Below, one piece after another: positions 1 through 64,000 of a DNA stretch of 64,000 bases. Position numbers and translations under genes: made by a program. This DNA comes from Paenibacillus faecalis (lineage in GTDB: Bacteria; Bacillota; Bacilli; Paenibacillales; Paenibacillaceae). Numbering within the stretch: the stretch's first letter is position 1; each line of letters starts with the position of its first letter. The stretch is taken from NCBI RefSeq assembly GCF_900289175.1, contig NZ_LT985747.1, positions 3,441,624 through 3,505,623 of the forward strand, read 5' to 3'. The notes under the pieces are model-generated. The model saw nothing but the letters and a program-made list of their open reading frames with translations. It had not been told where the DNA came from and did not search any database.

Positions 1-793
1 CTGCACTTTGATATTTGGTCATGCCGAATTTCCAAAACCTTAAACTTAAAACCAAACAGATACCCGCAGCGGCAGCCGTTACGATAAACACCCACGGACC
101 GAGATCCCCTCGCAGTATGTAAAGGGACGGAACATAATTCACGAACCCAACCGGGATGATGACGAGCAAAATGGTTGACATCCACTTCGGGTACAGACTA
201 AGTGGATAACGGATCGCCGTACCCGCGGCATCCTCTGTGATCGTCTGCAGTTCAGTGATGCGGGTCGTCCAAAAGCCGCATGTGGCAGTCGCAAGTCCGA
301 TGGAGAACAGTATGACAGCACCGGTGCTAATAATAAAAAGGGTTTGCGGAACCGCGATCCAGCCTGCCTGCCCGCTGGCGATCATGCCCCCAAGGGACCA
401 TACGAGCAGAAACCCACCTTGAAGCACTTCACCGAGCAAAATGCGGAAATTTTGCGGCATCAATGCCAATAGCACCGGCATCGGACGGGTCAGCAGCTGA
501 TCAAGCTCTCCGGTTACGAGATATTTTTCAAGATGATGGACTTCGTCTGCAAAGGTCCGATACACCGTTTTGGACAGGGTCATCACCGCAAACAAATAAG
601 CGATTTCATACATGGACCAGCCTTGAATAGCCCCAAACTTATGCAGTACAATCGCTACCATCAAAAATTCGGATATTTGAATGAGCGCAGCTAAAAACGA
701 AGCAAAAATAAAATTGAACTTATACTGCATACGGCTTTTTATGCTCATGCGGATCAATAGACCGTATAAGGACATCATCGATTTTATGTTCAA
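1..793 (-). CDS. ABC-2 family permease (DUF990-like), 3' end off the window
   Basis: Membrane subunit of an ABC-2 type exporter. The reading frame is open from a TTG at 791-793 to the left edge, so the C-terminus is missing. About 260 residues are visible, with roughly six hydrophobic segments and the DUF990-type pattern seen also in its neighbour. A GGAGGT at 803-808 sits 9 bases before the TTG, and the TTG overlaps the stop of the upstream permease; ATG codons at 776-778 and 773-775 are alternatives. It is cotranscribed with the permease at 790-1566. Such pairs normally work with one ATPase; none lies upstream here, so it is probably beyond base 1. Substrate unknown. Confidence 0.85.
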   Translation of the reverse strand, partial: MNIKSMMSLYGLLIRMSIKSRMQYKFNFIFASFLAALIQISEFLMVAIVLHKFGAIQGWSMYEIAYLFAVMTLSKTVYRTFADEVHHLEKYLVTGELDQLLTRPMPVLLALMPQNFRILLGEVLQGGFLLVWSLGGMIASGQAGWIAVPQTLFIISTGAVILFSIGLATATCGFWTTRITELQTITEDAAGTAIRYPLSLYPKWMSTILLVIIPVGFVNYVPSLYILRGDLGPWVFIVTAAAAGICLVLSLRFWKFGMTKYQSA

Positions 794-1566
794 CCCCCTT
801 GCACCTCCACCTTCCGGCGTAAAAACCCGGTTGCCAGCAAACATGCTAGCGTCAGCAGCAGACACCAAAACAACGTTCCCCATAGAGCGGAGACGTTTCC
901 TAAACCGAGATAAAATCGTGTTGGAACATACAGCAGATAAGGATACGGCGACAGCCAAGCGATGCGTTCCAGCCAGTCCGGCAGCCATTCAATCGGTATA
1001 AAAAATCCGGCGAGCAGGGTGATCATCGCATGATTGCCCCAATACAGCCACGCCGATTCCGTCGTCCACAATGCAGACGCACCGATCAGATAATTCATGC
1101 AGATCGACAGATAAGAGGCTCCAGCCAAAGCAATAGCAGCGTAAAGAAGAGAAATCGGTTGTTCCGGAAGAGAAAGTGAAAAAGCGAAGTAGTACACCAG
1201 GTAGATTGGAACGGACTTGTACATGAACTGATAAGCAATCTGACCCCACTCCCTGGCCATCAAATGACTGAACAGATGTACAGGACGCATGAGATCCAGC
1301 GAGATGTGACCTGTCCTGACAGATTCAGGAATGCCAAGCCCCTTCGTGATGAAGCTGGAGACCCATAGTGCAGATTGCGTAAAAGCGATGTAGCTAACCA
1401 TCCCTTGCGTTCCGTACTCTCCAAGTTCATTGTCAGCTCCGAGACCGATCCATATGCAGGCGTACATGAAACCAAACAATGCGCTGGCTATGTTATGAAC
1501 CATGTGCGCACCCCGATACTGCAAGTTTCGGGCATAGGCTTTTGAAGCCAGTGTGAAATAAAGCAT
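790..1566 (-). CDS. ABC-2 family permease (DUF990-like)
   Basis: A 258-residue membrane protein with about six transmembrane segments, resembling the DUF990/ABC2_membrane_6 permeases that occur as tandem pairs with one ATP-binding protein. A clear GGAGG (1573-1577) lies 6 bases before the ATG. Its stop overlaps the start of the second permease, which implies translational coupling and a heterodimeric channel. The substrate cannot be read from sequence. The ~195 bases upstream, as far as the thioredoxin terminator, hold no gene and presumably the promoter. Confidence 0.88.
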   Translation of the reverse strand: MLYFTLASKAYARNLQYRGAHMVHNIASALFGFMYACIWIGLGADNELGEYGTQGMVSYIAFTQSALWVSSFITKGLGIPESVRTGHISLDLMRPVHLFSHLMAREWGQIAYQFMYKSVPIYLVYYFAFSLSLPEQPISLLYAAIALAGASYLSICMNYLIGASALWTTESAWLYWGNHAMITLLAGFFIPIEWLPDWLERIAWLSPYPYLLYVPTRFYLGLGNVSALWGTLFWCLLLTLACLLATGFLRRKVEVQGG

Positions 1567-1761
1567 ATAACACCTCCGATAAGTTGTTTGATGGCGGAAC
1601 CGCCAACTTCAGACAAGGCGAGAATGAAAGAAGGACAATAGCATACCAAATCATTCCACAATAGGCAAGATGTTTTTTTGCAGATGTATAAAAACTAGCG
1701 TAAACGGCCTAAGATTAAAGGATCATGCCGAACTTATACTTTCTTAAATGTGAACAAAAAA

Positions 1762-1798
1762 ACGCCGGAAGCAGGAATCAAACCTGCTCATCCGGCGT
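1762..1798 (-). terminator. Rho-independent terminator of the thioredoxin-like gene
   Basis: The arms ACGCCGGA and TCCGGCGT enclose a second pair (GCAGG/CCTGC). On the minus strand the stem is followed by a run of T (aaaaaaa on plus at 1755-1761). It lies 16 bases after the stop of the thioredoxin-like gene. Confidence 0.85.
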
Positions 1799-1813
1799 TC
1801 TATGTTATGACTT

Positions 1814-2143
1814 CTATTGCTCTTTAAGCAATTCCTCGTACTGTGAAAGTACATGATCAAGCTCGTCCAGGCGAACGAAGCGAGCGATACGATATACTTC
1901 CTTCCCCTCGAAAAACAGTAAAACCGTCGGTGCGGAAAACGCCAAATACGCTGAAGCCATGTCAGGCGCATCCTCCATATAAGCATATATCCCCGTAACA
2001 TCAGGCCGGGATTCCAACATGTTGGAAACCTTGGCTTGCACCGATTCACATACACCGCATTGCCCTGTTTTCACAATAAACAGCACAAGCGGCTTGCTTT
2101 CTATCTCCTGGTTGATCTCACTCAATGATGTCAATTGCCTCAA
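1814..2143 (-). CDS. Thioredoxin-like protein with CGVC active site
   Basis: A 109-residue thioredoxin-fold protein, probably cytosolic (no signal peptide), likely a thiol-disulfide oxidoreductase. The redox motif Cys-Gly-Val-Cys follows a beta strand (PLVLFIVKTGQCGVC), and a later Ala-Pro-Thr matches the cis-proline loop. The chosen start is TTG at 2141-2143, because GGAGGT at 2152-2157 stands 8 bases before it. An upstream ATG at 2191 would add 16 unlikely residues and overlap the ABC exporter gene. It follows that exporter by about 45 bases and may share its transcript. The CGVC motif differs from the common CGPC, so the physiological partner is uncertain. Confidence 0.8.
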   Translation of the reverse strand: MRQLTSLSEINQEIESKPLVLFIVKTGQCGVCESVQAKVSNMLESRPDVTGIYAYMEDAPDMASAYLAFSAPTVLLFFEGKEVYRIARFVRLDELDHVLSQYEELLKEQ

Positions 2144-2187
2144 AATAAGCGACCTCCATTCATACGAAAATTGATGAAAGCACAAGT

Positions 2188-4044
2188 TCACAATATAGCC
2201 CTTTTCAATTGGCTGTGGTACAACTCGCTATAAAATCCTTCCTGTTTCAACAGCTCATCATGTGATCCTTGTTCCAGCAGCCGCCCCTCTTTGAGCACCA
2301 ATATTCGGTCCGCTTGCCGAATCGTGTTCAATCGGTGAGCGATCACAAAGCTTGTCCGCCCTTTCATGAGACGCTGCAATCCTTCTTGAATTTTGATCTC
2401 GGTTACTGTATCGATGCTGCTGGTCGCCTCATCCAGTACTAGCATAGACGGATTGGCGAGAATAGCCCGGGCAATAGCAAGCAGCTGTCTCTGCCCTTGG
2501 CTAATGCCGCTTCCACCCTGCTTGAGCATCTTATCGTATCCGTCATTCAAACGCATGATAAAGGAATGCGCATTCGCAAGCTTCGCCGCCTCTTCGACTT
2601 CCTCATCGGTCGCATCCAGCCGCCCGAATCGGATATTGTCCCGAATCGTACCTTCAAACAAAAATGTGTCCTGCAAAACAAATGCCATATGCGATCGCAA
2701 ACTCTCCCGTTGAATGGAAGCCAAATCACGTCCATCCAGCGTAATGATTCCGCTATCCGGATCATAAAACCTGGACAATAGCTGGATTAATGTGGTCTTG
2801 CCCGCCCCGGTCGGTCCGACTAAAGCAATCATCTCTCCCGGCTTTGCCTCAAAAGTGACGTTTTGCAGCGTATCTCCGTCTTTCTCATATGAAAAAGAAA
2901 CATCTTTGAAGGAAACGGCCCCTCTCACATGGGTGAGCTTTACGGCAGCACCTTCATCCTTGGACTCGACCTCTTCATCGAGCACTTCAAATACCCGCTC
3001 TGCCCCTGCGATTGCGGACAACAGCGTATTCCACTGGTTCGCCAAATCATTCAGCGGTCGTGTGAACTGCCTTGCATAGCTTTCAAAAATAACGATAACT
3101 CCGATCGTAATATACCCCTTGATTGCCATAATACCGCCGATCCCGGCAACGATCGCAAAGCTGAGGTTGTTCAGCCCATTCATGAGCTTCGGAATAAAGC
3201 CTGAAATCGTCTGCGCCCAGAAGCCGGACATCCGGATCTTGGCGTTGCGCTCCCCAAATTCGCGGATAACCCGCTCCTCCTGCGAGAACGCTTTAATGAT
3301 GCGCTGGCCTGAAAGCGTCTCTTCAATATAGCCGTTCAGCTCGCCCAAGTTTTCCTGCCGCTCCTTGAAGAGCGGTCCAGTGCGGCGCGTAATCCAGCGC
3401 ATGCCGAGCGCCATAAGGGGAACCACCAGAAACGTAAGCAGGGTCAGCAGTGGACTAAGCCACAGCATAACCGACAGCGTCCCGATGAGTGTCAGAACAC
3501 TGGAGAAGATCTGAATTGCCGAGCTGTTCAGCGTGGAGCTTACATTTTCGATATCATTGGTCAGGCGGCTCATAATTTCGCCCTGCTGTCTTTTTCCATA
3601 GAACGGAATCGGAAGCCGGTGCAAATGTGTAAACAGATCCGTTCTCATCCGGTACACTGTCTCTTGGGCAATTCCAATCATCCAAATATTATGAAGCCAG
3701 GTGGTGAGCGCCTGAAGCACATACACAACTGCAAGTCCTATCAAAAAATAAATCCATAGCGGCCCATCAGAGTTTCCGGCTTTCCCCGCATTCGCCAAAA
3801 AATTATCCACCGCAACACCGAGCAAATATGGTCCCAGCAGTCCCAGCCCCGAGCTGAGCATAACCATCAGCAGAACAAGCGTCAGCTTGCCCTTGCGATG
3901 CGCTAAATATGACCATATCCGTCCCAGCGCAGCTGACCAGTTTTTTGCCTTGGCATTTGTCTTGCGGCTGAATATACCTTTTCCTTCCCCCAGCTCAAAT
4001 TTCGGTCTCGGATGACGGAACGGTTCAGTGAATGTTTTGAACAT
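2188..4044 (-). CDS. ABC exporter half-transporter, subunit 2 of a heterodimer
   Basis: A 618-residue fused permease/ATPase: six-helix exporter domain at about 50-330, nucleotide-binding domain at about 370-610. Walker A is GPTGAGKTT and Walker B ends in LDEATSSID with the catalytic Glu present, but the ABC signature reads SGISQGQ rather than LSGGQ. The partner gene just upstream has the opposite defect pattern, typical of heterodimeric drug/lipid exporters (BmrCD, TM287/288 type). The ATG at 4042-4044 is preferred because AAGGAGG stands 6 bases before it; the start overlaps the end of the partner gene by 20 bases. Substrate unknown; multidrug or lipid efflux is plausible. Confidence 0.92.
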   Translation of the reverse strand: MFKTFTEPFRHPRPKFELGEGKGIFSRKTNAKAKNWSAALGRIWSYLAHRKGKLTLVLLMVMLSSGLGLLGPYLLGVAVDNFLANAGKAGNSDGPLWIYFLIGLAVVYVLQALTTWLHNIWMIGIAQETVYRMRTDLFTHLHRLPIPFYGKRQQGEIMSRLTNDIENVSSTLNSSAIQIFSSVLTLIGTLSVMLWLSPLLTLLTFLVVPLMALGMRWITRRTGPLFKERQENLGELNGYIEETLSGQRIIKAFSQEERVIREFGERNAKIRMSGFWAQTISGFIPKLMNGLNNLSFAIVAGIGGIMAIKGYITIGVIVIFESYARQFTRPLNDLANQWNTLLSAIAGAERVFEVLDEEVESKDEGAAVKLTHVRGAVSFKDVSFSYEKDGDTLQNVTFEAKPGEMIALVGPTGAGKTTLIQLLSRFYDPDSGIITLDGRDLASIQRESLRSHMAFVLQDTFLFEGTIRDNIRFGRLDATDEEVEEAAKLANAHSFIMRLNDGYDKMLKQGGSGISQGQRQLLAIARAILANPSMLVLDEATSSIDTVTEIKIQEGLQRLMKGRTSFVIAHRLNTIRQADRILVLKEGRLLEQGSHDELLKQEGFYSELYHSQLKRAIL

Positions 4045-5791
4045 ACGACTCCTCCTTCCCGTATTGAGACTCATAAATGCGGCGATATAAGGAGGAAGCT
4101 GTCAACAGCGCTGCATGATTTCCTTGAGCGATCAAACGACCGTCATCCAGCAGCAAGATCAAATCAGCCGATGTGGTCGAACTGATCTTCTGGGTGATCA
4201 GAAACGTTGTGCATGATAGATCCTTTAATGCATCCAGAAGTAGTCCTTCCGTTCGCACATCCAAAGCGCTTGTGCTATCATCAAGAATTAAAATCGCAGG
4301 CTTGCGGACAAGCGCTCGTGCAATGGACAGACGCTGTTTCTGACCGCCGGACAAATTCACGCCGCGCTGACCCAGCATCGTTTCATATCCTTTGGGTAAA
4401 CGATCAATCGTCTCGTGTATTTGCGCTCTTTTGGCGGCTTCTACAATATCCTCCATGCTGGCATCTTCCTGACCCCAGGCGATATTCTCCCTTATCGTTC
4501 CCGAGAACAGCAACACTTCCTGGGGGACATAACCGACGCTTCGGCGCAGCTGGTTCAGATCCAGCTTGTCAGCCTTCACCCCGTCTATATAAACTGCACC
4601 TGAATCTTCTTCATATAATCTTGGAATCAACTGAACGAGCGAAGACTTTCCGGAGCCAGTTGCTCCCATAATAGCGATCCGCTCACCGGGACGCGCCTGG
4701 AAAGATATGTCCGTCAGCACAGCGATATCGCTGCCCGGGTAACTGAAGCCGACGTTTTCAAACTTTACTGCACCTTGAAGTTCCATTTTTCTTCCGGTTT
4801 TTTCAGCGGTTTCGGTCCCTCGTCCGATCTTCCCGACCTCATCCATATCACCTTCGGTATCCAGAACCTCCCGTATGCGCAGTGCTGACGCACGTGCCCG
4901 TGAAAGCACCATCACCAAACCGGACAATGCCGACATAGCACCTATGCAGCGTAAAGTATAATTCAATACAGCGACAACCTCACCAATAGAGGTGCTTCCA
5001 GCAACGATATCTTTTCGTCCAAACCACAAGACCGCCATAATCGCCGCGTTCATAACGATCAGGATGAAAGGCATCGTTCGTTCCGTCATTCGCAGCGTCG
5101 AAACGGTCCCTTTCATAAGACGTTTCGATGAATCAGCAAAGCGTTTAATTTCATGTTCCATCCGGACAAATACGCGAATGAGGCGGATTCCTGTCAGATT
5201 TTCCTGAATAACGCCGTTAACTGCGTCCAGCCGCTGCTGCACCTTGCGAAAAGAAGCAGCTGCTTTTTTCATAATCCAGGAGATAAAAAGAAACAGTACA
5301 GGCACCGTCAATACAAGCCAGAGACCTAAACGCACGTTCACGATAACCGCCATAATGATGCTACCGGTCACCACGAGCGGTACCCGGGTCATGAACCGCA
5401 GTCCCATAAATACCGTATCCTGAACTTGTGTAACGTCTCCGGTCAGCCTTGTAATCAGGGACGAAGTCGCAAAACGGTTAAACACGGAGTACGAAAATGA
5501 CTGCACTTTGTCGTACAATCTCTCCCGCATATCGTAACCAAGCCCTTGACTCGTATGTGCAGCAAAGAAAGAACTAGCAATCCCCGCCCCGAATGCAATC
5601 AACGCACTAAATGTCAAAATCCCTCCCCACAGCCATACGACTGAAAGGTCCTCCTGCTGTATGCCATTGTCAATGATTTTAGAGATGATGATCGGCTGAG
5701 CCAATTCCAAAACAAGCTCAATCAACATCATCATTAAAGCCGCTATTGCGGCAACCCGATATTTTTTCAAAAAGGAAAAAACGATTCCCAT
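4025..5791 (-). CDS. ABC exporter half-transporter, subunit 1 of a heterodimer
   Basis: A 588-residue exporter half with a transmembrane domain (about 10-310) and an ATPase domain (about 345-575). Walker A GATGSGKSS and signature LSGGQKQ are canonical, but Walker B ends LDDSTSALD: Asp replaces the catalytic Glu. With the partner's degenerate signature but intact Glu, this predicts one active and one degenerate ATP site per heterodimer. The second ATG (5789-5791) is the likely start, 7 bases after GGAGG. It is first in a three-gene set with the second exporter half and the thioredoxin-like gene. The intergenic region to 6027 must hold its promoter. Confidence 0.92.
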   Translation of the reverse strand: MGIVFSFLKKYRVAAIAALMMMLIELVLELAQPIIISKIIDNGIQQEDLSVVWLWGGILTFSALIAFGAGIASSFFAAHTSQGLGYDMRERLYDKVQSFSYSVFNRFATSSLITRLTGDVTQVQDTVFMGLRFMTRVPLVVTGSIIMAVIVNVRLGLWLVLTVPVLFLFISWIMKKAAASFRKVQQRLDAVNGVIQENLTGIRLIRVFVRMEHEIKRFADSSKRLMKGTVSTLRMTERTMPFILIVMNAAIMAVLWFGRKDIVAGSTSIGEVVAVLNYTLRCIGAMSALSGLVMVLSRARASALRIREVLDTEGDMDEVGKIGRGTETAEKTGRKMELQGAVKFENVGFSYPGSDIAVLTDISFQARPGERIAIMGATGSGKSSLVQLIPRLYEEDSGAVYIDGVKADKLDLNQLRRSVGYVPQEVLLFSGTIRENIAWGQEDASMEDIVEAAKRAQIHETIDRLPKGYETMLGQRGVNLSGGQKQRLSIARALVRKPAILILDDSTSALDVRTEGLLLDALKDLSCTTFLITQKISSTTSADLILLLDDGRLIAQGNHAALLTASSLYRRIYESQYGKEESYVQNIH

Positions 5792-6003
5792 AAGCATTCC
5801 TCCGACTGATGGCCCTGAAACGAAAAGCCTCCGAAATAATGGGCCTTGCTAGTAACATACCTTGTATTATAACGTATTTTCCGGCCTAATCGGTTTGAAA
5901 CACAATGATTCAAAAGTAAATATCTTTGATTTTGACGTTTCCCGAGAGAGCCAGCTTTACACCTTCTTATCCAGCTACTAAATTTTAACCTCTTTTCATT
6001 CGA

Positions 6004-6009
6004 TATAAT
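6004..6009 (+). promoter_or_regulatory. Putative -10 box of the unrecognised gene at 6028
   Basis: A perfect TATAAT with an AT-rich TTTTAA about 17 bases upstream. It lies only about 20-35 bases before the candidate start codons, implying a very short 5' untranslated region. Confidence 0.5.
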
Positions 6010-6027
6010 AGTTAGCAACTCGGAAGG

Positions 6028-7089
6028 ATGATGAATGGAATGAACCTGCCGCAAGCATTCACCTTAAATGAAGAGGGTTACACCCTCATCCAGAAGTTGG
6101 TCCAGTTTCGGATGGTCGAAGACTTGGCGTATGAATATCATGAACTCAGAGTGATTGAAGAGAAGCAGCGGAATATTTCGCAAAAAAGCGGTATTCTTCA
6201 CTCCCTGAACAAGGCACATAAAAACCATGCTGCCTCCAAGGCACTTGAAAGAATCCGCAAAAAAGAAGAATGGAAGACCTATTGGGAAGCCAAAAATCTG
6301 CTCCCTCTGCCGGAATTTCTTAGAGACGCCGAGATTGAGCCGTTTATTCATGAATTCAGCGCAAGCATCGAAGGGCGGGTACAGCTGTTTCTCATCATGC
6401 AGGAAGTCATTCATACCCCGATCTATTACGATATGGACCATTTCAAACACGCAGGTGAAGAGAGCGACTTTGAAGCTCATATTGATAAAATTTCTCATAT
6501 GTGCGAATTCGGACCATGGGGAGTTGAAGTTCATAAAAATACAGAAAAGTTCTTTAAAGACATTAAAGATGAAGGCGGAAAAATGTTCAAATGGGGTTCA
6601 ACCGGCCTTACAGGCGTCGGATCGATTGCAGCCGTACTCGCTCTGCCTGTAATCGCCCCTGCTATTAGCAGAATGCTTGGAGTTTCCGGTACTACCGCTA
6701 CTACAGCCGGGCTCACGATGCTTGGAGGGGGATCGATCGCTGCAGGCGGCCCTGAAGTGGCCGGCGGTATGACCGTGCTTGTTGGCGGGAGCAGTCTGCT
6801 CGGTGCGCTCAACGATGATGCGATCGGCAGTATGCTGAGCCAAATTCCGCAAGAAGCCGTTGCCTTGAGCATCGTCAAAATAATCAATCTGATTCATTAC
6901 CTGAAATCTGATGACAACCGTGATCAGACCGCGACGATGGACATCTTGCTTAAAGCGCAGGATATGTTTCTGGAGTTCAAGCATAAAACCGAACGAGAAA
7001 TGCTGCTGAACGGCATGTATAACAGTAAAAAAGAAATGATGCAAATGACCCATATTTTGAACCGGGCGTTCCGTCAGTTGATTCAATAA
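6028..7089 (+). CDS. Unrecognised protein with glycine-rich hydrophobic core
   Basis: I do not recognise this 353-residue protein. Residues 1-190 are charged, mostly helical, and lack a signal peptide. Residues about 195-265 are a glycine/alanine-rich hydrophobic stretch with two candidate membrane segments (around GVGSIAAVLALPVIAPAI and GGMTVLVGGSSLLGAL) separated by a Thr/Gly loop. The remaining ~90 residues are again helical and soluble. Possible starts are ATGs at 6028, 6031 and 6040; GGAAGG at 6022-6027 fits 6040 best by spacing. The gene stands alone, with its own promoter and terminator. A membrane-inserting or pore-like core is possible but not shown. Confidence 0.75.
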   Translation: MMNGMNLPQAFTLNEEGYTLIQKLVQFRMVEDLAYEYHELRVIEEKQRNISQKSGILHSLNKAHKNHAASKALERIRKKEEWKTYWEAKNLLPLPEFLRDAEIEPFIHEFSASIEGRVQLFLIMQEVIHTPIYYDMDHFKHAGEESDFEAHIDKISHMCEFGPWGVEVHKNTEKFFKDIKDEGGKMFKWGSTGLTGVGSIAAVLALPVIAPAISRMLGVSGTTATTAGLTMLGGGSIAAGGPEVAGGMTVLVGGSSLLGALNDDAIGSMLSQIPQEAVALSIVKIINLIHYLKSDDNRDQTATMDILLKAQDMFLEFKHKTEREMLLNGMYNSKKEMMQMTHILNRAFRQLIQ

Positions 7090-7091
7090 TA

Positions 7092-7129
7092 AACAACGGG
7101 CTTCGCAATTACTTGCAAGGCCCGTTGTT
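7092..7129 (+). terminator. Rho-independent terminator after the 6028 gene
   Basis: A perfect 10-bp stem AACAACGGGC / GCCCGTTGTT with a short inner pairing. It lies directly after the stop, and the tail is T-rich but imperfect. Confidence 0.75.
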
Positions 7130-7187
7130 ATTAGTTTACCTCAATTTTTCAAATTCCAATGCTGTCTACTATCCGATTTATCAGATT

Positions 7188-10100
7188 CTACTCTACCGAC
7201 TTCAGTGCTTCAATCATATCAACATGTTTTAGCTTGAAATGCATAGAGATCATCACGATTCCTGAAAACACTAATGTCAGCACAGCGGCATAACCGAAGC
7301 TCAGCCATTCAATGTTCCGGCTGAACATCATGCTATCCATCTCAGCCGTTTGCATCACAAACCCATGCAGCCAAATTCCCAAGAACATGCCGGTGATAAT
7401 GCCAAGGAAAGTTAAAATGATGTTTTCCCGGTAAATATACATCGTCACCTCTTTATCGTAAAAACCGAGCACTTTAATGGTGGATAGCTCACGAATTCGT
7501 TCCGAGACGTTGATGTTGGTCAGATTGTACAATACAACAAAAGCCAAAGCTGCCGCAGATATAATAAGCACAACGACAACGACATTCATGCTTTCCAGCG
7601 TATCTTCAAGAGCACTGCTAGCCCCGCTCGTAAAGCTTACCATACCGACGCGTTGATTCTCGGTTAGCTTTTCACCGAAAGCATCTTCCCATTTCGGATC
7701 GGTATTATTGTAGTTCAACAGCTGTGTGTTTACTTCAGGTCCTACACCAAAAACCTTCTCATAATAAGCAGGCGTCATATACAGGTAGTGCATAGCGTAG
7801 TTCTCCGTTACACCTGTTATGTGAACCTCGAAGGAGTCGTTATCATTGTTTTGGATCGTCACCGTGTCTCCGGCCTTTATATCATAAAGTTTGGCCAGCT
7901 TTTCCGTCACCACAGCCCCTTCATCCGTCAGCGGCACACTTTGATCCGATTTTCTTTCCTTCAGCGTCACAAAATTATTCAGCTTATCCGGTGACTCCGG
8001 AACAAACAATGTCACCTCTTGATTGTTGACACCCTTGGCCGATACCTTCATCGTTTCTTGCGTTACATTCAACACATCTGTCAGTTCAGGTGTACTGTCA
8101 ATCAGCTCGTTATACTCTTGCTTCAACTTCTCACTGCTGTCATCCTGAAACGCCACCATCGCATTATATTTCATAATCTTGCCGAACTGCAGCGGCGCAA
8201 TGTCACTGATCGAATCCTTTAGGCCAAAGCCTGTCAATATAAGCGCAGTACAGCCTGCAACGCCGCATACGGTCATAAACATACGCTGTTTATAACGAAA
8301 CAGATTGCGTGCAGTGACTTTCTCTATAAATCCAAGACGCTTCCATATAAAACCTACCCGTTCCAGCAGTATACGTTGTCCACTCTTCGGCGCTCTTGGC
8401 CGCATGAGCACCGAAGCAGTGCTCCGAAGTTCCACTCTGGCCGCGATGAACGCCGTCATCGTCGTACATAGAAGCGCTACAACAATCGATATAATGCTGT
8501 AACTCATGTAAAAGCTTGTCCGTATGCCCGGCAGGTTATATAAAGTGCCATATGCATCAAAGATAATATTCGGAAGAAGAGTATAGCCTATCGCTAGTCC
8601 TGCAGCGGTTGCGGTGACACTGGCCAAAGTGGCATACACCAGAAACTTTTTCATAATATCACCGTTGCTGTAGCCAAGCGCCTTCAATGTTCCAATCTGA
8701 AGTCTTTGCTCTTCCACCATGCGCGTCATCGTCGTCAAGCTGACCAAGGCCGCAATCAGAAAAAAGAATATCGGAAATATGGTCGCGATCGATGCCAGAC
8801 GGTCCGCATTATCACTATATTCGGTATACCCCGGATTGACACTTCGGTCCAGCACATAGGTTTTCGGCGGCTCCAGCTCCTCCAGCTCCTGCTGCCCTTC
8901 AGCCAGTTCCTTCTCCCCGTCGGCAATTTCCCGATCCGCCTTCTCTTTCTCTTCCTTATAAGTCGCAAGCCCTTTCTCGTACTCAGCCTGTCCTTCATCC
9001 AGCTCCGCTTTGGCAGAAGCCAGCTTCTCTTCTCCCTGCTGCCTTGCATTTGCCAAGTCAGACTGCCCCTGTCGAAGCTCAGCCTCACCCTTCGCCAGCT
9101 CACGTTCTCCGGCACGAAGCTGCGCTTCTCCTTCTTCGAGCTGTTTCTTGCGAGCGTCCAGCTCCTGCTGTGCAGCTTGCAGCTGCTTGGCTCCCTGATT
9201 CAATCCCTGCTCAAATGAAGCAATTGCTGCATTTAATGCCGAGGCATCGACCGCACCGTTTACATATCCGGCAACAGCCTGTCCCAATTGGGCGTTTGCT
9301 GCTTTTGAAGCAGCAATCAGCTGCTGTTTCTGCTCGGCAGGTATCGATTCAGGCGGCAGCTTTGCAATCTGCTTTAAAGATTTGACCAACTCTTGTCCCT
9401 GGGCAAGCTGGGGCTCAAGCTTTTTCTTTTGGGCGTCTAATTGAGCTTGAGCGGACTTGATCTGTGCTTGTCCATCAGCCATTCGCTCGCGGTTACGCTC
9501 CAAATCCGCCTTCCCTTTTTCAATTTCCCTTGCCGCTGCATCCAGCTTCGCTTGGCCGCTTGCCAGTTCTGATTCGAGCTTGTCTACACCTTCCTGATAG
9601 CTCCGGCGTCCATCATCCAACTTCGCTTTAGCATCATCCAGCTCCTGCTTGGCCTCAGCCAGCTGTTTCTTGGCATCGTCGATTTTAGCTTCAGCCTCAT
9701 CAAGCTCCTTCTGTCCTTCCTCCCTTATTTCCTTCAAACGTTCCTCAGGCTGTCCCTCAAACGCCTGCTCTACCTGCTTTTTATGCTCCTCCACCCGATC
9801 ATCGTATTCCGGCGTATACGGTGCAAGATCAGCTGTATCTTTAAAATCCATATAAGCTTCGGTATATACCGACATATTGAAATCTTCTTGGGGAATAACG
9901 ACGAATGCATCGGCCGTTCCCTTTCCAATACTGCTGCTTCCACGCCCCATCGAATCGATAAACATCGGGCTTTTTACCGTTCCAACGACCTTATAGCTCA
10001 CCTTATGGAACGTATCCTTCAGGTCAGCATCTGGGTCTGGATTCGTAAATGTAATCGTATCTCCCAGCTTATAAAGGCTTGCCAATTCTCCGGTATCATC

Positions 10101-10499
10101 AATGGCAATTTCACCGGAAGTCTCAGGCAATCGGCCTGACGTGACTTTATACTGGTTAAGTGTATGATCCTCCTGGTAGGAGAATACCTTTGCAATCAGT
10201 CCACTGTCACCCAAAAAAACATCCGCACTGTAGCCGGGCTGGACTTTCAAAACGTCAGGAACCTTTTCCAGAGTCTCAATATCCTTCTCACGCAATCCAT
10301 AAGTGGATTGAACTTTTAAATCCATTAAGCGAAACTCTTTATAATAATGTTCAGCGGTATTGAGCATATCGGGTCCGGTAGCTTTGATTCCCGCGAAAAA
10401 CCCGACACCCAACATGATAATTAAAAAAATGGATAGAAACCGCGCCTTGGTTCTCCATATTTCCCGGAAAATATCGGTCCATAATGCTTTCTTTTTCAA
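7188..10499 (-). CDS. FtsX-type ABC permease with long coiled-coil insert
   Basis: A 1103-residue membrane protein: first transmembrane helix at about 20-40, an extracytoplasmic region, then a very long heptad-like coiled coil at about 235-550 rich in Glu, Lys, Ala and Gln. A first FtsX module (three helices) follows at about 565-690, another helix near 735, a second external domain, and a second FtsX module at about 955-1090. This is the architecture of large MacB-type permeases whose stalk couples ATP hydrolysis to work outside the membrane. The ATPase gene ends 12 bases upstream, so the two form one operon. Likely role: lipopeptide or antimicrobial efflux, or mechanotransmission at the wall; the substrate is not readable. 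Confidence 0.92.
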   Translation of the reverse strand: MKKKALWTDIFREIWRTKARFLSIFLIIMLGVGFFAGIKATGPDMLNTAEHYYKEFRLMDLKVQSTYGLREKDIETLEKVPDVLKVQPGYSADVFLGDSGLIAKVFSYQEDHTLNQYKVTSGRLPETSGEIAIDDTGELASLYKLGDTITFTNPDPDADLKDTFHKVSYKVVGTVKSPMFIDSMGRGSSSIGKGTADAFVVIPQEDFNMSVYTEAYMDFKDTADLAPYTPEYDDRVEEHKKQVEQAFEGQPEERLKEIREEGQKELDEAEAKIDDAKKQLAEAKQELDDAKAKLDDGRRSYQEGVDKLESELASGQAKLDAAAREIEKGKADLERNRERMADGQAQIKSAQAQLDAQKKKLEPQLAQGQELVKSLKQIAKLPPESIPAEQKQQLIAASKAANAQLGQAVAGYVNGAVDASALNAAIASFEQGLNQGAKQLQAAQQELDARKKQLEEGEAQLRAGERELAKGEAELRQGQSDLANARQQGEEKLASAKAELDEGQAEYEKGLATYKEEKEKADREIADGEKELAEGQQELEELEPPKTYVLDRSVNPGYTEYSDNADRLASIATIFPIFFFLIAALVSLTTMTRMVEEQRLQIGTLKALGYSNGDIMKKFLVYATLASVTATAAGLAIGYTLLPNIIFDAYGTLYNLPGIRTSFYMSYSIISIVVALLCTTMTAFIAARVELRSTASVLMRPRAPKSGQRILLERVGFIWKRLGFIEKVTARNLFRYKQRMFMTVCGVAGCTALILTGFGLKDSISDIAPLQFGKIMKYNAMVAFQDDSSEKLKQEYNELIDSTPELTDVLNVTQETMKVSAKGVNNQEVTLFVPESPDKLNNFVTLKERKSDQSVPLTDEGAVVTEKLAKLYDIKAGDTVTIQNNDNDSFEVHITGVTENYAMHYLYMTPAYYEKVFGVGPEVNTQLLNYNNTDPKWEDAFGEKLTENQRVGMVSFTSGASSALEDTLESMNVVVVVLIISAAALAFVVLYNLTNINVSERIRELSTIKVLGFYDKEVTMYIYRENIILTFLGIITGMFLGIWLHGFVMQTAEMDSMMFSRNIEWLSFGYAAVLTLVFSGIVMISMHFKLKHVDMIEALKSVE

Positions 10500-10511
10500 A
10501 GATTTAACTCC

Positions 10512-11213
10512 TTACCACTCGATTTGTTCTACAGGTACCGGATTCGGATTCAGTACGACCTTCCGGACCTTTGCGTTGTTGATCTCAATGACACGGTCAG
10601 CCATAGGCGCGATTGCCGAGTTGTGTGTAATGACGATAACGGTTGTTCCAGTATTGCGGCAAGTATCCTGTAACAGCTTCAGCACCTGCTTGCCTGTGTT
10701 ATAGTCGAGCGCCCCGGTCGGTTCATCACACAGGAGCAGCTTCGGCTGCTTGGCAAGCGCTCTTGCGATCGCCACACGCTGCTGTTCTCCGCCGGATAAC
10801 TGTGCCGGAAAATTGTTCAGCCGATCACCGAGTCCGACATCTTTCAGCACCTGCTCTGCATCTAAAGCACGTGAAGAAATTTGGGAAGCCAGTTCCACAT
10901 TTTCTATCGTTGTCAGATTCGGCACCAAATTGTAAAACTGAAAAACAAAACCGACATCCGTACGGCGGTATCCGGTAAGCTGTTTGCTGTTAAACTTTGC
11001 TATATCCGTTCCATCAACAAGAACCTGTCCTTCATCCGCCGTATCCATACCTCCCAATATGTTCAGTACCGTTGATTTCCCTGCTCCGCTGGGACCTACT
11101 ATGATGGCGAACTCGCCTTTTTCAATATCAAAATTAATTCCATCATTCGCTACGATTGTGGTCTCACCCATTTTATAGCGTTTATACTCATTTTTAATAG
11201 AAACAAATGCCAC
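10512..11213 (-). CDS. ABC transporter ATPase (LolD/MacB type)
   Basis: A 233-residue cytoplasmic ATPase. Walker A is GPSGAGKST, the Q-loop is [11 protein letters not shown], the signature is LSGGEQQR, and Walker B is [12 protein letters not shown], with the H-loop His in VIVITHN. These are standard for the LolD/MacB subfamily and all key residues are present. GTG at 11211-11213 is chosen because AGGGGAG lies about 9 bases upstream; the longer reading from 11267 has no ribosome binding site. It energises the permease encoded directly downstream. Confidence 0.93.
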
Positions 11214-11310
11214 TTTTGTCCACTCCCCTCTATGTTTTATAAACCGCTCCCCGGGCATTCTCATCACTTAGTTTGTAATCAAGTGTATCAAAAAAAAGGA
11301 GTGAATAAAA

Positions 11311-11532
11311 ATGCAGGTCACTTCTGTAGATCCAGGTGTTTTAAAAAAATATTTTAAAGCAACATTTTGTAAATATAAACGTTATATAAGTAGACTCTTA
11401 TCATTGTTAAAGGAGCTTATATTTAGAAAAACTACGTCAGCCCAGTTCGGAATGCTCATTAAACCGAATGAGATGGCGTGTCGATTAATCGAATTTAATA
11501 AAAATGTATACAGGAGGGATGTAGATCAATGA
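11311..11532 (+). CDS. Small basic hypothetical protein
   Basis: A 73-residue, Lys/Arg-rich ORF with no recognised domain. It is preceded by AAAGGAG 9 bases before the ATG, and its stop overlaps the start of the next ORF by 4 bases (ATGA). The base composition is more AT-rich than the genes around it, as in the other two ORFs of this island. Coupling supports real translation, but the protein is not recognised and could be a remnant. Confidence 0.45.
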   Translation: MQVTSVDPGVLKKYFKATFCKYKRYISRLLSLLKELIFRKTTSAQFGMLIKPNEMACRLIEFNKNVYRRDVDQ

Positions 11533-11825
11533 ATTTGAAAAAAGAACGATTTCATATAAAGGTTAGAATCCCGTTTTTTCTATTTTCACTGGGCTTCTCC
11601 ATTTACGCTTCAAAACTGCTGAGTGTAATGACAAAGAATGATAATTTACAGCAATTATTTTACCCGCTGCTCGTCATCTTGCTCATATATCTAGCTGAAA
11701 AAACCCGACTCAGTAACAAAACCATACATGTAGCACTGGCTGTTCTGATTGTAATTGCCGGTTTCGGGATGGAGATGTTAGCTGAACCAGCGGATGCTTT
11801 GTGGATTCGCAGTATAATTTCATGA
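11529..11825 (+). CDS. Small hypothetical membrane protein
   Basis: A 98-residue protein with three hydrophobic segments (about 14-30, 42-58 and 67-84). AGGAGGG stands 10 bases before the ATG. It overlaps the upstream ORF by ATGA and the downstream lipoprotein ORF by ATGA, so the three are probably one translationally coupled transcript. No family recognised. Confidence 0.6.
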   Translation: MNLKKERFHIKVRIPFFLFSLGFSIYASKLLSVMTKNDNLQQLFYPLLVILLIYLAEKTRLSNKTIHVALAVLIVIAGFGMEMLAEPADALWIRSIIS

Positions 11826-11974
11826 ACATGAAAAAAAATTCATTAGTATTGATGTTAATGACAATTTTTATTTTAGGAGCTTGTTCAAAAGAACAACAAG
11901 AAGAAGTTGTAATTCATGATACTGCCTCTAACGCGGACTTTCGGATCATACAACACTTCTCTAAAGATCGATGA
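11822..11974 (+). CDS. Tiny putative lipoprotein, possibly truncated by frameshift
   Basis: A 50-residue ORF below the usual length cut-off. It starts at the ATG overlapping the previous stop (ATGA); a second ATG two codons on is an alternative. The N-terminus is a lipoprotein signal: Lys-Lys, a hydrophobic stretch, and the lipobox Leu-Gly-Ala-Cys at residues 18-21. The ORF ends with FSKDR at 11974. Another frame continues as protein-like sequence (TSLKIDDVIAEIIRIDQYLS) to a stop near 12018, suggesting that a frameshift has cut off a longer protein. Family unknown. Confidence 0.5.
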   Translation: MNMKKNSLVLMLMTIFILGACSKEQQEEVVIHDTASNADFRIIQHFSKDR

Positions 11975-12119
11975 TGTCATTGCAGAGATCATTAGAATTG
12001 ATCAGTACCTGAGCTAAACTACGATATAGAATTAAATCGTTTAAAGTATATAGATTGAACTAAAGAAAGGTACTACTTCAACGAAAGAAGTCGGAATTAT
12101 TCTGGAGAAATGTCAGTGT

Positions 12120-12245
12120 TCGCCTAAAAGCTTTCCGCAGGAAAGCTCGCTTCGAAAGCGTAAGCTGTCCCCGGATTTCAACGATTGTATATCCTTCAGA
12201 GAAATCTGGGGGCAAGAGCGATCGGAAGAATAATCCGAATTCGTA
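12120..12245 (-). repeat. Imperfect-palindrome intergenic repeat, copy A
   Basis: The core arms GTCCCCGGATTTC (12167-12179) and GAAATCTGGGGGC (12201-12213) pair at 11 of 13 positions around a 21-base loop, flanked by GATCG and by smaller hairpins (CTTTCC/GGAAAG, GCTTCGAAAGC). The reverse complement aligns with the second copy at 50470-50580, including TTCTTMCGATCGCT before the core and GGGGACA after it. It lies in the 365-base geneless stretch 11975-12340, where I see no other gene. No transposase is nearby, so it is likely a REP/MITE-like dispersed repeat. Confidence 0.65.
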
Positions 12246-12340
12246 GTGATGCTCAAGCTAGGATCATTAGTTCAACATATATACAATAAAAAAAAGGAGC
12301 TCTTTCGCGTCAATAGACCCTTCAAAGCCCCTAATACAAG

Positions 12341-13201
12341 CTATAAAAAGTAATTTGTGATCGATTGGTCGCTTGCCAAAATCGCTTCACTATCCAGCTT
12401 TTTCTTCAAATATTTCTTGTCCGAGGAAATAATCACGTTCATGATCAGGTCCACAACGAACAGGAATGTAATGTGGTTGGACATCAGCGCACTGTTATTG
12501 ACCGAAATTTTATCCGGCACAATCATATCAACGACTGCATTTTCTGTAATCGGCGATGAATCATAACACGTAATGGCAACCGTCTTGGCCTGATTCACCT
12601 GGGCAATGGATACGGCATCGACAATTTCCTTCGTTGATCCGGAACGTGAGAACGCAATCATCACATCTTCCGAGCTGCATTGAGACGCGGCAATCTTCAT
12701 CGCTCTGCTGTCATTGATCGCCTCCGACATCATGCCGATGATCGCCAGTCGGTTCTTTAAAGCAATCGCCGCCAGAAAAGAATCGAACAAACCGATCAAA
12801 AATATCCTTCTTGCCCCTTTCAGCAGCTCAACGACTTGAGCAAGCTTTTCTTCTGTAATGAGCGCCGAGGTATTAACAATCAATTCATTATAATCTAAAG
12901 CCAGGGCATCAATCGCATTGATCTCCCGTCTCTCTTTTCGCTTCGCCTGCATATCCCGGTAGAACGCATCCTGGGCAAAAGCAATCTTGAAATCATTAAA
13001 CCCTTTGAAGCCTACCTTTTTACAAAAGCGGTTGATGCTGGTCTCCGATACACCAATCTCATTTGCGATTGCAGTAATGGTGTTACGTGTAATAAATTCG
13101 GGATTGTGGATGACAAAGTTGGCAATCTGATTTTCCCCGAAAGTTAGCTTCTGTGTTTGTGATACAATCTTTGCTATGACTGCCGGAACCTGTGAAGACA
13201 T
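12341..13201 (-). CDS. RpiR/MurR family transcriptional regulator
   Basis: A 286-residue regulator. The N-terminal helix-turn-helix (about 1-80; TITAIANEIGVSETSINRFCKKVGF) is typical of RpiR proteins. The C-terminal half is a SIS sugar-isomerase-like domain (about 125-260; FSRSGSTKEIVDAV matches the phosphosugar loop). Ligands in this family are usually sugar phosphates. A GGAGGAGGT precedes the ATG. It lies 74 bases downstream of the HEXXH gene, at the end of the FAD/transporter/HyuA cluster, and is its most likely regulator. Only a weak hairpin with a T-run (12290-12330) follows. Confidence 0.9.
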   Translation of the reverse strand: MSSQVPAVIAKIVSQTQKLTFGENQIANFVIHNPEFITRNTITAIANEIGVSETSINRFCKKVGFKGFNDFKIAFAQDAFYRDMQAKRKERREINAIDALALDYNELIVNTSALITEEKLAQVVELLKGARRIFLIGLFDSFLAAIALKNRLAIIGMMSEAINDSRAMKIAASQCSSEDVMIAFSRSGSTKEIVDAVSIAQVNQAKTVAITCYDSSPITENAVVDMIVPDKISVNNSALMSNHITFLFVVDLIMNVIISSDKKYLKKKLDSEAILASDQSITNYFL

Positions 13202-13275
13202 GGTACCTCCTCCTGATCTGCCAATGGAAAACTAGCACACTCCATTATATCACACCGAGTACGGTATTGATAAAG

Positions 13276-13938
13276 CTACATCCAGGACTTCCAGGAGATG
13301 ACCTGCTGCTCGAATTGCTTTTGGGACAGCTGATTGCTCCGAATCAGATAAACATAGTCCAGCACGTTTGGTAAACAGGGAAGCCCCAGTATTTCCTTGC
13401 AAAAAGCGTGCGCCGCTATTTCACTAGTCTTTACAACCGTTGATCGTTTTACAAAAAATGTCCCCAGTCTGAACACCTCAATAGGCTCCAGCTCTTCATT
13501 CGTAAATTTCCCCGATTTATATTCCAGATAGTGATAAAACTCATGAGCCAGATGGATATCGATGAGTCGATCCAGCTCTGTACCCTCCTCTTCCGCACCG
13601 GTTACCTCTCGGTAAGCTGGCCCCATCCCAGCCAATGATGCAGAGAAGATGATGATTTCCGGCGGATTTTTGGTAAAATCAATCTGTGCACGGAACGACA
13701 CATTGTGGAACGTACCAGAACGGTTCGTGATTTCATAACGTACGCCTTCAGCCTGGCACAGCTCCCGAATATTCTTTCCCATATACGGTGCTGCCGCCTC
13801 TCTGCCTTTGGCTAGCGAAGCTGATACATAGTACGGAATTTTGGATTTTGGTATCTTATGAAAAAGAGGGTCCTGCTCAAGCTCCGCACATGCCATCACC
13901 TCGTCCGAAAAAGTTGATCGTAAATCCCGAACCGTCAT
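13276..13938 (-). CDS. HEXXH-containing putative metallopeptidase-like protein
   Basis: A 220-residue soluble protein, not assigned to a family I can name. It has a zinc-protease-like His-Glu-Phe-Tyr-His motif at about 133-137 (HLAHEFYHYLEY), in a helix preceded by DRLIDIH. About 40 residues later comes a conserved-looking helix with Glu and His (TSEIAAHAFCKEI) that could supply further ligands. There is no signal peptide, so it would act in the cytoplasm. AAGGGGG precedes the ATG by 9 bases, and the gene starts 18 bases after the HyuA-type gene. It may process the same substrate, or the motif may be structural. Confidence 0.8.
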   Translation of the reverse strand: MTVRDLRSTFSDEVMACAELEQDPLFHKIPKSKIPYYVSASLAKGREAAAPYMGKNIRELCQAEGVRYEITNRSGTFHNVSFRAQIDFTKNPPEIIIFSASLAGMGPAYREVTGAEEEGTELDRLIDIHLAHEFYHYLEYKSGKFTNEELEPIEVFRLGTFFVKRSTVVKTSEIAAHAFCKEILGLPCLPNVLDYVYLIRSNQLSQKQFEQQVISWKSWM

Positions 13939-13956
13939 CTTTTTTCGCCCCCTTTC

Positions 13957-16104
13957 TTACTGATAAGCCACAACGATCATTTCATCTTCTTCGTGCAACA
14001 GTTCTGTCTCAATCTCCAAAATCGACAGGAGCTGCTCCTTGGTCTGCATCCCGGTCAAATCCAACATTTTTTCCTTATAGAATACAAACACCTTTGGGAT
14101 CGTTGCGTTTGCATCTGAATATATCGTATTATCGTCCAAAAACTCACTGAGCGAAGTCTGAAACTGGGCCTTGGTCAGCTTCGTAAACTGGACGTTCGCC
14201 TTCTTGAACCGGACAACGCCTTCCCGATCCAAAACACTGACTGCATTGGACCTCTTCTTGATTAAGCCAAAGAACGACTTTTTCACATTTTCGCTTTCAA
14301 AAAGACTCCAGCGTCCGCTTCTAGCCGCAAGTTTCGTTGATTCGAGCGGGTAGTCCACCGATTGGGCAGCGATCACGGCCATCTCGCGATCCGACATCGT
14401 TTCTTTGCCCAAATCCTTGGAACGGAGTTCGGTTGATCCGGTCGCGATCGCACGAAGTATGTTTTTCTGGCTATCAATTTCAATAGTAACCTCAACAGTA
14501 GGCTCACTCGCTCCCGATTTCACGATACGCTCTACAATATCGGCCCGAATCCGCTTGATGTCCTCTTCCGTCGGATTGACCACCGTCCGTTCGAGCTGCT
14601 CTTTCACCATCGCCAGCGCTACGCCGATGGTAGACACGTATGGAGCATTGTTCGCGATCTTGCTTTTCATATTTTCGCGCTCCGCCATGGCAGGAACGAG
14701 TACCGCACCGCTGCCCCCGCCGCCGACGAGCGTAACAAACGAACGATCCAGCTCATAATCTTCTATCATTTCATTGACCGTCTTCATCGTTTTGTCGATC
14801 GCGATGTTCATGACCTGTCGGGCCGCTTCCTCCACACTTACTCCAACGTGACTTGCGAGCGCTTCCCATGCCCTTATCGCCGCTTCTTTATTCCCCTGTG
14901 CGTAGTCACCTTCCGGAATATAACCCAGAATATTAGCCGCACCAGCCAACGTATACGAATACTCCTTGCCATTTTCACTTTCAAGAATAACGTATTCTGC
15001 CGGGTCACCCTCCCGGGGACTAACAAATTTGACCCTGGGATCAACGATATCTTCCGTATTCGCAAACGCTTCATACGCCTTGCCCGCAATATGCGCGCTT
15101 CTCGGACCGACATCGATGATCTTGCCCTGAGCCACCTTGATCATGCTGCCGCCCGCAATACCAAGTGTACGTACATCAAGCGACTGCAGATAAGTGCGGT
15201 GACCGCCGACCTGAGCGTTTTGGATCATTACTTTACCGTTCTTAATTACAGAGATATCAACGCTCGTACCACCGACTTCAAAGAAGATCCCATCCGAAAT
15301 TTTCTCGTACATCAGTGCACCGGCTACCCCGGCCGCCAAGCCGGATAACATCGTCAAAATCGGGCGTTTGCGCACCTCATCAATGCTCATTACTCCGCCA
15401 TCACAGCGCATGATCATAAGCTGTGATTGGATATTAGCGTTCTTGACAGATTTCTCCGTCATGTTGGCCGTCTCCATCATTTTGGGTATAAGCGAAGCGT
15501 TGACAACCGCTGTTCTTGTCCGGGTTTTGAGCCCGTACAGCTGAGAAATTTCATGGCCGCCGGTCGCATATATCCCTTTGCGGTTGGCGATTTCTACAAC
15601 ACGCAGCTCGTTCGCAGGATCATCGACGCTGTATGCTTCAGAAGCGACGATCACTTCCGCTCCCTGCTTTACCAGCTGATCGATGGCAGCTTCAATCTGC
15701 TCATCCTTCAATTCTTTGGAGTCCAGATACATATGAAATGTCTTCAAGTATTTTCCGGGAGCAAGCTCGATATCGCCCGGGTTGGACTCTGAACGTGCAC
15801 TTAGGCCATCAAGACCGGAACCCATCCCGATGATGCCAACTTTGGCAACATCGCCCTCCAGCAATGCGTTCGTAGCCTGGGTTGTTCCATGTGCGATAAA
15901 TGTTACATCCTCCGGCTGAATTCCGCGGCTTGATAAGATTTTATTCAAAATCTGTACGATTCCCTTCGCTACACCATCTTCATCATGGTGAGTGGTCGGG
16001 ATTTTCATTTTCTCTATAACTTCATACGTTTCATGATCAATCACAGCCGCGTCCGTAAACGTGCCCCCGACATCAATGCCTACCCTAACCTTTCTTCTCT
16101 CCAT
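13957..16104 (-). CDS. Hydantoinase/oxoprolinase family protein (HyuA-type)
   Basis: A 715-residue ASKHA-fold ATPase of the hydantoinase A/5-oxoprolinase family, which opens lactam-like rings with ATP. Visible motifs are the phosphate-1 loop GIDVGGTFTD near residue 9, HGTTQATNALLEG near 85, a second Gly-rich motif FEVGGTSVDI, and LVGGGGSG near 490. The C-terminal ~170 residues look family-atypical. ATG at 16102-16104 is the start: AGGAGGG stands 6 bases upstream, whereas the longer frame from 16239 runs into the transporter gene. No HyuB partner is visible, so the protein either acts alone or with the FAD enzyme or HEXXH protein. Substrate unknown. Confidence 0.88.
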   Translation of the reverse strand: MERRKVRVGIDVGGTFTDAAVIDHETYEVIEKMKIPTTHHDEDGVAKGIVQILNKILSSRGIQPEDVTFIAHGTTQATNALLEGDVAKVGIIGMGSGLDGLSARSESNPGDIELAPGKYLKTFHMYLDSKELKDEQIEAAIDQLVKQGAEVIVASEAYSVDDPANELRVVEIANRKGIYATGGHEISQLYGLKTRTRTAVVNASLIPKMMETANMTEKSVKNANIQSQLMIMRCDGGVMSIDEVRKRPILTMLSGLAAGVAGALMYEKISDGIFFEVGGTSVDISVIKNGKVMIQNAQVGGHRTYLQSLDVRTLGIAGGSMIKVAQGKIIDVGPRSAHIAGKAYEAFANTEDIVDPRVKFVSPREGDPAEYVILESENGKEYSYTLAGAANILGYIPEGDYAQGNKEAAIRAWEALASHVGVSVEEAARQVMNIAIDKTMKTVNEMIEDYELDRSFVTLVGGGGSGAVLVPAMAERENMKSKIANNAPYVSTIGVALAMVKEQLERTVVNPTEEDIKRIRADIVERIVKSGASEPTVEVTIEIDSQKNILRAIATGSTELRSKDLGKETMSDREMAVIAAQSVDYPLESTKLAARSGRWSLFESENVKKSFFGLIKKRSNAVSVLDREGVVRFKKANVQFTKLTKAQFQTSLSEFLDDNTIYSDANATIPKVFVFYKEKMLDLTGMQTKEQLLSILEIETELLHEEDEMIVVAYQ

Positions 16105-16181
16105 CGTTCTCCCTCCTGAAAGTAACAGGCGAGGTAGTTCGCATCCATGCCATGCACCCCGCCCGAATTCATGTACCGGAT

Positions 16182-17474
16182 TTAAAAGACCATAAATGCG
16201 CCAATCACCATCGAAACGAGCACGGCAACCATCATCCAAGGAAGCGTCTTTTTCAATATTTCGTTAATATCGCTCTTTGTAAAATCCGCAACCCATACGT
16301 TATGTGAATTCGTCGGGTCAGAAACCGCCTGTACGTTACTTACAACACGCAGCGCCAACATGGCTGCAATCGGTGTCATGCCTGCCGATACGAACAAGGC
16401 GGCGATTCCGCTTCCGAGACCCCAAACGTTCAGCGGACCGCGATAAATGGCCAATGGTGATAATAGAGTAAAGAAGAGAATATACATAATCGGGCTAGTC
16501 GGCAGCACAGCTTCAATCAGCGGCGAAATCAGTGACGAAACCTGCGGCGCCATAACCGAATTCAGAAGAATACCGATACCGATCATCAGGGCCATCGCCC
16601 CTGCAACGTCCTGAATTCCTTCCACCAGTGCGCTGGATAAAACGTGAATCGGACGCTTGGGCAGCGTAAGCAGAATGGTTACCAGTGCACCGATAACAAC
16701 GGCCGGTACGATGTCAATCTTAAAGGCAAATACGAGAACAACGGGCACTATCGGGCTGATGAGCGCAATCGTTGGAACTTTTTTGCCTTCACCGCCGGTG
16801 GCTTTTGGCATCGCCCAGGCTCTGCGGCCTTTGCCGTCTTTCTTAATGTAAAACACAATCATAGCCAGCGAAATAAATATGAGTGGCAAGGCCGCCACAA
16901 GTGTATAATCGGCAATCGCGGCAACCGAAAGACCAAGGACGTCCACATATACCGCCCAATTGGAGACGTTAAACAGCACCCCAACCCCGACCGACGAAAG
17001 AACGACAATCGAAGCGACAAACTGGGAGATCCCTGCGGTCAGCATGATCGGAATAACGATCGTACCGACCAGAATCACCATCCCAAGTCCGCTTGCTGCA
17101 GAGAAAATAATTGACCCGGTTGCAAAAAACAAGACAGCGATCAAAACCGGCTTGTCACCGGCAAGCTCGGCTGCTTTTCGAATAATCGATTTTGTAATGC
17201 CGACCTTATTCAAAACCTGTCCGAACCAGGCACCGAACACCAGACCAGCAATTGCCCCGGACAATCTCATCGAACCGTCGGCCAGTATCGTTTTGGCTAT
17301 AGTAGCCGTTTCTGGATCATCAGACATGAAGGGTACACCCGCGATGAGTGCAAACAATACAGCCATCAAGGGCAGAGCCAGAATCGTCGGAAGCTTTCGA
17401 GTCATCATCAATCCTACAAAGACCAGAAAGACAAGTAAAATGCCGATCGCTTGAAACCACATTAAAGTTGTCAC
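16182..17474 (-). CDS. Membrane transporter, GntP/citrate-transporter-like
   Basis: A 430-residue integral membrane protein with about 11-12 hydrophobic helices, resembling ion-transporter-superfamily carriers (GntP, CitM, Na+/H+-antiporter-like) for organic acids. The likely start is GTG at 17472-17474, 8 bases after AGGGG. It lies between the FAD oxidoreductase and the HyuA-type gene, so it probably imports the substrate of that pathway. The C-terminal segment VVSNVQAVSDPTNSHN may line the substrate site. The family call is by general resemblance only. Confidence 0.78.
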   Translation of the reverse strand: MTTLMWFQAIGILLVFLVFVGLMMTRKLPTILALPLMAVLFALIAGVPFMSDDPETATIAKTILADGSMRLSGAIAGLVFGAWFGQVLNKVGITKSIIRKAAELAGDKPVLIAVLFFATGSIIFSAASGLGMVILVGTIVIPIMLTAGISQFVASIVVLSSVGVGVLFNVSNWAVYVDVLGLSVAAIADYTLVAALPLIFISLAMIVFYIKKDGKGRRAWAMPKATGGEGKKVPTIALISPIVPVVLVFAFKIDIVPAVVIGALVTILLTLPKRPIHVLSSALVEGIQDVAGAMALMIGIGILLNSVMAPQVSSLISPLIEAVLPTSPIMYILFFTLLSPLAIYRGPLNVWGLGSGIAALFVSAGMTPIAAMLALRVVSNVQAVSDPTNSHNVWVADFTKSDINEILKKTLPWMMVAVLVSMVIGAFMVF

Positions 17475-17573
17475 TTTAATTTCCCCTCTCGATATGGTTA
17501 CTGCTGACCGTTATAACCTCTTTCGATGCACGGTAATTGACAGGTCTCCGCACGGTCAGCTCCAGAATGATCA

Positions 17574-18932
17574 CTAGACTTCCAGATACGCTCCCTGCTC
17601 TTTTAGCTTTTGCTGCACTTCCTTAATATTCACTTTCTGTACATCCACTCCGCCTTCGGCAGCCAATGCAGCCGCTACACCGCCGGCATGGCCGATCGCT
17701 CCTGTTGTCGGTGTCGTTCTCATCGCTGACTGTGCTTCAAATGTTGCAGAGATGCAGCGCCCGATCACGATCAGGTTCTTGATCGATTCAGTGATCATAC
17801 AAGCGTAAGGAATACTGTACATTCCGCCCCATTCCAGCTTCTGATGCTTCGTCCCTTCGCCATCTGGACTATGAATATCCACAGGGTATCCCGAATGGGC
17901 GATCGTGTCTTCGAACAGCCGCTGCTCCATCAGATCTTCAACGGTCAGTGTGTACACTCCCTTAATCTGACGGGAGCCGCGAACACCGATATTCGGCCCG
18001 GTCGATTCTACAACAGCGTTTTCAAAGCCTGGAATGTATTTGCGAACAAACTGTTCAAGCTCACGGCATTGTTTGCGCCCTTCCATCTCCGCCCGGCTAA
18101 GGCTCATCGCATCCGTCCCGTCATGTCCGAGAATACGGGTCGTGTTCAGAATGACCTCTCCCGGATTGTTCGTCTCGAAAAACAGAATATTTTCCCGAGG
18201 TATCGAAATTTCACCCTTCGCCTTGGCTTCCTTAAACAGGCTGTCAAATCCGCCAACCGACAATCGCGGCGCTTTCTCAATAATCGATGTATCGCCGTTA
18301 TATAGCGGGAAGTCCTCCGGGTGATTATGGATGTATTCCTTCACCTTTGGAATGTCCACGTTGTACATTTTCATCTTCAAAGTCATCGGCTGCATCGCTC
18401 CATCGGTATCTCTGCCCTTCGTAAATTCAGCACCTGCTCCAACAGACAAGTCACCATCACCCGTCCCGTCGATAAAAACAGAGCCTTCAATTTCGCTTAG
18501 TCCCGATTTGTTGCACACCGTAATGCTTATGATTCTTCCACTGTCTGTCTTTACTCCTGCAAGCATCGTATGGTACAAAATCTCTCCGCCACTCTCAGTT
18601 ACCATCAGTTCAAGCTCATGCTTCATCGCCTCCGCATCAAAGGGAGTGACCGAATACGTAAAACCGACGGTATCAAAAATATGTCCCGGTGATTTGCCCA
18701 GCTTCTTCAATCGCTCGATCAGCTGATTGGTAAATCCCTGAATCGCAAGTTTCTCTCCAGCATGAAAGGTCATCATGGGACCAACACCATTAGCGGTCAG
18801 TGTTCCTCCCAAAAATCCGTGAGACTCTACAATCAATGTCTTTGCTCCCAAGCTGGATGCCGCAACCGCGGCCATTGCACCTGAAATGCCTCCACCCATC
18901 ACGACAACGTCATACTTTTGTATCCTGTTCAT
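17574..18932 (-). CDS. FAD-dependent oxidoreductase (FAD_oxidored type)
   Basis: A 452-residue soluble flavoprotein. The N-terminal dinucleotide loop VVVMGGGISGAMAA (residues 9-22) is followed by a Glu (VESHG) for the ribose. A second flavin motif occurs at FIDGTGDGDLSVGAG and a C-terminal one at IGRCISATFEAQSAMR. The family contains dehydrogenases of small organic substrates and fumarate-reductase-like enzymes, often in catabolic operons. It is the first gene of the operon; the ATG at 18930-18932 follows GGAGTGAAGGAG. It probably oxidises the substrate before or after ring opening by the HyuA-type enzyme; the order is a guess. Confidence 0.88.
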   Translation of the reverse strand: MNRIQKYDVVVMGGGISGAMAAVAASSLGAKTLIVESHGFLGGTLTANGVGPMMTFHAGEKLAIQGFTNQLIERLKKLGKSPGHIFDTVGFTYSVTPFDAEAMKHELELMVTESGGEILYHTMLAGVKTDSGRIISITVCNKSGLSEIEGSVFIDGTGDGDLSVGAGAEFTKGRDTDGAMQPMTLKMKMYNVDIPKVKEYIHNHPEDFPLYNGDTSIIEKAPRLSVGGFDSLFKEAKAKGEISIPRENILFFETNNPGEVILNTTRILGHDGTDAMSLSRAEMEGRKQCRELEQFVRKYIPGFENAVVESTGPNIGVRGSRQIKGVYTLTVEDLMEQRLFEDTIAHSGYPVDIHSPDGEGTKHQKLEWGGMYSIPYACMITESIKNLIVIGRCISATFEAQSAMRTTPTTGAIGHAGGVAAALAAEGGVDVQKVNIKEVQQKLKEQGAYLEV

Positions 18933-19003
18933 TTACTCCTTCACTCCTTCTGATCATGAGGTATGATGATTTCTTAACTTTAGGTTATCAGACAAATTTA
19001 TCG

Positions 19004-19066
19004 ATGTAAACGCTTTTAGGAAAATATTTTTCTTTATTTACGGAAATTAAGAAAGTTATTTACGGA
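19004..19066 (-). promoter_or_regulatory. Putative promoter with cre-like box and 11-bp direct repeats
   Basis: Upstream of the FAD oxidoreductase. On the plus strand ATGTAAACGCTTTTA (19004-19018) matches the Bacillus cre consensus with few mismatches. Read on minus, its TTTACA (19005-19010) could be a -35 box with TAACCT 17 bases on. Further upstream two perfect copies of TTATTTACGGA (19034-19044 and 19056-19066) are spaced 22 bases start to start, about two helical turns, as for a dimeric regulator such as RpiR. Function inferred. Confidence 0.5.
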
Positions 19067-19148
19067 GGAATAAGAGTGAGGGTTGTGAGCTAGTAAACAG
19101 GTTACAGACGCAAAAAAAGAGGCAACACGAACAGCTTTTCCAAGAAAA

Positions 19149-19174
19149 AAACAGGCGTGCGAACACACCTGTTT
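19149..19174 (-). terminator. Rho-independent terminator of the alpha-L-fucosidase gene
   Basis: AAACAGG (19149-19155) pairs with CCTGTTT (19168-19174), with inner GTG/CAC pairs; the minus-strand tail is a T-run. It lies a few bases after the fucosidase stop. Confidence 0.8.
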
Positions 19175-19181
19175 AAATTTC

Positions 19182-20612
19182 CTACATATTCGGTTGCCTT
19201 CCCTTATAAACCTTAAATGCAGAGATCGTTGGACACCATCTCGATTCCGTTATCTTTAGACGGATATATCTGGATCTAACCGCATCAAAATGACATATTC
19301 GCTTATATCCAATGACAGTGCCGCTCCATAACGACTTCCACACACCATCCTGCTCATATTCCAGTTCAAACCGCTCAATCCGCTGACTATATCGGTATTC
19401 TTGCAGTACAATGTGATTGAATTCCTTCTCATCCTGCAAATCTACTTCAATCATTGCTTGTTCGGTTCCTGCTTCAGGGGCCCAGTATGTATCTTTATCC
19501 CCATCCAAAATGTTCATCACATCATGACCACTCATCGTTTCGGAAGCTTTAGCAGTCGCCTGATCTGCCAGATTTGTTCTGAACGTATTCGAAATGGTTT
19601 CCCCAAGCTCCTTGAGACGAGCCCGATCATTCTCATGAATGAGTCCTCGTTGATCCGGTGGGATATTTAATAAAAATGACGCATTGCCACCTACCGAACC
19701 GTAATAAATATGAAGAAGCTCTTCCAATGACTTGACCTTATCATCTTCGGAAGCATGATAAAACCAGCCAGGGCGAATCGATGTATTCACTTCAGCTGGA
19801 TACCAGACCAGTTCACGTTCCTGACTAATAATCTCCCTGCTTCCTAAATCCTGGTCCTCTGAATTGTAACGACGCGCGAACTCGCGATCATCTGCTTGCT
19901 GAGATTTCTCTTGGATCTTCTCATTCGCGCGCAGAGAAGCCGGGACAACACTCCATTCAGATTCCCGACAGTACCCCGCTTCATTCCCACACCAGCGAAT
20001 GTCAGGCCCGCACACAGAGATGACTGCATTAGGCTGCAGCTCTCGAATAAGAGAATAGTATGCATCCCAATCATACTCCTGGCGCTTCCCATTCGGTCCC
20101 TCACCGCAAGCACCATCGAACCAAACACAGAATATATTCCCATAATTCGTTAGCAGCTCGCGTAATTGACTCATGAAATATGCGTTATACAAAGGAGAAT
20201 TCCCGTAAGTCGGTTCATGACGATCCCATGGCGATAAATATATTCCAAATTTAATACCGCCTCTTCGACAGGCATCAGCAACTTCCTTGACGATATCACC
20301 CTGACCATTTTTCCAAGGGCTGTTCTTCACAGAATGTTCGGTATATTGACTTGGCCATAGACAGAAACCGTCATGGTGCTTACATGTTAGGATAAGTCCT
20401 GTCATTCCAGCCTCACGACATGAATCTACCCACTGATCAGCATCAAACTGTACAGGATTAAATATAACCGGATCTTCATGGCCATGCCCCCACTCTTCGT
20501 CCGTATACGTATTTACCGTAAAATGAATGAAGGCGTAAAACTCCATTTCCTGTAACGCCAATTGCCTATCGCTAGGCTTTACCTGTGCAGCATATTGAAT
20601 GAGATCGTTCAT
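19182..20612 (-). CDS. Alpha-L-fucosidase (GH29) with C-terminal F5/8-type domain
   Basis: A 476-residue glycoside hydrolase cleaving terminal alpha-L-fucose. The GH29 hallmarks are visible: FIHFTVNTYTDEEWGHG near residue 30, LTCKHHDGFCLWPS near 77, SPWDRHEPTYG, and the nucleophile Asp in VWFDGA near residue 165. Residues about 340-470 form an F5/8 type C (CBM32-like) module, which often binds galactose or fucose. No signal peptide is seen, so it acts on imported oligosaccharides. GAGGAGG precedes the ATG. It is the last gene of the LplABC-like operon, 33 bases after the binding protein, indicating that the importer carries a fucosylated oligosaccharide. Confidence 0.93.
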   Translation of the reverse strand: MNDLIQYAAQVKPSDRQLALQEMEFYAFIHFTVNTYTDEEWGHGHEDPVIFNPVQFDADQWVDSCREAGMTGLILTCKHHDGFCLWPSQYTEHSVKNSPWKNGQGDIVKEVADACRRGGIKFGIYLSPWDRHEPTYGNSPLYNAYFMSQLRELLTNYGNIFCVWFDGACGEGPNGKRQEYDWDAYYSLIRELQPNAVISVCGPDIRWCGNEAGYCRESEWSVVPASLRANEKIQEKSQQADDREFARRYNSEDQDLGSREIISQERELVWYPAEVNTSIRPGWFYHASEDDKVKSLEELLHIYYGSVGGNASFLLNIPPDQRGLIHENDRARLKELGETISNTFRTNLADQATAKASETMSGHDVMNILDGDKDTYWAPEAGTEQAMIEVDLQDEKEFNHIVLQEYRYSQRIERFELEYEQDGVWKSLWSGTVIGYKRICHFDAVRSRYIRLKITESRWCPTISAFKVYKGRQPNM

Positions 20613-20645
20613 GTGATTCCTCCTCTGCCATTTTGAACTATTCTT

Positions 20646-22274
20646 CTATTGATCCAGTGCTTTCTGATAGGCTGCGAGATAAGCATCCAATTGCATGCCT
20701 TTGAATCCAGCTACATAGTTATCCCAATCCTTATCGATATCTTTATTGCCCGTTACGAACTGCGCCAAGTTAGAATCTACATAATCCTGCAATGTCTTTG
20801 TCATTTGTGTCACCAGTAAAGTATCTGCTGGATCGATAAAAACGTCGGTTGGATACACAACTTCCGGTTTAGCATACGGCTCATATTTTTTCGCTGCCAA
20901 CCAAAGTCGATAATCGATTGCACCCTTTCCCATCGGATCTTCAGGTGCTACAAATGATTCGCGAATCGAGTTCAACATTTGCATAGTACCTAATTGCCAC
21001 CACGTATTGTCCAATGATGATTGTCCCTCTGCCGATTGTTCCTTTTGGATAATGTCATATTTTGCAGGTTCCCCATTATAGTCCAATTCACCGCTGTCTG
21101 CTTTCTTCCAGCCTTCCCCTTCAAATCCCCAAGTGGTCATGACGGTACCTTCTTCGGAGAATAGATAATCTGCCAAGCGGATCGCAGAAATTTGTTGTTC
21201 TTCGGTTGCTTTATTCGTAATCACAAATTGTCCATTGCCTACACCTACCATGTATCCTGCCAATTGTACCCCGCTAGGTCCCTTGAGCGGTGGAACGACA
21301 TCATAAGCTTTATGCCGGGTGTTGTTCTCATCATTGACTTGAAATGCGTTTCCGATATTCGCAGCACCTAAACTGCCTACAGCAACATCGGGCTTATTTA
21401 CCAGTTGTTTCACAGCGTCAATATTTTGTGTAAATACAGCTTTATCGATCAGCCCTTCCTGGAACAGCTTACGTAAGTACTTCAATCCCTCTTTCCATTC
21501 AGGCTGGATTGGAGCATAGATGACCTGACCGTCTTTAACCATTAATCCAGTGCCATCATTATAAATAAAAGCGTTCATCAAAAAAGTATCTACACCCCCG
21601 CCCCAGTCATCATAAGCAGTAGTAAATGGGATTTCATCTGCGATACCATTACCATTCGGGTCCTTCTCTTTAAAAGCCTTCAGCACTTCATAAAATTCAT
21701 CCGTTGTCGTTGGCATTTCCAAATCTAATTTTTCAAGCCACTCTGTATTCATCCACATTCTTTGATAATACGTACAATGCAGACATTCGTTAATTTTCGG
21801 GAGTGCATATATATTCCCATCAGGTGCAACCATGCCTTCTTTTAAATATGGTAAATCCGTCATAGCTTGTTTTATATTAGGTGCATATTGATCGATTAAA
21901 TCATTTAGCGGAAGAAATGCACCTTGCTGACCATATTTGACCTGATCTGCCTTTGACAATTCTGCACCCAGAATAACTGCCGGATAATCTCCGCTAGCTA
22001 ACAGCAGTAATTTTTTATCATTAAAAGCGGCGCTCGGTGTCGTACTCCAATCAAATTTTATATTTAGCTTTTCTTCTAAATATTTGGAAAACTTGTTAAC
22101 ATCCATATTTTCAATTCCAACCGTCTGTGGAGCAAACACAGATAATTTTACCGGCTTATTCGAATCCTGAGCAGGATCTGCAGAAGTGCTCTTGTCACTA
22201 TCTTTAGATGAACACGCTGAAAGTACCAATAGAACAAGCACAAGACTCATCAGTTTCAATACATGCTTTTTCAT
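20646..22274 (-). CDS. Extracellular sugar-binding lipoprotein (LplA-like)
   Basis: A 542-residue solute-binding protein of a carbohydrate ABC importer. The signal ends in the lipobox Leu-Ser-Ala-Cys at about residues 18-21, so it is membrane-anchored and faces outwards. A Ser/Asp-rich linker leads to an LplA-like binding domain (family usually 500-570 residues). GGGGG precedes the ATG. It follows the two permease genes and precedes the fucosidase. The ATPase is not encoded here and is probably a shared MsmX-type subunit, as is usual in these operons. Confidence 0.92.
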   Translation of the reverse strand: MKKHVLKLMSLVLVLLVLSACSSKDSDKSTSADPAQDSNKPVKLSVFAPQTVGIENMDVNKFSKYLEEKLNIKFDWSTTPSAAFNDKKLLLLASGDYPAVILGAELSKADQVKYGQQGAFLPLNDLIDQYAPNIKQAMTDLPYLKEGMVAPDGNIYALPKINECLHCTYYQRMWMNTEWLEKLDLEMPTTTDEFYEVLKAFKEKDPNGNGIADEIPFTTAYDDWGGGVDTFLMNAFIYNDGTGLMVKDGQVIYAPIQPEWKEGLKYLRKLFQEGLIDKAVFTQNIDAVKQLVNKPDVAVGSLGAANIGNAFQVNDENNTRHKAYDVVPPLKGPSGVQLAGYMVGVGNGQFVITNKATEEQQISAIRLADYLFSEEGTVMTTWGFEGEGWKKADSGELDYNGEPAKYDIIQKEQSAEGQSSLDNTWWQLGTMQMLNSIRESFVAPEDPMGKGAIDYRLWLAAKKYEPYAKPEVVYPTDVFIDPADTLLVTQMTKTLQDYVDSNLAQFVTGNKDIDKDWDNYVAGFKGMQLDAYLAAYQKALDQ

Positions 22275-22369
22275 ACAATAGCCCCCTAATTATGAAATGA
22301 TCAGAATCCATAGGCAATCAATTTACGAGCCTCTACTACAAGGCATCACCTCCCTGCAGGAGAACATCT

Positions 22370-23263
22370 CTATCCTTTCAAAGATCCAATCATAACCCCT
22401 TTTACAAAGTGCTTTTGGACAAACGGGTAAATGATAAGAACCGGTACGCTGGATACAACAATCAACGAATATTTCAGCAAATCCTTTAAACCCTGTTGAA
22501 GCATCAAGTTGTTAACATCTCTGTACATATCCGAATTTTCAGTATTCAGTATAAGGAGATTCCGTAAAAATATTTGGAGCGGAAACATGCTGCTATCCTT
22601 TAAGTAGATCAAAGCATTAAAGTATGCATTCCAATGACCAACAGCGTACATAAGAAACAAAACCGCCAAGATCGGCTTGGAGAGCGGAAGTACAACCTGC
22701 ATAAAAAACTTGATGTCACTGCAACCGTCAATTTCTGCAGCTTCGGCCAGCTCGTCCGGCAGCGATTGAAAGAAGGTTCTTGCAATAATGACCTGAAATA
22801 CGGCAAGGGCTCCAGGAAGGATCATAGCCCATCTTGTATCCAAAATTCCGAGCGACTTGACCAACAAATAATTCGGTATCATCCCGCCATCGAAAAACAT
22901 CGTAAATACGAGAATAAGCATAATGATATTTCGTCCGTAAAAGGTTCTTCTTGCTAGCGGGTACGCCAACATCACGGTGAATGAAACGTTCAACAACGTG
23001 CCGAACACGGTGTAAAAGAGTGAATTGCCGAATCCTATCCAAATATCAGAATTTTGAAATACTGCTTTATATCCAACCCATGTAAAATCAACGGGCCACA
23101 ACCAAACTTCCCCGGAAGTAACGGCAGCTGGCGAGCTAAATGAAGCGCTAACAATGTGTAAAAGCGGAAAGAGAATCACGATCAGAATGGCGATCAGAAA
23201 CAGATACACCAGAGTTATAAATATTCGGTCAAAAAAAGATTCTTTAATACGGGTACGCCCCAC
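22370..23263 (-). CDS. Carbohydrate ABC permease (LplC/MalG-like)
   Basis: A 297-residue inner-membrane permease with six predicted helices. The EAA loop that contacts the ATPase is clear (ELAEAAEIDGCSDIKFF near 190). The start is GTG at 23261-23263, 7 bases after AGGAGGG. It pairs with the LplB-like permease 12 bases upstream. Position and sequence fit the second permease of an oligosaccharide importer serving the LplA-like binding protein. Confidence 0.93.
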   Translation of the reverse strand: MGRTRIKESFFDRIFITLVYLFLIAILIVILFPLLHIVSASFSSPAAVTSGEVWLWPVDFTWVGYKAVFQNSDIWIGFGNSLFYTVFGTLLNVSFTVMLAYPLARRTFYGRNIIMLILVFTMFFDGGMIPNYLLVKSLGILDTRWAMILPGALAVFQVIIARTFFQSLPDELAEAAEIDGCSDIKFFMQVVLPLSKPILAVLFLMYAVGHWNAYFNALIYLKDSSMFPLQIFLRNLLILNTENSDMYRDVNNLMLQQGLKDLLKYSLIVVSSVPVLIIYPFVQKHFVKGVMIGSLKG

Positions 23264-23275
23264 AGTTCATCCCTC

Positions 23276-24244
23276 CTACCATAAGCTATTAGAAGATATT
23301 TTCTTGGCTACAAAGTTCACAATAATAAGCAGCGTAAAGTTGATAATAGAATTAAACAAGCCGATTGCCGTGGAAAAGCTAAAGTTTGCACCGAGCAAAC
23401 CGACCTTGTATACATAGGTAGATATGACTTCTGATGTATGCTGATTTAGCGGATTTTGCATCAAATATATTTTTTCAAAACCAACGCTCATGATTTGGCC
23501 TATGTTCAGGATCAACATAATAACGATGACAGGAACGATACTTGGAAGGTCAATATTTCTAATTTTTTGAAATCTTGTCGCACCGTCCACTTTAGCCGCC
23601 TCGTATAATTCCGGATTGACTCCCGATAAAGCAGCAATATATATAATTGCACCATATCCCATGAACTGCCACACATCAGACCATACATAAATTGATTTAA
23701 AAAACTCAGATCTGCCTAAGAAATCGATCGGTTCCAGTCCCAAGGCTCTATAAATATTGCTTAGCAGCCCGACGTTGGGCGATAGGTTAACGATCAGAAT
23801 AGACACAATAATAACGGTCGAAATAAAGTAGGGAGCATACGTAACCATCTGAACTGACTTCTTGAAAAAACCGTTGCGAATCTCATTTAAAGCAAGTGCC
23901 AATATGATCGGTGCAGGAAAACCTACCAGCAGGCCGTAAAGAGAGATCGTTAACGTGTTTTTCAAATAGTCCCAGAAAAATGGAGCATCGAACAATTGCT
24001 CGAAGTGCTTAAATCCAACCCAAGGACTTTTCCATATCCCGTCAACAAGGTTATAGTCCTTAAAGGCGATCATGACACCAAACATCGGAAGATATTTAAA
24101 AATAATAATGTAAAGAAGAGGTAACGCTACGAGTAAATAAAACTGCCAATGTCTCATTATTTTTTGGACTGCATGCCTGCCTGGCTTCTTCGAGTACATC
24201 ACCAGTTCCTGTTTTGAAACCGTGCTAGAACGTATACTGGCCAT
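23276..24244 (-). CDS. Carbohydrate ABC permease (LplB-like)
   Basis: A 322-residue permease with six predicted helices and the EAA motif YEAAKVDGATRFQKI near residue 230. The ATG at 24242-24244 is 9 bases after GGAG; a TTG one codon earlier is possible. It is the first gene of the importer/fucosidase operon. The ~220-base region to 24467 holds the operon promoter and the terminator of the AraC-type regulator; I see no clear -35/-10 pair there. Confidence 0.93.
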   Translation of the reverse strand: MASIRSSTVSKQELVMYSKKPGRHAVQKIMRHWQFYLLVALPLLYIIIFKYLPMFGVMIAFKDYNLVDGIWKSPWVGFKHFEQLFDAPFFWDYLKNTLTISLYGLLVGFPAPIILALALNEIRNGFFKKSVQMVTYAPYFISTVIIVSILIVNLSPNVGLLSNIYRALGLEPIDFLGRSEFFKSIYVWSDVWQFMGYGAIIYIAALSGVNPELYEAAKVDGATRFQKIRNIDLPSIVPVIVIMLILNIGQIMSVGFEKIYLMQNPLNQHTSEVISTYVYKVGLLGANFSFSTAIGLFNSIINFTLLIIVNFVAKKISSNSLW

Positions 24245-24427
24245 CAACTCACACTCCTTTTCTTCGAGATAAATTTATCGTACTCAGGCTCTCTAGCGTT
24301 CGGCAATATACAAGAATCTTTCATGCAACATTTTTCCGTTTACCAGGGCTTGATGGCGAAAACATTAGCAAACTAAGCAAATAAACCTTTTTCTCGGATA
24401 AACTTTATTCGTTGCAGTCAACAAAAA

Positions 24428-24453
24428 ACGCCTCCAGCGTATTTTGGAGGCGT
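24428..24453 (-). terminator. Rho-independent terminator after the AraC-type regulator
   Basis: CGCCTCCA (24429-24436) pairs with TGGAGGCG (24445-24452) with T-runs on both sides. It sits 15 bases after the regulator stop and insulates it from the importer operon. Confidence 0.85.
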
Positions 24454-24467
24454 TTTTCAGAATATGA

Positions 24468-26702
24468 TCATTTTTTGCTTACTTGTTCACGGTACTCGCC
24501 TGGGGAAAGACTGACGACTTTTTTGAACATTCGGCCAAATGAAATCGCATTCGTATAACCAACTTCTTCAGCTATGCTCTGAATCGACTGGCTCGTTGAT
24601 TCAAGCAATCGTCGTGCATGATTGATTCGCAGTTCAATTAAATAATCAATAAATTTCTGACCCGTTTCCTCTTTAAACAACTTGCTAAGGGTTTTGGAAT
24701 TCATTTGAAAATGATCGCTTAAAAAATCAAGAGATAAATTCGGATTCGCAGATTCCTTTTCCATATAACACCGAACTTTACGTATGAATTCAGAATGATT
24801 TCTTGTCTCTTGAAGCAATGCCAGTTTCTCGAAAATTTGTTCAAGTACCTGCTCAACTTGACCTTCCATTTGTTCCAACGTGTCTGAGTGATAAAGTGCT
24901 TTACTCAAAGACGGCTGACCCACAAGGAACCAAAACTCTTGAAACTCCTTAGCCATCTTATTGATCTCCTGTCCCAATGAGTACATCATATAATCCGCTA
25001 AACTAAAAATATCATCTTGATTTAACATATCCTGCTCCATATTATGCAGTATACTTTTGTACTGTTGTCGCCATTCCTTTCTCACTAACCGGAAAGACTG
25101 AGCCATGCCCTGAATATGCTCGAAATAATCAAACATTTTGCCCTGTTCTTCTGTCTTGATCGAAGTATATAAAATAATCTGATTCTCGCCAAAAATCATT
25201 TTATATTTCAATGCCTGCAGCGCTTGAGTGTAGGATTCAGAGATGGATGACAATCTTTCAGCTATCCCTCCAACTCCAACCGTTATCGTCAATTTCAGAT
25301 GCTCTTCAATCCAGACACGTGAATAATCCAGAACATTCATCAGTTGCTGTTCGTTGTTCTGCACATTGCTGATCTGTATCAGCACTCCCAGCTTTGAGTT
25401 TGAAATCCACTCTGTCCAGGCCAAGGTTTCATATTTCATCGCAATTTCCTGAATGACACTTTTCAGCGCAAATTTTATTAAATACTGATCTTGTTCCGTG
25501 TACTGACTCATAAAGCCCGTATATTTATCAATTTCAATCACACAGACAATTTGAGGTTCATTTAAATCATTCATCTGTATCGTTTCCCGCTGCGCTTCCC
25601 ACTCTGCTAAACTCAATGGAGATTGCCCTTCGAGCAATTGTTGAAACAGATATGTTTTTCTCACAATTAAATCTTCACGATGCCTTTTTTGATAGGTGTT
25701 CGACTGCTCCAACATGCTGCCAAGCGCAGACTGTATAAATGTAAACTCATCCTGTCGATTGCCTTGTAAGATCACATTTGTTTTCCCCTGTGAAAATTTT
25801 TGGATTTGAGAAATAATCTGTTCAATAGGCTTATAATTTCGCCGCGCAACAAAAACGATCCATCCAACCCCAGCCGCCATCATCAGAAGACCGATCATAA
25901 ACCAGACGCTATTTAATTGATTGGCAAGATTAACTTTATCTCCATGGACAAAACCACTCTTATAAACCCAACCTGTTAAAGGGGAGGTTGCTGAAGATAC
26001 TATGCTTTGCTGCTCTGAGTTTGCGTAATCGCCAGGAAGAATGTGATTTCCTCCGTTATCAATAATATGAATAAAGCTTACGTCCTTGCTGTACATGCTC
26101 TGAATTATCGTACTAAGGGATTTCGCCTGTATGTTAACAATTACAAAACCTTCACCACGGAGGATGTAAGGTGCTTTGATTACCAATGAAACAACCTGCT
26201 CCGGTTCCTTGAAGGTAAATTCCTGAAATTTGCGAACCCCTGTCCATTTTGTCTCATACATCGGTGCATTCAAGTGCGGTTGAATGAGTTCAAAATCCGG
26301 ATAATCTTGTATGCTTGAACTCGTCGAGCTGCTAAGGATAAATTGATCATTCATCCTGACAAAATAGATGGAATCAACCAAGGGATAGGATACTTTGAAA
26401 TCCCTCATAAATTGAACGACTTTTATATTTAAATAGTAATCATGCTGATTGCCATCATTAAAGAAAGTAGAGATGTCAGGATTATTCAGCATATCGCTGA
26501 GCAGCATCTGCTCGATCGTTTTCATCGATGAATCGATGGAGCTCATCGCTTGAATTAACAACGTCTCATTTGCTTTGGTCGCCTCTTTTCGATTCTGCTC
26601 GCTCAGTAATTGAAAAAAAACGAAGAAAATAAATGAAACAACAATAAAGAATGCTGGCATATAAGATAGTAGCTGACGGTAAAACCACGATTTTTTCGGC
26701 AT
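24468..26702 (-). CDS. Membrane-bound AraC-type regulator
   Basis: A 744-residue one-component regulator. A transmembrane helix at about 15-33 and another near 265-285 flank an external sensing domain of ~230 residues. A HAMP-like linker and a long helical region follow, and the C-terminal ~100 residues carry two AraC helix-turn-helix motifs (LDFLSDHFQMNSKTLSKLF and IAEEVGYTNAISFGRMF). Such proteins sense extracytoplasmic sugars or the binding-protein complex and activate the adjacent importer operon. It is encoded just before the LplABC-like operon on the same strand. A GGGAGG precedes the ATG, and a cre site lies about 55 bases upstream. Confidence 0.92.
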   Translation of the reverse strand: MPKKSWFYRQLLSYMPAFFIVVSFIFFVFFQLLSEQNRKEATKANETLLIQAMSSIDSSMKTIEQMLLSDMLNNPDISTFFNDGNQHDYYLNIKVVQFMRDFKVSYPLVDSIYFVRMNDQFILSSSTSSSIQDYPDFELIQPHLNAPMYETKWTGVRKFQEFTFKEPEQVVSLVIKAPYILRGEGFVIVNIQAKSLSTIIQSMYSKDVSFIHIIDNGGNHILPGDYANSEQQSIVSSATSPLTGWVYKSGFVHGDKVNLANQLNSVWFMIGLLMMAAGVGWIVFVARRNYKPIEQIISQIQKFSQGKTNVILQGNRQDEFTFIQSALGSMLEQSNTYQKRHREDLIVRKTYLFQQLLEGQSPLSLAEWEAQRETIQMNDLNEPQIVCVIEIDKYTGFMSQYTEQDQYLIKFALKSVIQEIAMKYETLAWTEWISNSKLGVLIQISNVQNNEQQLMNVLDYSRVWIEEHLKLTITVGVGGIAERLSSISESYTQALQALKYKMIFGENQIILYTSIKTEEQGKMFDYFEHIQGMAQSFRLVRKEWRQQYKSILHNMEQDMLNQDDIFSLADYMMYSLGQEINKMAKEFQEFWFLVGQPSLSKALYHSDTLEQMEGQVEQVLEQIFEKLALLQETRNHSEFIRKVRCYMEKESANPNLSLDFLSDHFQMNSKTLSKLFKEETGQKFIDYLIELRINHARRLLESTSQSIQSIAEEVGYTNAISFGRMFKKVVSLSPGEYREQVSKK

Positions 26703-26757
26703 ACTTCCTCCCTATGATCGTTCAAGAATCATCGCGACAATCCAACCCAAACCGCAA

Positions 26758-26773
26758 ATGTAAACGCATTCAA
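26758..26773 (-). promoter_or_regulatory. Near-perfect cre site upstream of the AraC-type regulator
   Basis: ATGTAAACGCATTCAA agrees with the Bacillus CcpA consensus WTGNNARCGNWWWCAW at every position. It lies between the regulator start (26702) and a plausible minus-strand promoter (TTGTAG 17 bases before TTAATC), where CcpA would block transcription. Confidence 0.7.
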
Positions 26774-26841
26774 AAAAGCGGATTAAAACAAGGATTTAGG
26801 TTGCTACAAGCCATTATACTATATCATTTCACATATTAAAC

Positions 26842-26879
26842 AGACCATGACCTTTGGTATAAACCAAGGATCATGGTCT
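26842..26879 (-). terminator. Rho-independent terminator of the EamA transporter gene
   Basis: A long inverted repeat (AGACCATGA...TCATGGTCT with inner CCTTTGGT/ACCAAGG) about 20 bases after the EamA stop. The T-tail is poor, so it may also act as a stabilising 3' hairpin. Confidence 0.6.
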
Positions 26880-26896
26880 TCGATACTCCTGATTCG

Positions 26897-27871
26897 CTAC
26901 CTCTCTCCTGCCGGAGCCGAGGAATCCGACTGCCTGGAAATAATAAATAATGAGAACCAGATGAACAGGAAGCCTGTAATTTGAGCAGCAGTGACAACCT
27001 CCTGAAATACGATCCAGTTAATGAGCACACCTACCATCGGGAAGCTTAGCTCGGCTAGCGTTGCAACAGATGCTTTGGTTGTTGTCAGTCCTTTGTAATA
27101 CACGAGAAGACTTAACAGACCCGGCAGCAATGCCTGACCGATCAGATTCAACATAACCAAAGTAAAGTCCGTTGTTCCGGCCGCTGGCAAAGTCCACGTA
27201 GCTCCTTCACTCCATGTAATAACAGTGAGCAGCGGAAGCGCCAGAACGAATCGCAAAGACGTGACCGTTTCATATTTCATCTGTCCTACCATCAATCGTC
27301 CCATTACCGTCGATCCGCCCCACAGTGCAGCAGCACCAAGCGAGAGCAGACTGCCGACCTGCAAAAACTCACTCCAATGTCCGATCGGAATGGTAAACCC
27401 GAAGGTAAGTAAATACGTGCCGCCAAGCGCGAGAATAAACAGAATCGAAAAGTGGCGCGGCAGCTTTTCTTTAAGCAGCAGCCTAGCCAAAATAATGGCG
27501 AACAGCGGCTGCAGCTTTTGAAGTAACAGCACAGCGTTCAAGTTACCGTTCGTAAGCCCCAGCGTAAACAGGATCGTCGCTATACCCGAGCCTCCCCACG
27601 AAATAAAGAGCAGCGCCCCCACATGGCGCCATCCGAGGCTCTTAAACTCATGGCGGTTTTTCCAAATAACCGGAATGGCGATCAAAGAAATGATGATATG
27701 CTCAAGCAGTACAATCTGCGAAGAAGTCATATTTTTCAATAAAATGATGCGAAACAGCGGGTCTACACCCCAAAGAGCCGCACCGAGTACAACCAGCCAA
27801 AAACCGCCTTTAAATCGGCTTTTCTCCTTTGACGAAGAAGGCGTTTTAATCCTTGATCCTACATTTTCCAT
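26897..27871 (-). CDS. EamA-family transporter, probable riboflavin-type importer
   Basis: A 324-residue DMT-superfamily protein with ten predicted helices in two EamA repeats (about 25-160 and 170-310). Its role is read from context: a full FMN riboswitch lies directly upstream, and EamA/DMT genes under FMN riboswitches (ImpX/RibN-type) are known or predicted flavin transporters. It would import riboflavin or a precursor when cellular FMN is low. GAGGAG stands 8 bases before the ATG. It is a single-gene unit. A purely sequence-based call would be only EamA transporter. Confidence 0.85.
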   Translation of the reverse strand: MENVGSRIKTPSSSKEKSRFKGGFWLVVLGAALWGVDPLFRIILLKNMTSSQIVLLEHIIISLIAIPVIWKNRHEFKSLGWRHVGALLFISWGGSGIATILFTLGLTNGNLNAVLLLQKLQPLFAIILARLLLKEKLPRHFSILFILALGGTYLLTFGFTIPIGHWSEFLQVGSLLSLGAAALWGGSTVMGRLMVGQMKYETVTSLRFVLALPLLTVITWSEGATWTLPAAGTTDFTLVMLNLIGQALLPGLLSLLVYYKGLTTTKASVATLAELSFPMVGVLINWIVFQEVVTAAQITGFLFIWFSLFIISRQSDSSAPAGER

Positions 27872-27915
27872 CTTGCTGTCTCCTCACCTGAATACGGAGT
27901 CTTGCCAACAGAAAA

Positions 27916-27949
27916 CCCCCGTCTTCGACAACATCGGAAGATACGGGGG
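27916..27949 (-). terminator. Expression-platform hairpin after the FMN riboswitch
   Basis: CCCCCGTCTTC / GATACGGGGG with a GTTTTC tail on the minus strand, between the aptamer and the transporter start (27871). Preceding it, CCAC...GTGG could form a competing antiterminator. It is consistent with FMN-induced premature termination. Confidence 0.75.
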
Positions 27950-28002
27950 CTGACCAAATAAGCCTGCCACAAGCTAAAAAAGCCGTGGACAAACTCATCT
28001 TT

Positions 28003-28150
28003 GATCTTCTCCCATCCGGACTATACCGTCGGCCCTGGAATCTCACCAAGTCAGTCGCATTTCAATCGAAATGCGAGTCGCGGGCTAATGCATGTGCAAA
28101 AGCACTTGCCATTACCGCCGGTCAGGAATTTCACCTTACCCCGAAGATCC
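28003..28150 (-). promoter_or_regulatory. FMN riboswitch (RFN element)
   Basis: Read on the minus strand, all conserved RFN blocks are present in order: ATCTTCGGGG, GGTGAAATTC, GACCGGCGGTAATG, AGCCCGCGA, TTGGTGAGATTCC, GCCGACGGTATAGTCCGGAT and GGGAGAAGAT. P1 pairs GATCTTC (28143-28149 on minus) with GAAGATC (28003-28009). A variable arm (CGCATTTCaatcGAAATGCG) is also formed. FMN binding should switch off the downstream EamA gene. A TATAAT (minus, 28246-28251) upstream is a candidate -10 box. The rest of 28151-28384 shows no gene. Confidence 0.97.
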
Positions 28151-28384
28151 ATATTCATTTATTTTTATTTTGTATGCATATGTTACTAGCCGAAATAAGA
28201 ATACTAAAATTCACGCAAAATCGCTGATACAAAGATCACAATGAAATTATAACAGAAACATTTTCATGAAAATACAATTATTTTGCAGAAAACACGCTCG
28301 ATTTCTTATCACAACTCCACCACTAACAATTATATAGTAAATATCGATAAGTTTCCACTGTTTATTTTAGTTAATTCCTCTTCT

Positions 28385-29086
28385 TTACCTTTTCCCTTCA
28401 CGAATCCGCTCAAGCCGTTTATTCAATATTTTGCTAAAAAAATAAAATAATTTCTTTTTTATAAATCCCTTTGTATTGTTGTATTTGGCAAAGAATTCAT
28501 CAGGACTATCATAATAGCCAAGATCATGAGTAATCGAAAAGCTTTGAATATATGTGCTATCTCCCCGCCAGCAAAGACTGATTTGCTCCTTGTCTTTAAT
28601 CGATATACCGAAACCGATATACCCTCCGTTATAGCTACACAGCCTATCTTTCACCTGAAGAAAATAAGTATCGTCAATGATTACTCCCTCCAGCACCTGC
28701 CACTCATTGTTGAAATAAACCTCGGTCCATGCATGAACGATTTTACGGGGGGCCAATAAATAAACGATTCCGGTAAGAGCGCCTTTTTGCATCTTTTTAT
28801 CAATGTAAAAACCATGAATCCGGCAAGGAATGCCTACTCCACGCAGCAAAGCCATCAACAAGATGCTCTTTGTGTTGCACTGGCCATATCCGTCTTGCAG
28901 TACTTCGGAAGCAGGTATATCATCGCTTCGGTTATAGCCGAACTTCACTTCATTTCGTACATATTCATAAATGCGGTTGATGGTTTCATATTCTCCATAC
29001 TCTCTCCACTGTTGACGTTCAATCAAATGTTGAATCGAAGGATGGGTAACATCGAGCAATTTCGTTGCTTGCAAATATCGCTTCAT
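28385..29086 (-). CDS. Transglutaminase-like cysteine protease-fold protein
   Basis: A 233-residue soluble protein with a transglutaminase core. The catalytic Cys is in YGQCNTKSILLMALLRGVGIPCR (Cys near residue 69), the His in IVHAWTEVYF (near 118), and the acidic residue is likely the Glu/Asp in VLEGVIIDDTY. There is no signal peptide, so an intracellular peptidase or amide-hydrolase role is as likely as cross-linking. The C-terminal tail is basic (FFSKILNKRLERIREGKR). It starts 21 bases after the AraC-type gene and probably shares its transcript. Substrate unknown. Confidence 0.85.
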   Translation of the reverse strand: MKRYLQATKLLDVTHPSIQHLIERQQWREYGEYETINRIYEYVRNEVKFGYNRSDDIPASEVLQDGYGQCNTKSILLMALLRGVGIPCRIHGFYIDKKMQKGALTGIVYLLAPRKIVHAWTEVYFNNEWQVLEGVIIDDTYFLQVKDRLCSYNGGYIGFGISIKDKEQISLCWRGDSTYIQSFSITHDLGYYDSPDEFFAKYNNTKGFIKKKLFYFFSKILNKRLERIREGKR

Positions 29087-29107
29087 TCAAGATCACCCTT
29101 TTTTACA

Positions 29108-29908
29108 TTAAATATAAGGGTTTTCAGATGACTTGACTTGCAAATATCTGCTATTTTGAACAATCGAGTTCGGAGTCATCCCTAGTTTGTCTCTTACACT
29201 TCGGGTAAAATGCGAAGAGCTGCTAAAGCCTGCTTCCAATGCAGCTTCGGTTATCGTCAGGCCTTTAAAAATATAACGAAAAGCGTTCTCCAACTTATGG
29301 TGCAAAATGTAGCTAACCAGCGAAATGCCCATCTCTTCTTTAAATAAATGGGATAACCTGCTCTCGGATAAGTAAATCTGTTGACTGAGATGTTTGACCG
29401 AAAGTTGCTGTAAAGATTGCTGATCAATATAAGTTAATACCTCCTGAATACGGTCATCCAGAGCATGATCAAGAACAGTATCGTTCAGGTTTAAAAGTTT
29501 TTTGAAGGACAGCATGAACTTTATGTAATCGCTGGAAGAATGGATGGCAGGCAAAGTTCGAATAATCAATTGTTGCAATCGAGCGCCTTGATCAGCCGCA
29601 ATCACCGAATAACAGCTTTCCTGTAAATATGTTCGTTTCAACCGTTCCCCAAAAACAGATTCGGGGTTAACCAATACATAAAATTGCCATCGTTGCCGAC
29701 CATAAAGCTTATGACATGTATTAGAGTCGAGAATGATCCCTTTCACCGCAAGAAGCTGCTCTTCAATGGTCATAAGGAAGTCATGCTCAAGGCCGATCGT
29801 AATCTGAATATAATTATGGCTGTGATGATCTGTATCCACTTTATTCGTCATAAATGAAATATGATCTTTGCAGAAAAATAAAAGGAGATCATGCGTAGAT
29901 TGGATCAT
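29108..29908 (-). CDS. AraC family transcriptional regulator
   Basis: A 266-residue regulator. The C-terminal ~100 residues form the AraC DNA-binding domain (VKHLSQQIYLSESRLSHLFKEEMG, then ITEAALEAGFSSSSHFTRSVRDKLGMTP). The N-terminal part is a cupin-like or PocR-like ligand domain (HHSHNYIQITIGLEH) without enzyme motifs. GGAGG stands 7 bases before the ATG. It is cotranscribed with the transglutaminase-like gene, which may be its target; no operator was identified. Confidence 0.88.
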   Translation of the reverse strand: MIQSTHDLLLFFCKDHISFMTNKVDTDHHSHNYIQITIGLEHDFLMTIEEQLLAVKGIILDSNTCHKLYGRQRWQFYVLVNPESVFGERLKRTYLQESCYSVIAADQGARLQQLIIRTLPAIHSSSDYIKFMLSFKKLLNLNDTVLDHALDDRIQEVLTYIDQQSLQQLSVKHLSQQIYLSESRLSHLFKEEMGISLVSYILHHKLENAFRYIFKGLTITEAALEAGFSSSSHFTRSVRDKLGMTPNSIVQNSRYLQVKSSENPYI

Positions 29909-29934
29909 AAATAACCTCCTTCTTTAGAAGCTCG

Positions 29935-30477
29935 TTACATAGCTGCCCTATACTCATGCTGAAGAATCGCCATCTGGATAATATCATTCCATCCACCGTC
30001 ACGAAAGATTGCCTGACGGGAAATGCCTTCATGTTTGAACCCTATTTTCTCATATAAATGGATCGCTCGATGATTGAACGAAAACACTCTTAACGAAACC
30101 CTGTGCAAATTCAGCTCCAAAAATGCGTAATCCAGTAGCAGCCGGAGTGCCTCGCTTCCGTATCCCTTGCCCCAGCAGTCTTTTTCACCGATATCAATAA
30201 TGCATTCTGCATTTCGATTTTTGTAGTCCAGCTGAATAAGCGAAGTGATGCCGATAGGCCGATCGCCGTCCTGCTTATCCAGAATGATGTAGCTTTTGGA
30301 AGCAGCAGAGCCTAGAATCACATGATTTACAAAATCATTGCTCTCTTCCTCTGTATATAAATCCAAGGAAGGGCTGGTCGTTCTCATAACTTCAAGATCA
30401 TTTCTCCAACGGTTGTATATGGATACATCATTTGCATTCATCTTGCGAAACTTGATTCTTTCAGATGCAAACAGCAT
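29935..30477 (-). CDS. GNAT family N-acetyltransferase
   Basis: A 180-residue acetyltransferase of the RimJ/SpeG-like group. The acetyl-CoA loop is visible as IGEKDCWGKGYGSEALRLLL near residue 100, followed by HRVSLRVFSFNHRAIHLYEKIGF, typical of ribosomal-protein or polyamine acetylases. ATG at 30475-30477 is preferred (GGAGGG 11 bases upstream). A GTG at 30519 would overlap the TetR gene and put the tail of that gene in frame. It follows the TetR gene and is probably coexpressed. Substrate not readable. Confidence 0.85.
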   Translation of the reverse strand: MLFASERIKFRKMNANDVSIYNRWRNDLEVMRTTSPSLDLYTEEESNDFVNHVILGSAASKSYIILDKQDGDRPIGITSLIQLDYKNRNAECIIDIGEKDCWGKGYGSEALRLLLDYAFLELNLHRVSLRVFSFNHRAIHLYEKIGFKHEGISRQAIFRDGGWNDIIQMAILQHEYRAAM

Positions 30478-30502
30478 GTTCTTGCTCTCCCTCCGTCCTA
30501 TT

Positions 30503-31132
30503 CTAATCCTCTTTCCCACCGCGGTACAGCATGGACTGTAACGAGAACATCAGCATTTCCATCTGTTCATCTGCCTTTGTCAATTCATGCCCTAATCGAA
30601 CCGTATTCAGCACGATTCCATCCATGGATGAAATAAGATAATGAGCAATATGTTCAACAGGTACACGGGGGTTGAATTCGCCTTCTGAAACTCCTTTTTG
30701 AAAAAATGACGTCAATACCTCGACCAGCCTCTCATATCGCATGATCATGTAACTCTCGCTCCCTGATTCCTTGCGATGATTCAGCGACAAGAAATACTCC
30801 GCATTGGCCCAGGCAAGGGTCGGCTTGCCAGCGATCAGCTCCTCCTTCTGAGATAAAAGCCATCCGGTCAGCTGCTCCCAATATGACCGTGCATCATCTT
30901 CAGATTGAAAAGCCAAAGCACCTTCTTCATCCTCCAACCTAAGCACTTCCTCATATACATGCTCAATATTGTTGAAATAAGCATACAACGCCCCTCTGGA
31001 CACGCCTGCCGCATCCATGACATCCTGCATTGTTGCACCATGAAACCCTTTAGCGGTAAACACCCGTTTAGCCGCTTGGAGCAGCTCCTTCTTTTTCTGT
31101 TGTTTATATCGCTCGCTTACTCTTGGAGACAT
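30503..31132 (-). CDS. TetR family transcriptional regulator
   Basis: A 209-residue repressor. The N-terminal helix-turn-helix is typical (ATMQDVMDAAGVSRGALYAYFNNIEHVYEEVL, residues 34-65), and the C-terminal helical domain would bind a hydrophobic ligand. Its promoter carries the palindromes described separately, pointing to autoregulation. The downstream GNAT gene is likely under the same control. Ligand unknown. Confidence 0.92.
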   Translation of the reverse strand: MSPRVSERYKQQKKKELLQAAKRVFTAKGFHGATMQDVMDAAGVSRGALYAYFNNIEHVYEEVLRLEDEEGALAFQSEDDARSYWEQLTGWLLSQKEELIAGKPTLAWANAEYFLSLNHRKESGSESYMIMRYERLVEVLTSFFQKGVSEGEFNPRVPVEHIAHYLISSMDGIVLNTVRLGHELTKADEQMEMLMFSLQSMLYRGGKED

Positions 31133-31157
31133 CTGTTTCTCTCCTTTTTATAAAATA

Positions 31158-31204
31158 GACATTAATGTCGTTTTATGAAAATCATTATAACCGACATGAG
31201 TGTC
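31158..31204 (-). promoter_or_regulatory. Autoregulated TetR promoter with two palindromic operators
   Basis: GACATTAATGTC (31158-31169) and GACATGAGTGTC (31193-31204) share the pattern GACATNANTGTC. On the minus strand TTGTAA, an 18-base spacer carrying the second operator (ACCGACAC...GTCGGT) and TATAAT form a promoter reading into the TetR gene, so repressor binding would cover -35 to -10. The first operator lies just downstream. Confidence 0.75.
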
Positions 31205-31253
31205 GGTTTACAATGTTAAACGAGCTTTAAAGTGAGATAAAGCCATAAAAAAA

Positions 31254-31282
31254 CGGACTGCCTGTTTGACACAAGCAATCCG
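31254..31282 (-). terminator. Rho-independent terminator of the erm gene
   Basis: On minus CGGATTGCTTG pairs with CAGGCAGTCCG, followed by TTTTTTT. It stands about 50 bases after the methyltransferase stop. Confidence 0.85.
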
Positions 31283-31334
31283 CTATATTACACGTCTCTT
31301 ATCTCAAGGCCTTTCATGCTGTCTAACTGGGATG

Positions 31335-32174
31335 TTATCGCCTTCGTAATCTTGGCCATCGATGTGACTCCACATGTTGGATCATGGAAAGAAAAACTTC
31401 TCCCCATTGGTGCTCATTCAGCGTACATATAGCTGCGTTCCTATCCAGCTTTAAGGCTCTCGTCATTTTCGTAATCTGTGGAGATGAGAATACATTCCCC
31501 AATGCTGCCGAAATTGGCAGCCGAGGATCGCGCAAGGCATGAACTGCGAGTGCCATAAATTTAGCATGTTCCCGCGGGGGAAGCACCGGGTTTTTCTTTT
31601 TGCGGATGACCAGTACAGCAGATTCCACGCTCGGACGAGGTGAAAAATGTTCCGGCGAAACAGTCCGTACAATCTTCATGTCGAACCACATTCTCCATTT
31701 CAGAATACGGGGATCTTTGACCGATACCGATGTAAACCTCTTGGCTGCCCCTTTCTCAACGATGAGAACAGCGCACTTTAGAGGAACGCCCGGATAACTG
31801 AGCAGCTTATCAAGGATCGGCGTTGTAATGGAAAACGGTATGTTCGATACGATCACAAACGGCTCTCTTGGAAGATTGATCTGCAAAAAGTCTGATTGTC
31901 TTACCTGTACATTCGATATGTCTTTTGTCTTCCGGGCAAGCTTTTCAGCATAAACAGGATCGTTCTCGACCGCCAGCACCTTCTTGGATTTCTCAGCTAA
32001 AGGCAAGGTGATCGCACCAGTACCAGCACCAATATCCATAACGGTATCGTTCGAGTTTATATGGGCAAGCCGGATCATCTCCTGGACCAGCGGCTTATGG
32101 ATTAACAGATGCTGCGAAGAAAAGTTCGGCGATTGCGCAAACTTTACTCCACGATTTTTTTTATTTTTAAACAC
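31335..32174 (-). CDS. erm: ErmD-like 23S rRNA (adenine-N6) dimethyltransferase
   Basis: A 279-residue methyltransferase expected to dimethylate A2058 of 23S rRNA, conferring macrolide-lincosamide-streptogramin B resistance. Motif I is DIGAGTGAITLPLAE, motif IV is SNIPFSITTPIL; EKGAAKRFTS, WRMWFD and EHFSPRPSVESAV are as in the ErmD/J/K class, which shares SPNFSxQHL at the N-terminus and HxWPR at the C-terminus. The start is GTG at 32172-32174 (GAGGTG 7 bases upstream). Expression is probably controlled by the upstream leader peptide and attenuator. It stands alone, which fits an intrinsic chromosomal gene. Confidence 0.9.
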   Translation of the reverse strand: MFKNKKNRGVKFAQSPNFSSQHLLIHKPLVQEMIRLAHINSNDTVMDIGAGTGAITLPLAEKSKKVLAVENDPVYAEKLARKTKDISNVQVRQSDFLQINLPREPFVIVSNIPFSITTPILDKLLSYPGVPLKCAVLIVEKGAAKRFTSVSVKDPRILKWRMWFDMKIVRTVSPEHFSPRPSVESAVLVIRKKKNPVLPPREHAKFMALAVHALRDPRLPISAALGNVFSSPQITKMTRALKLDRNAAICTLNEHQWGEVFLSMIQHVESHRWPRLRRR

Positions 32175-32181
32175 AAAAAAA

Positions 32182-32280
32182 CACCTCATTCATTCGTATA
32201 TGAGAGAATGAAAAAGGCACAGAGCAAATAAACCCGGTTCATATCATAAAAAATGAACGGATATCAATGTTCTGTACCTT
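32182..32280 (-). promoter_or_regulatory. Attenuator leader of the erm gene
   Basis: Between the leader peptide and erm, the arms CTGTACCTT (32272-32280) and AAGGCACAG (32214-32222) pair at 8 of 9 positions plus a wobble, and the minus-strand 3' arm ends in TTTTT, so it looks like a transcription terminator. A hairpin (TGAACGG 32254-32260 with CCGGTTCA 32234-32241) nests inside it. A short stem (32190-32195/32206-32211) stands next to the erm GAGGTG ribosome binding site. The stop of the leader peptide is 4 bases before the 5' arm. Confidence 0.75.
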
Positions 32281-32283
32281 ACA

Positions 32284-32316
32284 CTATCTCAATCGAATAA
32301 ATGCGATGCAATACAT
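32284..32316 (-). CDS. erm leader peptide MYCIAFIRLR
   Basis: A 10-codon ORF preceded by GGAGG (32327-32331) 10 bases before its ATG. It ends Arg-Leu-Arg-stop. The R-x-R (+x+) motif is the known macrolide-dependent stalling motif of the ErmD leader class, which matches the class of the downstream enzyme. A ribosome stalled at the last codons would cover the 5' arm of the attenuator at 32272-32280. Confidence 0.8.
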   Translation of the reverse strand: MYCIAFIRLR

Positions 32317-32569
32317 ACACTCAAAGCCTCCATCCATATAAGGTGAGGTTAGTTTGGAAAACTACAAAAAACAGTATAACAAACCATTGATGTAAAAGGA
32401 ACTATTTCTGTCAAGAAGCAGAATTCAAGCCGTTTACGCAATACTTTCATTGTTTTTTCACAAATTTATCCGATCCCTGCTAAATTGCCGAAACTTTCCC
32501 TTCGCCCAAAGCGTCTTAATAAGTGAGGAAAATTATAACATCGATTCTTTAATGAAGGGGGTAAGGCGC

Positions 32570-35500
32570 GTGAGGAAATTTTGGGCTGCTATGCTAACAG
32601 CTCTACTTATTTTTCCTATGATATTCCAATCACAGGCGCAAGCAGCAGTAAAAATTAACATCTTGATTGACGGGGTAAGATTAAAAACGAAACAGGCTCC
32701 AATTATGGTGCAAAACCGTGTCATGCTGCCAATGAGGGCTATTTTTGAAGAGTTAGATGCGAAAGTGACATGGAATCAGAAGACGAAAACAGTCACCGCA
32801 GTCAGAGATGACACAAAAATCGTTCTAAAAACCAATTCCAAAACCGCTAAAATTAACAACAGGAACGTCAAACTTGATGTTCCAGCCAAAAACCTAAGAG
32901 GCACAACAATGGTACCGGTACGCTTTGTTAGTGAAGCCTTGGGTGAAAAGGTCGGATGGAATTCCAAAACAAAAACAGTATCGATTACAACCACTTCGGA
33001 CCGTGGAACAGTACCTGGCTACGGGATCTCCCCTGTCTCTTATGTTAACGCAAGAGATGTGGCCAACAACGGGGACGGACGCGATCTTCAGATCAGTTTC
33101 GCCAAGTCATACACAGAACCAAGTGTAGCACAATACCGGGTGATGATCGTGAAGGCATCGAGAGCATATGCTTTTAACCCTTCAACAGCGCGCATGGTTC
33201 AACCATCCAATTATTCTGTTGTCTTTCCAAATGGAACCGATCCATCCATAACATTAAACTCCAGCTCCCGAGACGTAGATGGGGATTATATTCGTGAAAA
33301 CCAGGCGTATAAAGCTTACGTACTGGCTGTTGGAAGAACAAACGGTGTATACGCGCTATCTTCCCCTTCACCAAACATTACATTGGCAAACACCAACGCT
33401 GTTGAGCCAGCTACTAATGTGAAGGCGAGCGATATTAACGATTACCGCGACGGGCGAGACCTTTCAGTAAGCTTCACCCGTGCACAAAGAGAAGATCTGA
33501 TCTCTAACTACAGAGTTATGGTTGTTAAGACGAAAGATGCAGGCAAATTTGATCTGGCGGCAGCCAAATCATTACCAAGCCAAAATTACACGACAGTATA
33601 CAAAACAAGTAGCAGCAATTCGACGCTAGCTACTACACTGAACTCATCTTCCCGTGATACTTCCGGGGAATATATAAGAAATGGTGTTCCTTATACTCTG
33701 TTCGTGATGTCTGTCAGCAACAATGAGAACATGTTAGCAAGTAAACTGTCTTCTGCTTCACCTTCGATCACACTTGGAACAGGATCTGCTAATTCTCCGG
33801 TCATCACTCAAGTGAGAGATGTGAGCGACTATGGGGACGGACGCGATCTGCGTGTAGATTTCACCAAAATGTCTGATGAATCACGTATCGGATCTTATCG
33901 GATTTTTGTTGTAAAGTCATCGGACTACCATAATTTTAATTTGAACCGAGCGAATTCAGTAAGCAGTTATAATTACACACAAGTGAGCAAGACAGGAAAT
34001 AATATTAGCTACAACTTATCCTCCGGAGCAAGAGACGTGGACGGAGCATTGATACGAAAACGGAGTTAATTACCGTGTGTTCGTCATGCCTGTTATTGTG
34101 GGCAGTAATTACGGCGATGTTCTCTCTTCCGCTTCAAGTGATATTATGCTAACGAATTACAACAACTCGTATGTCGGCTCTGTCTCCAGTCTTTATGTAA
34201 GGGACGTTGGCGATTACGGGAATGGTCGGGATCTGCAAGTCTCATTTAAACGTCCATCGAATGAATACAACATCAGCCATTACCGCGCATTCGTGGTCAA
34301 GTCGCACAAAGCGAATAACTTTGATATATACGATGCAAACAAGTTGTCCAGCTACTATTCCACAGACATTTATAAAACAGGGGGTAATACAGTTACCCAG
34401 AGTTTGTCATCCAGCAGTCGGGATACAGATGGGGACCCTATAAGGGATGGTGTCAGCTACCGGGTATTTATTATGTCGGTCGGCTACGGGAACTATTCTG
34501 GCAACAACGTACTGTCATCATCTTCTAGCATCATTACACTTAGCAATAATCATAAAGTTGATCCGGTAACCCAAGTGACGGTTACTGATGTAAATGATCT
34601 TAATGACGGTAGGGATTTGATGGTATCTTTCAGAAGACCTGCGGATTATTACAATATTGATCATTACCGAATTTTCGTTGTTAAAGCAAACGATCCTTAT
34701 ACATTTGATTTATCGAGAGCTAAATCAATAAGAAATGACAAGTATACCTATGTAAGCAGCAAATCTGACAGCACAATCTCACTGACACTTGATTCCAATG
34801 CTAAGGATATCGATGGAGACAAAGTTAAGAATGGTACTGATTACCGTGTGTATGTGATGTCTGTTGGCGGAAGCAGTTACGCAGGAAGCTCTGATCTATC
34901 CCCTTCATCCAAAATCATAAAGCTGGAAAGTAATTCTCCGGTCAAATCGGTTACAGGCTTAAAGGTAATTGATGACGGAGACAGAAATGACGGTAGAGAT
35001 ATGCTTATATCTTTTAATAAATTAGACGATGAGGATAGCATCAGTCATTATCAAATATACGTAGTGAAATCGGGAAGGAATTTCGATCTCGAGCTTGCAA
35101 ATAAAAAAGATAACTATACACATGTTCCTAAAAAAGGAACTGACATCAGTATCAGCTTATCTTACAACGCAACAGATATTGACAATGAAGAAATCAAAAA
35201 TTCCATAGATTATGATGTATATGTTCTCTCGGTTAGCAAAGATGGAAATCCAAATAACAATGCATTATCTGAAGCGGCACCTATCACGCTCAAAGGTAGT
35301 GAAATCACGGCTCCTTCGATTGTAGAAGCGAAGATTGATGAGAATAAGACAGGATTTGATATAACTTTTGAGAAGCCAAAAAAATCGGAAAATGTGAAAG
35401 AATATCGCGTCATGGTAGTACCTTCCGATGACACAAATCCTTTTGAAGTGAAAGATGCAAGCGATGTACCCGCAAATTATTATAAAAGAGTAGGACCCGA

Positions 35501-36131
35501 TGCTGCTGAACTAAAAGTGAACATCCAATTAGGTTCTAAAGATGCTAAGGGAAATAGCATAGTCACAAACACAAAATACAAGGTATACGTTTTGGCTGTT
35601 AACAATGGCCAGGGTGCTGGTGGAGACGCCCTTTCCAATCATGCAATAGTTGAAATTAAAGATCCTACAACTGAAACAGAACCAAATCCTTTGGCAGCAT
35701 CAAGTGTAAAAGTAGAATACATTCAAAAGACTAATAACTTGGAAGTAAGCTTTATACCTTCCAAGGATTCCAGCATTGTTTCGTATCAAGTCATGTTTAT
35801 TTTGGAAAGTGATGCTGATAGCTTCACTCTAGAAAAAACTTCTTCTTCTAAAACAGCTAATAACTTAACTTCGATGGAACTGACACAAGTCAAAGAAGAT
35901 GTAAAAGATAAGACAGATACTGAAACGGATAAACTTGTTAAGTATACAGTAGAAATGCCAAACAAGGATGTATACGGACAACAAATACAATCAGGCAAAA
36001 AATATAAAGCGCGCATCCTAAGTGTTGTAAACAAGGCGGATAAACTTACTGAGGTTGTAGCCGTATCAAAACCATCAAATGCTGTAGTTTTGAAACCTGC
36101 TGATCCCGCTACACAAACGATTTCAAAATGA
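32570..36131 (+). pseudogene. Frameshifted secreted stalk-domain protein with ~128-residue repeats
   Basis: Intact it would be about 1187 residues. A GTG start at 32570 follows AAGGGGG by 7 bases. A signal peptide (KFWAAMLTALLIFPMIFQSQAQA) leads to a copper-amine-oxidase-N (stalk) domain at about 25-145. About eight FN3-like repeats follow, the first six marked by a (G/N)DGRDL-type motif every ~385 bases, with the later motif YRxFVVKS and RDxDGxxIRNGVxYRVFVMSV. The reading stops at 34069 because 34057-34060 reads AAAA; removing one A restores RNGVNYRVFV and joins the frame that runs to 36131. It may be phase variation, decay or a sequencing error. No SLH or LPXTG anchor was seen. Confidence 0.85.
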
Positions 36132-36164
36132 CCTCCTTCTAAATGAGGAGTCCAACAGCATCAA

Positions 36165-36198
36165 ACAGCCTTCATCCACGGTCGGATGAAGGCTGTTT
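36165..36198 (+). terminator. Rho-independent terminator of the repeat-protein gene
   Basis: A perfect 14-bp stem AACAGCCTTCATCC / GGATGAAGGCTGTT followed by TTTTTT. Confidence 0.92.
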
Positions 36199-36248
36199 TT
36201 TCTTGCTTGTACACGCATGATATCCGGTCTGATCAACGACCAAAAAAC

Positions 36249-39200
36249 TTACTCGCCTACGACAAGCTTCAAATCCTGCTGCTCTATATCAAAAGAAGTT
36301 TTCGAAGATTCCGTATTTTTGGTTAAGGTGAATTCATCTACAACACGTCCGCCCATGGTCTTTGTTATCATCGTCAGTTCATTCCCTGAAATTTCAACCG
36401 AAGCATACATTTGTGTTTTTTCTTCATCGGTCACTTTCTGCCAATCTCTTTCGGTCAACGAATAGAACTTAGGTCCGGTAGAGCCTGCGATGACATAAGT
36501 CGTACCGTTACCATCTGTAGAAATTTCTTTGTTTTTCATCGGATGGGTGCGTACATAAATATGGTCATGACCATTAAGCACAAGATCAACCTGATGCTTT
36601 TCCAGAACAGGAGCCCACAACTCTCTGATTTCCTCCGTGTCATATATACTGCCGTAAGGACCTCGATGGAATACAGCGATTTTCCATTTCTTTGTTGTGT
36701 TCGCCAGATCCTGCTCCAACCAACGTTGTTGTTCTTCATATTGGTACTCGCTGTTCAGCACAATGAAATGAGCATCCTTGTAATCAAAAGAAAAATTGGT
36801 TCCCTTTAGACTCGGCACACCGTTCCCTGGCTGATTGAAATGCGCAAGAAAATCATCATTTCCCCTTGATCCCATCGCCTCATGATTTCCGATCGCCCCA
36901 ACCCATGTTGTATTCAAGAAAACGTCTTGAGCTTCCTTGAACCAAAGGTTCCACTCCTTCTCGTTAAAGCCTTTCTCAACCATATCTCCGGCCTGAACGA
37001 TAAATTGCGCATCAGGATGTTCCTGAACAGCTTTATTTACGATATTTCCCCATAGCTTGAAATCGGCCTCACTGCTAGCTTGGGAATCAGCAAAAAATAA
37101 AAATTTCAGATCATCCCCCACTGTCTCTGCCGTACGGAACGTCCCTTGCGGTCCATCATTTCCTTTGCCGTCTCCAACCCGATAAACATAGGCAGTTCCA
37201 GGCTCCAGATCATGAACTGCTGCTTTGTGCACCCGAATCGTGCCGGTATCGAACGTATGAAACAGTTCGTTCTCTCCGCTAATCTGCTTTACATTCGGCG
37301 CATCAAAGCCTGTAAACTCCGACTTTTTTACAATCTCGACAACAGTCTGATCTATACTTGGGTGAGTATGCCATGTGAATCCACGCGCGCGTGTCGGATC
37401 TTCACCCATATTTACGTTTATATTGTAAGGCGTCTTGCTCCCGGCCAACTTCGACACCGTAAACGCTGTAACGGGACTGTAGAAGGTTCCCTTAACGGCC
37501 TGCAGCTGGTATGTCTTAACTGAAGAAGTTAACGTACTCTTCGTCAACGTTCCGTCCGCATCCGTTGTGCCGATGACATTCCCGTCTGCTATAATCCGGG
37601 CTCCCTTAACTGGGGCTCCGCTCTCATCCTTAACCCGAAAGATCGTTTCATCACCTTCAACATGCCCGTGTTCATTCCATTCCAGTGTTAAATGCGTATG
37701 AATGTCAGCAGTTTGTGGGAGTCCAGAGAATGAGTGGATAACGTCCTCGGTGTTGGCAAAAGAAACCGAGCCGGATACGAAATCAAACGTATGGGCACCC
37801 ACAGCATCTTTTTTAACATCATACTGAATTTGTCCAATCAAATCCTTTTCCGTCAATCCAGCCGAATCCACCTTGGCCAGCTTGAGAACAATACGCCCCG
37901 CTTCGCTGTCGATATCAGCCTTAACCCTGGATTTCATCTTATCTTCTACAACAAGCTTTACGTTTTCCAATTTGTCAGGATCGTAAGCGAATTCGATCTT
38001 ACCATTACGAATGTTTGACGGGTTTACTGCCGATAAATCCAAAGTATAAGTGCCGCCAGCATAGATGTCCTTCGGTGTGCTGTAAACCAACTTGGCAGCT
38101 CCGGTATCCACGTTAAAGGTCCATACTTTAACACTTTGATTGCCGGAAAGATCTTTTACCGACACTTTGACTTGATGAATACCGTCAGCCAGCGGCTTGT
38201 CCGGTGTATAGTAAATCTCGCCTTTTGGCGGATACAAGGTGTGTTTTACTAATTCCCCGTCCAGATAAAACCGAATTTGCTCCGGGTCAATCAGGGTGCT
38301 GCCCGGATGTTTATCAGGGTCATACCCGGCATCCTCAGCAGTAACAGAAATGTTCGGCTGATTCTTTTTAACAGTTGCTCCATCCGCAGGCGAAAAATCC
38401 TTTAGCATTGGAGGGTCTATATCATCCTCATTCGGTCCGTAAAGCGCACGGATTTGATCTACATAAATAACACCGGCATCTTTTTTGGCGGCCGAGGTTT
38501 CCATATAACGTACCGGCATGTCCATCGTTAAAGGCAGCAGCCTTCCTTTTGGTACTTCTGCCTCAACATATTTCCAGCCTTCGAAATCAACACCGACTGT
38601 CTGATCGACAAAATCAAGCGCAATGATTCCTTTGCTGTCCCGCAATTGAGCACGGAGCCAATGTTTTTTGCCGTCGCCATACACCCACATGCCTATTTTT
38701 TCCGGATAACCGGGAATGACGATATGATGGTCCGGGCTCTTGGCTTGCAAATAAGCCCCGGAAGTTCCGGTTGTACCCGTAAAATCATATTCCAGCTTTA
38801 AAGAGCCATTACCGAACCGAACTAGTTCCTTATTCGTCTCAATGCTCGCTTTCACAAACTTATACTGCGCCCCGGCACTTTCCAGATAAGGGTCCAGTCC
38901 ATTTTCGAAATCTTCCAGAACGACCGGAGGAAGTCCGATATTTACATCAACAGAAGCTTCAACTCCTTTATAGCTTACGATAATCCTGCCTGTCTTCTCG
39001 GATTCGCCCGTTGCCATAAACGTCCCGTTCTTATCGATCGATCCGATATCCCCTTCCGTTGTCCACTTCAGCTGGCTGTTATCGGCTTGAATGACCTGAC
39101 CATTGCGAAGGGCTGTTACTTTCATCGTTTCCGTCTTGCCGGGAGCAAAGCTTTTTACGGTTTCGCCAAAACTCAACTCGGTCAGTTCATCCACAACTTC

Positions 39201-40640
39201 CACGGTACTCGTTCCGCTTAAGTTTCCGGTTCTGGCCTTTATTTCAGCCGTTCCAGCCAAAGATCCAGCTGTAAATACACCAGCTTCATCTATCGTCCCC
39301 AGAGCCGGTTCAACGCTCCATGTTGGCGTATCAGTTGATCGAACCGGATGCAGATGAGAATCTACAGCCGCTGCTTTCAATTTGATTTTGGAGCCTGAGA
39401 GCACCCGCTCCAACTGCGGCTTCACCACCAGCTTGTCCGCTGCTTCTTCCGGCGCCGTGTTCACGAGCAAAATCCCGTTTGCGGTCTTTCTTTCGCTGCC
39501 GTCGGACGGAGAATTAACCATTTGGCGTAATGGCTCTCCCGGCAAACGGGCAACAAGCGTAGTTGAACCTCCCCCGTCAAGATTCAAAGCGTTGACCGCC
39601 CCCATATCCTTCATGATCAGGGCCAGCTCATTTAACGTTACCCCTTCACTGTATCCGGGCTGCCGTCCATCTATAACGAACATGATGACGGTTCCGTCCG
39701 CTTTCGTTCCAATAGCGGTTCGAGGATGTACGCCGGAATCGCTGCTATGCTGAATCACGCCATCATCAATTAACAGAGCATTTCCGCCAATCGCCATCTC
39801 GACATCCTTCCATTCTGGCTCCAGATCCAGGAAGACAGATACCTCATCGCCAATCTGTAATCCATCCAGAACTTCACGATATTGTCCCGATGCCGATAAA
39901 ATCACGGTACCATCCATTATCGGTGTATTACCCTCATCCTTATGTATGGCTGATACTTTCAAGCTCAGCGTTTGACCGCTCTTAACCTCACCCGAAACAA
40001 CATCCAGTACGACCTCATCCCCCGATGTATTCGTCATCGTTGAAGAATGAAACGAAGGCGTATAGAGAACAAGCGCATTCGAACCCCGCAGGCGATTCAT
40101 AGCAGTGATCGCTGTGCTCTTTCCGGAAATGCTCAAAATCCGTGTCAATTGGGGGCTTGGTCCGTACATTGTCGTTCCGTCCTTTTTCATTCCAAAAGCA
40201 AATAATCCATCGGGTGGACTGTTTAAAAGCTCACCTTCTCCCATAAAAAAGCCTAAAGGCAAGCCATTCGACATATCATAAAAATCCCCGTTCATCGCAG
40301 CAATGACCCGATTTCCTTCACGATCTGCATTCGTGGCCATCCCGGACACCTCCTGCATCCCGTAAACCTTTCCACCACTCTTACCGGGTTGCAGCTTAAG
40401 AGCAGAGTTCTTCGGATTAAATTCCACATAATGAATTTGTTCCAAGCCCCGATTCAGCTTCATATTCTGCCACGTATATGTCGCTTCTGGTCCGATCTCC
40501 ATCTGCCGCTGGTCCAGCACCATTCCATCAGGAGACGATTTTTCCTTGGCGTCAGCCTGATGGACAGGCATAAATAAAGACAACAGCATTGCACCGCTCA
40601 GTAATAAAGATAGGATACGATTTCGCTTGAACCCTGTCAT
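36249..40640 (-). CDS. Secreted phosphodiester glycosidase / metallophosphoesterase fusion
   Basis: A 1463-residue exported protein. Approximate order: signal peptide 1-31; phosphodiester glycosidase (NAGPA-like) 95-395, with VIAAMNGDFYD, SGVHPRTAIGTK and LNLDGGGSTTLV; two Big-like domains 400-570; a CBM-like module 575-735; an Ig-like domain 740-850; a cohesin-like domain 855-975; a small beta domain 985-1060; a purple-acid-phosphatase-type N-terminal domain 1070-1170; and a calcineurin-like phosphoesterase 1180-1420 (ADSQ, GDMVEKG, GNHE, FHRGPYG, GHDH). It may cleave GlcNAc-phosphodiester linkages of wall polymers and remove the phosphate. No SLH or LPXTG anchor is evident. GGAGG lies about 10 bases before the ATG. 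Confidence 0.9.
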   Translation of the reverse strand: MTGFKRNRILSLLLSGAMLLSLFMPVHQADAKEKSSPDGMVLDQRQMEIGPEATYTWQNMKLNRGLEQIHYVEFNPKNSALKLQPGKSGGKVYGMQEVSGMATNADREGNRVIAAMNGDFYDMSNGLPLGFFMGEGELLNSPPDGLFAFGMKKDGTTMYGPSPQLTRILSISGKSTAITAMNRLRGSNALVLYTPSFHSSTMTNTSGDEVVLDVVSGEVKSGQTLSLKVSAIHKDEGNTPIMDGTVILSASGQYREVLDGLQIGDEVSVFLDLEPEWKDVEMAIGGNALLIDDGVIQHSSDSGVHPRTAIGTKADGTVIMFVIDGRQPGYSEGVTLNELALIMKDMGAVNALNLDGGGSTTLVARLPGEPLRQMVNSPSDGSERKTANGILLVNTAPEEAADKLVVKPQLERVLSGSKIKLKAAAVDSHLHPVRSTDTPTWSVEPALGTIDEAGVFTAGSLAGTAEIKARTGNLSGTSTVEVVDELTELSFGETVKSFAPGKTETMKVTALRNGQVIQADNSQLKWTTEGDIGSIDKNGTFMATGESEKTGRIIVSYKGVEASVDVNIGLPPVVLEDFENGLDPYLESAGAQYKFVKASIETNKELVRFGNGSLKLEYDFTGTTGTSGAYLQAKSPDHHIVIPGYPEKIGMWVYGDGKKHWLRAQLRDSKGIIALDFVDQTVGVDFEGWKYVEAEVPKGRLLPLTMDMPVRYMETSAAKKDAGVIYVDQIRALYGPNEDDIDPPMLKDFSPADGATVKKNQPNISVTAEDAGYDPDKHPGSTLIDPEQIRFYLDGELVKHTLYPPKGEIYYTPDKPLADGIHQVKVSVKDLSGNQSVKVWTFNVDTGAAKLVYSTPKDIYAGGTYTLDLSAVNPSNIRNGKIEFAYDPDKLENVKLVVEDKMKSRVKADIDSEAGRIVLKLAKVDSAGLTEKDLIGQIQYDVKKDAVGAHTFDFVSGSVSFANTEDVIHSFSGLPQTADIHTHLTLEWNEHGHVEGDETIFRVKDESGAPVKGARIIADGNVIGTTDADGTLTKSTLTSSVKTYQLQAVKGTFYSPVTAFTVSKLAGSKTPYNINVNMGEDPTRARGFTWHTHPSIDQTVVEIVKKSEFTGFDAPNVKQISGENELFHTFDTGTIRVHKAAVHDLEPGTAYVYRVGDGKGNDGPQGTFRTAETVGDDLKFLFFADSQASSEADFKLWGNIVNKAVQEHPDAQFIVQAGDMVEKGFNEKEWNLWFKEAQDVFLNTTWVGAIGNHEAMGSRGNDDFLAHFNQPGNGVPSLKGTNFSFDYKDAHFIVLNSEYQYEEQQRWLEQDLANTTKKWKIAVFHRGPYGSIYDTEEIRELWAPVLEKHQVDLVLNGHDHIYVRTHPMKNKEISTDGNGTTYVIAGSTGPKFYSLTERDWQKVTDEEKTQMYASVEISGNELTMITKTMGGRVVDEFTLTKNTESSKTSFDIEQQDLKLVVGE

Positions 40641-40802
40641 TCCATCATAACCTCCATCCCTTGGATCAAATTGTCATTCTTTTCATAGCTAATTTTCAAC
40701 AAGTCACCACCTTGGAGTCAGTATACCGATACCGTGTAAACGCCAGCCTTTCCCTGAGTTAACGCGATGTTAAATGAAAAAAATGTGATCTCGATCATTA
40801 TT

Positions 40803-40818
40803 AAAGCGTTTACATTGT
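40803..40818 (-). promoter_or_regulatory. cre-like box in the 404-base gap before the phosphodiesterase fusion
   Basis: On minus ATGTAAACGCTTTAAT fits the CcpA consensus with one mismatch. It lies about 160 bases upstream of the fusion gene, in the divergent region 40641-41044 between it and the epimerase gene. A TTTACA core could also serve as a -35 on plus. I see no gene in this region. Confidence 0.4.
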
Positions 40819-41044
40819 TTATTACATACTATAAAGAACTTGTCCGATGGATTAAAAGCATCTAATTTACCATATCTTTCAAAAGATTGCCGGGACAATC
40901 GAACCGATGACATGACTTTGGAACTTGGTCATTGTTAGAAAAATGTCTGAAAACTGCGCTTTATCAGTTATTTTGCAAATTTGATAAAACGCTTCCGCTT
41001 TACTATGATGAGAATATATGGAATTTCATTAAGGAGGTTTACTT

Positions 41045-41944
41045 ATGAAAATAGCCATATGCGGGGGAACCGGATTTATCGGTCAAAGCTTATGCAGACA
41101 CTGGGTTCAGGAAGGACACCATATCATCATCGTCACTCGTTCAAAGCCGGAGAAAGTGGAAAATGCGGATCAAATCACTTACGCAACCTGGGATGATATG
41201 AAACAGAAACCACAGCTGTTTGAAGGGCTGGATGCACTCATCAACCTCGCAGGTTCATCGCTGAGCCAGCGCTGGAGCGTCAACGGGAAAGAGCGCATTC
41301 TTTCCTCCCGTCACCAGACCGTAGCTGCAGTTGCCGAGCTGATGCGCCATCTGAGCCGTAAGCCTCCTGTCGTTATACAGGCATCCGCCATGGCCATATA
41401 CGGCACTTCTGAAGATAAAACCTTTGACGAGAGCAGTCCTTCACGCGTCATGGACTTTCCTTCAAGCGTCGTTGCTGAATGGGAGGAAGCAGCAGACCGG
41501 ATTCCGGTGGACAGGCTTATAAAGCTGCGCATCAGCGTAGTGCTAGGTAATGATGGCGGTGCTTTTCCAAAAATGATTCTCCCTTACAAGCTTGGCTTTG
41601 GCGGCAAAATCGGGAGCGGCCATCAATGGATGTCCTGGATTCATATCCGCGATATCGTAAGCCTGATTGATTTCTGTGTGCAAAACCCCGATATTAAAGG
41701 GCCCGTTAATGCTGCAGCCCCCCATCCTGTAACGAACAAGGAATTCGGACGCACCGTTGCCAAAGTTTATCGCCGTCCGCACTGGCTCCCTGTTCCATCC
41801 TTTCTGCTAAAAACGATACTTGGTGAGCTGTCCATGATTCTGTTAGAAGGTCAACGCATTATCCCTGTTAAAGCAGAAAAACATGGCTTCCAGTTCCAAT
41901 ATCCCAAGCTAATTGATGCACTGTACGATCTGAGAAAAAAATAA
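41045..41944 (+). CDS. TIGR01777-type SDR epimerase
   Basis: A 299-residue NAD(P)-binding protein of the YfhF/TIGR01777 group. The dinucleotide loop GGTGFIGQSL (residues 6-15) and an SDR-like active-site segment (QASAMAIYG) are present, and the C-terminal ~50 residues resemble the DUF1731 tail. AAGGAGG precedes the ATG by 8 bases. It stands alone. The biochemical reaction of this family is not firmly established; a nucleotide-sugar epimerase is a common but unproven label. Confidence 0.88.
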   Translation: MKIAICGGTGFIGQSLCRHWVQEGHHIIIVTRSKPEKVENADQITYATWDDMKQKPQLFEGLDALINLAGSSLSQRWSVNGKERILSSRHQTVAAVAELMRHLSRKPPVVIQASAMAIYGTSEDKTFDESSPSRVMDFPSSVVAEWEEAADRIPVDRLIKLRISVVLGNDGGAFPKMILPYKLGFGGKIGSGHQWMSWIHIRDIVSLIDFCVQNPDIKGPVNAAAPHPVTNKEFGRTVAKVYRRPHWLPVPSFLLKTILGELSMILLEGQRIIPVKAEKHGFQFQYPKLIDALYDLRKK

Positions 41945-41949
41945 AAATA

Positions 41950-41977
41950 AATAAGGGGCCTCACAGGTCCCCTTATT
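41950..41977 (+). terminator. Bidirectional terminator between convergent genes
   Basis: AATAAGGGG (41950-41958) pairs with CCCCTTATT (41969-41977), with inner CCT/AGG pairs. It overlaps the stop codon of the small minus-strand gene. Confidence 0.8.
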
Positions 41978-42179
41978 CGTCAATAACCCCATTCAACTTA
42001 AGTATTGCCATCGTTATTCCCCAAATCGCTCTTACGAAAGAAATCAGCCAGAAAATAAGAAACCCGATAAACACAAGCTCAATCGCTTTTTCCAAAATCC
42101 GGTGCCTAAGCTTGCTGTTCTCTGCCGGAGGAAGGTCATATTTAGAGGGCATTTGGGAATTTCTGATTTTCCTGGCCAT
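41973..42179 (-). CDS. Small hypothetical membrane protein
   Basis: A 68-residue protein with a basic N-terminus (ARKIRNSQMPSKYDLPP) and a hydrophobic helix pair (about 35-60: ELVFIGFLIFWLISFVRAIWG). ATG at 42177-42179 is 9 bases after GGAG; the longer frame from 42245 has no ribosome binding site. No family recognised. Confidence 0.65.
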   Translation of the reverse strand: MARKIRNSQMPSKYDLPPAENSKLRHRILEKAIELVFIGFLIFWLISFVRAIWGITMAILKLNGVIDE

Positions 42180-42295
42180 TACAATACACTCCATTTCATA
42201 AAGTATGTATGTAAAGTTCTCCTTCGCCAGAATATAATCCTTCAATTTATACCTTTTTAGTTAAAAATAAACTGGATCACATAGCCCTTTTCACA

Positions 42296-42781
42296 TTAGG
42301 ATACAGCGATGTAAATCTGTACAACCGCATTTGAAGGATCGAATTGTACCGAATCATAAAGCTCAAAGTCTCCCTTATATGTTCTTGTTTCTATATTATT
42401 TTGAAAATAAACCCAAATTTCTCGCCATGCTTCCACCACCACGGACTGTACCGGTCCCTGCTTGCTCGTAAACACCAGATAGTCTAAAGCCGGAATATCG
42501 GCTTTTCTGAAATTTTTCAAATGATCAGCATTAACCCCATCTTCCGTGGCCTCGCAGCCCAGAACGACCGTATATTCACCGTTCACATCACTGGCGTATT
42601 CCGTGTATAATCCATAAATTTGACCTGGCTTGATTCCAGACTGCTGCATTAAGCCGCTTTGAAAAAAGCTTCCCCAAAGCCCTGATATTTTTCCTTCAGG
42701 TCCCGCTTCCACCTGATTAGACGTTCTTGCAGCTACTCCGATCAGCCGTATTGCCGGTTTGCTTATACGCTCTACTTTCAT
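42296..42781 (-). CDS. GyrI-like small-molecule-binding protein
   Basis: A 161-residue protein of the GyrI/AraC-effector-binding fold (MKVERISKPAIRLIGVAARTSNQ, with YGLYTEYASDVNGEYTVVLG and WREIWVYFQNN). This fold binds amphipathic small molecules. It follows the WYL regulator by 37 bases and is probably cotranscribed and its target or ligand sensor. The ligand is not known. Confidence 0.85.
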   Translation of the reverse strand: MKVERISKPAIRLIGVAARTSNQVEAGPEGKISGLWGSFFQSGLMQQSGIKPGQIYGLYTEYASDVNGEYTVVLGCEATEDGVNADHLKNFRKADIPALDYLVFTSKQGPVQSVVVEAWREIWVYFQNNIETRTYKGDFELYDSVQFDPSNAVVQIYIAVS

Positions 42782-42818
42782 GGTTCATCCTCTTTTCATC
42801 TAAGAATATGACCTTATT

Positions 42819-43790
42819 CTAACCTGGAAAAGTGGACATCTGTCTGTCTCCGTTTACATACCGCCCTATAATTTGTTCCGCCCGCCGTACAACCTCTTCT
42901 GCCACAAAGTCCGGACTTTCTACCTTCACCTGATCACCAAAGCTTAGAATCATACCATAAAACCAATCATCCGGTTTCAAGACAACCTCGATCCTAAAGT
43001 CCCCATCCGGGAGAAGGGATACCTCATTGGGATGGAACACATCGGCCAACCGCTGCCTTGCTTCTTTCTTAAACGTCAGCACCAAGGTTTCATCGGGGGT
43101 ATCCGACCAGGATGCAGCCCACTGAAATTTCTCCACTTCCGGAGCTTCAAGAGTCTCAAACCTTTCCTCCCTTAATGCCACATGCTGAATCCTAGTTAAC
43201 CGGAAGATTCTGAAATCTTTCCGCAACGTGCAATAAGCGTGGACGTACCATACCGAGCCCTTCAAAATTAATGAGACCGGTTTTATCACTCGTTTCTGAC
43301 TTTGTCCGCTGGAAGAGATATATTCAATCATGGTTTTCCGCTTCTCATCAACGCCTTGTCTTAGCAGCTGCATCGTTTCTTTAATCCCAGCCCGATGTCC
43401 CCAAGGATTCATGTCCATGATCAGTCTGTCTTCACGCTGCTCCTCAGTGTAACCCCGCTGTGCTTTTTGCAGAAGATTTTTCACTTTTTCCAAAAGCAGT
43501 CCCGTTTCTTGATCCTCCAAAGCACAGTGTATGCCTTTAACAGCCGTCACGAGCGAGCTCATCTCCTCGATCGATAGCCAGTACCTGTCGATCATAAATT
43601 GTTCCATGATTTCAAAACCGCCGGATACCCCTTGGTAAGCAACAATCGGAACTCCCGCTTGGCTTAATGCATCCATATCCCGATAAATGGTTTTGCTGGA
43701 CACCTCAAAGCGCTCAGCCAGCTCCTTGGCGCTGACCCGACCACGATTAAGCAGCAGCACAGTAGTCGCCAGCAAACGATCTATTTTCAT
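42819..43790 (-). CDS. WYL-domain transcriptional regulator (YafY-type)
   Basis: A 323-residue regulator with an N-terminal HTH (ELAERFEVSSKTIYRDMDALSQAGVPI, residues 22-48), a WYL domain at about 145-215 (VKPVSLILKGSVWYVHAYC with the Trp-Tyr pair) and a C-terminal WCX-like extension. It probably regulates itself and the GyrI-like gene downstream. The effector could be a small molecule or nucleic acid; not determined. Confidence 0.9.
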   Translation of the reverse strand: MKIDRLLATTVLLLNRGRVSAKELAERFEVSSKTIYRDMDALSQAGVPIVAYQGVSGGFEIMEQFMIDRYWLSIEEMSSLVTAVKGIHCALEDQETGLLLEKVKNLLQKAQRGYTEEQREDRLIMDMNPWGHRAGIKETMQLLRQGVDEKRKTMIEYISSSGQSQKRVIKPVSLILKGSVWYVHAYCTLRKDFRIFRLTRIQHVALREERFETLEAPEVEKFQWAASWSDTPDETLVLTFKKEARQRLADVFHPNEVSLLPDGDFRIEVVLKPDDWFYGMILSFGDQVKVESPDFVAEEVVRRAEQIIGRYVNGDRQMSTFPG

Positions 43791-43998
43791 AAATGAATCA
43801 GCCTTTCATTTTTCTGCAATTTTTCAATTATATATCTTAATTCAAGCTAAACAACTGTAAAATGTGTTAAACCAATGTTAAAGTCCTCTTCAATCGGTAT
43901 TTATTTAATTATGATACAATAAATTGCATCGTCATTGAGGTTAGAAACGTATAGTAACACAATGCATCAATGCTAGATACATAAGGGGGAACGAAAAA

Positions 43999-44484
43999 AT
44001 GAATGATCGGCTTGCATCCATGCGCCGCTGTCATCCGGATTCTATCAAAGCTTCGCGCATTGCTGGCTCTTTGTTTTGGGCCGTACTCATCGCACTGTCT
44101 GTCGCGTATATCTTTTTTGCGCCTATCAAAGGTTGGACGGTGCTCCCGGGATGGATCGGCCTCGGGCTATTCATCCTCGCACTCATCTGGTTCACATGGA
44201 TCGAACCTGTACTATCCTATCGGATGTTCGGCTTCAAAGTAACCGAGGAGGAGCTTGAGCTTCGCTCCGGCTGGCTCTGGCTCTCAGACACCATTGTTCC
44301 GATGACGCGGGTTCAGCATGTAGAGCTGGAGAGAGGCCCGCTGCTGCGGCGGTTTGGCTTGGCTGAAGTGAAGGTGGTAACAGCTGCAAAAACACATGTG
44401 ATTAAGGCGCTTGAATCCAATGAAGCGGAGGAATTAAAAAAACAGATCGGTGAGCTTGCGAAAGTGGTGGATCACGATGAATGA
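43999..44484 (+). CDS. ydbS: PH-domain membrane protein, YdbS-like
   Basis: A 161-residue membrane protein with two N-terminal transmembrane helices (about 25-70) and a bacterial PH (bPH2/DUF304) domain (about 75-155: YRMFGFKVTEEELELRSGWLWLSDTIVPMTRVQHVELERGPLLRRFGLAEVKVVTA). The YdbS/YdbT pair is conserved in Bacilli; in B. subtilis it has been linked to resistance to some bacteriocin-like peptides. A good RBS precedes the ATG. Its stop overlaps the start of ydbT. Confidence 0.9.
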   Translation: MNDRLASMRRCHPDSIKASRIAGSLFWAVLIALSVAYIFFAPIKGWTVLPGWIGLGLFILALIWFTWIEPVLSYRMFGFKVTEEELELRSGWLWLSDTIVPMTRVQHVELERGPLLRRFGLAEVKVVTAAKTHVIKALESNEAEELKKQIGELAKVVDHDE

Positions 44485-46231
44485 ACCGGTGGAGAAACGA
44501 CTTCACAAGCTGTACATCCTGTTTCCTCTAGTGAGCAGTATTAAATCTATGATTCCGGTTATCATCTTGTTTGGAATCAAGATCATAAACGGCGAGTCTC
44601 TACAGGATCATATAAGATTCTGGGTTGTGCTTGGAATAACAGCTCTGATTCTACTCCTGATCATTTATGGATTTTTCCAATGGAGACGTTTCAAATATGT
44701 GCTGGAGGATAACAAAATCGTCATTCGCCGCGGTGTGTTCTTCCGGGAAGAACTTTCGATTTACACGGGGCGTATACACAGTATGAACATGGAACAGCCG
44801 CTGCTGCAGCGTATTCTCGGTTTAACACAGGTGAAAATTGATACGCCGGGAAAAAGCAATGATGGTGGCAAGCTTCCCGCCGTCTCCAGTGCAGAGGCTG
44901 AACGTTTGCAGCGCTGGCTTCGGGAACGAACGGCGGCAGGGTCCGCCTTGAGACGGAGCGATGATGTTCATGTTGAAGGTTTGCCTCATTCTGATGACAT
45001 CATTACAAGTGATAAGGCGCTGCTTAATAACATGCAGGCAGATGGGGCCAGTGACGATATAATCCATGCTGAGCCAGTTCATCAGCCCACAGTAATCGAC
45101 CGTCATACAGCAGCTCCTGATCGGTGCGAAATGAGCGAAGCCTCATCTTCCAGTCATTCCGTCCATGAAACGGAGGCTGCTCCCGAGGAACGAACCGTAC
45201 TGCTGCAATTATCAACAAAGCAACTGTTGATTGCAGCACTTACTTCGCTGAACATATCGTTAGCCATTGCCTTTGTTGCAGGTGTGATCTCTTTTGCCGA
45301 CGATATCCTGCCGGAAAATCTGTATACGACGATTTATGAGGAAGCGGGTCATTTTCTTCCCGGTGGGTGGATCACACTCATCGCCGTTGGCATCATTCTC
45401 GCCTGGCTACTATCAGCTGTGCTGTATACGATCAAGTATGCGGGATTTACAGTAGAGCGTGTTGGCAAACAGATTGCCATTACATGCGGCCTGCTGGAAC
45501 GAAAGCAGATGTTCTTCTCACCGCAACGGGTACAGGCTGTATCCGTCAAGGAAGGAGTGCTCAGACAGCCCTTTGGATATGCTGAGGTAAAGCTTCACGT
45601 CCTTACTTCAGAATCCGAAAAAAATCTGATCCTTCATCCTATGATTCCGATAAAAGATATTGCGAAGCTGCTTGAGAAAATCGTTCCACAGTACAGCGTG
45701 AACCCGGTGGATATCGTCCCTCCCAGGAGAGCGATCTGGCTGTACTTGCGTTATGAAATACTTATTACAGCTGCTGCATGTGCCGGGCTCATCTGGTATT
45801 TCAAGGAAGCGGGTTTATGGTCACTGCTGTTGTTTCCGCTCACCATCCTGCTGGCAATTGTGACATTCAAAGATACAGGCATGGCGATTCGGGGCAAACA
45901 GCTGACAATCAGGTCTCGATTGATTGCCCGTACGACCAAATACATCCGCCGTCCACAGATCATTAGCCTTAAAGTCTTCGGGAGCCGCTGGCAGCGCAAG
46001 AGAAACCTGTTGTCATTTGAGGTAAATCTTATGACAGGGTTGTATGACGGAAAAATATATAGCCTGGACCAATCTGCCGTCAAAGAAGTATGGCAATGGT
46101 TCCGTTATTCGAAAGATACGTCTAAATCCGATACATTTGACACATCCGAAAACAGCAACACGAAAGACGAGGGCACACCGCTTATGACTACTGAGTCCAA
46201 AAGAGATAACTGTGAACCTCATATCGGATAA
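44477..46231 (+). CDS. ydbT: PH-domain membrane protein, YdbT-like
   Basis: A 584-residue membrane protein with two or more bPH2 domains (an N-terminal one around 60-150 and others at about 320-400 and 470-545) joined by transmembrane helix pairs. Between domains lies a low-complexity Ser/Asp/His-rich linker at about 165-250, unusually long. ATG 44477-44479 overlaps the end of ydbS by 8 bases, indicating coupling. Together with YdbS it is likely a membrane complex, possibly for envelope stress or peptide resistance; the mechanism is unknown. Confidence 0.88.
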   Translation: MNEPVEKRLHKLYILFPLVSSIKSMIPVIILFGIKIINGESLQDHIRFWVVLGITALILLLIIYGFFQWRRFKYVLEDNKIVIRRGVFFREELSIYTGRIHSMNMEQPLLQRILGLTQVKIDTPGKSNDGGKLPAVSSAEAERLQRWLRERTAAGSALRRSDDVHVEGLPHSDDIITSDKALLNNMQADGASDDIIHAEPVHQPTVIDRHTAAPDRCEMSEASSSSHSVHETEAAPEERTVLLQLSTKQLLIAALTSLNISLAIAFVAGVISFADDILPENLYTTIYEEAGHFLPGGWITLIAVGIILAWLLSAVLYTIKYAGFTVERVGKQIAITCGLLERKQMFFSPQRVQAVSVKEGVLRQPFGYAEVKLHVLTSESEKNLILHPMIPIKDIAKLLEKIVPQYSVNPVDIVPPRRAIWLYLRYEILITAAACAGLIWYFKEAGLWSLLLFPLTILLAIVTFKDTGMAIRGKQLTIRSRLIARTTKYIRRPQIISLKVFGSRWQRKRNLLSFEVNLMTGLYDGKIYSLDQSAVKEVWQWFRYSKDTSKSDTFDTSENSNTKDEGTPLMTTESKRDNCEPHIG

Positions 46232-46290
46232 AGGCGCTTAAAAAAATGTACAACGTGTAATCTTCATAAGTATTGGTTTTCAAAAAAAGC

Positions 46291-46320
46291 AGGCGACCTG
46301 TCTAATCAGACAGGTCGCCT
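46291..46320 (+). terminator. Bidirectional Rho-independent terminator
   Basis: A perfect 13-bp stem AGGCGACCTGTCT / AGACAGGTCGCCT between the convergent YdbT and SLH-protein genes, with T-rich tails on both strands. Confidence 0.93.
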
Positions 46321-46331
46321 CTTTTATTTCG

Positions 46332-49300
46332 TTATTTTACATGGAGCAGATTCCAGATCACCACCGCCGCCTGAGCACGGTTGGCGATCCCTTTTGGCAT
46401 AAAACGGTCCGCGCCCGTTCCGTTCATGATCCCTTCTTCCCAAAGCAAGGCAACGGCAGACTTCGCATATGGAGCAATCTTCTCCTTATCCTTAAGTTTG
46501 GAAAGAGCTTGATCTGCATCAACTGCTCCCATTCCCTTCATCTGCTTCAGGACATTAGCACTCATCACTGCCATCTCTTCTCGGGTAATCGAACGGTTCG
46601 GTTCAAACTTATCGCCCCCGACGCCCTTCACAATGCCGGATTCTAAACCTGCTGCTACGATCTCATAATACCAATCGGAAGGTTTGATATCCTTCATGGA
46701 TACCGATGCGCTTTCTCCTGTCAATTCAAAAGCACGAACAAGCATCGCCAAAAACTCGGCGCGTGTGACGGGCTTCAGCGGCCTGATCGTATTGTCACCA
46801 AAGCCTTTCATAATACCTGTTGCTGTCAGTTCGTCCATGGCCTCTTTTGCCCAGGAAGGAACCTGGTCCGCATCCTTGAATACCGCTGGTTTCGTTGATT
46901 CTGCAGGCGGTTTAACCGGTGTTTCAGATGTGTCCGGAGGGGTCTGCGGTGTACCCGGTTGAGTTGGCGTTACAGGTGTCGTGGCAGGAGGTGTTGTGCT
47001 CGGTGGTATATACGGAGGTTCAGGCTCTGCTGGAATACCTCCGCCCTTTCTAACATGAACTGTAGCAGGGCTGCTTCCTTTACTTTCGTTATGAAGACGA
47101 TCAACTGCCGTGACGACATAAGTATATTTTCCATTGTCAGCTGCCGTAGTATCCATGAATGATTGGTCGGAACCTTCTTGTTTACGTACCGTTTTTAACA
47201 AATTAGCCGGATCGTGAACATCCCTCTGTTCCTTGTCTGTAAATCGATAAATCGCGTAATAGGCCTCATCCCCTTTAGATTTCCAACTCAGCCTTACACC
47301 TTCTTGCCCGTCACGTGCTGTAAGACCTGCTGGTGCTGCCGGGGCCTCATCGTCCAACCACGGCATGGTCGGAACCAAAGCCGGGTAGCGGTATAAATCT
47401 TCTCGCAGACGGTCTGTAAATCCCAGTGGATTATCCTCAAACCATTTTGCACTAAAATACATGCTGCCCTTCACCTGTTCAAAGCTTCGGTTGTATTTGA
47501 TCTGATTGGGCATTTCCTCCGGATCGAGCCAGCCGCTGCCCGAACCGACCCGGTAAATGGCCTGACCGCTGTATAAATGGACGTTCTTGTCTTCAATGAC
47601 GTCGCTCCACCATTCAATCAATTTATCATAAGCTGCCGGTGAGTAACCTCTGTACCAGTAAATTTGAGGCGTTATATAATCGATCCAACCTTCGTCGATC
47701 CATTTTTTCGAATCTGCAAAAATCGCATCATAACTGCTGAGACCATTTGTATCAGATCCATCCGGAACGCTGGTACTCTTGTTTCTCCAAATCCCAAACG
47801 GACTGATCCCGAACTTCACATAGCTTTTCTCGGCTTTAATCGCCTCGCTTACATCCTTGACGAACTGGTTTACATTATCTCTGCGCCAATCCCCTTTATC
47901 CGTAAATTCTCCTCCATACTTGGCGAAAGTATCATCATCTGGGAAATCCTCTGCCCCTGAAGGATACGGATAGAAATAATCGTCGAAATGTACGGCATCA
48001 ATATCGTAATTTCTTACAACTTCCATAATACTGTCCAAAATAAACTTCTGCGCCTCAGGGATGCCGGGATTAAAGAAAAGCTTTCCGCCATATGAAACAA
48101 CCCAATCCGTATGCTGTCTGGCTGGATGATCTTCCACAAGCCTGTTGATATCGTCTTTCATGCTCACACGATAAGGATTAAACCAGGCATGGAACTCCAT
48201 GTTTCGCTTATGGGTTTCCTCGATCAGAAACGCAAGCGGATTATAACCCGGATCTTTCCCCTGCTGACCTGTCAGCCATTCCGACCACGGACCATACTCT
48301 GAAGGATAAAAAGCGTCCGCTGTCGGTTTGATCTGCATGATGACCGCATTCATACCCGCAGCTTCCAGCTGATTGAGCAGATCGATGTATTGCTGCTTCT
48401 GAGCTTCAGGAGCAGCCCCTTTTTCAGGCCAATCGATATTTTCCACCGTCGCAATCCAGGCCGCTCTCATTTCAGCCTTTGGCAGTTCTGACGGCTGGTT
48501 CACAGTCATGTAAAGCGAGCTTGTTTTCCCGCCGTATGTAGCCGTAATTCTCGATGCCCCAACCATGTGGCCCGTCACCCTCCCTTTCTCATCAACCGAT
48601 GCAACCTCCGGTTTGCTGCTGCTGTACTGTACACCTTCCGTTAACTGTACTGGCTCTTCCATCCATGTATAAGATGCCATCGTGATCGTATCAAACGAAT
48701 CGCCGATGTCCACACCCGTCAAACCACGAAGCTCTATACTCTTCAGAACAGGTATCCTTTCCTCTACCGTAACTGGATGCTCTGCCGATATTCCCTTGTA
48801 AGACACGGTTATGACCACCGAGCCCGTGGACAAAGCTGTCAGATATCCTTCATCATTGACACTAAGGATATCGGGATGGCTGCTGTTAAAAGCAACACCC
48901 TCAATTAGCGGAAGCGGGTCATCATAACCATCATATTTTGCATAGGCTTTCATTTTTCCGGTAGCACTCTCTTCCAAACGAACAGGTCCAGACAATTCCA
49001 GACTATGGGGAGCTGTCATTTCATCACTGATTTTCAAATGAAACGTTGTAGCAGGCGCATCACCATATTGTGCCGTAATCGTCACTTCACCGGGTGCTAG
49101 TGCCTCAACAGTATCATGTGCAGAACCTGTTACCATCGCAATGCTTTCATCACTGCTGCTCAGCTTCACTCCTTCGGTTACCACAGCAGGCTCTGTCAAA
49201 CCAGCATATGTCTCATGGATGATCGCTCGCTGGGATTCCCCCGTCTGCATCGGAGTCAAACCTGTGATATCCAGAGCATACACCTTGGAATCGCTGTATA

Positions 49301-50231
49301 AAGCGGTCAAACGATCAAAATAAATCGCGCCTTTGTTTTTATTGTTGGCATTCGTTTCGACTACATAAATTTGTGACAGTTTCATCGGAGAGGATAGATG
49401 AGAAGGAAGATCAAAGGTAACATACTTCCAGCCGTTCCAGCTTAGCCCGCTGGATGATGTAAGGTCTATGGTTGATTTTTCTCCACTCGCTCCAAGTACG
49501 ACAGCTCTCAGCCAGTGATTGCCGCCATCTCCATAAACCCAAAGCCCCATGCTCTTAGGGTTTCCGGAAAGAGTTCTGCCTGTACTTCCATCCGGGTCCT
49601 TAAAATTAATATAAGCCGCTGAAGTACCTTGCTGAAAAACCGTAAAATCATATGACAGCCTGGCTGCGTGATATCCGTAGTATATTGTCTCCGGTCTACT
49701 TGCCAGACTTAGCTCTGCTGCTGCCAGAGCCGTTGATGCTGTCAAACCCGAAAGATCTTCGAATTCCTCTATTACCCCGGAGGAAGAATTCGATACTGCC
49801 GAATCATCGGGCAAGGGGAGCAAAGGATTTGTCTCTGACCCGTTATCTGCTGGGTTTTCTACCGGAGGATCTGCTGGCGTGTCGACCGGATCACTCGGGA
49901 CATCTCCCGGTGGATCTACAGGAGTATCAATCGGGTCTGTCGGATCATTGGACGGATCTGTTGGATTTTCTACAGGAGGATCTGATAGGGGATTTGCCGG
50001 GTCAGGGTTAACGGGTGTTTCTGTTGGCATTTCATTCTCAGCAGGAACTTCCTTTTGATTCTCCAAGGGTACATCAGTTGAAAGAGCCGAGTTTTCTTTG
50101 GTTCCATACTCCGCAAATGCCTCTCCTGGTAATGCTCCCATACCTGAGAAAGCTGTACCAAGTGTCATCATCATCGCTATTGTCCAACATATAAGCGTCT
50201 GCCTGTATCTCTTTTTTCGTCTACTCAACAT
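46332..50231 (-). CDS. SLH-anchored GHL10-type glycosidase with CBM-like and Big domains
   Basis: A 1299-residue surface protein. Approximate order: signal peptide 1-41; Pro/Asp/Thr-rich low-complexity region 45-150; CBM-like module 165-310; three Big-like domains 315-585; a GHL10/DUF187-type catalytic domain 590-940 (EMRAAWIATVENIDWP, GMNAVIMQIKPTADAFYPS, WFNPYRVS, AVHFDDYFYP); FN3 945-1040; a Pro/Thr linker; three SLH repeats 1120-1299 (PSWAKEAMDELTATGIMKG and two further units). SLH domains bind pyruvylated wall polymers, so it displays the hydrolase on the cell surface. The catalytic domain may act on amino-sugar polysaccharides. The ATG at 50231 follows GGAG. Confidence 0.92.
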   Translation of the reverse strand: MLSRRKKRYRQTLICWTIAMMMTLGTAFSGMGALPGEAFAEYGTKENSALSTDVPLENQKEVPAENEMPTETPVNPDPANPLSDPPVENPTDPSNDPTDPIDTPVDPPGDVPSDPVDTPADPPVENPADNGSETNPLLPLPDDSAVSNSSSGVIEEFEDLSGLTASTALAAAELSLASRPETIYYGYHAARLSYDFTVFQQGTSAAYINFKDPDGSTGRTLSGNPKSMGLWVYGDGGNHWLRAVVLGASGEKSTIDLTSSSGLSWNGWKYVTFDLPSHLSSPMKLSQIYVVETNANNKNKGAIYFDRLTALYSDSKVYALDITGLTPMQTGESQRAIIHETYAGLTEPAVVTEGVKLSSSDESIAMVTGSAHDTVEALAPGEVTITAQYGDAPATTFHLKISDEMTAPHSLELSGPVRLEESATGKMKAYAKYDGYDDPLPLIEGVAFNSSHPDILSVNDEGYLTALSTGSVVITVSYKGISAEHPVTVEERIPVLKSIELRGLTGVDIGDSFDTITMASYTWMEEPVQLTEGVQYSSSKPEVASVDEKGRVTGHMVGASRITATYGGKTSSLYMTVNQPSELPKAEMRAAWIATVENIDWPEKGAAPEAQKQQYIDLLNQLEAAGMNAVIMQIKPTADAFYPSEYGPWSEWLTGQQGKDPGYNPLAFLIEETHKRNMEFHAWFNPYRVSMKDDINRLVEDHPARQHTDWVVSYGGKLFFNPGIPEAQKFILDSIMEVVRNYDIDAVHFDDYFYPYPSGAEDFPDDDTFAKYGGEFTDKGDWRRDNVNQFVKDVSEAIKAEKSYVKFGISPFGIWRNKSTSVPDGSDTNGLSSYDAIFADSKKWIDEGWIDYITPQIYWYRGYSPAAYDKLIEWWSDVIEDKNVHLYSGQAIYRVGSGSGWLDPEEMPNQIKYNRSFEQVKGSMYFSAKWFEDNPLGFTDRLREDLYRYPALVPTMPWLDDEAPAAPAGLTARDGQEGVRLSWKSKGDEAYYAIYRFTDKEQRDVHDPANLLKTVRKQEGSDQSFMDTTAADNGKYTYVVTAVDRLHNESKGSSPATVHVRKGGGIPAEPEPPYIPPSTTPPATTPVTPTQPGTPQTPPDTSETPVKPPAESTKPAVFKDADQVPSWAKEAMDELTATGIMKGFGDNTIRPLKPVTRAEFLAMLVRAFELTGESASVSMKDIKPSDWYYEIVAAGLESGIVKGVGGDKFEPNRSITREEMAVMSANVLKQMKGMGAVDADQALSKLKDKEKIAPYAKSAVALLWEEGIMNGTGADRFMPKGIANRAQAAVVIWNLLHVK

Positions 50232-50278
50232 TCATCAATTCACTCCTTCAATATTGGATCGATGCTGCTGTACTCCAG

Positions 50279-50320
50279 AACCTGTTGCCTGACAGGTAAA
50301 GGTGGCTCACCTCCTCCTTT
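50279..50320 (-). promoter_or_regulatory. Hairpin-rich leader before the SLH protein gene
   Basis: Two small stems on the minus strand: AGGTG/CACCT (50300-50312) and ACCTGT/ACAGGT (50280-50297). They lie beside an AAAGGAGGAGGTG that looks like a ribosome binding site but is about 90 bases upstream of the gene start. A short GTG ORF of about 20 codons could begin within it. Could be a translated leader or an mRNA stabiliser; it matches no riboswitch class I know. Confidence 0.35.
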
Positions 50321-50464
50321 AAGAAATCGTTGAACTTATGAAGTCAAATATCACGATGTACCCTTATCATAGTGAAATTTTATTTCTAATTTCAATAGTT
50401 TTTTCAAATTTTGACTCAAATCCAAAATCAGTGCTTGCAATAAGCAATGAAGCCGCTACGTGTA

Positions 50465-50705
50465 TGGATCGTTCTTACGATCGCTGTTGTCCCCAAATTT
50501 CTTATGAATCAACTTTTAAGTGGATGAAATTCGGGGACAAAGGCGAACGCTTCGCTTCTTCAGATCGATTCCATCCCCTTCGCTACTTTGCTTTTTATGT
50601 CAAGAACTGATTACAAGATTGAGCCCAAATTTTATTTGTTTTTTTGCAGGAGAAGCGATTCCGAAGGAAACGGATCGTAGTTGCTCATTGTCCCCGCAGC
50701 CTTAT
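50465..50705 (+). repeat. Imperfect-palindrome intergenic repeat, copy B (extended)
   Basis: Core arms GTCCCCAAATTTC (50489-50501) and GAAATTCGGGGAC (50526-50538) pair at 12 of 13 positions. TTCTTACGATCGCTGTTG precedes the core, as in copy A at 12120-12245. A second GTCCCC (near 50690) after GGATCGTAGTTGCTCATT lies inverted with respect to the GGGGACA at 50532, so the element may be nested or doubled. It fills most of the 550-base geneless stretch 50232-50781. Confidence 0.65.
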
Positions 50706-50781
50706 TACATTGAAAACATCGGGCAACCTCGATATATTTTAAACATAAAGATTAACGCCAACCGGAGAAAGGATTATACAC

Positions 50782-51375
50782 TTGAGCAAAAATGACAATA
50801 CATACATACAACTTACCATCGCCATGTTTCGTACAGGCATTCTTGGTTATGGAGGAGGCCCCTCGGTCATCCCGCTGATTCGTCACGAAGCTGTCATTCG
50901 TTATGAGTGGATGAGCAGCGATGAATTCGGGGAAGTGCTGGCGCTAGCTAATGCGCTGCCAGGACCGATCGCGACAAAGATGGCCGCCTATTTGGGCTAT
51001 CGGCAAAAAAAGACTTTAGGCGCCGTCGTGGCCATTTTGGCGCACATCCTCCCAACCTGCATCGCTATGGTCGCCCTGCTATCCGCTGTGCAATATTTAA
51101 GCAGCTCCAAGATCATAGCCGGCATGATCGCCGGCGTCACCCCCGTGATCGCGGTCATGCTGGGCACAATGGCTTATGAATTCGGCGAAAAAGCTGTTAA
51201 GGGACTGGGAATATACACAGGCATCGGCCTGTGTATACTCTCATTCCTGTTGCTTGAGGCGATCCATATCCATCCTGCGATTGTCATTGTCCTGTTCCTT
51301 GCATATGGAGCCGTGCATTATAAATTCGTATCCAAGATGAGAAAAGAAAGACGGGAAAAGGAGGGGGCTGAATAA
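50782..51375 (+). CDS. Short-chain CHR-family transporter, N half
   Basis: A 197-residue membrane protein of the chromate (CHR/ChrA) family in its short-chain, two-gene form. The signature GYGGGPSVIPLI near residue 22 and ANALPGPIATKMAAYLGY near 57 are the family's hallmarks. The start is TTG at 50782, 8 bases after AAAGGA. It functions with the second short-chain protein that follows, as a heterodimer exporting chromate or another anion. Confidence 0.92.
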   Translation: MSKNDNTYIQLTIAMFRTGILGYGGGPSVIPLIRHEAVIRYEWMSSDEFGEVLALANALPGPIATKMAAYLGYRQKKTLGAVVAILAHILPTCIAMVALLSAVQYLSSSKIIAGMIAGVTPVIAVMLGTMAYEFGEKAVKGLGIYTGIGLCILSFLLLEAIHIHPAIVIVLFLAYGAVHYKFVSKMRKERREKEGAE

Positions 51376-51915
51376 ATGGAGTGGATTGAGCTGTTCATCA
51401 GTTTCTTTACTGCCAATATCCTCGGTTATGGCGGCGGTCCCGCTTCAATCCCGCTGATGTACCAGGAGGTTGTCACACAGCGGGGATGGTTGAGTAACCT
51501 GGAGTTCTCCAACATGCTTGCTTTAGGAAATGCGCTGCCGGGACCGATTGCTACCAAAATCGCTGCCTACGTTGGATATGACGTATCGGGCTGGATCGGC
51601 GTGATTTCCGCTTTGACTGCTACGGTGTTACCGTCAGCTGCCGCTCTCATCCTGCTTTTGAAGCTGCTTCAGAAATACCGTTCATCAACCGTCGTAAAAG
51701 GGATGACCCTGCTCGTACAGCCAGTCATTGCGATCATGATGCTTACGCTGACCTTGCAGATGAGCAAAAGCTCCATTGCTTCCGTTGGCGCTATCCAAAC
51801 GCTGGCTATCGCTGCCGTTGCTTTCTGGGCTATCAATATACGCAAAATCCACCCTGCACTGGTCATCATTGCGGCCTTTGCATATGGCGGACTTGTACTA
51901 TCCCGTATGGTGTAA
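51376..51915 (+). CDS. Short-chain CHR-family transporter, C half
   Basis: A 179-residue CHR-family membrane protein with the same hallmarks (GYGGGPASIPLM, GNALPGPIATKIAAYVGY) and about five helices. The start codon directly abuts the stop of the first half (TAAATG), with AAGGAGGGGG 8 bases upstream. The two genes encode a split ChrA-type transporter. Substrate specificity (chromate versus other oxyanions) cannot be read from sequence. Confidence 0.92.
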   Translation: MEWIELFISFFTANILGYGGGPASIPLMYQEVVTQRGWLSNLEFSNMLALGNALPGPIATKIAAYVGYDVSGWIGVISALTATVLPSAAALILLLKLLQKYRSSTVVKGMTLLVQPVIAIMMLTLTLQMSKSSIASVGAIQTLAIAAVAFWAINIRKIHPALVIIAAFAYGGLVLSRMV

Positions 51916-52065
51916 GAAAGGCAAGCGCTTTGTAGCAGTGTCGATTCTTTCGCTCATATAAAACCACGTATGACGTAACCTGCCTAATCGCTCTTGTCCT
52001 CGAAATTTCAAAACGGAAAATAAACCCTAATGAACATTCGAGGACATGCGGCTTACACACAACTT

Positions 52066-52227
52066 TTATTTGTTTTCTTTCATTTCATTCAGTATCTTGA
52101 TAACTTCCTCATCATGTCTTTTCGATCGATTGATATGCCCAATGACACTAAATACCAGATAAATATGAAGTAAGAGCAATAACAAACTGAATAACTGAAT
52201 TATCCCTAATCCTACCCATCTTTCCAT
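52066..52227 (-). CDS. Small hypothetical single-pass membrane protein
   Basis: A 53-residue ORF with a hydrophobic helix (WVGLGIIQLFSLLLLLLHIYLVF) and a charged C-terminal tail (KRHDEEVIKILNEMKENK). GGAGGGG stands 6 bases before the chosen ATG at 52227; the longer frame from 52254 is less likely. No family recognised. Confidence 0.6.
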   Translation of the reverse strand: MERWVGLGIIQLFSLLLLLLHIYLVFSVIGHINRSKRHDEEVIKILNEMKENK

Positions 52228-52422
52228 AACGCACCCCTCCTTATCTTTTGCCAATATATTCTACAAAAAAAGGAAAATAACTTATGAAAATTGGGCAGAT
52301 ATGACGAACGCGATTCTCATAATTCAATAGAACCATCCTTTCTGATCTGGACCGCTTACAGATTAAACGTCTTATCAGGCACATTAGTTCCATCATTTGG
52401 TACTAGAATAACAAAAAAAGAA

Positions 52423-52440
52423 AGCTCCCTATAGGAAGCT
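52423..52440 (-). terminator. Rho-independent terminator after the deacetylase gene
   Basis: AGCTCCC/GGAAGCT stem with loop TATA; the minus-strand tail is TTTCTTTTTTT. It lies about 85 bases downstream of the deacetylase stop; the stretch between shows nothing else. Confidence 0.65.
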
Positions 52441-52527
52441 CTCATCAAAAACGATAGGGTTAACCGCAGCCATGCGACACCACACCGAGCGCCAGAAGCG
52501 AACGCGCGATTGCCGAAAACCTGCCGG

Positions 52528-53796
52528 CTACTCTTGTTTATTCTCAGCGGTCGTTGTTTTAGCGGAAGTTAGAACCGCCCGCTTCTTCTTATGATTCCAA
52601 TCCACTTTTATATCAAACTCACGGCAAACTTCCCGCAGAGGAACAAGAGTATCTTCCGGCGTATCTCCCTTGAACACTTTTGAAAATTCAACAGATGAAC
52701 CATCGATTCGAAGCTTCGCCTCCTCACCCTTGACGAGTACATTCGGCTGAACATCCTGCCCTTTCAGTTTAGCGATAACCGTCTCGGGGCTTTGATCAGA
52801 GCGGCCACCGTTGATCCGAAATCCGTTGCGATCTTCGCGGTCATTTATACCTTCTTTTACAGTAAAGGATGCCTCAATACCTACAGAATCCATGATCTCC
52901 AGCAATTTGTCATGATGCGCGCCATACGGCAGAGCCAGCACACTTCGCGTATTCCCAAGCTCTTCTTTGAGACGCTCTTCGGCACGCAACAGATCCTCCC
53001 TTACCCGCTGTTCATATTCCTCATCCGTTTCAGTTCTCTTCTCCTGTTCCAGATACAGGTTACGAGTTGTAACAGGCTTTCGTTTGCCACTGGCATCGAT
53101 CATCCCATAACGATGCATATCGTATGTATGACTATAAAAATCAATCTTCTCCTTCTTCATCTCCCGCATCTGCTCCCAAGTCAGCTTCGGAGTCTTCTCC
53201 GTGCCTGATGAATCAATGGAAGACACGATAATAAAGTTGGCCGCAGGATAATCAAACTCTTTTAAAACAGGAAACGCATGTTCATAAAAACTCTCATATC
53301 CATCATCAAAAGTAATCAAAACCGCGTTATCCGGCACAGACTTTCCCTCTATGATAAAATCCAGATACTGCTCCATTCCGATCGGTTGAAACCCTTCTTG
53401 TTGGAGCAACTCCATCTGCTGTCTAAACTGCTCTGCCGACAGAATATCGTCTCGATCCGGCGTTTCCATAATATGATGATACATCAACACAGCGACCTGA
53501 TCCGAATAATATACAGATTGGTTCTGTTCTCCTTCTTCTTTGTCTGACACTGACTCTTCAATCCATTCTACCTTTTTGCCAAGAGCACTGCTGATAAAAG
53601 AACCGGGAACCATCACTTGGCCCTCATGAATCTCTGCATTCGGTTCCTTGAACTCCTTCCCATCTAGCAATAGAGTCACTTCTTTCGGTACGGAATTTCC
53701 CGCACACCCCGTAACGAAAAAGATAAGAGCCAACAAAAACACAGGCCATACCTTTACAAGCCTGGATACAGGCACAATTTTATGTAGTAGCTTCAT
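52528..53796 (-). CDS. Polysaccharide deacetylase lipoprotein flanked by half stalk domains
   Basis: A 422-residue lipoprotein (lipobox Thr-Gly-Cys near 31) with a CE4 deacetylase domain at about 95-330: LMYHHI, TFDDGYES, FYSHTYDMHRYG and LALPYGAHH. The flanks resemble the halves of a copper-amine-oxidase-N domain (about 38-80 TLLLDGKEFKEPNAEIHEGQ, and 345-410 NVLVKGEEAKLRIDGSS...LVPLREVCREFDIKVDW). Its likely substrate is N-acetylated cell-wall or exopolysaccharide GlcNAc. AAGGAGG precedes the ATG. The neighbours are also secreted wall-active proteins. Confidence 0.9.
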   Translation of the reverse strand: MKLLHKIVPVSRLVKVWPVFLLALIFFVTGCAGNSVPKEVTLLLDGKEFKEPNAEIHEGQVMVPGSFISSALGKKVEWIEESVSDKEEGEQNQSVYYSDQVAVLMYHHIMETPDRDDILSAEQFRQQMELLQQEGFQPIGMEQYLDFIIEGKSVPDNAVLITFDDGYESFYEHAFPVLKEFDYPAANFIIVSSIDSSGTEKTPKLTWEQMREMKKEKIDFYSHTYDMHRYGMIDASGKRKPVTTRNLYLEQEKRTETDEEYEQRVREDLLRAEERLKEELGNTRSVLALPYGAHHDKLLEIMDSVGIEASFTVKEGINDREDRNGFRINGGRSDQSPETVIAKLKGQDVQPNVLVKGEEAKLRIDGSSVEFSKVFKGDTPEDTLVPLREVCREFDIKVDWNHKKKRAVLTSAKTTTAENKQE

Positions 53797-54004
53797 CTGA
53801 ATTGCCTCCTTGTTTGCTTTCTAGGAGAAAGTATAAGGAAGACATCTTAACGCCCATGGTAGGAAATACTTAAAAATCCCTTAAACGATCATGAACAATT
53901 GCATTCCAAAGATAAGAAACTGGTAAGAACTTGGGATGTAAGGAAAGTGTAGCGACCAGACAAAGCGGTATGCTAAATAGAGCACTCGTGAACTATAAAA
54001 CAAA

Positions 54005-54039
54005 GCAGGTCACTCAAAGATGAACTTTGAGCGACCTGC
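54005..54039 (-). terminator. Rho-independent terminator of the stalk-domain gene
   Basis: GCAGGTCaCTCAAAG / CTTTGAGcGACCTGC, a strong stem with T-rich tails on both strands, between the stalk-domain gene and the deacetylase gene promoter. Confidence 0.85.
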
Positions 54040-54116
54040 CTTTTTCCTTTTCGGCAAAAACCTGTTAATGCAACTTAAATGAATTTTACGACCGGCCCCA
54101 ATCGTTTTAAGACTTC

Positions 54117-55901
54117 CTATGATTTCGGCAATGGTATAAACAGCATATGGACCGGTAAATTGCTGCCGGAAGCCGGCATAAACTTGAAAGTAACACTCTC
54201 CGCTTGATCTCCTGTCCGATAAAGGACTCCGGCTTCCGCCTGGTTTTTCAAAATACTGCCGTCTGTCATCTGCACAATCTTGCCGTTCACAAGCAAGGCC
54301 CCCGCATAATGACCGCCTCGGGCATTGAGAGCTACCAATGTATTCGGCGCAATACGAAGCTTCATCGAATACAACACACCGGTATTTCCGACATTCGTTT
54401 CCAATGCTCCGGTTACGGCATCAACGCCTTCCAAATATCCATCCAATTCTGGATCTCCCAAAACCAGACGTTGCGGCTCCTCCCCGATCACATCTTCAAC
54501 TTCTATCGTTCGGTTGGCGCCTTCAAACGTACCGCGGACATGCTTGCCATCTCGCGGCAGCATAGGCAGCTCCTTCAGCGCTTGAACAGGGTCACGTGAC
54601 GGGTCGGCTGCGACAACGGAAAGGCGAACTTCACCTTTCACATGCAGATCTGTATACAACGTTCTGACCTGACCCGGCTTTAACGGGGTCTTGCTCTTTT
54701 CCGGCAGCAAAACAACCGTCTCTCCCGGTGCTAATTGTATGTTCGCCACTTCGGTCCCGGAGCTGACAGCCTCCAAATAACGGGTAACGGCAGCTTTACC
54801 GCTGGAAGATACATATCGAGCCGGTCCGCCCATACCTATCGGCCCTGTTGTTATGACGATATCCGAATCCCCCGGATTCGTAGCCATTAGATAAACCGAG
54901 AGACTTTTGTTCGCACGATTCTGGTTATGAATATTGACGCGGACACTCCCCGAAATGATATCCTCGTAGGCGATGCCCTCATCCATCAGATGTTCAGGAC
55001 TGTTACTGCGAATGAACTGCTTGTTTTCTTCAGGTATAACCGTATACGGTATGGAGTCCATCATCAATACAGAATTACCGTCAATTTCGAACTTTTTACC
55101 TACAGGCGTATATAATTGGTCATACTGCTCTCTCGTATACAACCATTCGTCAAGGATGGTTACCGTTTTTCGAACCGTCGCTACAGCTCCCTTGCTGTTT
55201 TCAACTTCAAGCATGACTTCATGCTCTCCAGGTGTGAAGAAAGCAGGTTCATTGCCCGTCCACGTTTCTTTAACCATTTCATACTGAGGGTCATAACTCA
55301 AATTATTATAAACGACCGGTTCACCGAGTCGATATTCCGGCTTGTCCGTTGTAAAATCTGCAACCGGAGGCGAAACTTCGGCTGCATCCCTCTCCCAGGA
55401 CAGCGTAAAATTCCCTCCTTTGGTTACCAGCTTACTCCCGGTAAGGTTGGCCCAATCGCGTATAGATACCATTGTGCTGCCCCGGTAAGAAATAACCTTC
55501 GCATTCAGTACAACCGGTGTACCGTTGCTAAATGCCTTGGCGCTGCCGGTTTTGTAGCTCCACCGGCCTTCCTCCCCTTGTACTGTAGTCTCTTTTGTCT
55601 TGGCGCTATAGCTTAAGCCAAGCCCATACAGCTTGGCCATTGTACGAAGCGGTACGTAATGATACCCATCTCTTTTTATTATCGGTTGTGCAGCCAATCC
55701 AGTCTTTCCGTTAAATACATAGGCAGCCTTGGAGGACGTCAGTTTCAAATGATTGGTCCTGTTTTCATCATGAACCCCGGCAGCTCCGGCTGTATCCGCC
55801 GAAACGAAGCCGCCTATACTCCACCATGGAAGTGCAAGTACCAGAACGGTCAATAAAACGAAAACAAGCCGTCGAATGACCGGATTGCAGCTGTCTTTCA
55901 T
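54117..55901 (-). CDS. Secreted copper-amine-oxidase-N (stalk) domain protein
   Basis: A 594-residue exported protein with an N-terminal signal (LVFVLLTVLVLALPWWSIGGFVSA). Residues about 60-180 form a copper-amine-oxidase-N/stalk domain (YVPLRTMAKLYGLGLSY...YRGSTMVSIRDWANLTG), followed by a PKD/Ig-like domain (about 185-260) and a large C-terminal region of about 330 residues with no motif I recognise. ATG 55899-55901 follows GGGGGTG. It ends the transcript with the two-component system just upstream (about 40 bases), so it is likely part of that system's operon or output. Confidence 0.85.
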   Translation of the reverse strand: MKDSCNPVIRRLVFVLLTVLVLALPWWSIGGFVSADTAGAAGVHDENRTNHLKLTSSKAAYVFNGKTGLAAQPIIKRDGYHYVPLRTMAKLYGLGLSYSAKTKETTVQGEEGRWSYKTGSAKAFSNGTPVVLNAKVISYRGSTMVSIRDWANLTGSKLVTKGGNFTLSWERDAAEVSPPVADFTTDKPEYRLGEPVVYNNLSYDPQYEMVKETWTGNEPAFFTPGEHEVMLEVENSKGAVATVRKTVTILDEWLYTREQYDQLYTPVGKKFEIDGNSVLMMDSIPYTVIPEENKQFIRSNSPEHLMDEGIAYEDIISGSVRVNIHNQNRANKSLSVYLMATNPGDSDIVITTGPIGMGGPARYVSSSGKAAVTRYLEAVSSGTEVANIQLAPGETVVLLPEKSKTPLKPGQVRTLYTDLHVKGEVRLSVVAADPSRDPVQALKELPMLPRDGKHVRGTFEGANRTIEVEDVIGEEPQRLVLGDPELDGYLEGVDAVTGALETNVGNTGVLYSMKLRIAPNTLVALNARGGHYAGALLVNGKIVQMTDGSILKNQAEAGVLYRTGDQAESVTFKFMPASGSNLPVHMLFIPLPKS

Positions 55902-55939
55902 CTTTTCACCCCCTTTCCTCCCTTCGTTTCCCCACAATT

Positions 55940-57157
55940 CTATATCACTTTGTTAAACCGGGTCTCAAACGTTGTGCTTTGCTGATCGCTCTGCACGCTA
56001 ATTTCTCCGCCCTGAACCTCGATAATGCTCTTGGTAATCGCCAGCCCCAGTCCGGTTCCCCCCGTCTCCTTCGAGCGCGAACTCTCCACACGATAGAAGC
56101 GATCGAATATGAAAGGGATATCCTGCTCGGGTATCGGATCGCCGTAATTGGTAAAACGGACCCGCACCTGATCCCCGTCACTGCGAACGGAAATTTCAAT
56201 TTTCTTGCCTGATCTTCCGTACCGGATCGCATTGGACATCAAATTTTCATAAGCGCGAACAAGCTGATCACCATCGGCCATTATGACGAGACCTTCCTGA
56301 GCCTCCAGGAAGCATTCCACGCCGGACTTCTCTAATATCGGAACCGACTCCTCGATCAGCTGACGAATGAACGCAGTCATGTCAATCTCCTGCATGTTCA
56401 GCGGCAATCCATTGTTAATCCGTGTATATTCAAATAAATCATCAATCAGCTTCTTCAGATTTTTTGCTTTCTCATAAGCGATATTCACAAAATACCTCAG
56501 CTCCACCTCATCCTGATATCGATCCTCTTCAATCACTTCCAGAAACCCAAGGATGGATGTCAGCGGAGTCCGTAAATCATGCGAAACACCTGTAATTAGA
56601 TCGTTTTTGGTTTTCTCGGCCTTCCGTTCCTCAAGTATGGATTGGTGCAGCTGCCTGCTCATCTGATTAATGCTGGCTGCCACCTCACCCAGCTGATTTC
56701 CAGGCTGAACTGGAATGACCGTATGAAAGTTGCCTTTGGCAATTTCACGGAGCCCCAGGGTGATTTCCGCCAAATAATCGTTGAGCTGATCTGTCATTAA
56801 ATCAATGCTGGCAGCTATGCGGCCCAGTTCATCTTGAGATTCAAGTCTGATTTTATAATCAAAATTCCCACCTGCAACCTCTTGCACCCCGGCTTCAATC
56901 TGACGCAGATCAGGGACAAACCATTTCGTTCCCAAGTAGTAACTGGTCAAAAAAAGAATGATGCCCATCACAATGATGACAGGCTGTGAGCCGATATTAT
57001 TGATGATCCAGGCCAGGGGTACATTGATCACCGGAATATTTATAATAAGTGTGCTTAGCGCATAGAGAATAATAAGCAAGGCCGCTGTAACGCCGATGCT
57101 GGCAAGCAGCATAAGCACCATTTTCTTACGGATGCTATCAAGCTGGACTCGTTTCAC
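55940..57157 (-). CDS. Sensor histidine kinase (VanS-like)
   Basis: A 405-residue two-component sensor with two N-terminal membrane helices and a very short external loop, suggesting it senses a signal within the membrane or via a partner. Two HAMP-like modules (about 80-130 and 145-175) precede the H-box TGVSHDLRTPLTS (His near 197). The ATPase domain has the N-box (NLMSNAIRYG) and G-boxes (GGTGLGLAIT). GTG at 57155-57157 is preferred with GAGGTG just upstream; a GTG three codons earlier is possible. It follows the response regulator gene by 15 bases. Confidence 0.92.
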   Translation of the reverse strand: MKRVQLDSIRKKMVLMLLASIGVTAALLIILYALSTLIINIPVINVPLAWIINNIGSQPVIIVMGIILFLTSYYLGTKWFVPDLRQIEAGVQEVAGGNFDYKIRLESQDELGRIAASIDLMTDQLNDYLAEITLGLREIAKGNFHTVIPVQPGNQLGEVAASINQMSRQLHQSILEERKAEKTKNDLITGVSHDLRTPLTSILGFLEVIEEDRYQDEVELRYFVNIAYEKAKNLKKLIDDLFEYTRINNGLPLNMQEIDMTAFIRQLIEESVPILEKSGVECFLEAQEGLVIMADGDQLVRAYENLMSNAIRYGRSGKKIEISVRSDGDQVRVRFTNYGDPIPEQDIPFIFDRFYRVESSRSKETGGTGLGLAITKSIIEVQGGEISVQSDQQSTTFETRFNKVI

Positions 57158-57172
57158 TTCTGTCACCTCTGC

Positions 57173-57871
57173 CTATAGTTTCTCCATCTTATAACCGATT
57201 CCCCAAACTGTTTTTATGTATATGGGCTGCTGCGGGTCTTTCTCTATTTTTTCCCGGAGCTTGCGGATATGTACCATTACTGTATTTTTGGACTCCATGA
57301 AGGGCTCGTTCCACACCTCTGTGTAAATTTTATCCATACTAAGCACAAGCCCGCGATTAACAGCGAGCATGTGCAGTAAGGAAAACTCCCTCGGCGTCAG
57401 TTTAACTTCCTCACCGGCAACCGTTACCCGATGTGAGGCGGCATTAATGACCAAATCATCGATCCGGATCTCGTTCTCATCCTGAACCGGACTGGTGTTG
57501 AGCTGATTAAATCTGCGCAGCTGGGATTTGATTCGCGCAATCAGCTCCAGTGGACTAAACGGCTTGGTAACATAATCGTCCGCTCCGATGCTGAGTCCGG
57601 CGATTTTATCGATCTCCTGGCTTTTGGCCGACAGCATGATGATCGGAATATTATTCTCCTCCCGAATCTTCATACATGCCTGTATCCCGTCCATTTGAGG
57701 CATCATGACATCCAAAATGATCAGATCAACGTGATGCTTTCTGAGTATATCCAGTGCTTCCACACCATTGGATGCGCTAAGCAGCGTATAACCTTCATTT
57801 TTGAGGTAAATATCCATGAGCTTTATAATTTCAGCCTCATCATCCACCATCAGTATTGTTACTCCAGACAT
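57173..57871 (-). CDS. OmpR/PhoB-family response regulator (VanR-like)
   Basis: A 232-residue regulator: receiver domain (about 5-120) with acidic DDEAE, phospho-acceptor in LIILDVMMPQMDG (Asp 53), Thr/Ser switch in IIMLSAKS and Lys in VTKPFSP; winged-helix DNA-binding domain at about 135-230. It pairs with the histidine kinase on the same transcript, probably to control the adjacent envelope genes. AGGAGG precedes the ATG. Confidence 0.94.
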   Translation of the reverse strand: MSGVTILMVDDEAEIIKLMDIYLKNEGYTLLSASNGVEALDILRKHHVDLIILDVMMPQMDGIQACMKIREENNIPIIMLSAKSQEIDKIAGLSIGADDYVTKPFSPLELIARIKSQLRRFNQLNTSPVQDENEIRIDDLVINAASHRVTVAGEEVKLTPREFSLLHMLAVNRGLVLSMDKIYTEVWNEPFMESKNTVMVHIRKLREKIEKDPQQPIYIKTVWGIGYKMEKL

Positions 57872-57908
57872 AATGTCCTCCTCATCAAAATATGAATTGT
57901 TCGTAGAT

Positions 57909-59117
57909 TTACTGCTTTTCTACAGTTGCAGAGCTGTTTGTCCTGTTTTCCATGCGGCTGTCATTTCTCTTATTCTTCTTAACTTTTGACACATTGCCGA
58001 ACAGAACCCATGAGAAAGGAACATATCGTACTGTAAGCGACACAACAAGCCATGAACAACCCAGCGCAGCGATAAACCCGCCTGCATACCATAGATGCAT
58101 CAATATCGAACTGCCGCTAAGCGGTGGGAATTGTCGATATACCAACAGAAAGAACGGATGAATCAAATATATCCCAAAGGAAAGCGCGCCGATCCGTTCC
58201 AATATGGAAGTTAAGCCGTTCGGTGCTTTTCTGTACAGCAAAATAGCCAGCTGCAGCAATACGATGGTTCCTAGATACGTATGCAGATTCCACATCAGCT
58301 CGTATAAGGTTGAGTTGTAGCTGGTACCGTACAATCGACTATTGTAGTACAAGTAAACATGAGTTAGTCCGGCCAAGGCCCAACCCGACCATAAGATGAC
58401 CCAGCTTCCGAGACGTGACCAGGTCGCCTGAACCCGGCTTAAAGTCAGCCAGCCCTTCAGCTTGGGATAATAAATGCCGATGCAAGCACCGAGCATGAAA
58501 TAAGCCATATAAGAAAGTGACCAGCTTCCCTTATTCGGCACCTGCCAATAGTATTTATTCATGAGTACAAAAGCCCATTGAATGGCTAGACCGATCGGAA
58601 TCGCCCAACGGGTCAACTGTGGAACCTTTTTAAACAACCATAACATCAGCGGAAACAGAATATAGAATTGAATGCTGATAAATACAAAGTATAGATGGGT
58701 ATAAGCTTTCCCCGTCAACAGCTTCCTTACAAAACTTTCAATCGTATCTGCCAATGAGCGATCCGGATAGTGAATGACATGAAGCAGTCCGAAATAGAAT
58801 ATGGAAAACACTACATAAGGAATAATAATATACAGCATTCTCTTCTTGTAAAATCCAGTGATCAACTCTTTCGTCAACGACCGTTCATAATAATTATAGA
58901 ACAGGACAAAACTGCTCAAGAAAATAAACGTTGGCGTCCCGAATTTCATAAAAATATTTAAAAAGTTATAGACAAAATAATATTGAGATCCCGTCATTTC
59001 TAAAGTTGCATATGAAGTAGAATGGACAAACAGTACCCCTAAAATAGCGAATGCCCGTACTAGCTGCAACTCGGGGATGTTTTCCCGCTTTTTCAGTAAA
59101 CCAGATCTATTGATCAT
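57909..59117 (-). CDS. Acyltransferase 3 family membrane protein
   Basis: A 402-residue membrane acyltransferase of the OatA/WecH-like superfamily with about ten helices. The conserved His/Arg motifs are near the N-terminus (LQLVRAFAILGVLFVHSTSYA: Arg and His typical). It may acetylate a wall polymer or exopolysaccharide. GGAGGG precedes the ATG by 8 bases. It stands 37 bases before the response regulator start, so one transcript may carry acyltransferase, regulator, sensor and stalk protein. The C-terminal tail is basic and hydrophilic. Confidence 0.88.
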   Translation of the reverse strand: MINRSGLLKKRENIPELQLVRAFAILGVLFVHSTSYATLEMTGSQYYFVYNFLNIFMKFGTPTFIFLSSFVLFYNYYERSLTKELITGFYKKRMLYIIIPYVVFSIFYFGLLHVIHYPDRSLADTIESFVRKLLTGKAYTHLYFVFISIQFYILFPLMLWLFKKVPQLTRWAIPIGLAIQWAFVLMNKYYWQVPNKGSWSLSYMAYFMLGACIGIYYPKLKGWLTLSRVQATWSRLGSWVILWSGWALAGLTHVYLYYNSRLYGTSYNSTLYELMWNLHTYLGTIVLLQLAILLYRKAPNGLTSILERIGALSFGIYLIHPFFLLVYRQFPPLSGSSILMHLWYAGGFIAALGCSWLVVSLTVRYVPFSWVLFGNVSKVKKNKRNDSRMENRTNSSATVEKQ

Positions 59118-59361
59118 CGCTTGTTCCCTCCGGTATAACCAAGTTGTCCGCTTAACAAGCGGTTTCCCCTTAACTATACCGGATAGTTCTTAACACTATC
59201 GTTCCTAACTTCTTAACATTTGCTTAAATTTATATTCACAAGCCTTCATATTAGATATTTCCTTGTAAGCAGTAAATAATAACAGCATCTTGTAGTGGCA
59301 TAGGACGTTAGAAAGCACGCTGCGAGCTGCTCGTGCCCTGTCCAATCCTCTAAAGACAAAA

Positions 59362-59397
59362 AAGCAAGGCCCCCTCTGTTCAAAAAGGGCCTTGCTT
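59362..59397 (-). terminator. Rho-independent terminator of the khtT-like gene
   Basis: AAGCAAGGCCC / GGGCCTTGCTT, with a T-rich tail on the minus strand (TTTTTTG). It lies about 18 bases downstream of the stop. Confidence 0.85.
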
Positions 59398-59415
59398 CAA
59401 GGAACATGACTGTCA

Positions 59416-59904
59416 TCAGCCATGGATTAAAAGCTCCTTCAGCTCCATAATCTGTTTGCGTTCTCCAGCGAGTACGAGTGTAGAGCCGGCGATTAAACGA
59501 TCATCGGGACCGGGATTAATCTTCTGCTCATTCTTTTTCACAATGGCCAGAACATTAGCTCCGGTGCGCTGACGAATTTGCAGCTCTGCAATCGTTTTGT
59601 CTACGGATTTGTAATGGGGTTCTACCCGGCACCATTCAATAATCAGATCTTCCAATGATACCTCGATCGTCTCTAAAGCTTTCGGCTTATACGTCATTCC
59701 TCCGATAATTCCAGCGATTTGACGGGCTTCATCGTCCTCCAGTGAAACCATGGAGATGCTCTCATCCGGATCATTATCCTCAAAATGATACAGCTCTCTT
59801 CGGCCATCATCATGTATAACAATCACCAGTTTATCTCCGGATCTCGTATTCACTTGAAATTTCTTACCGATCCCAGGCAGATCGGATTCTCTGATCATAC
59901 TCAT
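59416..59904 (-). CDS. khtT: K+/H+ antiporter regulatory subunit (KhtT-like, RCK_C)
   Basis: A 162-residue cytosolic protein: N-terminal half of about 70 residues ([34 protein letters not shown]) and a C-terminal RCK_C (TrkA-C) domain (about 85-160). In B. subtilis, KhtT regulates the KhtU antiporter and its RCK_C domain binds c-di-AMP. The ATG at 59902-59904 follows GGGAGG by 9 bases. It stands 68 bases downstream of the khtU-like gene, so here the order is U then T, the reverse of B. subtilis khtSTU; khtS is not seen. Confidence 0.88.
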
Positions 59905-59972
59905 TCTTTGAATCCTCCCATTCACTTTGCTTTCACACAAAGATAACACACTTCGCAGTCTAGTTGAACTTT

Positions 59973-61190
59973 TTAGCCACTTTCTTTTACATTTTTTTGC
60001 GGCTCACTCCATTTAAACACCTTATTCGTAGCTTTGTAAATATGTTTTGATCCTTTCGTTAACAATGGACCTAGTATCGCAAGCACCAGAACATACAAAG
60101 CAGAGAATGGCTTTATGATAGGAGCCAATCCGCCGGCTATTCCCAAGTTAGCTACAATAATGCTGAATTCCCCTCTTGCCATGATCGTAAGTCCGATATT
60201 AAAGGAAGACTTGTGGGACAAACCTGCTTTTCGACCTGCAATCATTCCGGCGACAACGTTACAAATAATCGTCAGTATGATAGCTCCAATAGCTAGCCAG
60301 AACGCATCTCCCAAGGTTAATGGATCGATGCTCAAGCCGAAGCTGAAGAAAAAGATGGCACCAAAGAAATCCCGAAATGGAACAACGAGCTGTTCAATTC
60401 GCTTGCTGTGCTCGGTCTCTGATAAAGCCAACCCGAACAACAGCGCACCGATCGCCTCTGCCACATGAAGTGTTTCAGAAAATCCAGCGACGAAAAATAA
60501 CATTGAAAAAATAACGATAATAAATATTTCACTCGATGCGATATTCAGCATCTTATTTAAAATCGGTGTGCCTTTTCTCGCAATCAAGAAGAATAATAGC
60601 ATATATCCTATGGATATCGATACAGCCAGTATCGTTGATCCTACCGAAGCAGATCCTGCAAGTAACAGGCCTGACATGACGGACATAAATACCGCAAGGA
60701 AAATATCATCAAACAAAACCATACCAAGGATCAATTCTGTTTCCGAGTTACCCGTACGTCTCAAATCAACCAGAACCTTGGCCACGATCGCAGTTGATGA
60801 AACAGATAGCATCCCAGCAATAATCAGAACCTCGTACAGCGGCAAACCGGACAGAAATCCATACGCAAGTCCAGCCACAAAATTCAATACGACATAGATG
60901 CCGCCGCCAAACACAATGTTTTTACCCGATCTAACCAATTTACTAACTGAAAACTCCAAACCCAAATAAAACAATAAGAACAAAACCCCTATGCGCCCTA
61001 AAAACTCGATAATCTCTTGACTTTCAATAAACCTCAAGTCAATAATTCCGATCGCAGGCGCATGGGGGCCAACTAACATTCCCAGCACAATAAGAAACGG
61101 AATGATCGAAAATTTCAACTTACCTGCCAAAAGTGAAACAAGGGCAATCAGTATAAGGGCCGTTCCAACTTCAAAAACCATATGGTCCAT
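59973..61190 (-). CDS. khtU: K+/H+ antiporter (KhtU-like, CPA2 family)
   Basis: A 405-residue membrane protein of the CPA2 cation:proton antiporter family with about 12 helices. Typical features include the DD pair of the ion site ([13 protein letters not shown] near 165). In B. subtilis KhtU exports K+ and contributes to alkaline-pH and potassium homeostasis. GGAGGAGG precedes the ATG by about 11 bases. Its subunit KhtT is encoded downstream. Confidence 0.9.
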
Positions 61191-61380
61191 ACAACGTTCG
61201 TCCTCCTCCTTAACGATGACTTTTGGGCAATCATTCTATATTATACAGATTTGATGCATAGATTTACAGAGCAACCTCATTTATTTTTGCATATTTTTTT
61301 ATAGAATCAATTTTTTTATAAGTTTTTCCCATTTTATTATACATAAAAAGGAATAAAAATTCATTTTATTTACAAAAAAA

Positions 61381-61403
61381 CCGGTAATCGAAAAGATCAC
61401 CGG
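61381..61403 (-). terminator. Rho-independent terminator of the oxidoreductase gene
   Basis: CCGGTAATC / GATCACCGG with one mismatch; the minus-strand tail is T-rich (TTTTTTTG). It lies about 26 bases after the stop. Confidence 0.75.
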
Positions 61404-61428
61404 CTTTTGCTCATAAACATTAAACCGC

Positions 61429-62427
61429 TCATATATCCTTGTCATCAGCCGGATACGAAAGTCCGATCTGTCTTCTCGCTTCCGCAGCAATCTCGGCTGT
61501 AATCAGTGAATGTTCCAAAGAGTTAATTACACTATCCCTCTTGCCGGCTTCAAGCAGCTCGATAAATTCCTTCACCTCGTAATACATCGACTCATGCGTC
61601 TGTGATTGTGTAATATCCTCGATCGTTCCATCCCTGTAATAAATCTTCACGTCATAAGGCTGGTTGATTTTATCTATAACCATCGTGCCATTCTCACCCT
61701 GAATTTCAGCAGGAACGTAAGAGTGACTGATTTTGGAGTGCATGATGACCGCATCCATTTTTGGATAGCGAAGAAGCAAACTGCCTTCCCCATCTACCCC
61801 GGATGAAAGCATGACCCCTACAGCTTGTACAGTTTCTGGCCTGCCGAACAAGACGACCATCGGATAAATGCAATACACCCCAATGTCCATCAACGAACCA
61901 TTCGAAAACTCCGGGTTAAAGGTATTGAGAACCTTTCCTTGTTTAAAAGCATCATAGCGTGAAGAATACTGACAGTAACTTGCAAAATAACGGCGTACCC
62001 GGCCAAGCTTGTACAAATTATCCTTGACCACCTTAAAATTCGGCATCAATGTGGATTTCATCGCTTCCATAAGCAGCACTTTGTTCCGCCGGGCAGCTTC
62101 AATCATCAGCTGCACCTCACGCGGATTGGAGGCAATCGGCTTCTCACACAGCACATGCTTTCCATGGTTCATACACAGGATCGCTTGCTCTGCATGAAAA
62201 GAGTTGGGGCTCGCAATATAAACAGCATCCAGCACATCGCTTGCCGCCATCTGCTGCAGGTCTGTAAACACAGCGATGGGTTGATCGTACTGTGCTGCGA
62301 AGGCAGTGCCCCTCTCCTCTGAACGGGAGTATACTGCTGTCAAAACAAACTGCTCGGTTTCAAGGGCAGCCTGTATAAAACGTTCCGTAATCCAGTTGGT
62401 GCCGATAATGCCAAAGCGTACTTTCAA
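61429..62427 (-). CDS. Gfo/Idh/MocA family oxidoreductase
   Basis: A 332-residue NAD(P)-binding dehydrogenase: N-terminal Rossmann domain (FGIIGTNWITERFIQAAL; DAVYIASPNSFHAEQAILC; HGKHVLCEKPIAS, where the EKP lysine is conserved) and a C-terminal domain with SNGSLMDIGVYCIYP. Family substrates are typically sugars or inositols. The start is TTG at 62425-62427, with AGAAGG 7 bases upstream; an out-of-frame ATG lies between. It could act on a sugar near the thioesterase and SGNH genes, but no linkage is evident. Confidence 0.92.
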   Translation of the reverse strand: MKVRFGIIGTNWITERFIQAALETEQFVLTAVYSRSEERGTAFAAQYDQPIAVFTDLQQMAASDVLDAVYIASPNSFHAEQAILCMNHGKHVLCEKPIASNPREVQLMIEAARRNKVLLMEAMKSTLMPNFKVVKDNLYKLGRVRRYFASYCQYSSRYDAFKQGKVLNTFNPEFSNGSLMDIGVYCIYPMVVLFGRPETVQAVGVMLSSGVDGEGSLLLRYPKMDAVIMHSKISHSYVPAEIQGENGTMVIDKINQPYDVKIYYRDGTIEDITQSQTHESMYYEVKEFIELLEAGKRDSVINSLEHSLITAEIAAEARRQIGLSYPADDKDI

Positions 62428-62476
62428 GAATCATCGCCTTCTTTCCTGTGTTATTTGAAATCCTTGTTGTACACGA

Positions 62477-62932
62477 TTATTCCCATCCTTCAAAAGAGGA
62501 GATGACCTTTCGTGCTTCTTCAGGAATCGGCTTGCTCTTCCCACTCTTCGTATCAATAAGCACAACCGCTCCTCGCCCGGCAGCTTTCAATTCACCATTC
62601 ACCACGATCGCATACTGCACGTCCATGGAGGAACGGCCAATCTCTGCTACTTTTATATGGAGCATCAGCGGGTCCTTGAGATATAACTGCGCCATGTATT
62701 GGCACTCCAGATCGGCGACAACCGATACGGCATCTTCACCGAACAGTTCATCCGTCAGTCCCAGGTTCTCGAAGTACTCAATCCTCCCTTGCTCGAAATA
62801 CATGAAATAACTCACATTATTCACATGCCCCAACATATCTGTCTCACAATATCGAATCTTGATCGGAATAGAGAAATGGAATGAGTCCAACCAGCTCTGA
62901 GGGTCCGGTTGCACAAAAGTATTCTTTTTCAT
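62477..62932 (-). CDS. Hotdog-fold acyl-CoA thioesterase (4HBT-type)
   Basis: A 151-residue cytosolic thioesterase with the 4HBT signature YCETDMLGHVNNVSYFMYFEQGRIEYF; the Asp of this motif is the usual catalytic residue. The probable start is ATG 62930-62932, with AAGGGG 7 bases upstream. It lies 49 bases upstream of the oxidoreductase, perhaps in one transcript. Substrate unknown. Confidence 0.9.
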   Translation of the reverse strand: MKKNTFVQPDPQSWLDSFHFSIPIKIRYCETDMLGHVNNVSYFMYFEQGRIEYFENLGLTDELFGEDAVSVVADLECQYMAQLYLKDPLMLHIKVAEIGRSSMDVQYAIVVNGELKAAGRGAVVLIDTKSGKSKPIPEEARKVISSFEGWE

Positions 62933-63077
62933 ATGAGTCCCCTTTCGTGGATTGTTTAAAGCCACTTCTACAAGGATAATCAATGCCAGTTGTGCCCGTC
63001 AATAATGATCCTGCAAAGTCTATTCGAACTTAAAGGTAACTCGACAATCCAATCTCTCTTAGAGCAGTCAAAAAAAA

Positions 63078-63107
63078 GCCCTGACAAGATTTTTTTCCTG
63101 TCAAGGC
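63078..63107 (-). terminator. Rho-independent terminator of the SGNH hydrolase gene
   Basis: GCCCTGACA (63078-63086) pairs with TGTCAAGGC (63099-63107), one wobble; the minus-strand tail is TTTTTTT. Confidence 0.85.
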
Positions 63108-63146
63108 CAGTATAAGCTTTGATATGACAAGTGCGCCCGATCTTCT

Positions 63147-63779
63147 TTACTTTAAACCAATTCCCATCGTCTCCATCCAAGCTTGCGCAATCAGGGCATG
63201 ACCAGCAGGAGTTGGATGCACACCATCCGGTGTCCAGTAAGCCGGCTCACGTCTAGCAGCGGCTGCCGCAAACAAACCGTCCAGCGGAACAAGCAGAGCA
63301 TCAAACTCCGCGGCAAGTTCCCTTACCGCCATAATTTTCGGATCAAGATCCTCGCGCCACGCTTTACGATCTTCCGGGTAAGGCAGCACAAATGGCTCCA
63401 TTAGAATAAGCTTCGCATCAAGCTTTTCCTTTGTCTGCTTGAGCAACTCGCGGTAACCCGTCTTGAAATCCTCCACACTCGTCGGGTCCTGAGCATCGTA
63501 ACGGCGCCAGCAGTCATTAATGCCGATGTAGACCGAAACCCAGGTCGGCTTCAGATCAATACAATCCTCCTGCCATCTCGCTTGTAAATCTTTGACCCTG
63601 TCCCCACTGATTCCCCGGTTTAAAAAGGTGATGTTCAACTCCGGATACATCATGCCGACCAGCCCCGCCGTTAACAACGGGTAGCCTTTGCCAAGATCTT
63701 TCAGATCATATCGGTCTCTGCCGGCATCGGTGATGCTGTCGCCTTGAAACAGTACAATGTCATCCTTCTTCAATCGCAT
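63147..63779 (-). CDS. SGNH/GDSL-family hydrolase
   Basis: A 210-residue SGNH hydrolase with all four blocks: block I FQGDSITDAGR (Ser near 14), block II Gly in NRGISGDR, block III IGINDCW (Asn), block V WTPDGVHPTPAGH (Asp and His). There is no signal peptide, so it is probably intracellular, as esterases of this size often are (carbohydrate or lipid esterase). GGAG stands 8 bases before the second ATG (63779) and 5 before the first (63782). Substrate unknown. Confidence 0.9.
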   Translation of the reverse strand: MRLKKDDIVLFQGDSITDAGRDRYDLKDLGKGYPLLTAGLVGMMYPELNITFLNRGISGDRVKDLQARWQEDCIDLKPTWVSVYIGINDCWRRYDAQDPTSVEDFKTGYRELLKQTKEKLDAKLILMEPFVLPYPEDRKAWREDLDPKIMAVRELAAEFDALLVPLDGLFAAAAARREPAYWTPDGVHPTPAGHALIAQAWMETMGIGLK

Positions 63780-63884
63780 CATTTCTCTTCTCCTTCACAG
63801 GTAGACCTTCACCTAGTTCATTTCGTTTTCAGTCATATTGCTTCACTCCTAATTATATCAAATTCCCACGTCAGCATAAAAAAA

Positions 63885-63933
63885 GAGGAGCTCTATTTTC
63901 AGGTGTCGAAATGAACCTGGCTTAGAACTCCTC
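63885..63933 (-). terminator. Rho-independent terminator for the gene at the right edge
   Basis: GAGGAG (63885-63890) pairs with CTCCTC (63928-63933), with inner CAGGT/ACCTG; the minus-strand tail is TTTTTTT. It belongs to the partial gene running in from the right. Confidence 0.8.
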
Positions 63934-63942
63934 GGGATTGAA

Positions 63943-64000
63943 TTATACTACGCTATACGCTGACGTTTTGACTGGCTGGGCAACCCAGTGACCCTTGGAC
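63943..64000 (-). CDS. C-terminal end of an unidentified protein
   Basis: On the minus strand a frame runs in from the right edge and ends in WVAQPVKTSAYSVV followed by TAA (63943-63945), just before the strong terminator at 63885-63933. Only 18 residues are visible, so no family can be assigned. Confidence 0.5.
   Translation of the reverse strand, partial: SKGHWVAQPVKTSAYSVV

What the first reader, a model, noticed from the sequence alone, without database searches (positions are those of the whole stretch)
32182..32331. ErmD-like gene with an Arg-Leu-Arg leader peptide placed to control an attenuator
The 10-residue leader ORF (32284-32316) ends in R-L-R then stop, and its stop lies 4 bases before the 5' arm (32272-32280) of a hairpin that ends in a T-run. 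A ribosome stalled on RLR would cover that arm and prevent termination. The leader has a GGAGG site of its own. The +x+ stall motif and the ErmD-like enzyme agree with established knowledge of ermD-class induction; the exact peptide is not one I recall. It appears to be a chromosomal, probably intrinsic resistance gene.
Basis: partly seen in the sequence, partly recalled or inferred. Interest (0 to 1): 0.72.

Follow-up and report, generated by a model that had tools for sequence, protein, structure and literature searches.

The report
Shared macrolide-sensing switch before an erm
The short leader in front of this soil bacterium's macrolide-resistance gene looks like one copy of an RNA switch that related bacteria also place in front of at least four other, unrelated kinds of macrolide-resistance gene.

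Summary
On the minus strand a 10-codon leader (MYCIAFIRLR, 32316-32284) with its own GGAGG precedes a hairpin ending in a T-run and an erm gene (GTG 32174 to 31335). The same leader type stands before 29 of 71 related erm loci, the window's included. The interpretation needs changing. A covariance model built only from those 29 leaders does not match the ermD leader, but it finds tlrB/RlmA attenuators of the kind studied in Bacillus subtilis. Of 180 further listed matches examined, 175 lie before genes, some broken, of five unrelated families linked with macrolide resistance: RlmA 135, Erm 6, Erm with RlmA 2, macrolide esterase 15, Mph 12, Mef/MFS 5. Best reading: a tlrB-type dual attenuator. 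A ribosome stalled at R-L-R blocks the terminator base and the pairing that hides the start site. Nothing was measured here, and equilibrium folding does not show clean release of the start site. I found no paper reporting that one attenuator serves these five families.

The parts
32373..32381 (-). probable extended -10 promoter element TGTTATACT
   Evidence: sequence; TATACT or similar at this place in several relatives; not scored by the promoter scan, so inference
32327..32331 (-). leader Shine-Dalgarno GGAGG
32284..32316 (-). leader ORF MYCIAFIRLR-stop; predicted stall with the Leu9 codon in the P site and Arg10 in the A site
   Evidence: stall position by analogy with ErmDL (PMC8298421) and the TlrB leader (PMC6851288)
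32294..32309 (-). arm A: leader codons complementary to the erm Shine-Dalgarno region (extension to 32287)
32271..32280 (-). arm B: 5' arm of terminator-like hairpin
   Evidence: 97.8% of cells of this helix paired in 102 sequences
32232..32262 (-). apical hairpin inside the terminator loop (place of the pause hairpin in tlrB)
   Evidence: PMC6851288 section 12
32226..32232 (-). TTTATTT, conserved T-rich tract at the place of the NusG-dependent pause region of tlrB
   Evidence: (TATTTG invariant in 29); function inferred
32214..32223 (-). arm C: 3' arm of terminator-like hairpin
32211..32215 (-). T-run of the terminator-like hairpin
   Evidence: CCTTTTT invariant in the 29 leaders
32207..32217 (-). 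CCTTTTTCATT, which could itself pair with the erm Shine-Dalgarno region (alternative off-state)
   Evidence: sequence
32181..32196 (-). arm E with erm Shine-Dalgarno GAGGTG (32187-32182)
31335..32174 (-). erm: rRNA adenine methyltransferase of the Erm family, 279 aa, GTG start
   Evidence: NF000499 231.2 bits against cut-off 212; PF00398
31252..31284 (-). intrinsic-terminator-like site after erm
   Evidence: 2 sites found in the region, 1.3 expected from shuffles

Best explanation
The leader is a tlrB-type dual attenuator placed before a chromosomal erm. Without drug, the ribosome finishes the 10-codon leader. The hairpin 32280-32271/32223-32214 then forms and ends most transcripts at the T-run. 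In transcripts that escape, the leader codons (32309-32294) pair with 32196-32181 and hide the erm start site. With a macrolide bound, the ribosome stalls with Leu9 in the P site and Arg10 in the A site. It covers the leader codons and the GG at the base of the hairpin, so read-through and erm translation both rise. The TTTATTT tract is probably a NusG-dependent pause that gives the ribosome time to load. Supported by computation here: homology of the element to tlrB-type leaders, conservation of R-x-R and of its spacing, and both pairings. Inferred: stalling, termination, pausing, induction, and which macrolides induce.
For: Same leader type in 29 of 71 erm loci. Model R1, built from those 29 only, finds leaders of RlmA-family genes, with peptides such as MIIQFIRYR, the B. 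subtilis tlrB peptide. The alignment shares stretches outside the leader ORF, such as GGGTTTATTTG and CTGTGCCTTTTTCATT. Pairings in 102 sequences: 87.9% of cells paired against at most 56.1% when slid; 43 cells with changes on both sides against 19.1 in shuffles, 0 of 500. Codon choice favours leader/Shine-Dalgarno pairing: window -22.1 against a mean of -11.7 kcal/mol for 1000 synonymous recodings, fraction 0.005; 28 of 35 erm and 95 of 126 rlmA leaders at fraction 0.05 or less, control window 3 of 200. In tlrB the terminator, the Shine-Dalgarno-sequestering structure, the R-Y-R stall and the pause were measured (PMC6851288). Masking a stalled ribosome takes the outer terminator pairs from 0.98 to 0.01 on average in 29 leaders.
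Against: Equilibrium folding does not show clean release of the erm start site. Over 17 leaders, with a ribosome edge at +10 or +12 the Shine-Dalgarno sequence is unpaired 0.35 and 0.33 against 0.15, but the hairpin persists; at +14 or more the hairpin opens and the Shine-Dalgarno sequence stays paired (0.18 to 0.07), because CCTTTTTCATT takes over; in the window's own leader it opens slightly at every edge (0.29-0.38 against 0.21). RNAalifold kept only five outer pairs of the leader helix and drew the competing hairpin. The T-run is only five Ts. Two of the five covariation measures do not stand out from shuffles in the 102-sequence count (pairs with a two-sided change 58 of 500, further pair types 49 of 500), and one does not in the 29 (277 of 500). 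Some leader-helix columns are unpaired in many rows, e.g. 74 of 102. Erythromycin did not stall on the tlrB leader, so erythromycin may not induce this erm. No expression data.
Confidence: 0.8

Rival explanations
1. Pure transcription attenuation of the ermD/ermK kind: the stalled ribosome only prevents the terminator, and pairing of leader codons with the Shine-Dalgarno sequence is a by-product.
For: The hairpin helix is paired in 97.8% of cells, with two-sided changes at 3 of its 9 pairs, and CCTTTTT is invariant in the 29 leaders. R-L-R is the ErmDL motif (PMC8298421).
Against: The ErmD leader and 33 other erm loci are not matched (0 of 34). Leader codons are biased towards Shine-Dalgarno pairing. 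In the mph copies of the module the five-T run is absent (0 of 12) while the pairing bias remains (7 of 10 leaders at 0.05 or less).
Confidence: 0.1
2. Pure translational attenuation, ermC-like: the hairpin with T-run does not terminate; it only holds the leader and Shine-Dalgarno arms together and is kept during the stall.
For: With a ribosome edge at +10 to +12 the hairpin persists and the Shine-Dalgarno sequence is more open (0.15 to 0.35). The T-run is short. mph copies lack it.
Against: A five-T run is found in 35 of 37 erm and 116 of 132 rlmA copies; the homologous tlrB hairpin terminates in vitro, more so with NusA.
Confidence: 0.1
3. The sharing across gene families is convergence under the same demands (R-x-R, stop, hairpin, Shine-Dalgarno) rather than descent from one element.
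For: All users would need drug-dependent stalling. The lower stem of the mph copies and of many esterase copies differs in sequence. E-values of the model are rough.
Against: Loop sequence that no pairing demands, GGGTTTATTTG, is shared, though it could be kept as a pause site. The model finds almost only loci of these five families (175 of 180), yet misses the other R-x-R erm leaders tested.
Confidence: 0.12

Closest known systems
tlrB (yxjB) leader of Bacillus subtilis, RlmA(II) G748 methyltransferase (PMC6851288; abstract and sections 8, 11, 12, 13 read)
   Same: 9-codon leader ending in R-Y-R, hairpin with terminator function just after it, no overlapping antiterminator found, leader RNA structure that hides the downstream Shine-Dalgarno sequence, T-rich pause tract shortly before the terminator, leader of similar length (177 nt there); sequence homology by covariance model and alignment to leaders with the same peptide
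   Different: controls an Erm instead of RlmA(II); peptide MYCIAFIRLR instead of MIIQFIRYR; inducer unknown; no experiment
ermD/ermK leader (Bacillus licheniformis; passages of PMC8298421 read; the 1991 and 1992 original papers are not held)
   Same: R-L-R stall motif; leader peptide before an Erm
   Different: ErmD peptide MTHSMRLRFPTLNQ with R-L-R inside, some 300 nt or more before the gene with several T-run hairpins between; no match to model R1; Erm of another clade, 44% identity
ermC translational attenuation (recalled; summary passages in PMC10219788 and PMC8116656)
   Same: a drug-stalled leader ribosome frees a hidden Shine-Dalgarno sequence
   Different: IFVI-type peptide and exchange of small hairpins (recalled); here leader codons themselves pair with the Shine-Dalgarno region around a terminator-like hairpin

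Membership tests
tlrB-type macrolide attenuator | short leader ending in R/K-x-R/K placed directly before the hairpin | tested here: met
tlrB-type macrolide attenuator | sequence and structure homology to tlrB-type leaders | tested here: met
   erm-only model finds leaders of RlmA-family genes at 135 of 180 further loci
tlrB-type macrolide attenuator | Shine-Dalgarno sequence sequestered by the leader region | tested here: met
   as a prediction only: pairing with codon bias and pair counts; not probed
tlrB-type macrolide attenuator | NusA-stimulated termination and NusG-dependent pause | not testable with these tools
   T-run and TTTATTT present; function inferred
tlrB-type macrolide attenuator | controls an RlmA(II) gene | tested here: not met
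   the downstream gene is an Erm; the genome's own rlmA homologue shows no such leader. So it works like, and appears to descend with, the tlrB leader but is not a tlrB operon
ermD/ermK leader class | leader related to MTHSMRLRFPTLNQ with a long leader of several terminators | tested here: not met
ermD/ermK leader class | Erm groups with ErmD | tested here: not met
   only one open piece (under 183 aa) of the plasmid ErmD was used
Erm methyltransferase | score above the curated Erm model cut-off | tested here: met
   NF000499 231.2 against 212 bits; none of the named Erm class models shown reached its cut-off
Erm methyltransferase | methylates A2058 and confers resistance | not testable with these tools
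   -
known Rfam families | match at the gathering score | tested here: not met
   no match in this region; the relaxed search gave only sub-threshold hits, best mir-577 at 30.3 bits against 100

The most novel reading that the evidence does not exclude
One homologous macrolide-sensing leader RNA, described in the papers I could search only for tlrB, has been passed among at least five unrelated gene families linked with macrolide resistance in Bacilli (Erm, RlmA, Mph, macrolide esterase, Mef/MFS). It makes a drug-responsive regulon without a regulator protein. Up to three families carry it in one genome, and in some classes it has kept the start-site switch while lacking the terminator.
Probability: 0.75. 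Interest if true: 0.75.

Novelty: new variant of a known kind. Interest (0 to 1): 0.66.

Why it matters
If true, rRNA methylation by two enzymes, phosphorylation, hydrolysis and efflux of macrolides are switched by the same sensor, and the sensor can be traced as a unit of evolution apart from the genes. Because the peptide differs by gene class (for example MYCIAFIRLR, MIIQFIRYR, MRGIAFMRLR, MITHFMRLR), the family is a natural experiment on how nascent-peptide sequence sets which macrolide is sensed. It also gives an RNA model for finding inducible macrolide-resistance genes. The erm of this window is one clear member.

Tried and rejected
Rejected: ermD-class membership. Considered: a leader shared with the genome's own rlmA homologue; that gene shows no such leader, and the model found only the erm element, on both strands, in this genome. 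Considered: chance; the fold, the conservation and the specificity of the matches speak against it. A pattern for the T-run failed for the mph leaders, 4 of 5 mef leaders, 7 of 15 esterase leaders and some rlmA and erm leaders; mph, mef and esterase leaders were then left out of alignment A3, so the covariation count rests on 33 erm and 69 rlmA leaders; the rlmA ones were drawn at random as 70 of 116 distinct ones, and one of these (L262) was left out when the list was passed on. Alignment A2 mixed in opposite-strand matches (the element is nearly palindromic) and was not used. The codon-bias test is weak for esterase leaders (3 of 14). Five of 180 model hits have no recognised resistance gene: L142, L265, and three at E 0.003-0.009, L291-L293. 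In one search further weak matches were not listed and so not examined; opposite-strand matches and the 29 training places were dropped before counting. The class search saw 398 genomes drawn from a larger group. Of the 42 erm loci without the short leader, 33 were given, with default filters.

Literature searches (listings seen, with passages or sections of seven papers) showed no paper joining the tlrB attenuator with erm, mph, esterase or mef genes; most subscription papers are not held, and the supplements of PMC6851288, which list 180 tlrB leader peptides, could not be read.

Full report
WHAT IS THERE. On the minus strand the window reads, in order: a probable extended -10 element (32381-32373), GGAGG (32331-32327), a 10-codon leader MYCIAFIRLR (32316-32284), a 10-bp hairpin with arms 32280-32271 and 32223-32214 and a large structured loop, a T-run (32215-32211), GAGGTG (32187-32182), and an erm gene from GTG 32174 to 31335. 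The protein passes the curated broad Erm model (231.2 bits, cut-off 212) and none of the named Erm class models shown. Its best hit in the plasmid collection is an ErmD at 44.2% identity.

CONSERVATION. In 100 genus genomes, 24 carry a comparable erm (219 bits or more); the next best matches are at 77 bits or less and are probably KsgA and other methyltransferases. In 394 family genomes, 65 have a match at 1e-40 or better, 72 places in all. I fetched 71 of these places and examined their upstream regions. By my sorting, 29, the window's included, have the short leader type: 25 of the kind CIAFIR[LI]R and its variants, and 4 of the kind MITH[YF]MRLR. Seven have ErmD-like peptides (MTHSMRLRFPTLNR and kin), 8 MVDQxIRVR-like, 15 MGVINxxRLRFxxL-like, and 12 I left unsorted (some of these, such as L063 and L068, do show R-x-R peptides). 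In the 29, the motif is R-L-R or R-I-R in 28 and R-I-W in one (L020), at the end of the peptide or up to two residues before it. The distance from the first Arg codon to the hairpin GG is 16-18 nt in 29 of 29, while the distance from the stop codon ranges from 3 to 8. This suggests that the stalled ribosome, not the stop codon, is what is measured.

A SECOND PAIRING. The fold of the full leader pairs leader codons with the erm Shine-Dalgarno region. Three tests bear on it. First, codon choice: in the window the native duplex is -22.1 kcal/mol against a mean of -11.7 for 1000 synonymous recodings, of which 0.005 do as well; of 19 distinct leaders 14 are at 0.015 or less and 5 between 0.042 and 0.113. 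Second, arm swaps: native pairs average -21.4 and swapped pairs -18.6 kcal/mol, and none of 20,000 permutations reached the observed interaction; relatedness is not removed by this test. In four of 19 leaders (L018, L019, L038, L053) the native pairing is weaker than the average of the same leader arm with foreign partners, and in three others (L016, L021, L044) weaker than that of the same downstream arm with foreign leaders. Third, pair counts: 91.4% of cells paired in the 29 erm leaders (28 distinct), and 87.9% in 102 leaders (33 erm, 69 rlmA) against at most 56.1% for slid controls, with 43 cells changed on both sides against 19.1 in shuffles (0 of 500). Two of the five measures there do not stand out (58 and 49 of 500 shuffles). 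The leader helix alone is 82.2% paired, with some columns mostly unpaired; the terminator helix is 97.8% paired. RNAalifold on the 29 kept only the outer five pairs of the leader helix and drew a short hairpin between the T-run region and the Shine-Dalgarno region instead; that competing pairing is real in sequence terms.

THE ELEMENT IS A TLRB-TYPE ATTENUATOR. A covariance model (R1) was built from the 29 erm leaders only (its E-values are rough). It matched 150 of 394 family genomes and 60 of 398 class genomes at E 0.01. I took the listed forward-strand places outside the 29 training loci, 180 in all, and identified the next gene by comparison with six reference proteins: RlmA 135, Erm 6, Erm with RlmA 2, macrolide esterase 15, Mph 12, Mef or related MFS transporter 5, none 5. 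Some of these genes are broken. Representative proteins were checked against NCBIfam and Pfam, 10 in each search: two of two esterases pass the macrolide-esterase cut-off; Mph and Mef proteins match those models below their narrow cut-offs and pass the wider Pfam APH and MFS cut-offs; three of three RlmA proteins pass the Pfam RlmA domain cut-off. One of the five MFS proteins (L258) matches no macrolide-specific model. That the RlmA proteins are RlmA(II), as TlrB is, is inferred from the leader. The rlmA leaders include MIIQFIRYR, the peptide of the B. subtilis tlrB (yxjB) leader. The paper on that leader (PMC6851288; abstract and sections 8, 11, 12, 13 read) reports a terminator stimulated by NusA, a Shine-Dalgarno-sequestering structure mapped with RNase T1, a tylosin-dependent ribosome stop with the Tyr codon of R-Y-R in the P site, near loss of induction in an Ala-Tyr-Ala mutant, and a NusG-dependent pause that needs a T-tract just before the terminator. 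It saw no stop with erythromycin. Each of these parts has a counterpart in the window, including TTTATTT at 32232-32226; TATTTG is invariant in the 29 erm leaders. Erm and rlmA leaders also share sequence outside the paired arms.

NOT THE ERMD ATTENUATOR. A Bacillus licheniformis ErmD locus (L297) has MTHSMRLRFPTLNQ some 300 nt or more before the gene, with several T-run hairpins between. R1 finds nothing there or in 33 of the 42 other erm loci without the short leader (0 of 34 below E 1; best 2.3, elsewhere in the locus). In a tree of 80 proteins (78 Erms from the searched genomes, an open piece of that ErmD, a KsgA-like outgroup), all 36 Erms with the short leader form one clade (support 0.859), and ErmD lies with the MTHSMRLR-type loci. 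The leader type therefore follows Erm descent in this sample.

A SHARED SWITCH. Of 166 genomes in my table, 36 carry the element before two or more gene classes, 2 of them before three, and 18 of the 29 training genomes also have it before rlmA. Two loci hint at how it changes owner: in L118 an erm is directly followed by rlmA, and in L116 only pieces of erm remain between the element and rlmA. In L150 the stretch between the element and a Mef-like gene looks erm-like by eye; the comparison listed no Erm match there. A five-T run is present in 35 of 37 erm, 116 of 132 rlmA, 6 of 15 esterase, 0 of 12 mph and 0 of 5 mef copies, while the leader/Shine-Dalgarno codon bias (fraction 0.05 or less) is seen in 28 of 35 erm, 95 of 126 rlmA, 7 of 10 mph, 3 of 5 mef and 3 of 14 esterase leaders, control 3 of 200. 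So the start-site switch may be the more general part and the terminator an addition or a loss in some classes; this is inference, and for the esterase leaders the pairing evidence is weak. PMC12704417, on Gram-positive macrolide esterases, has no occurrence of 'leader', 'attenuat' or 'regulat' in its main text (passages seen).

MECHANISM AND ITS WEAK POINT. Masking a ribosome stalled at the middle codon of R-x-R takes the outer terminator pairs from 0.98 to 0.01 on average in 29 leaders. The Shine-Dalgarno stretch, however, changes little (0.15 to 0.24). Across assumed ribosome edges in 17 leaders the two effects exclude each other: either the hairpin persists and the Shine-Dalgarno sequence opens somewhat, or the hairpin opens and CCTTTTTCATT captures the Shine-Dalgarno sequence; in the window's own leader it opens slightly at every edge (0.29-0.38 against 0.21). 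The tlrB study supports both outputs, so timing during transcription or the exact ribosome edge may matter. In ErmDL the R-L-R motif matters for telithromycin but not for erythromycin, and context before the motif matters for both (PMC8298421, passages); what MYCIAFIRLR responds to cannot be told from sequence.

SETTING. The gene lies on the large contig (4.83 Mb) of a two-contig genome. Of seven relatives tested (loci of 3.8 to 6.8 kb), a TetR gene lies beside erm also in the closest (L008) and the GNAT gene lies near erm in L001; the other five showed no shared neighbour. This favours an older chromosomal place in the nearest lineage; across the genus the gene is patchy. The genome's rlmA homologue, about 11 kb beyond the window, has no such leader.

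VERDICT. The best reading is a tlrB-type dual attenuator before an erm, one of many copies of a macrolide-sensing leader shared by five kinds of resistance gene. The mechanism in this species is inferred, not measured.

Noticed in passing
window 28152-28000, minus strand: FMN riboswitch (RF00050), 115.9 bits, about 3 kb downstream of the erm.
   Followed up: no
window 32450-34069 and 34077-36131, plus strand: Two adjacent ORFs (539 and 684 aa) with the same kind of repeat, 7 bases apart, divergent from the erm leader; they look like one long repeat protein split by a stop or frameshift.
   Followed up: no
window 32313-32166: The element is nearly palindromic: the model also matches the opposite strand (42.9 bits).
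   Followed up: no
L253, L256, L257, L260, L261, L268-L272, L281, L284: Mph-like phosphotransferase genes (12 loci) preceded by the same leader type (peptides such as MRGIAFMRLR), without the T-run.
   Followed up: partly
L209, L232, L249, L263, L273-L276, L278, L280, L282, L286, L287, L289, L290: Macrolide-esterase-like genes (15 loci) preceded by the leader type with MIIKFIRLR or MIIQFIRLR.
   Followed up: partly
L116, L118, L150: erm directly followed by rlmA in L118; pieces of erm between the leader and rlmA in L116; an erm-like stretch, by eye only, between the leader and a Mef-like gene in L150. This suggests that the switch changes owner when the first gene decays.
   Followed up: partly
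L052, L058, L061, L062, L055-L057: Other erm loci with similar leader peptides that lack R-x-R (for example MVDQSN, MINDRLNRRELNN), perhaps decayed or differently controlled.
   Followed up: no
L020, L246: A natural R-I-W in place of R-x-R in an otherwise conserved erm leader (MFCIAYIRIW, L020); a mef-type copy (L246) ends in R-L-W.
   Followed up: no
L265: A strong model match (E 1.5e-8) without R-x-R leader or resistance gene; it looks like a decayed element.
   Followed up: partly
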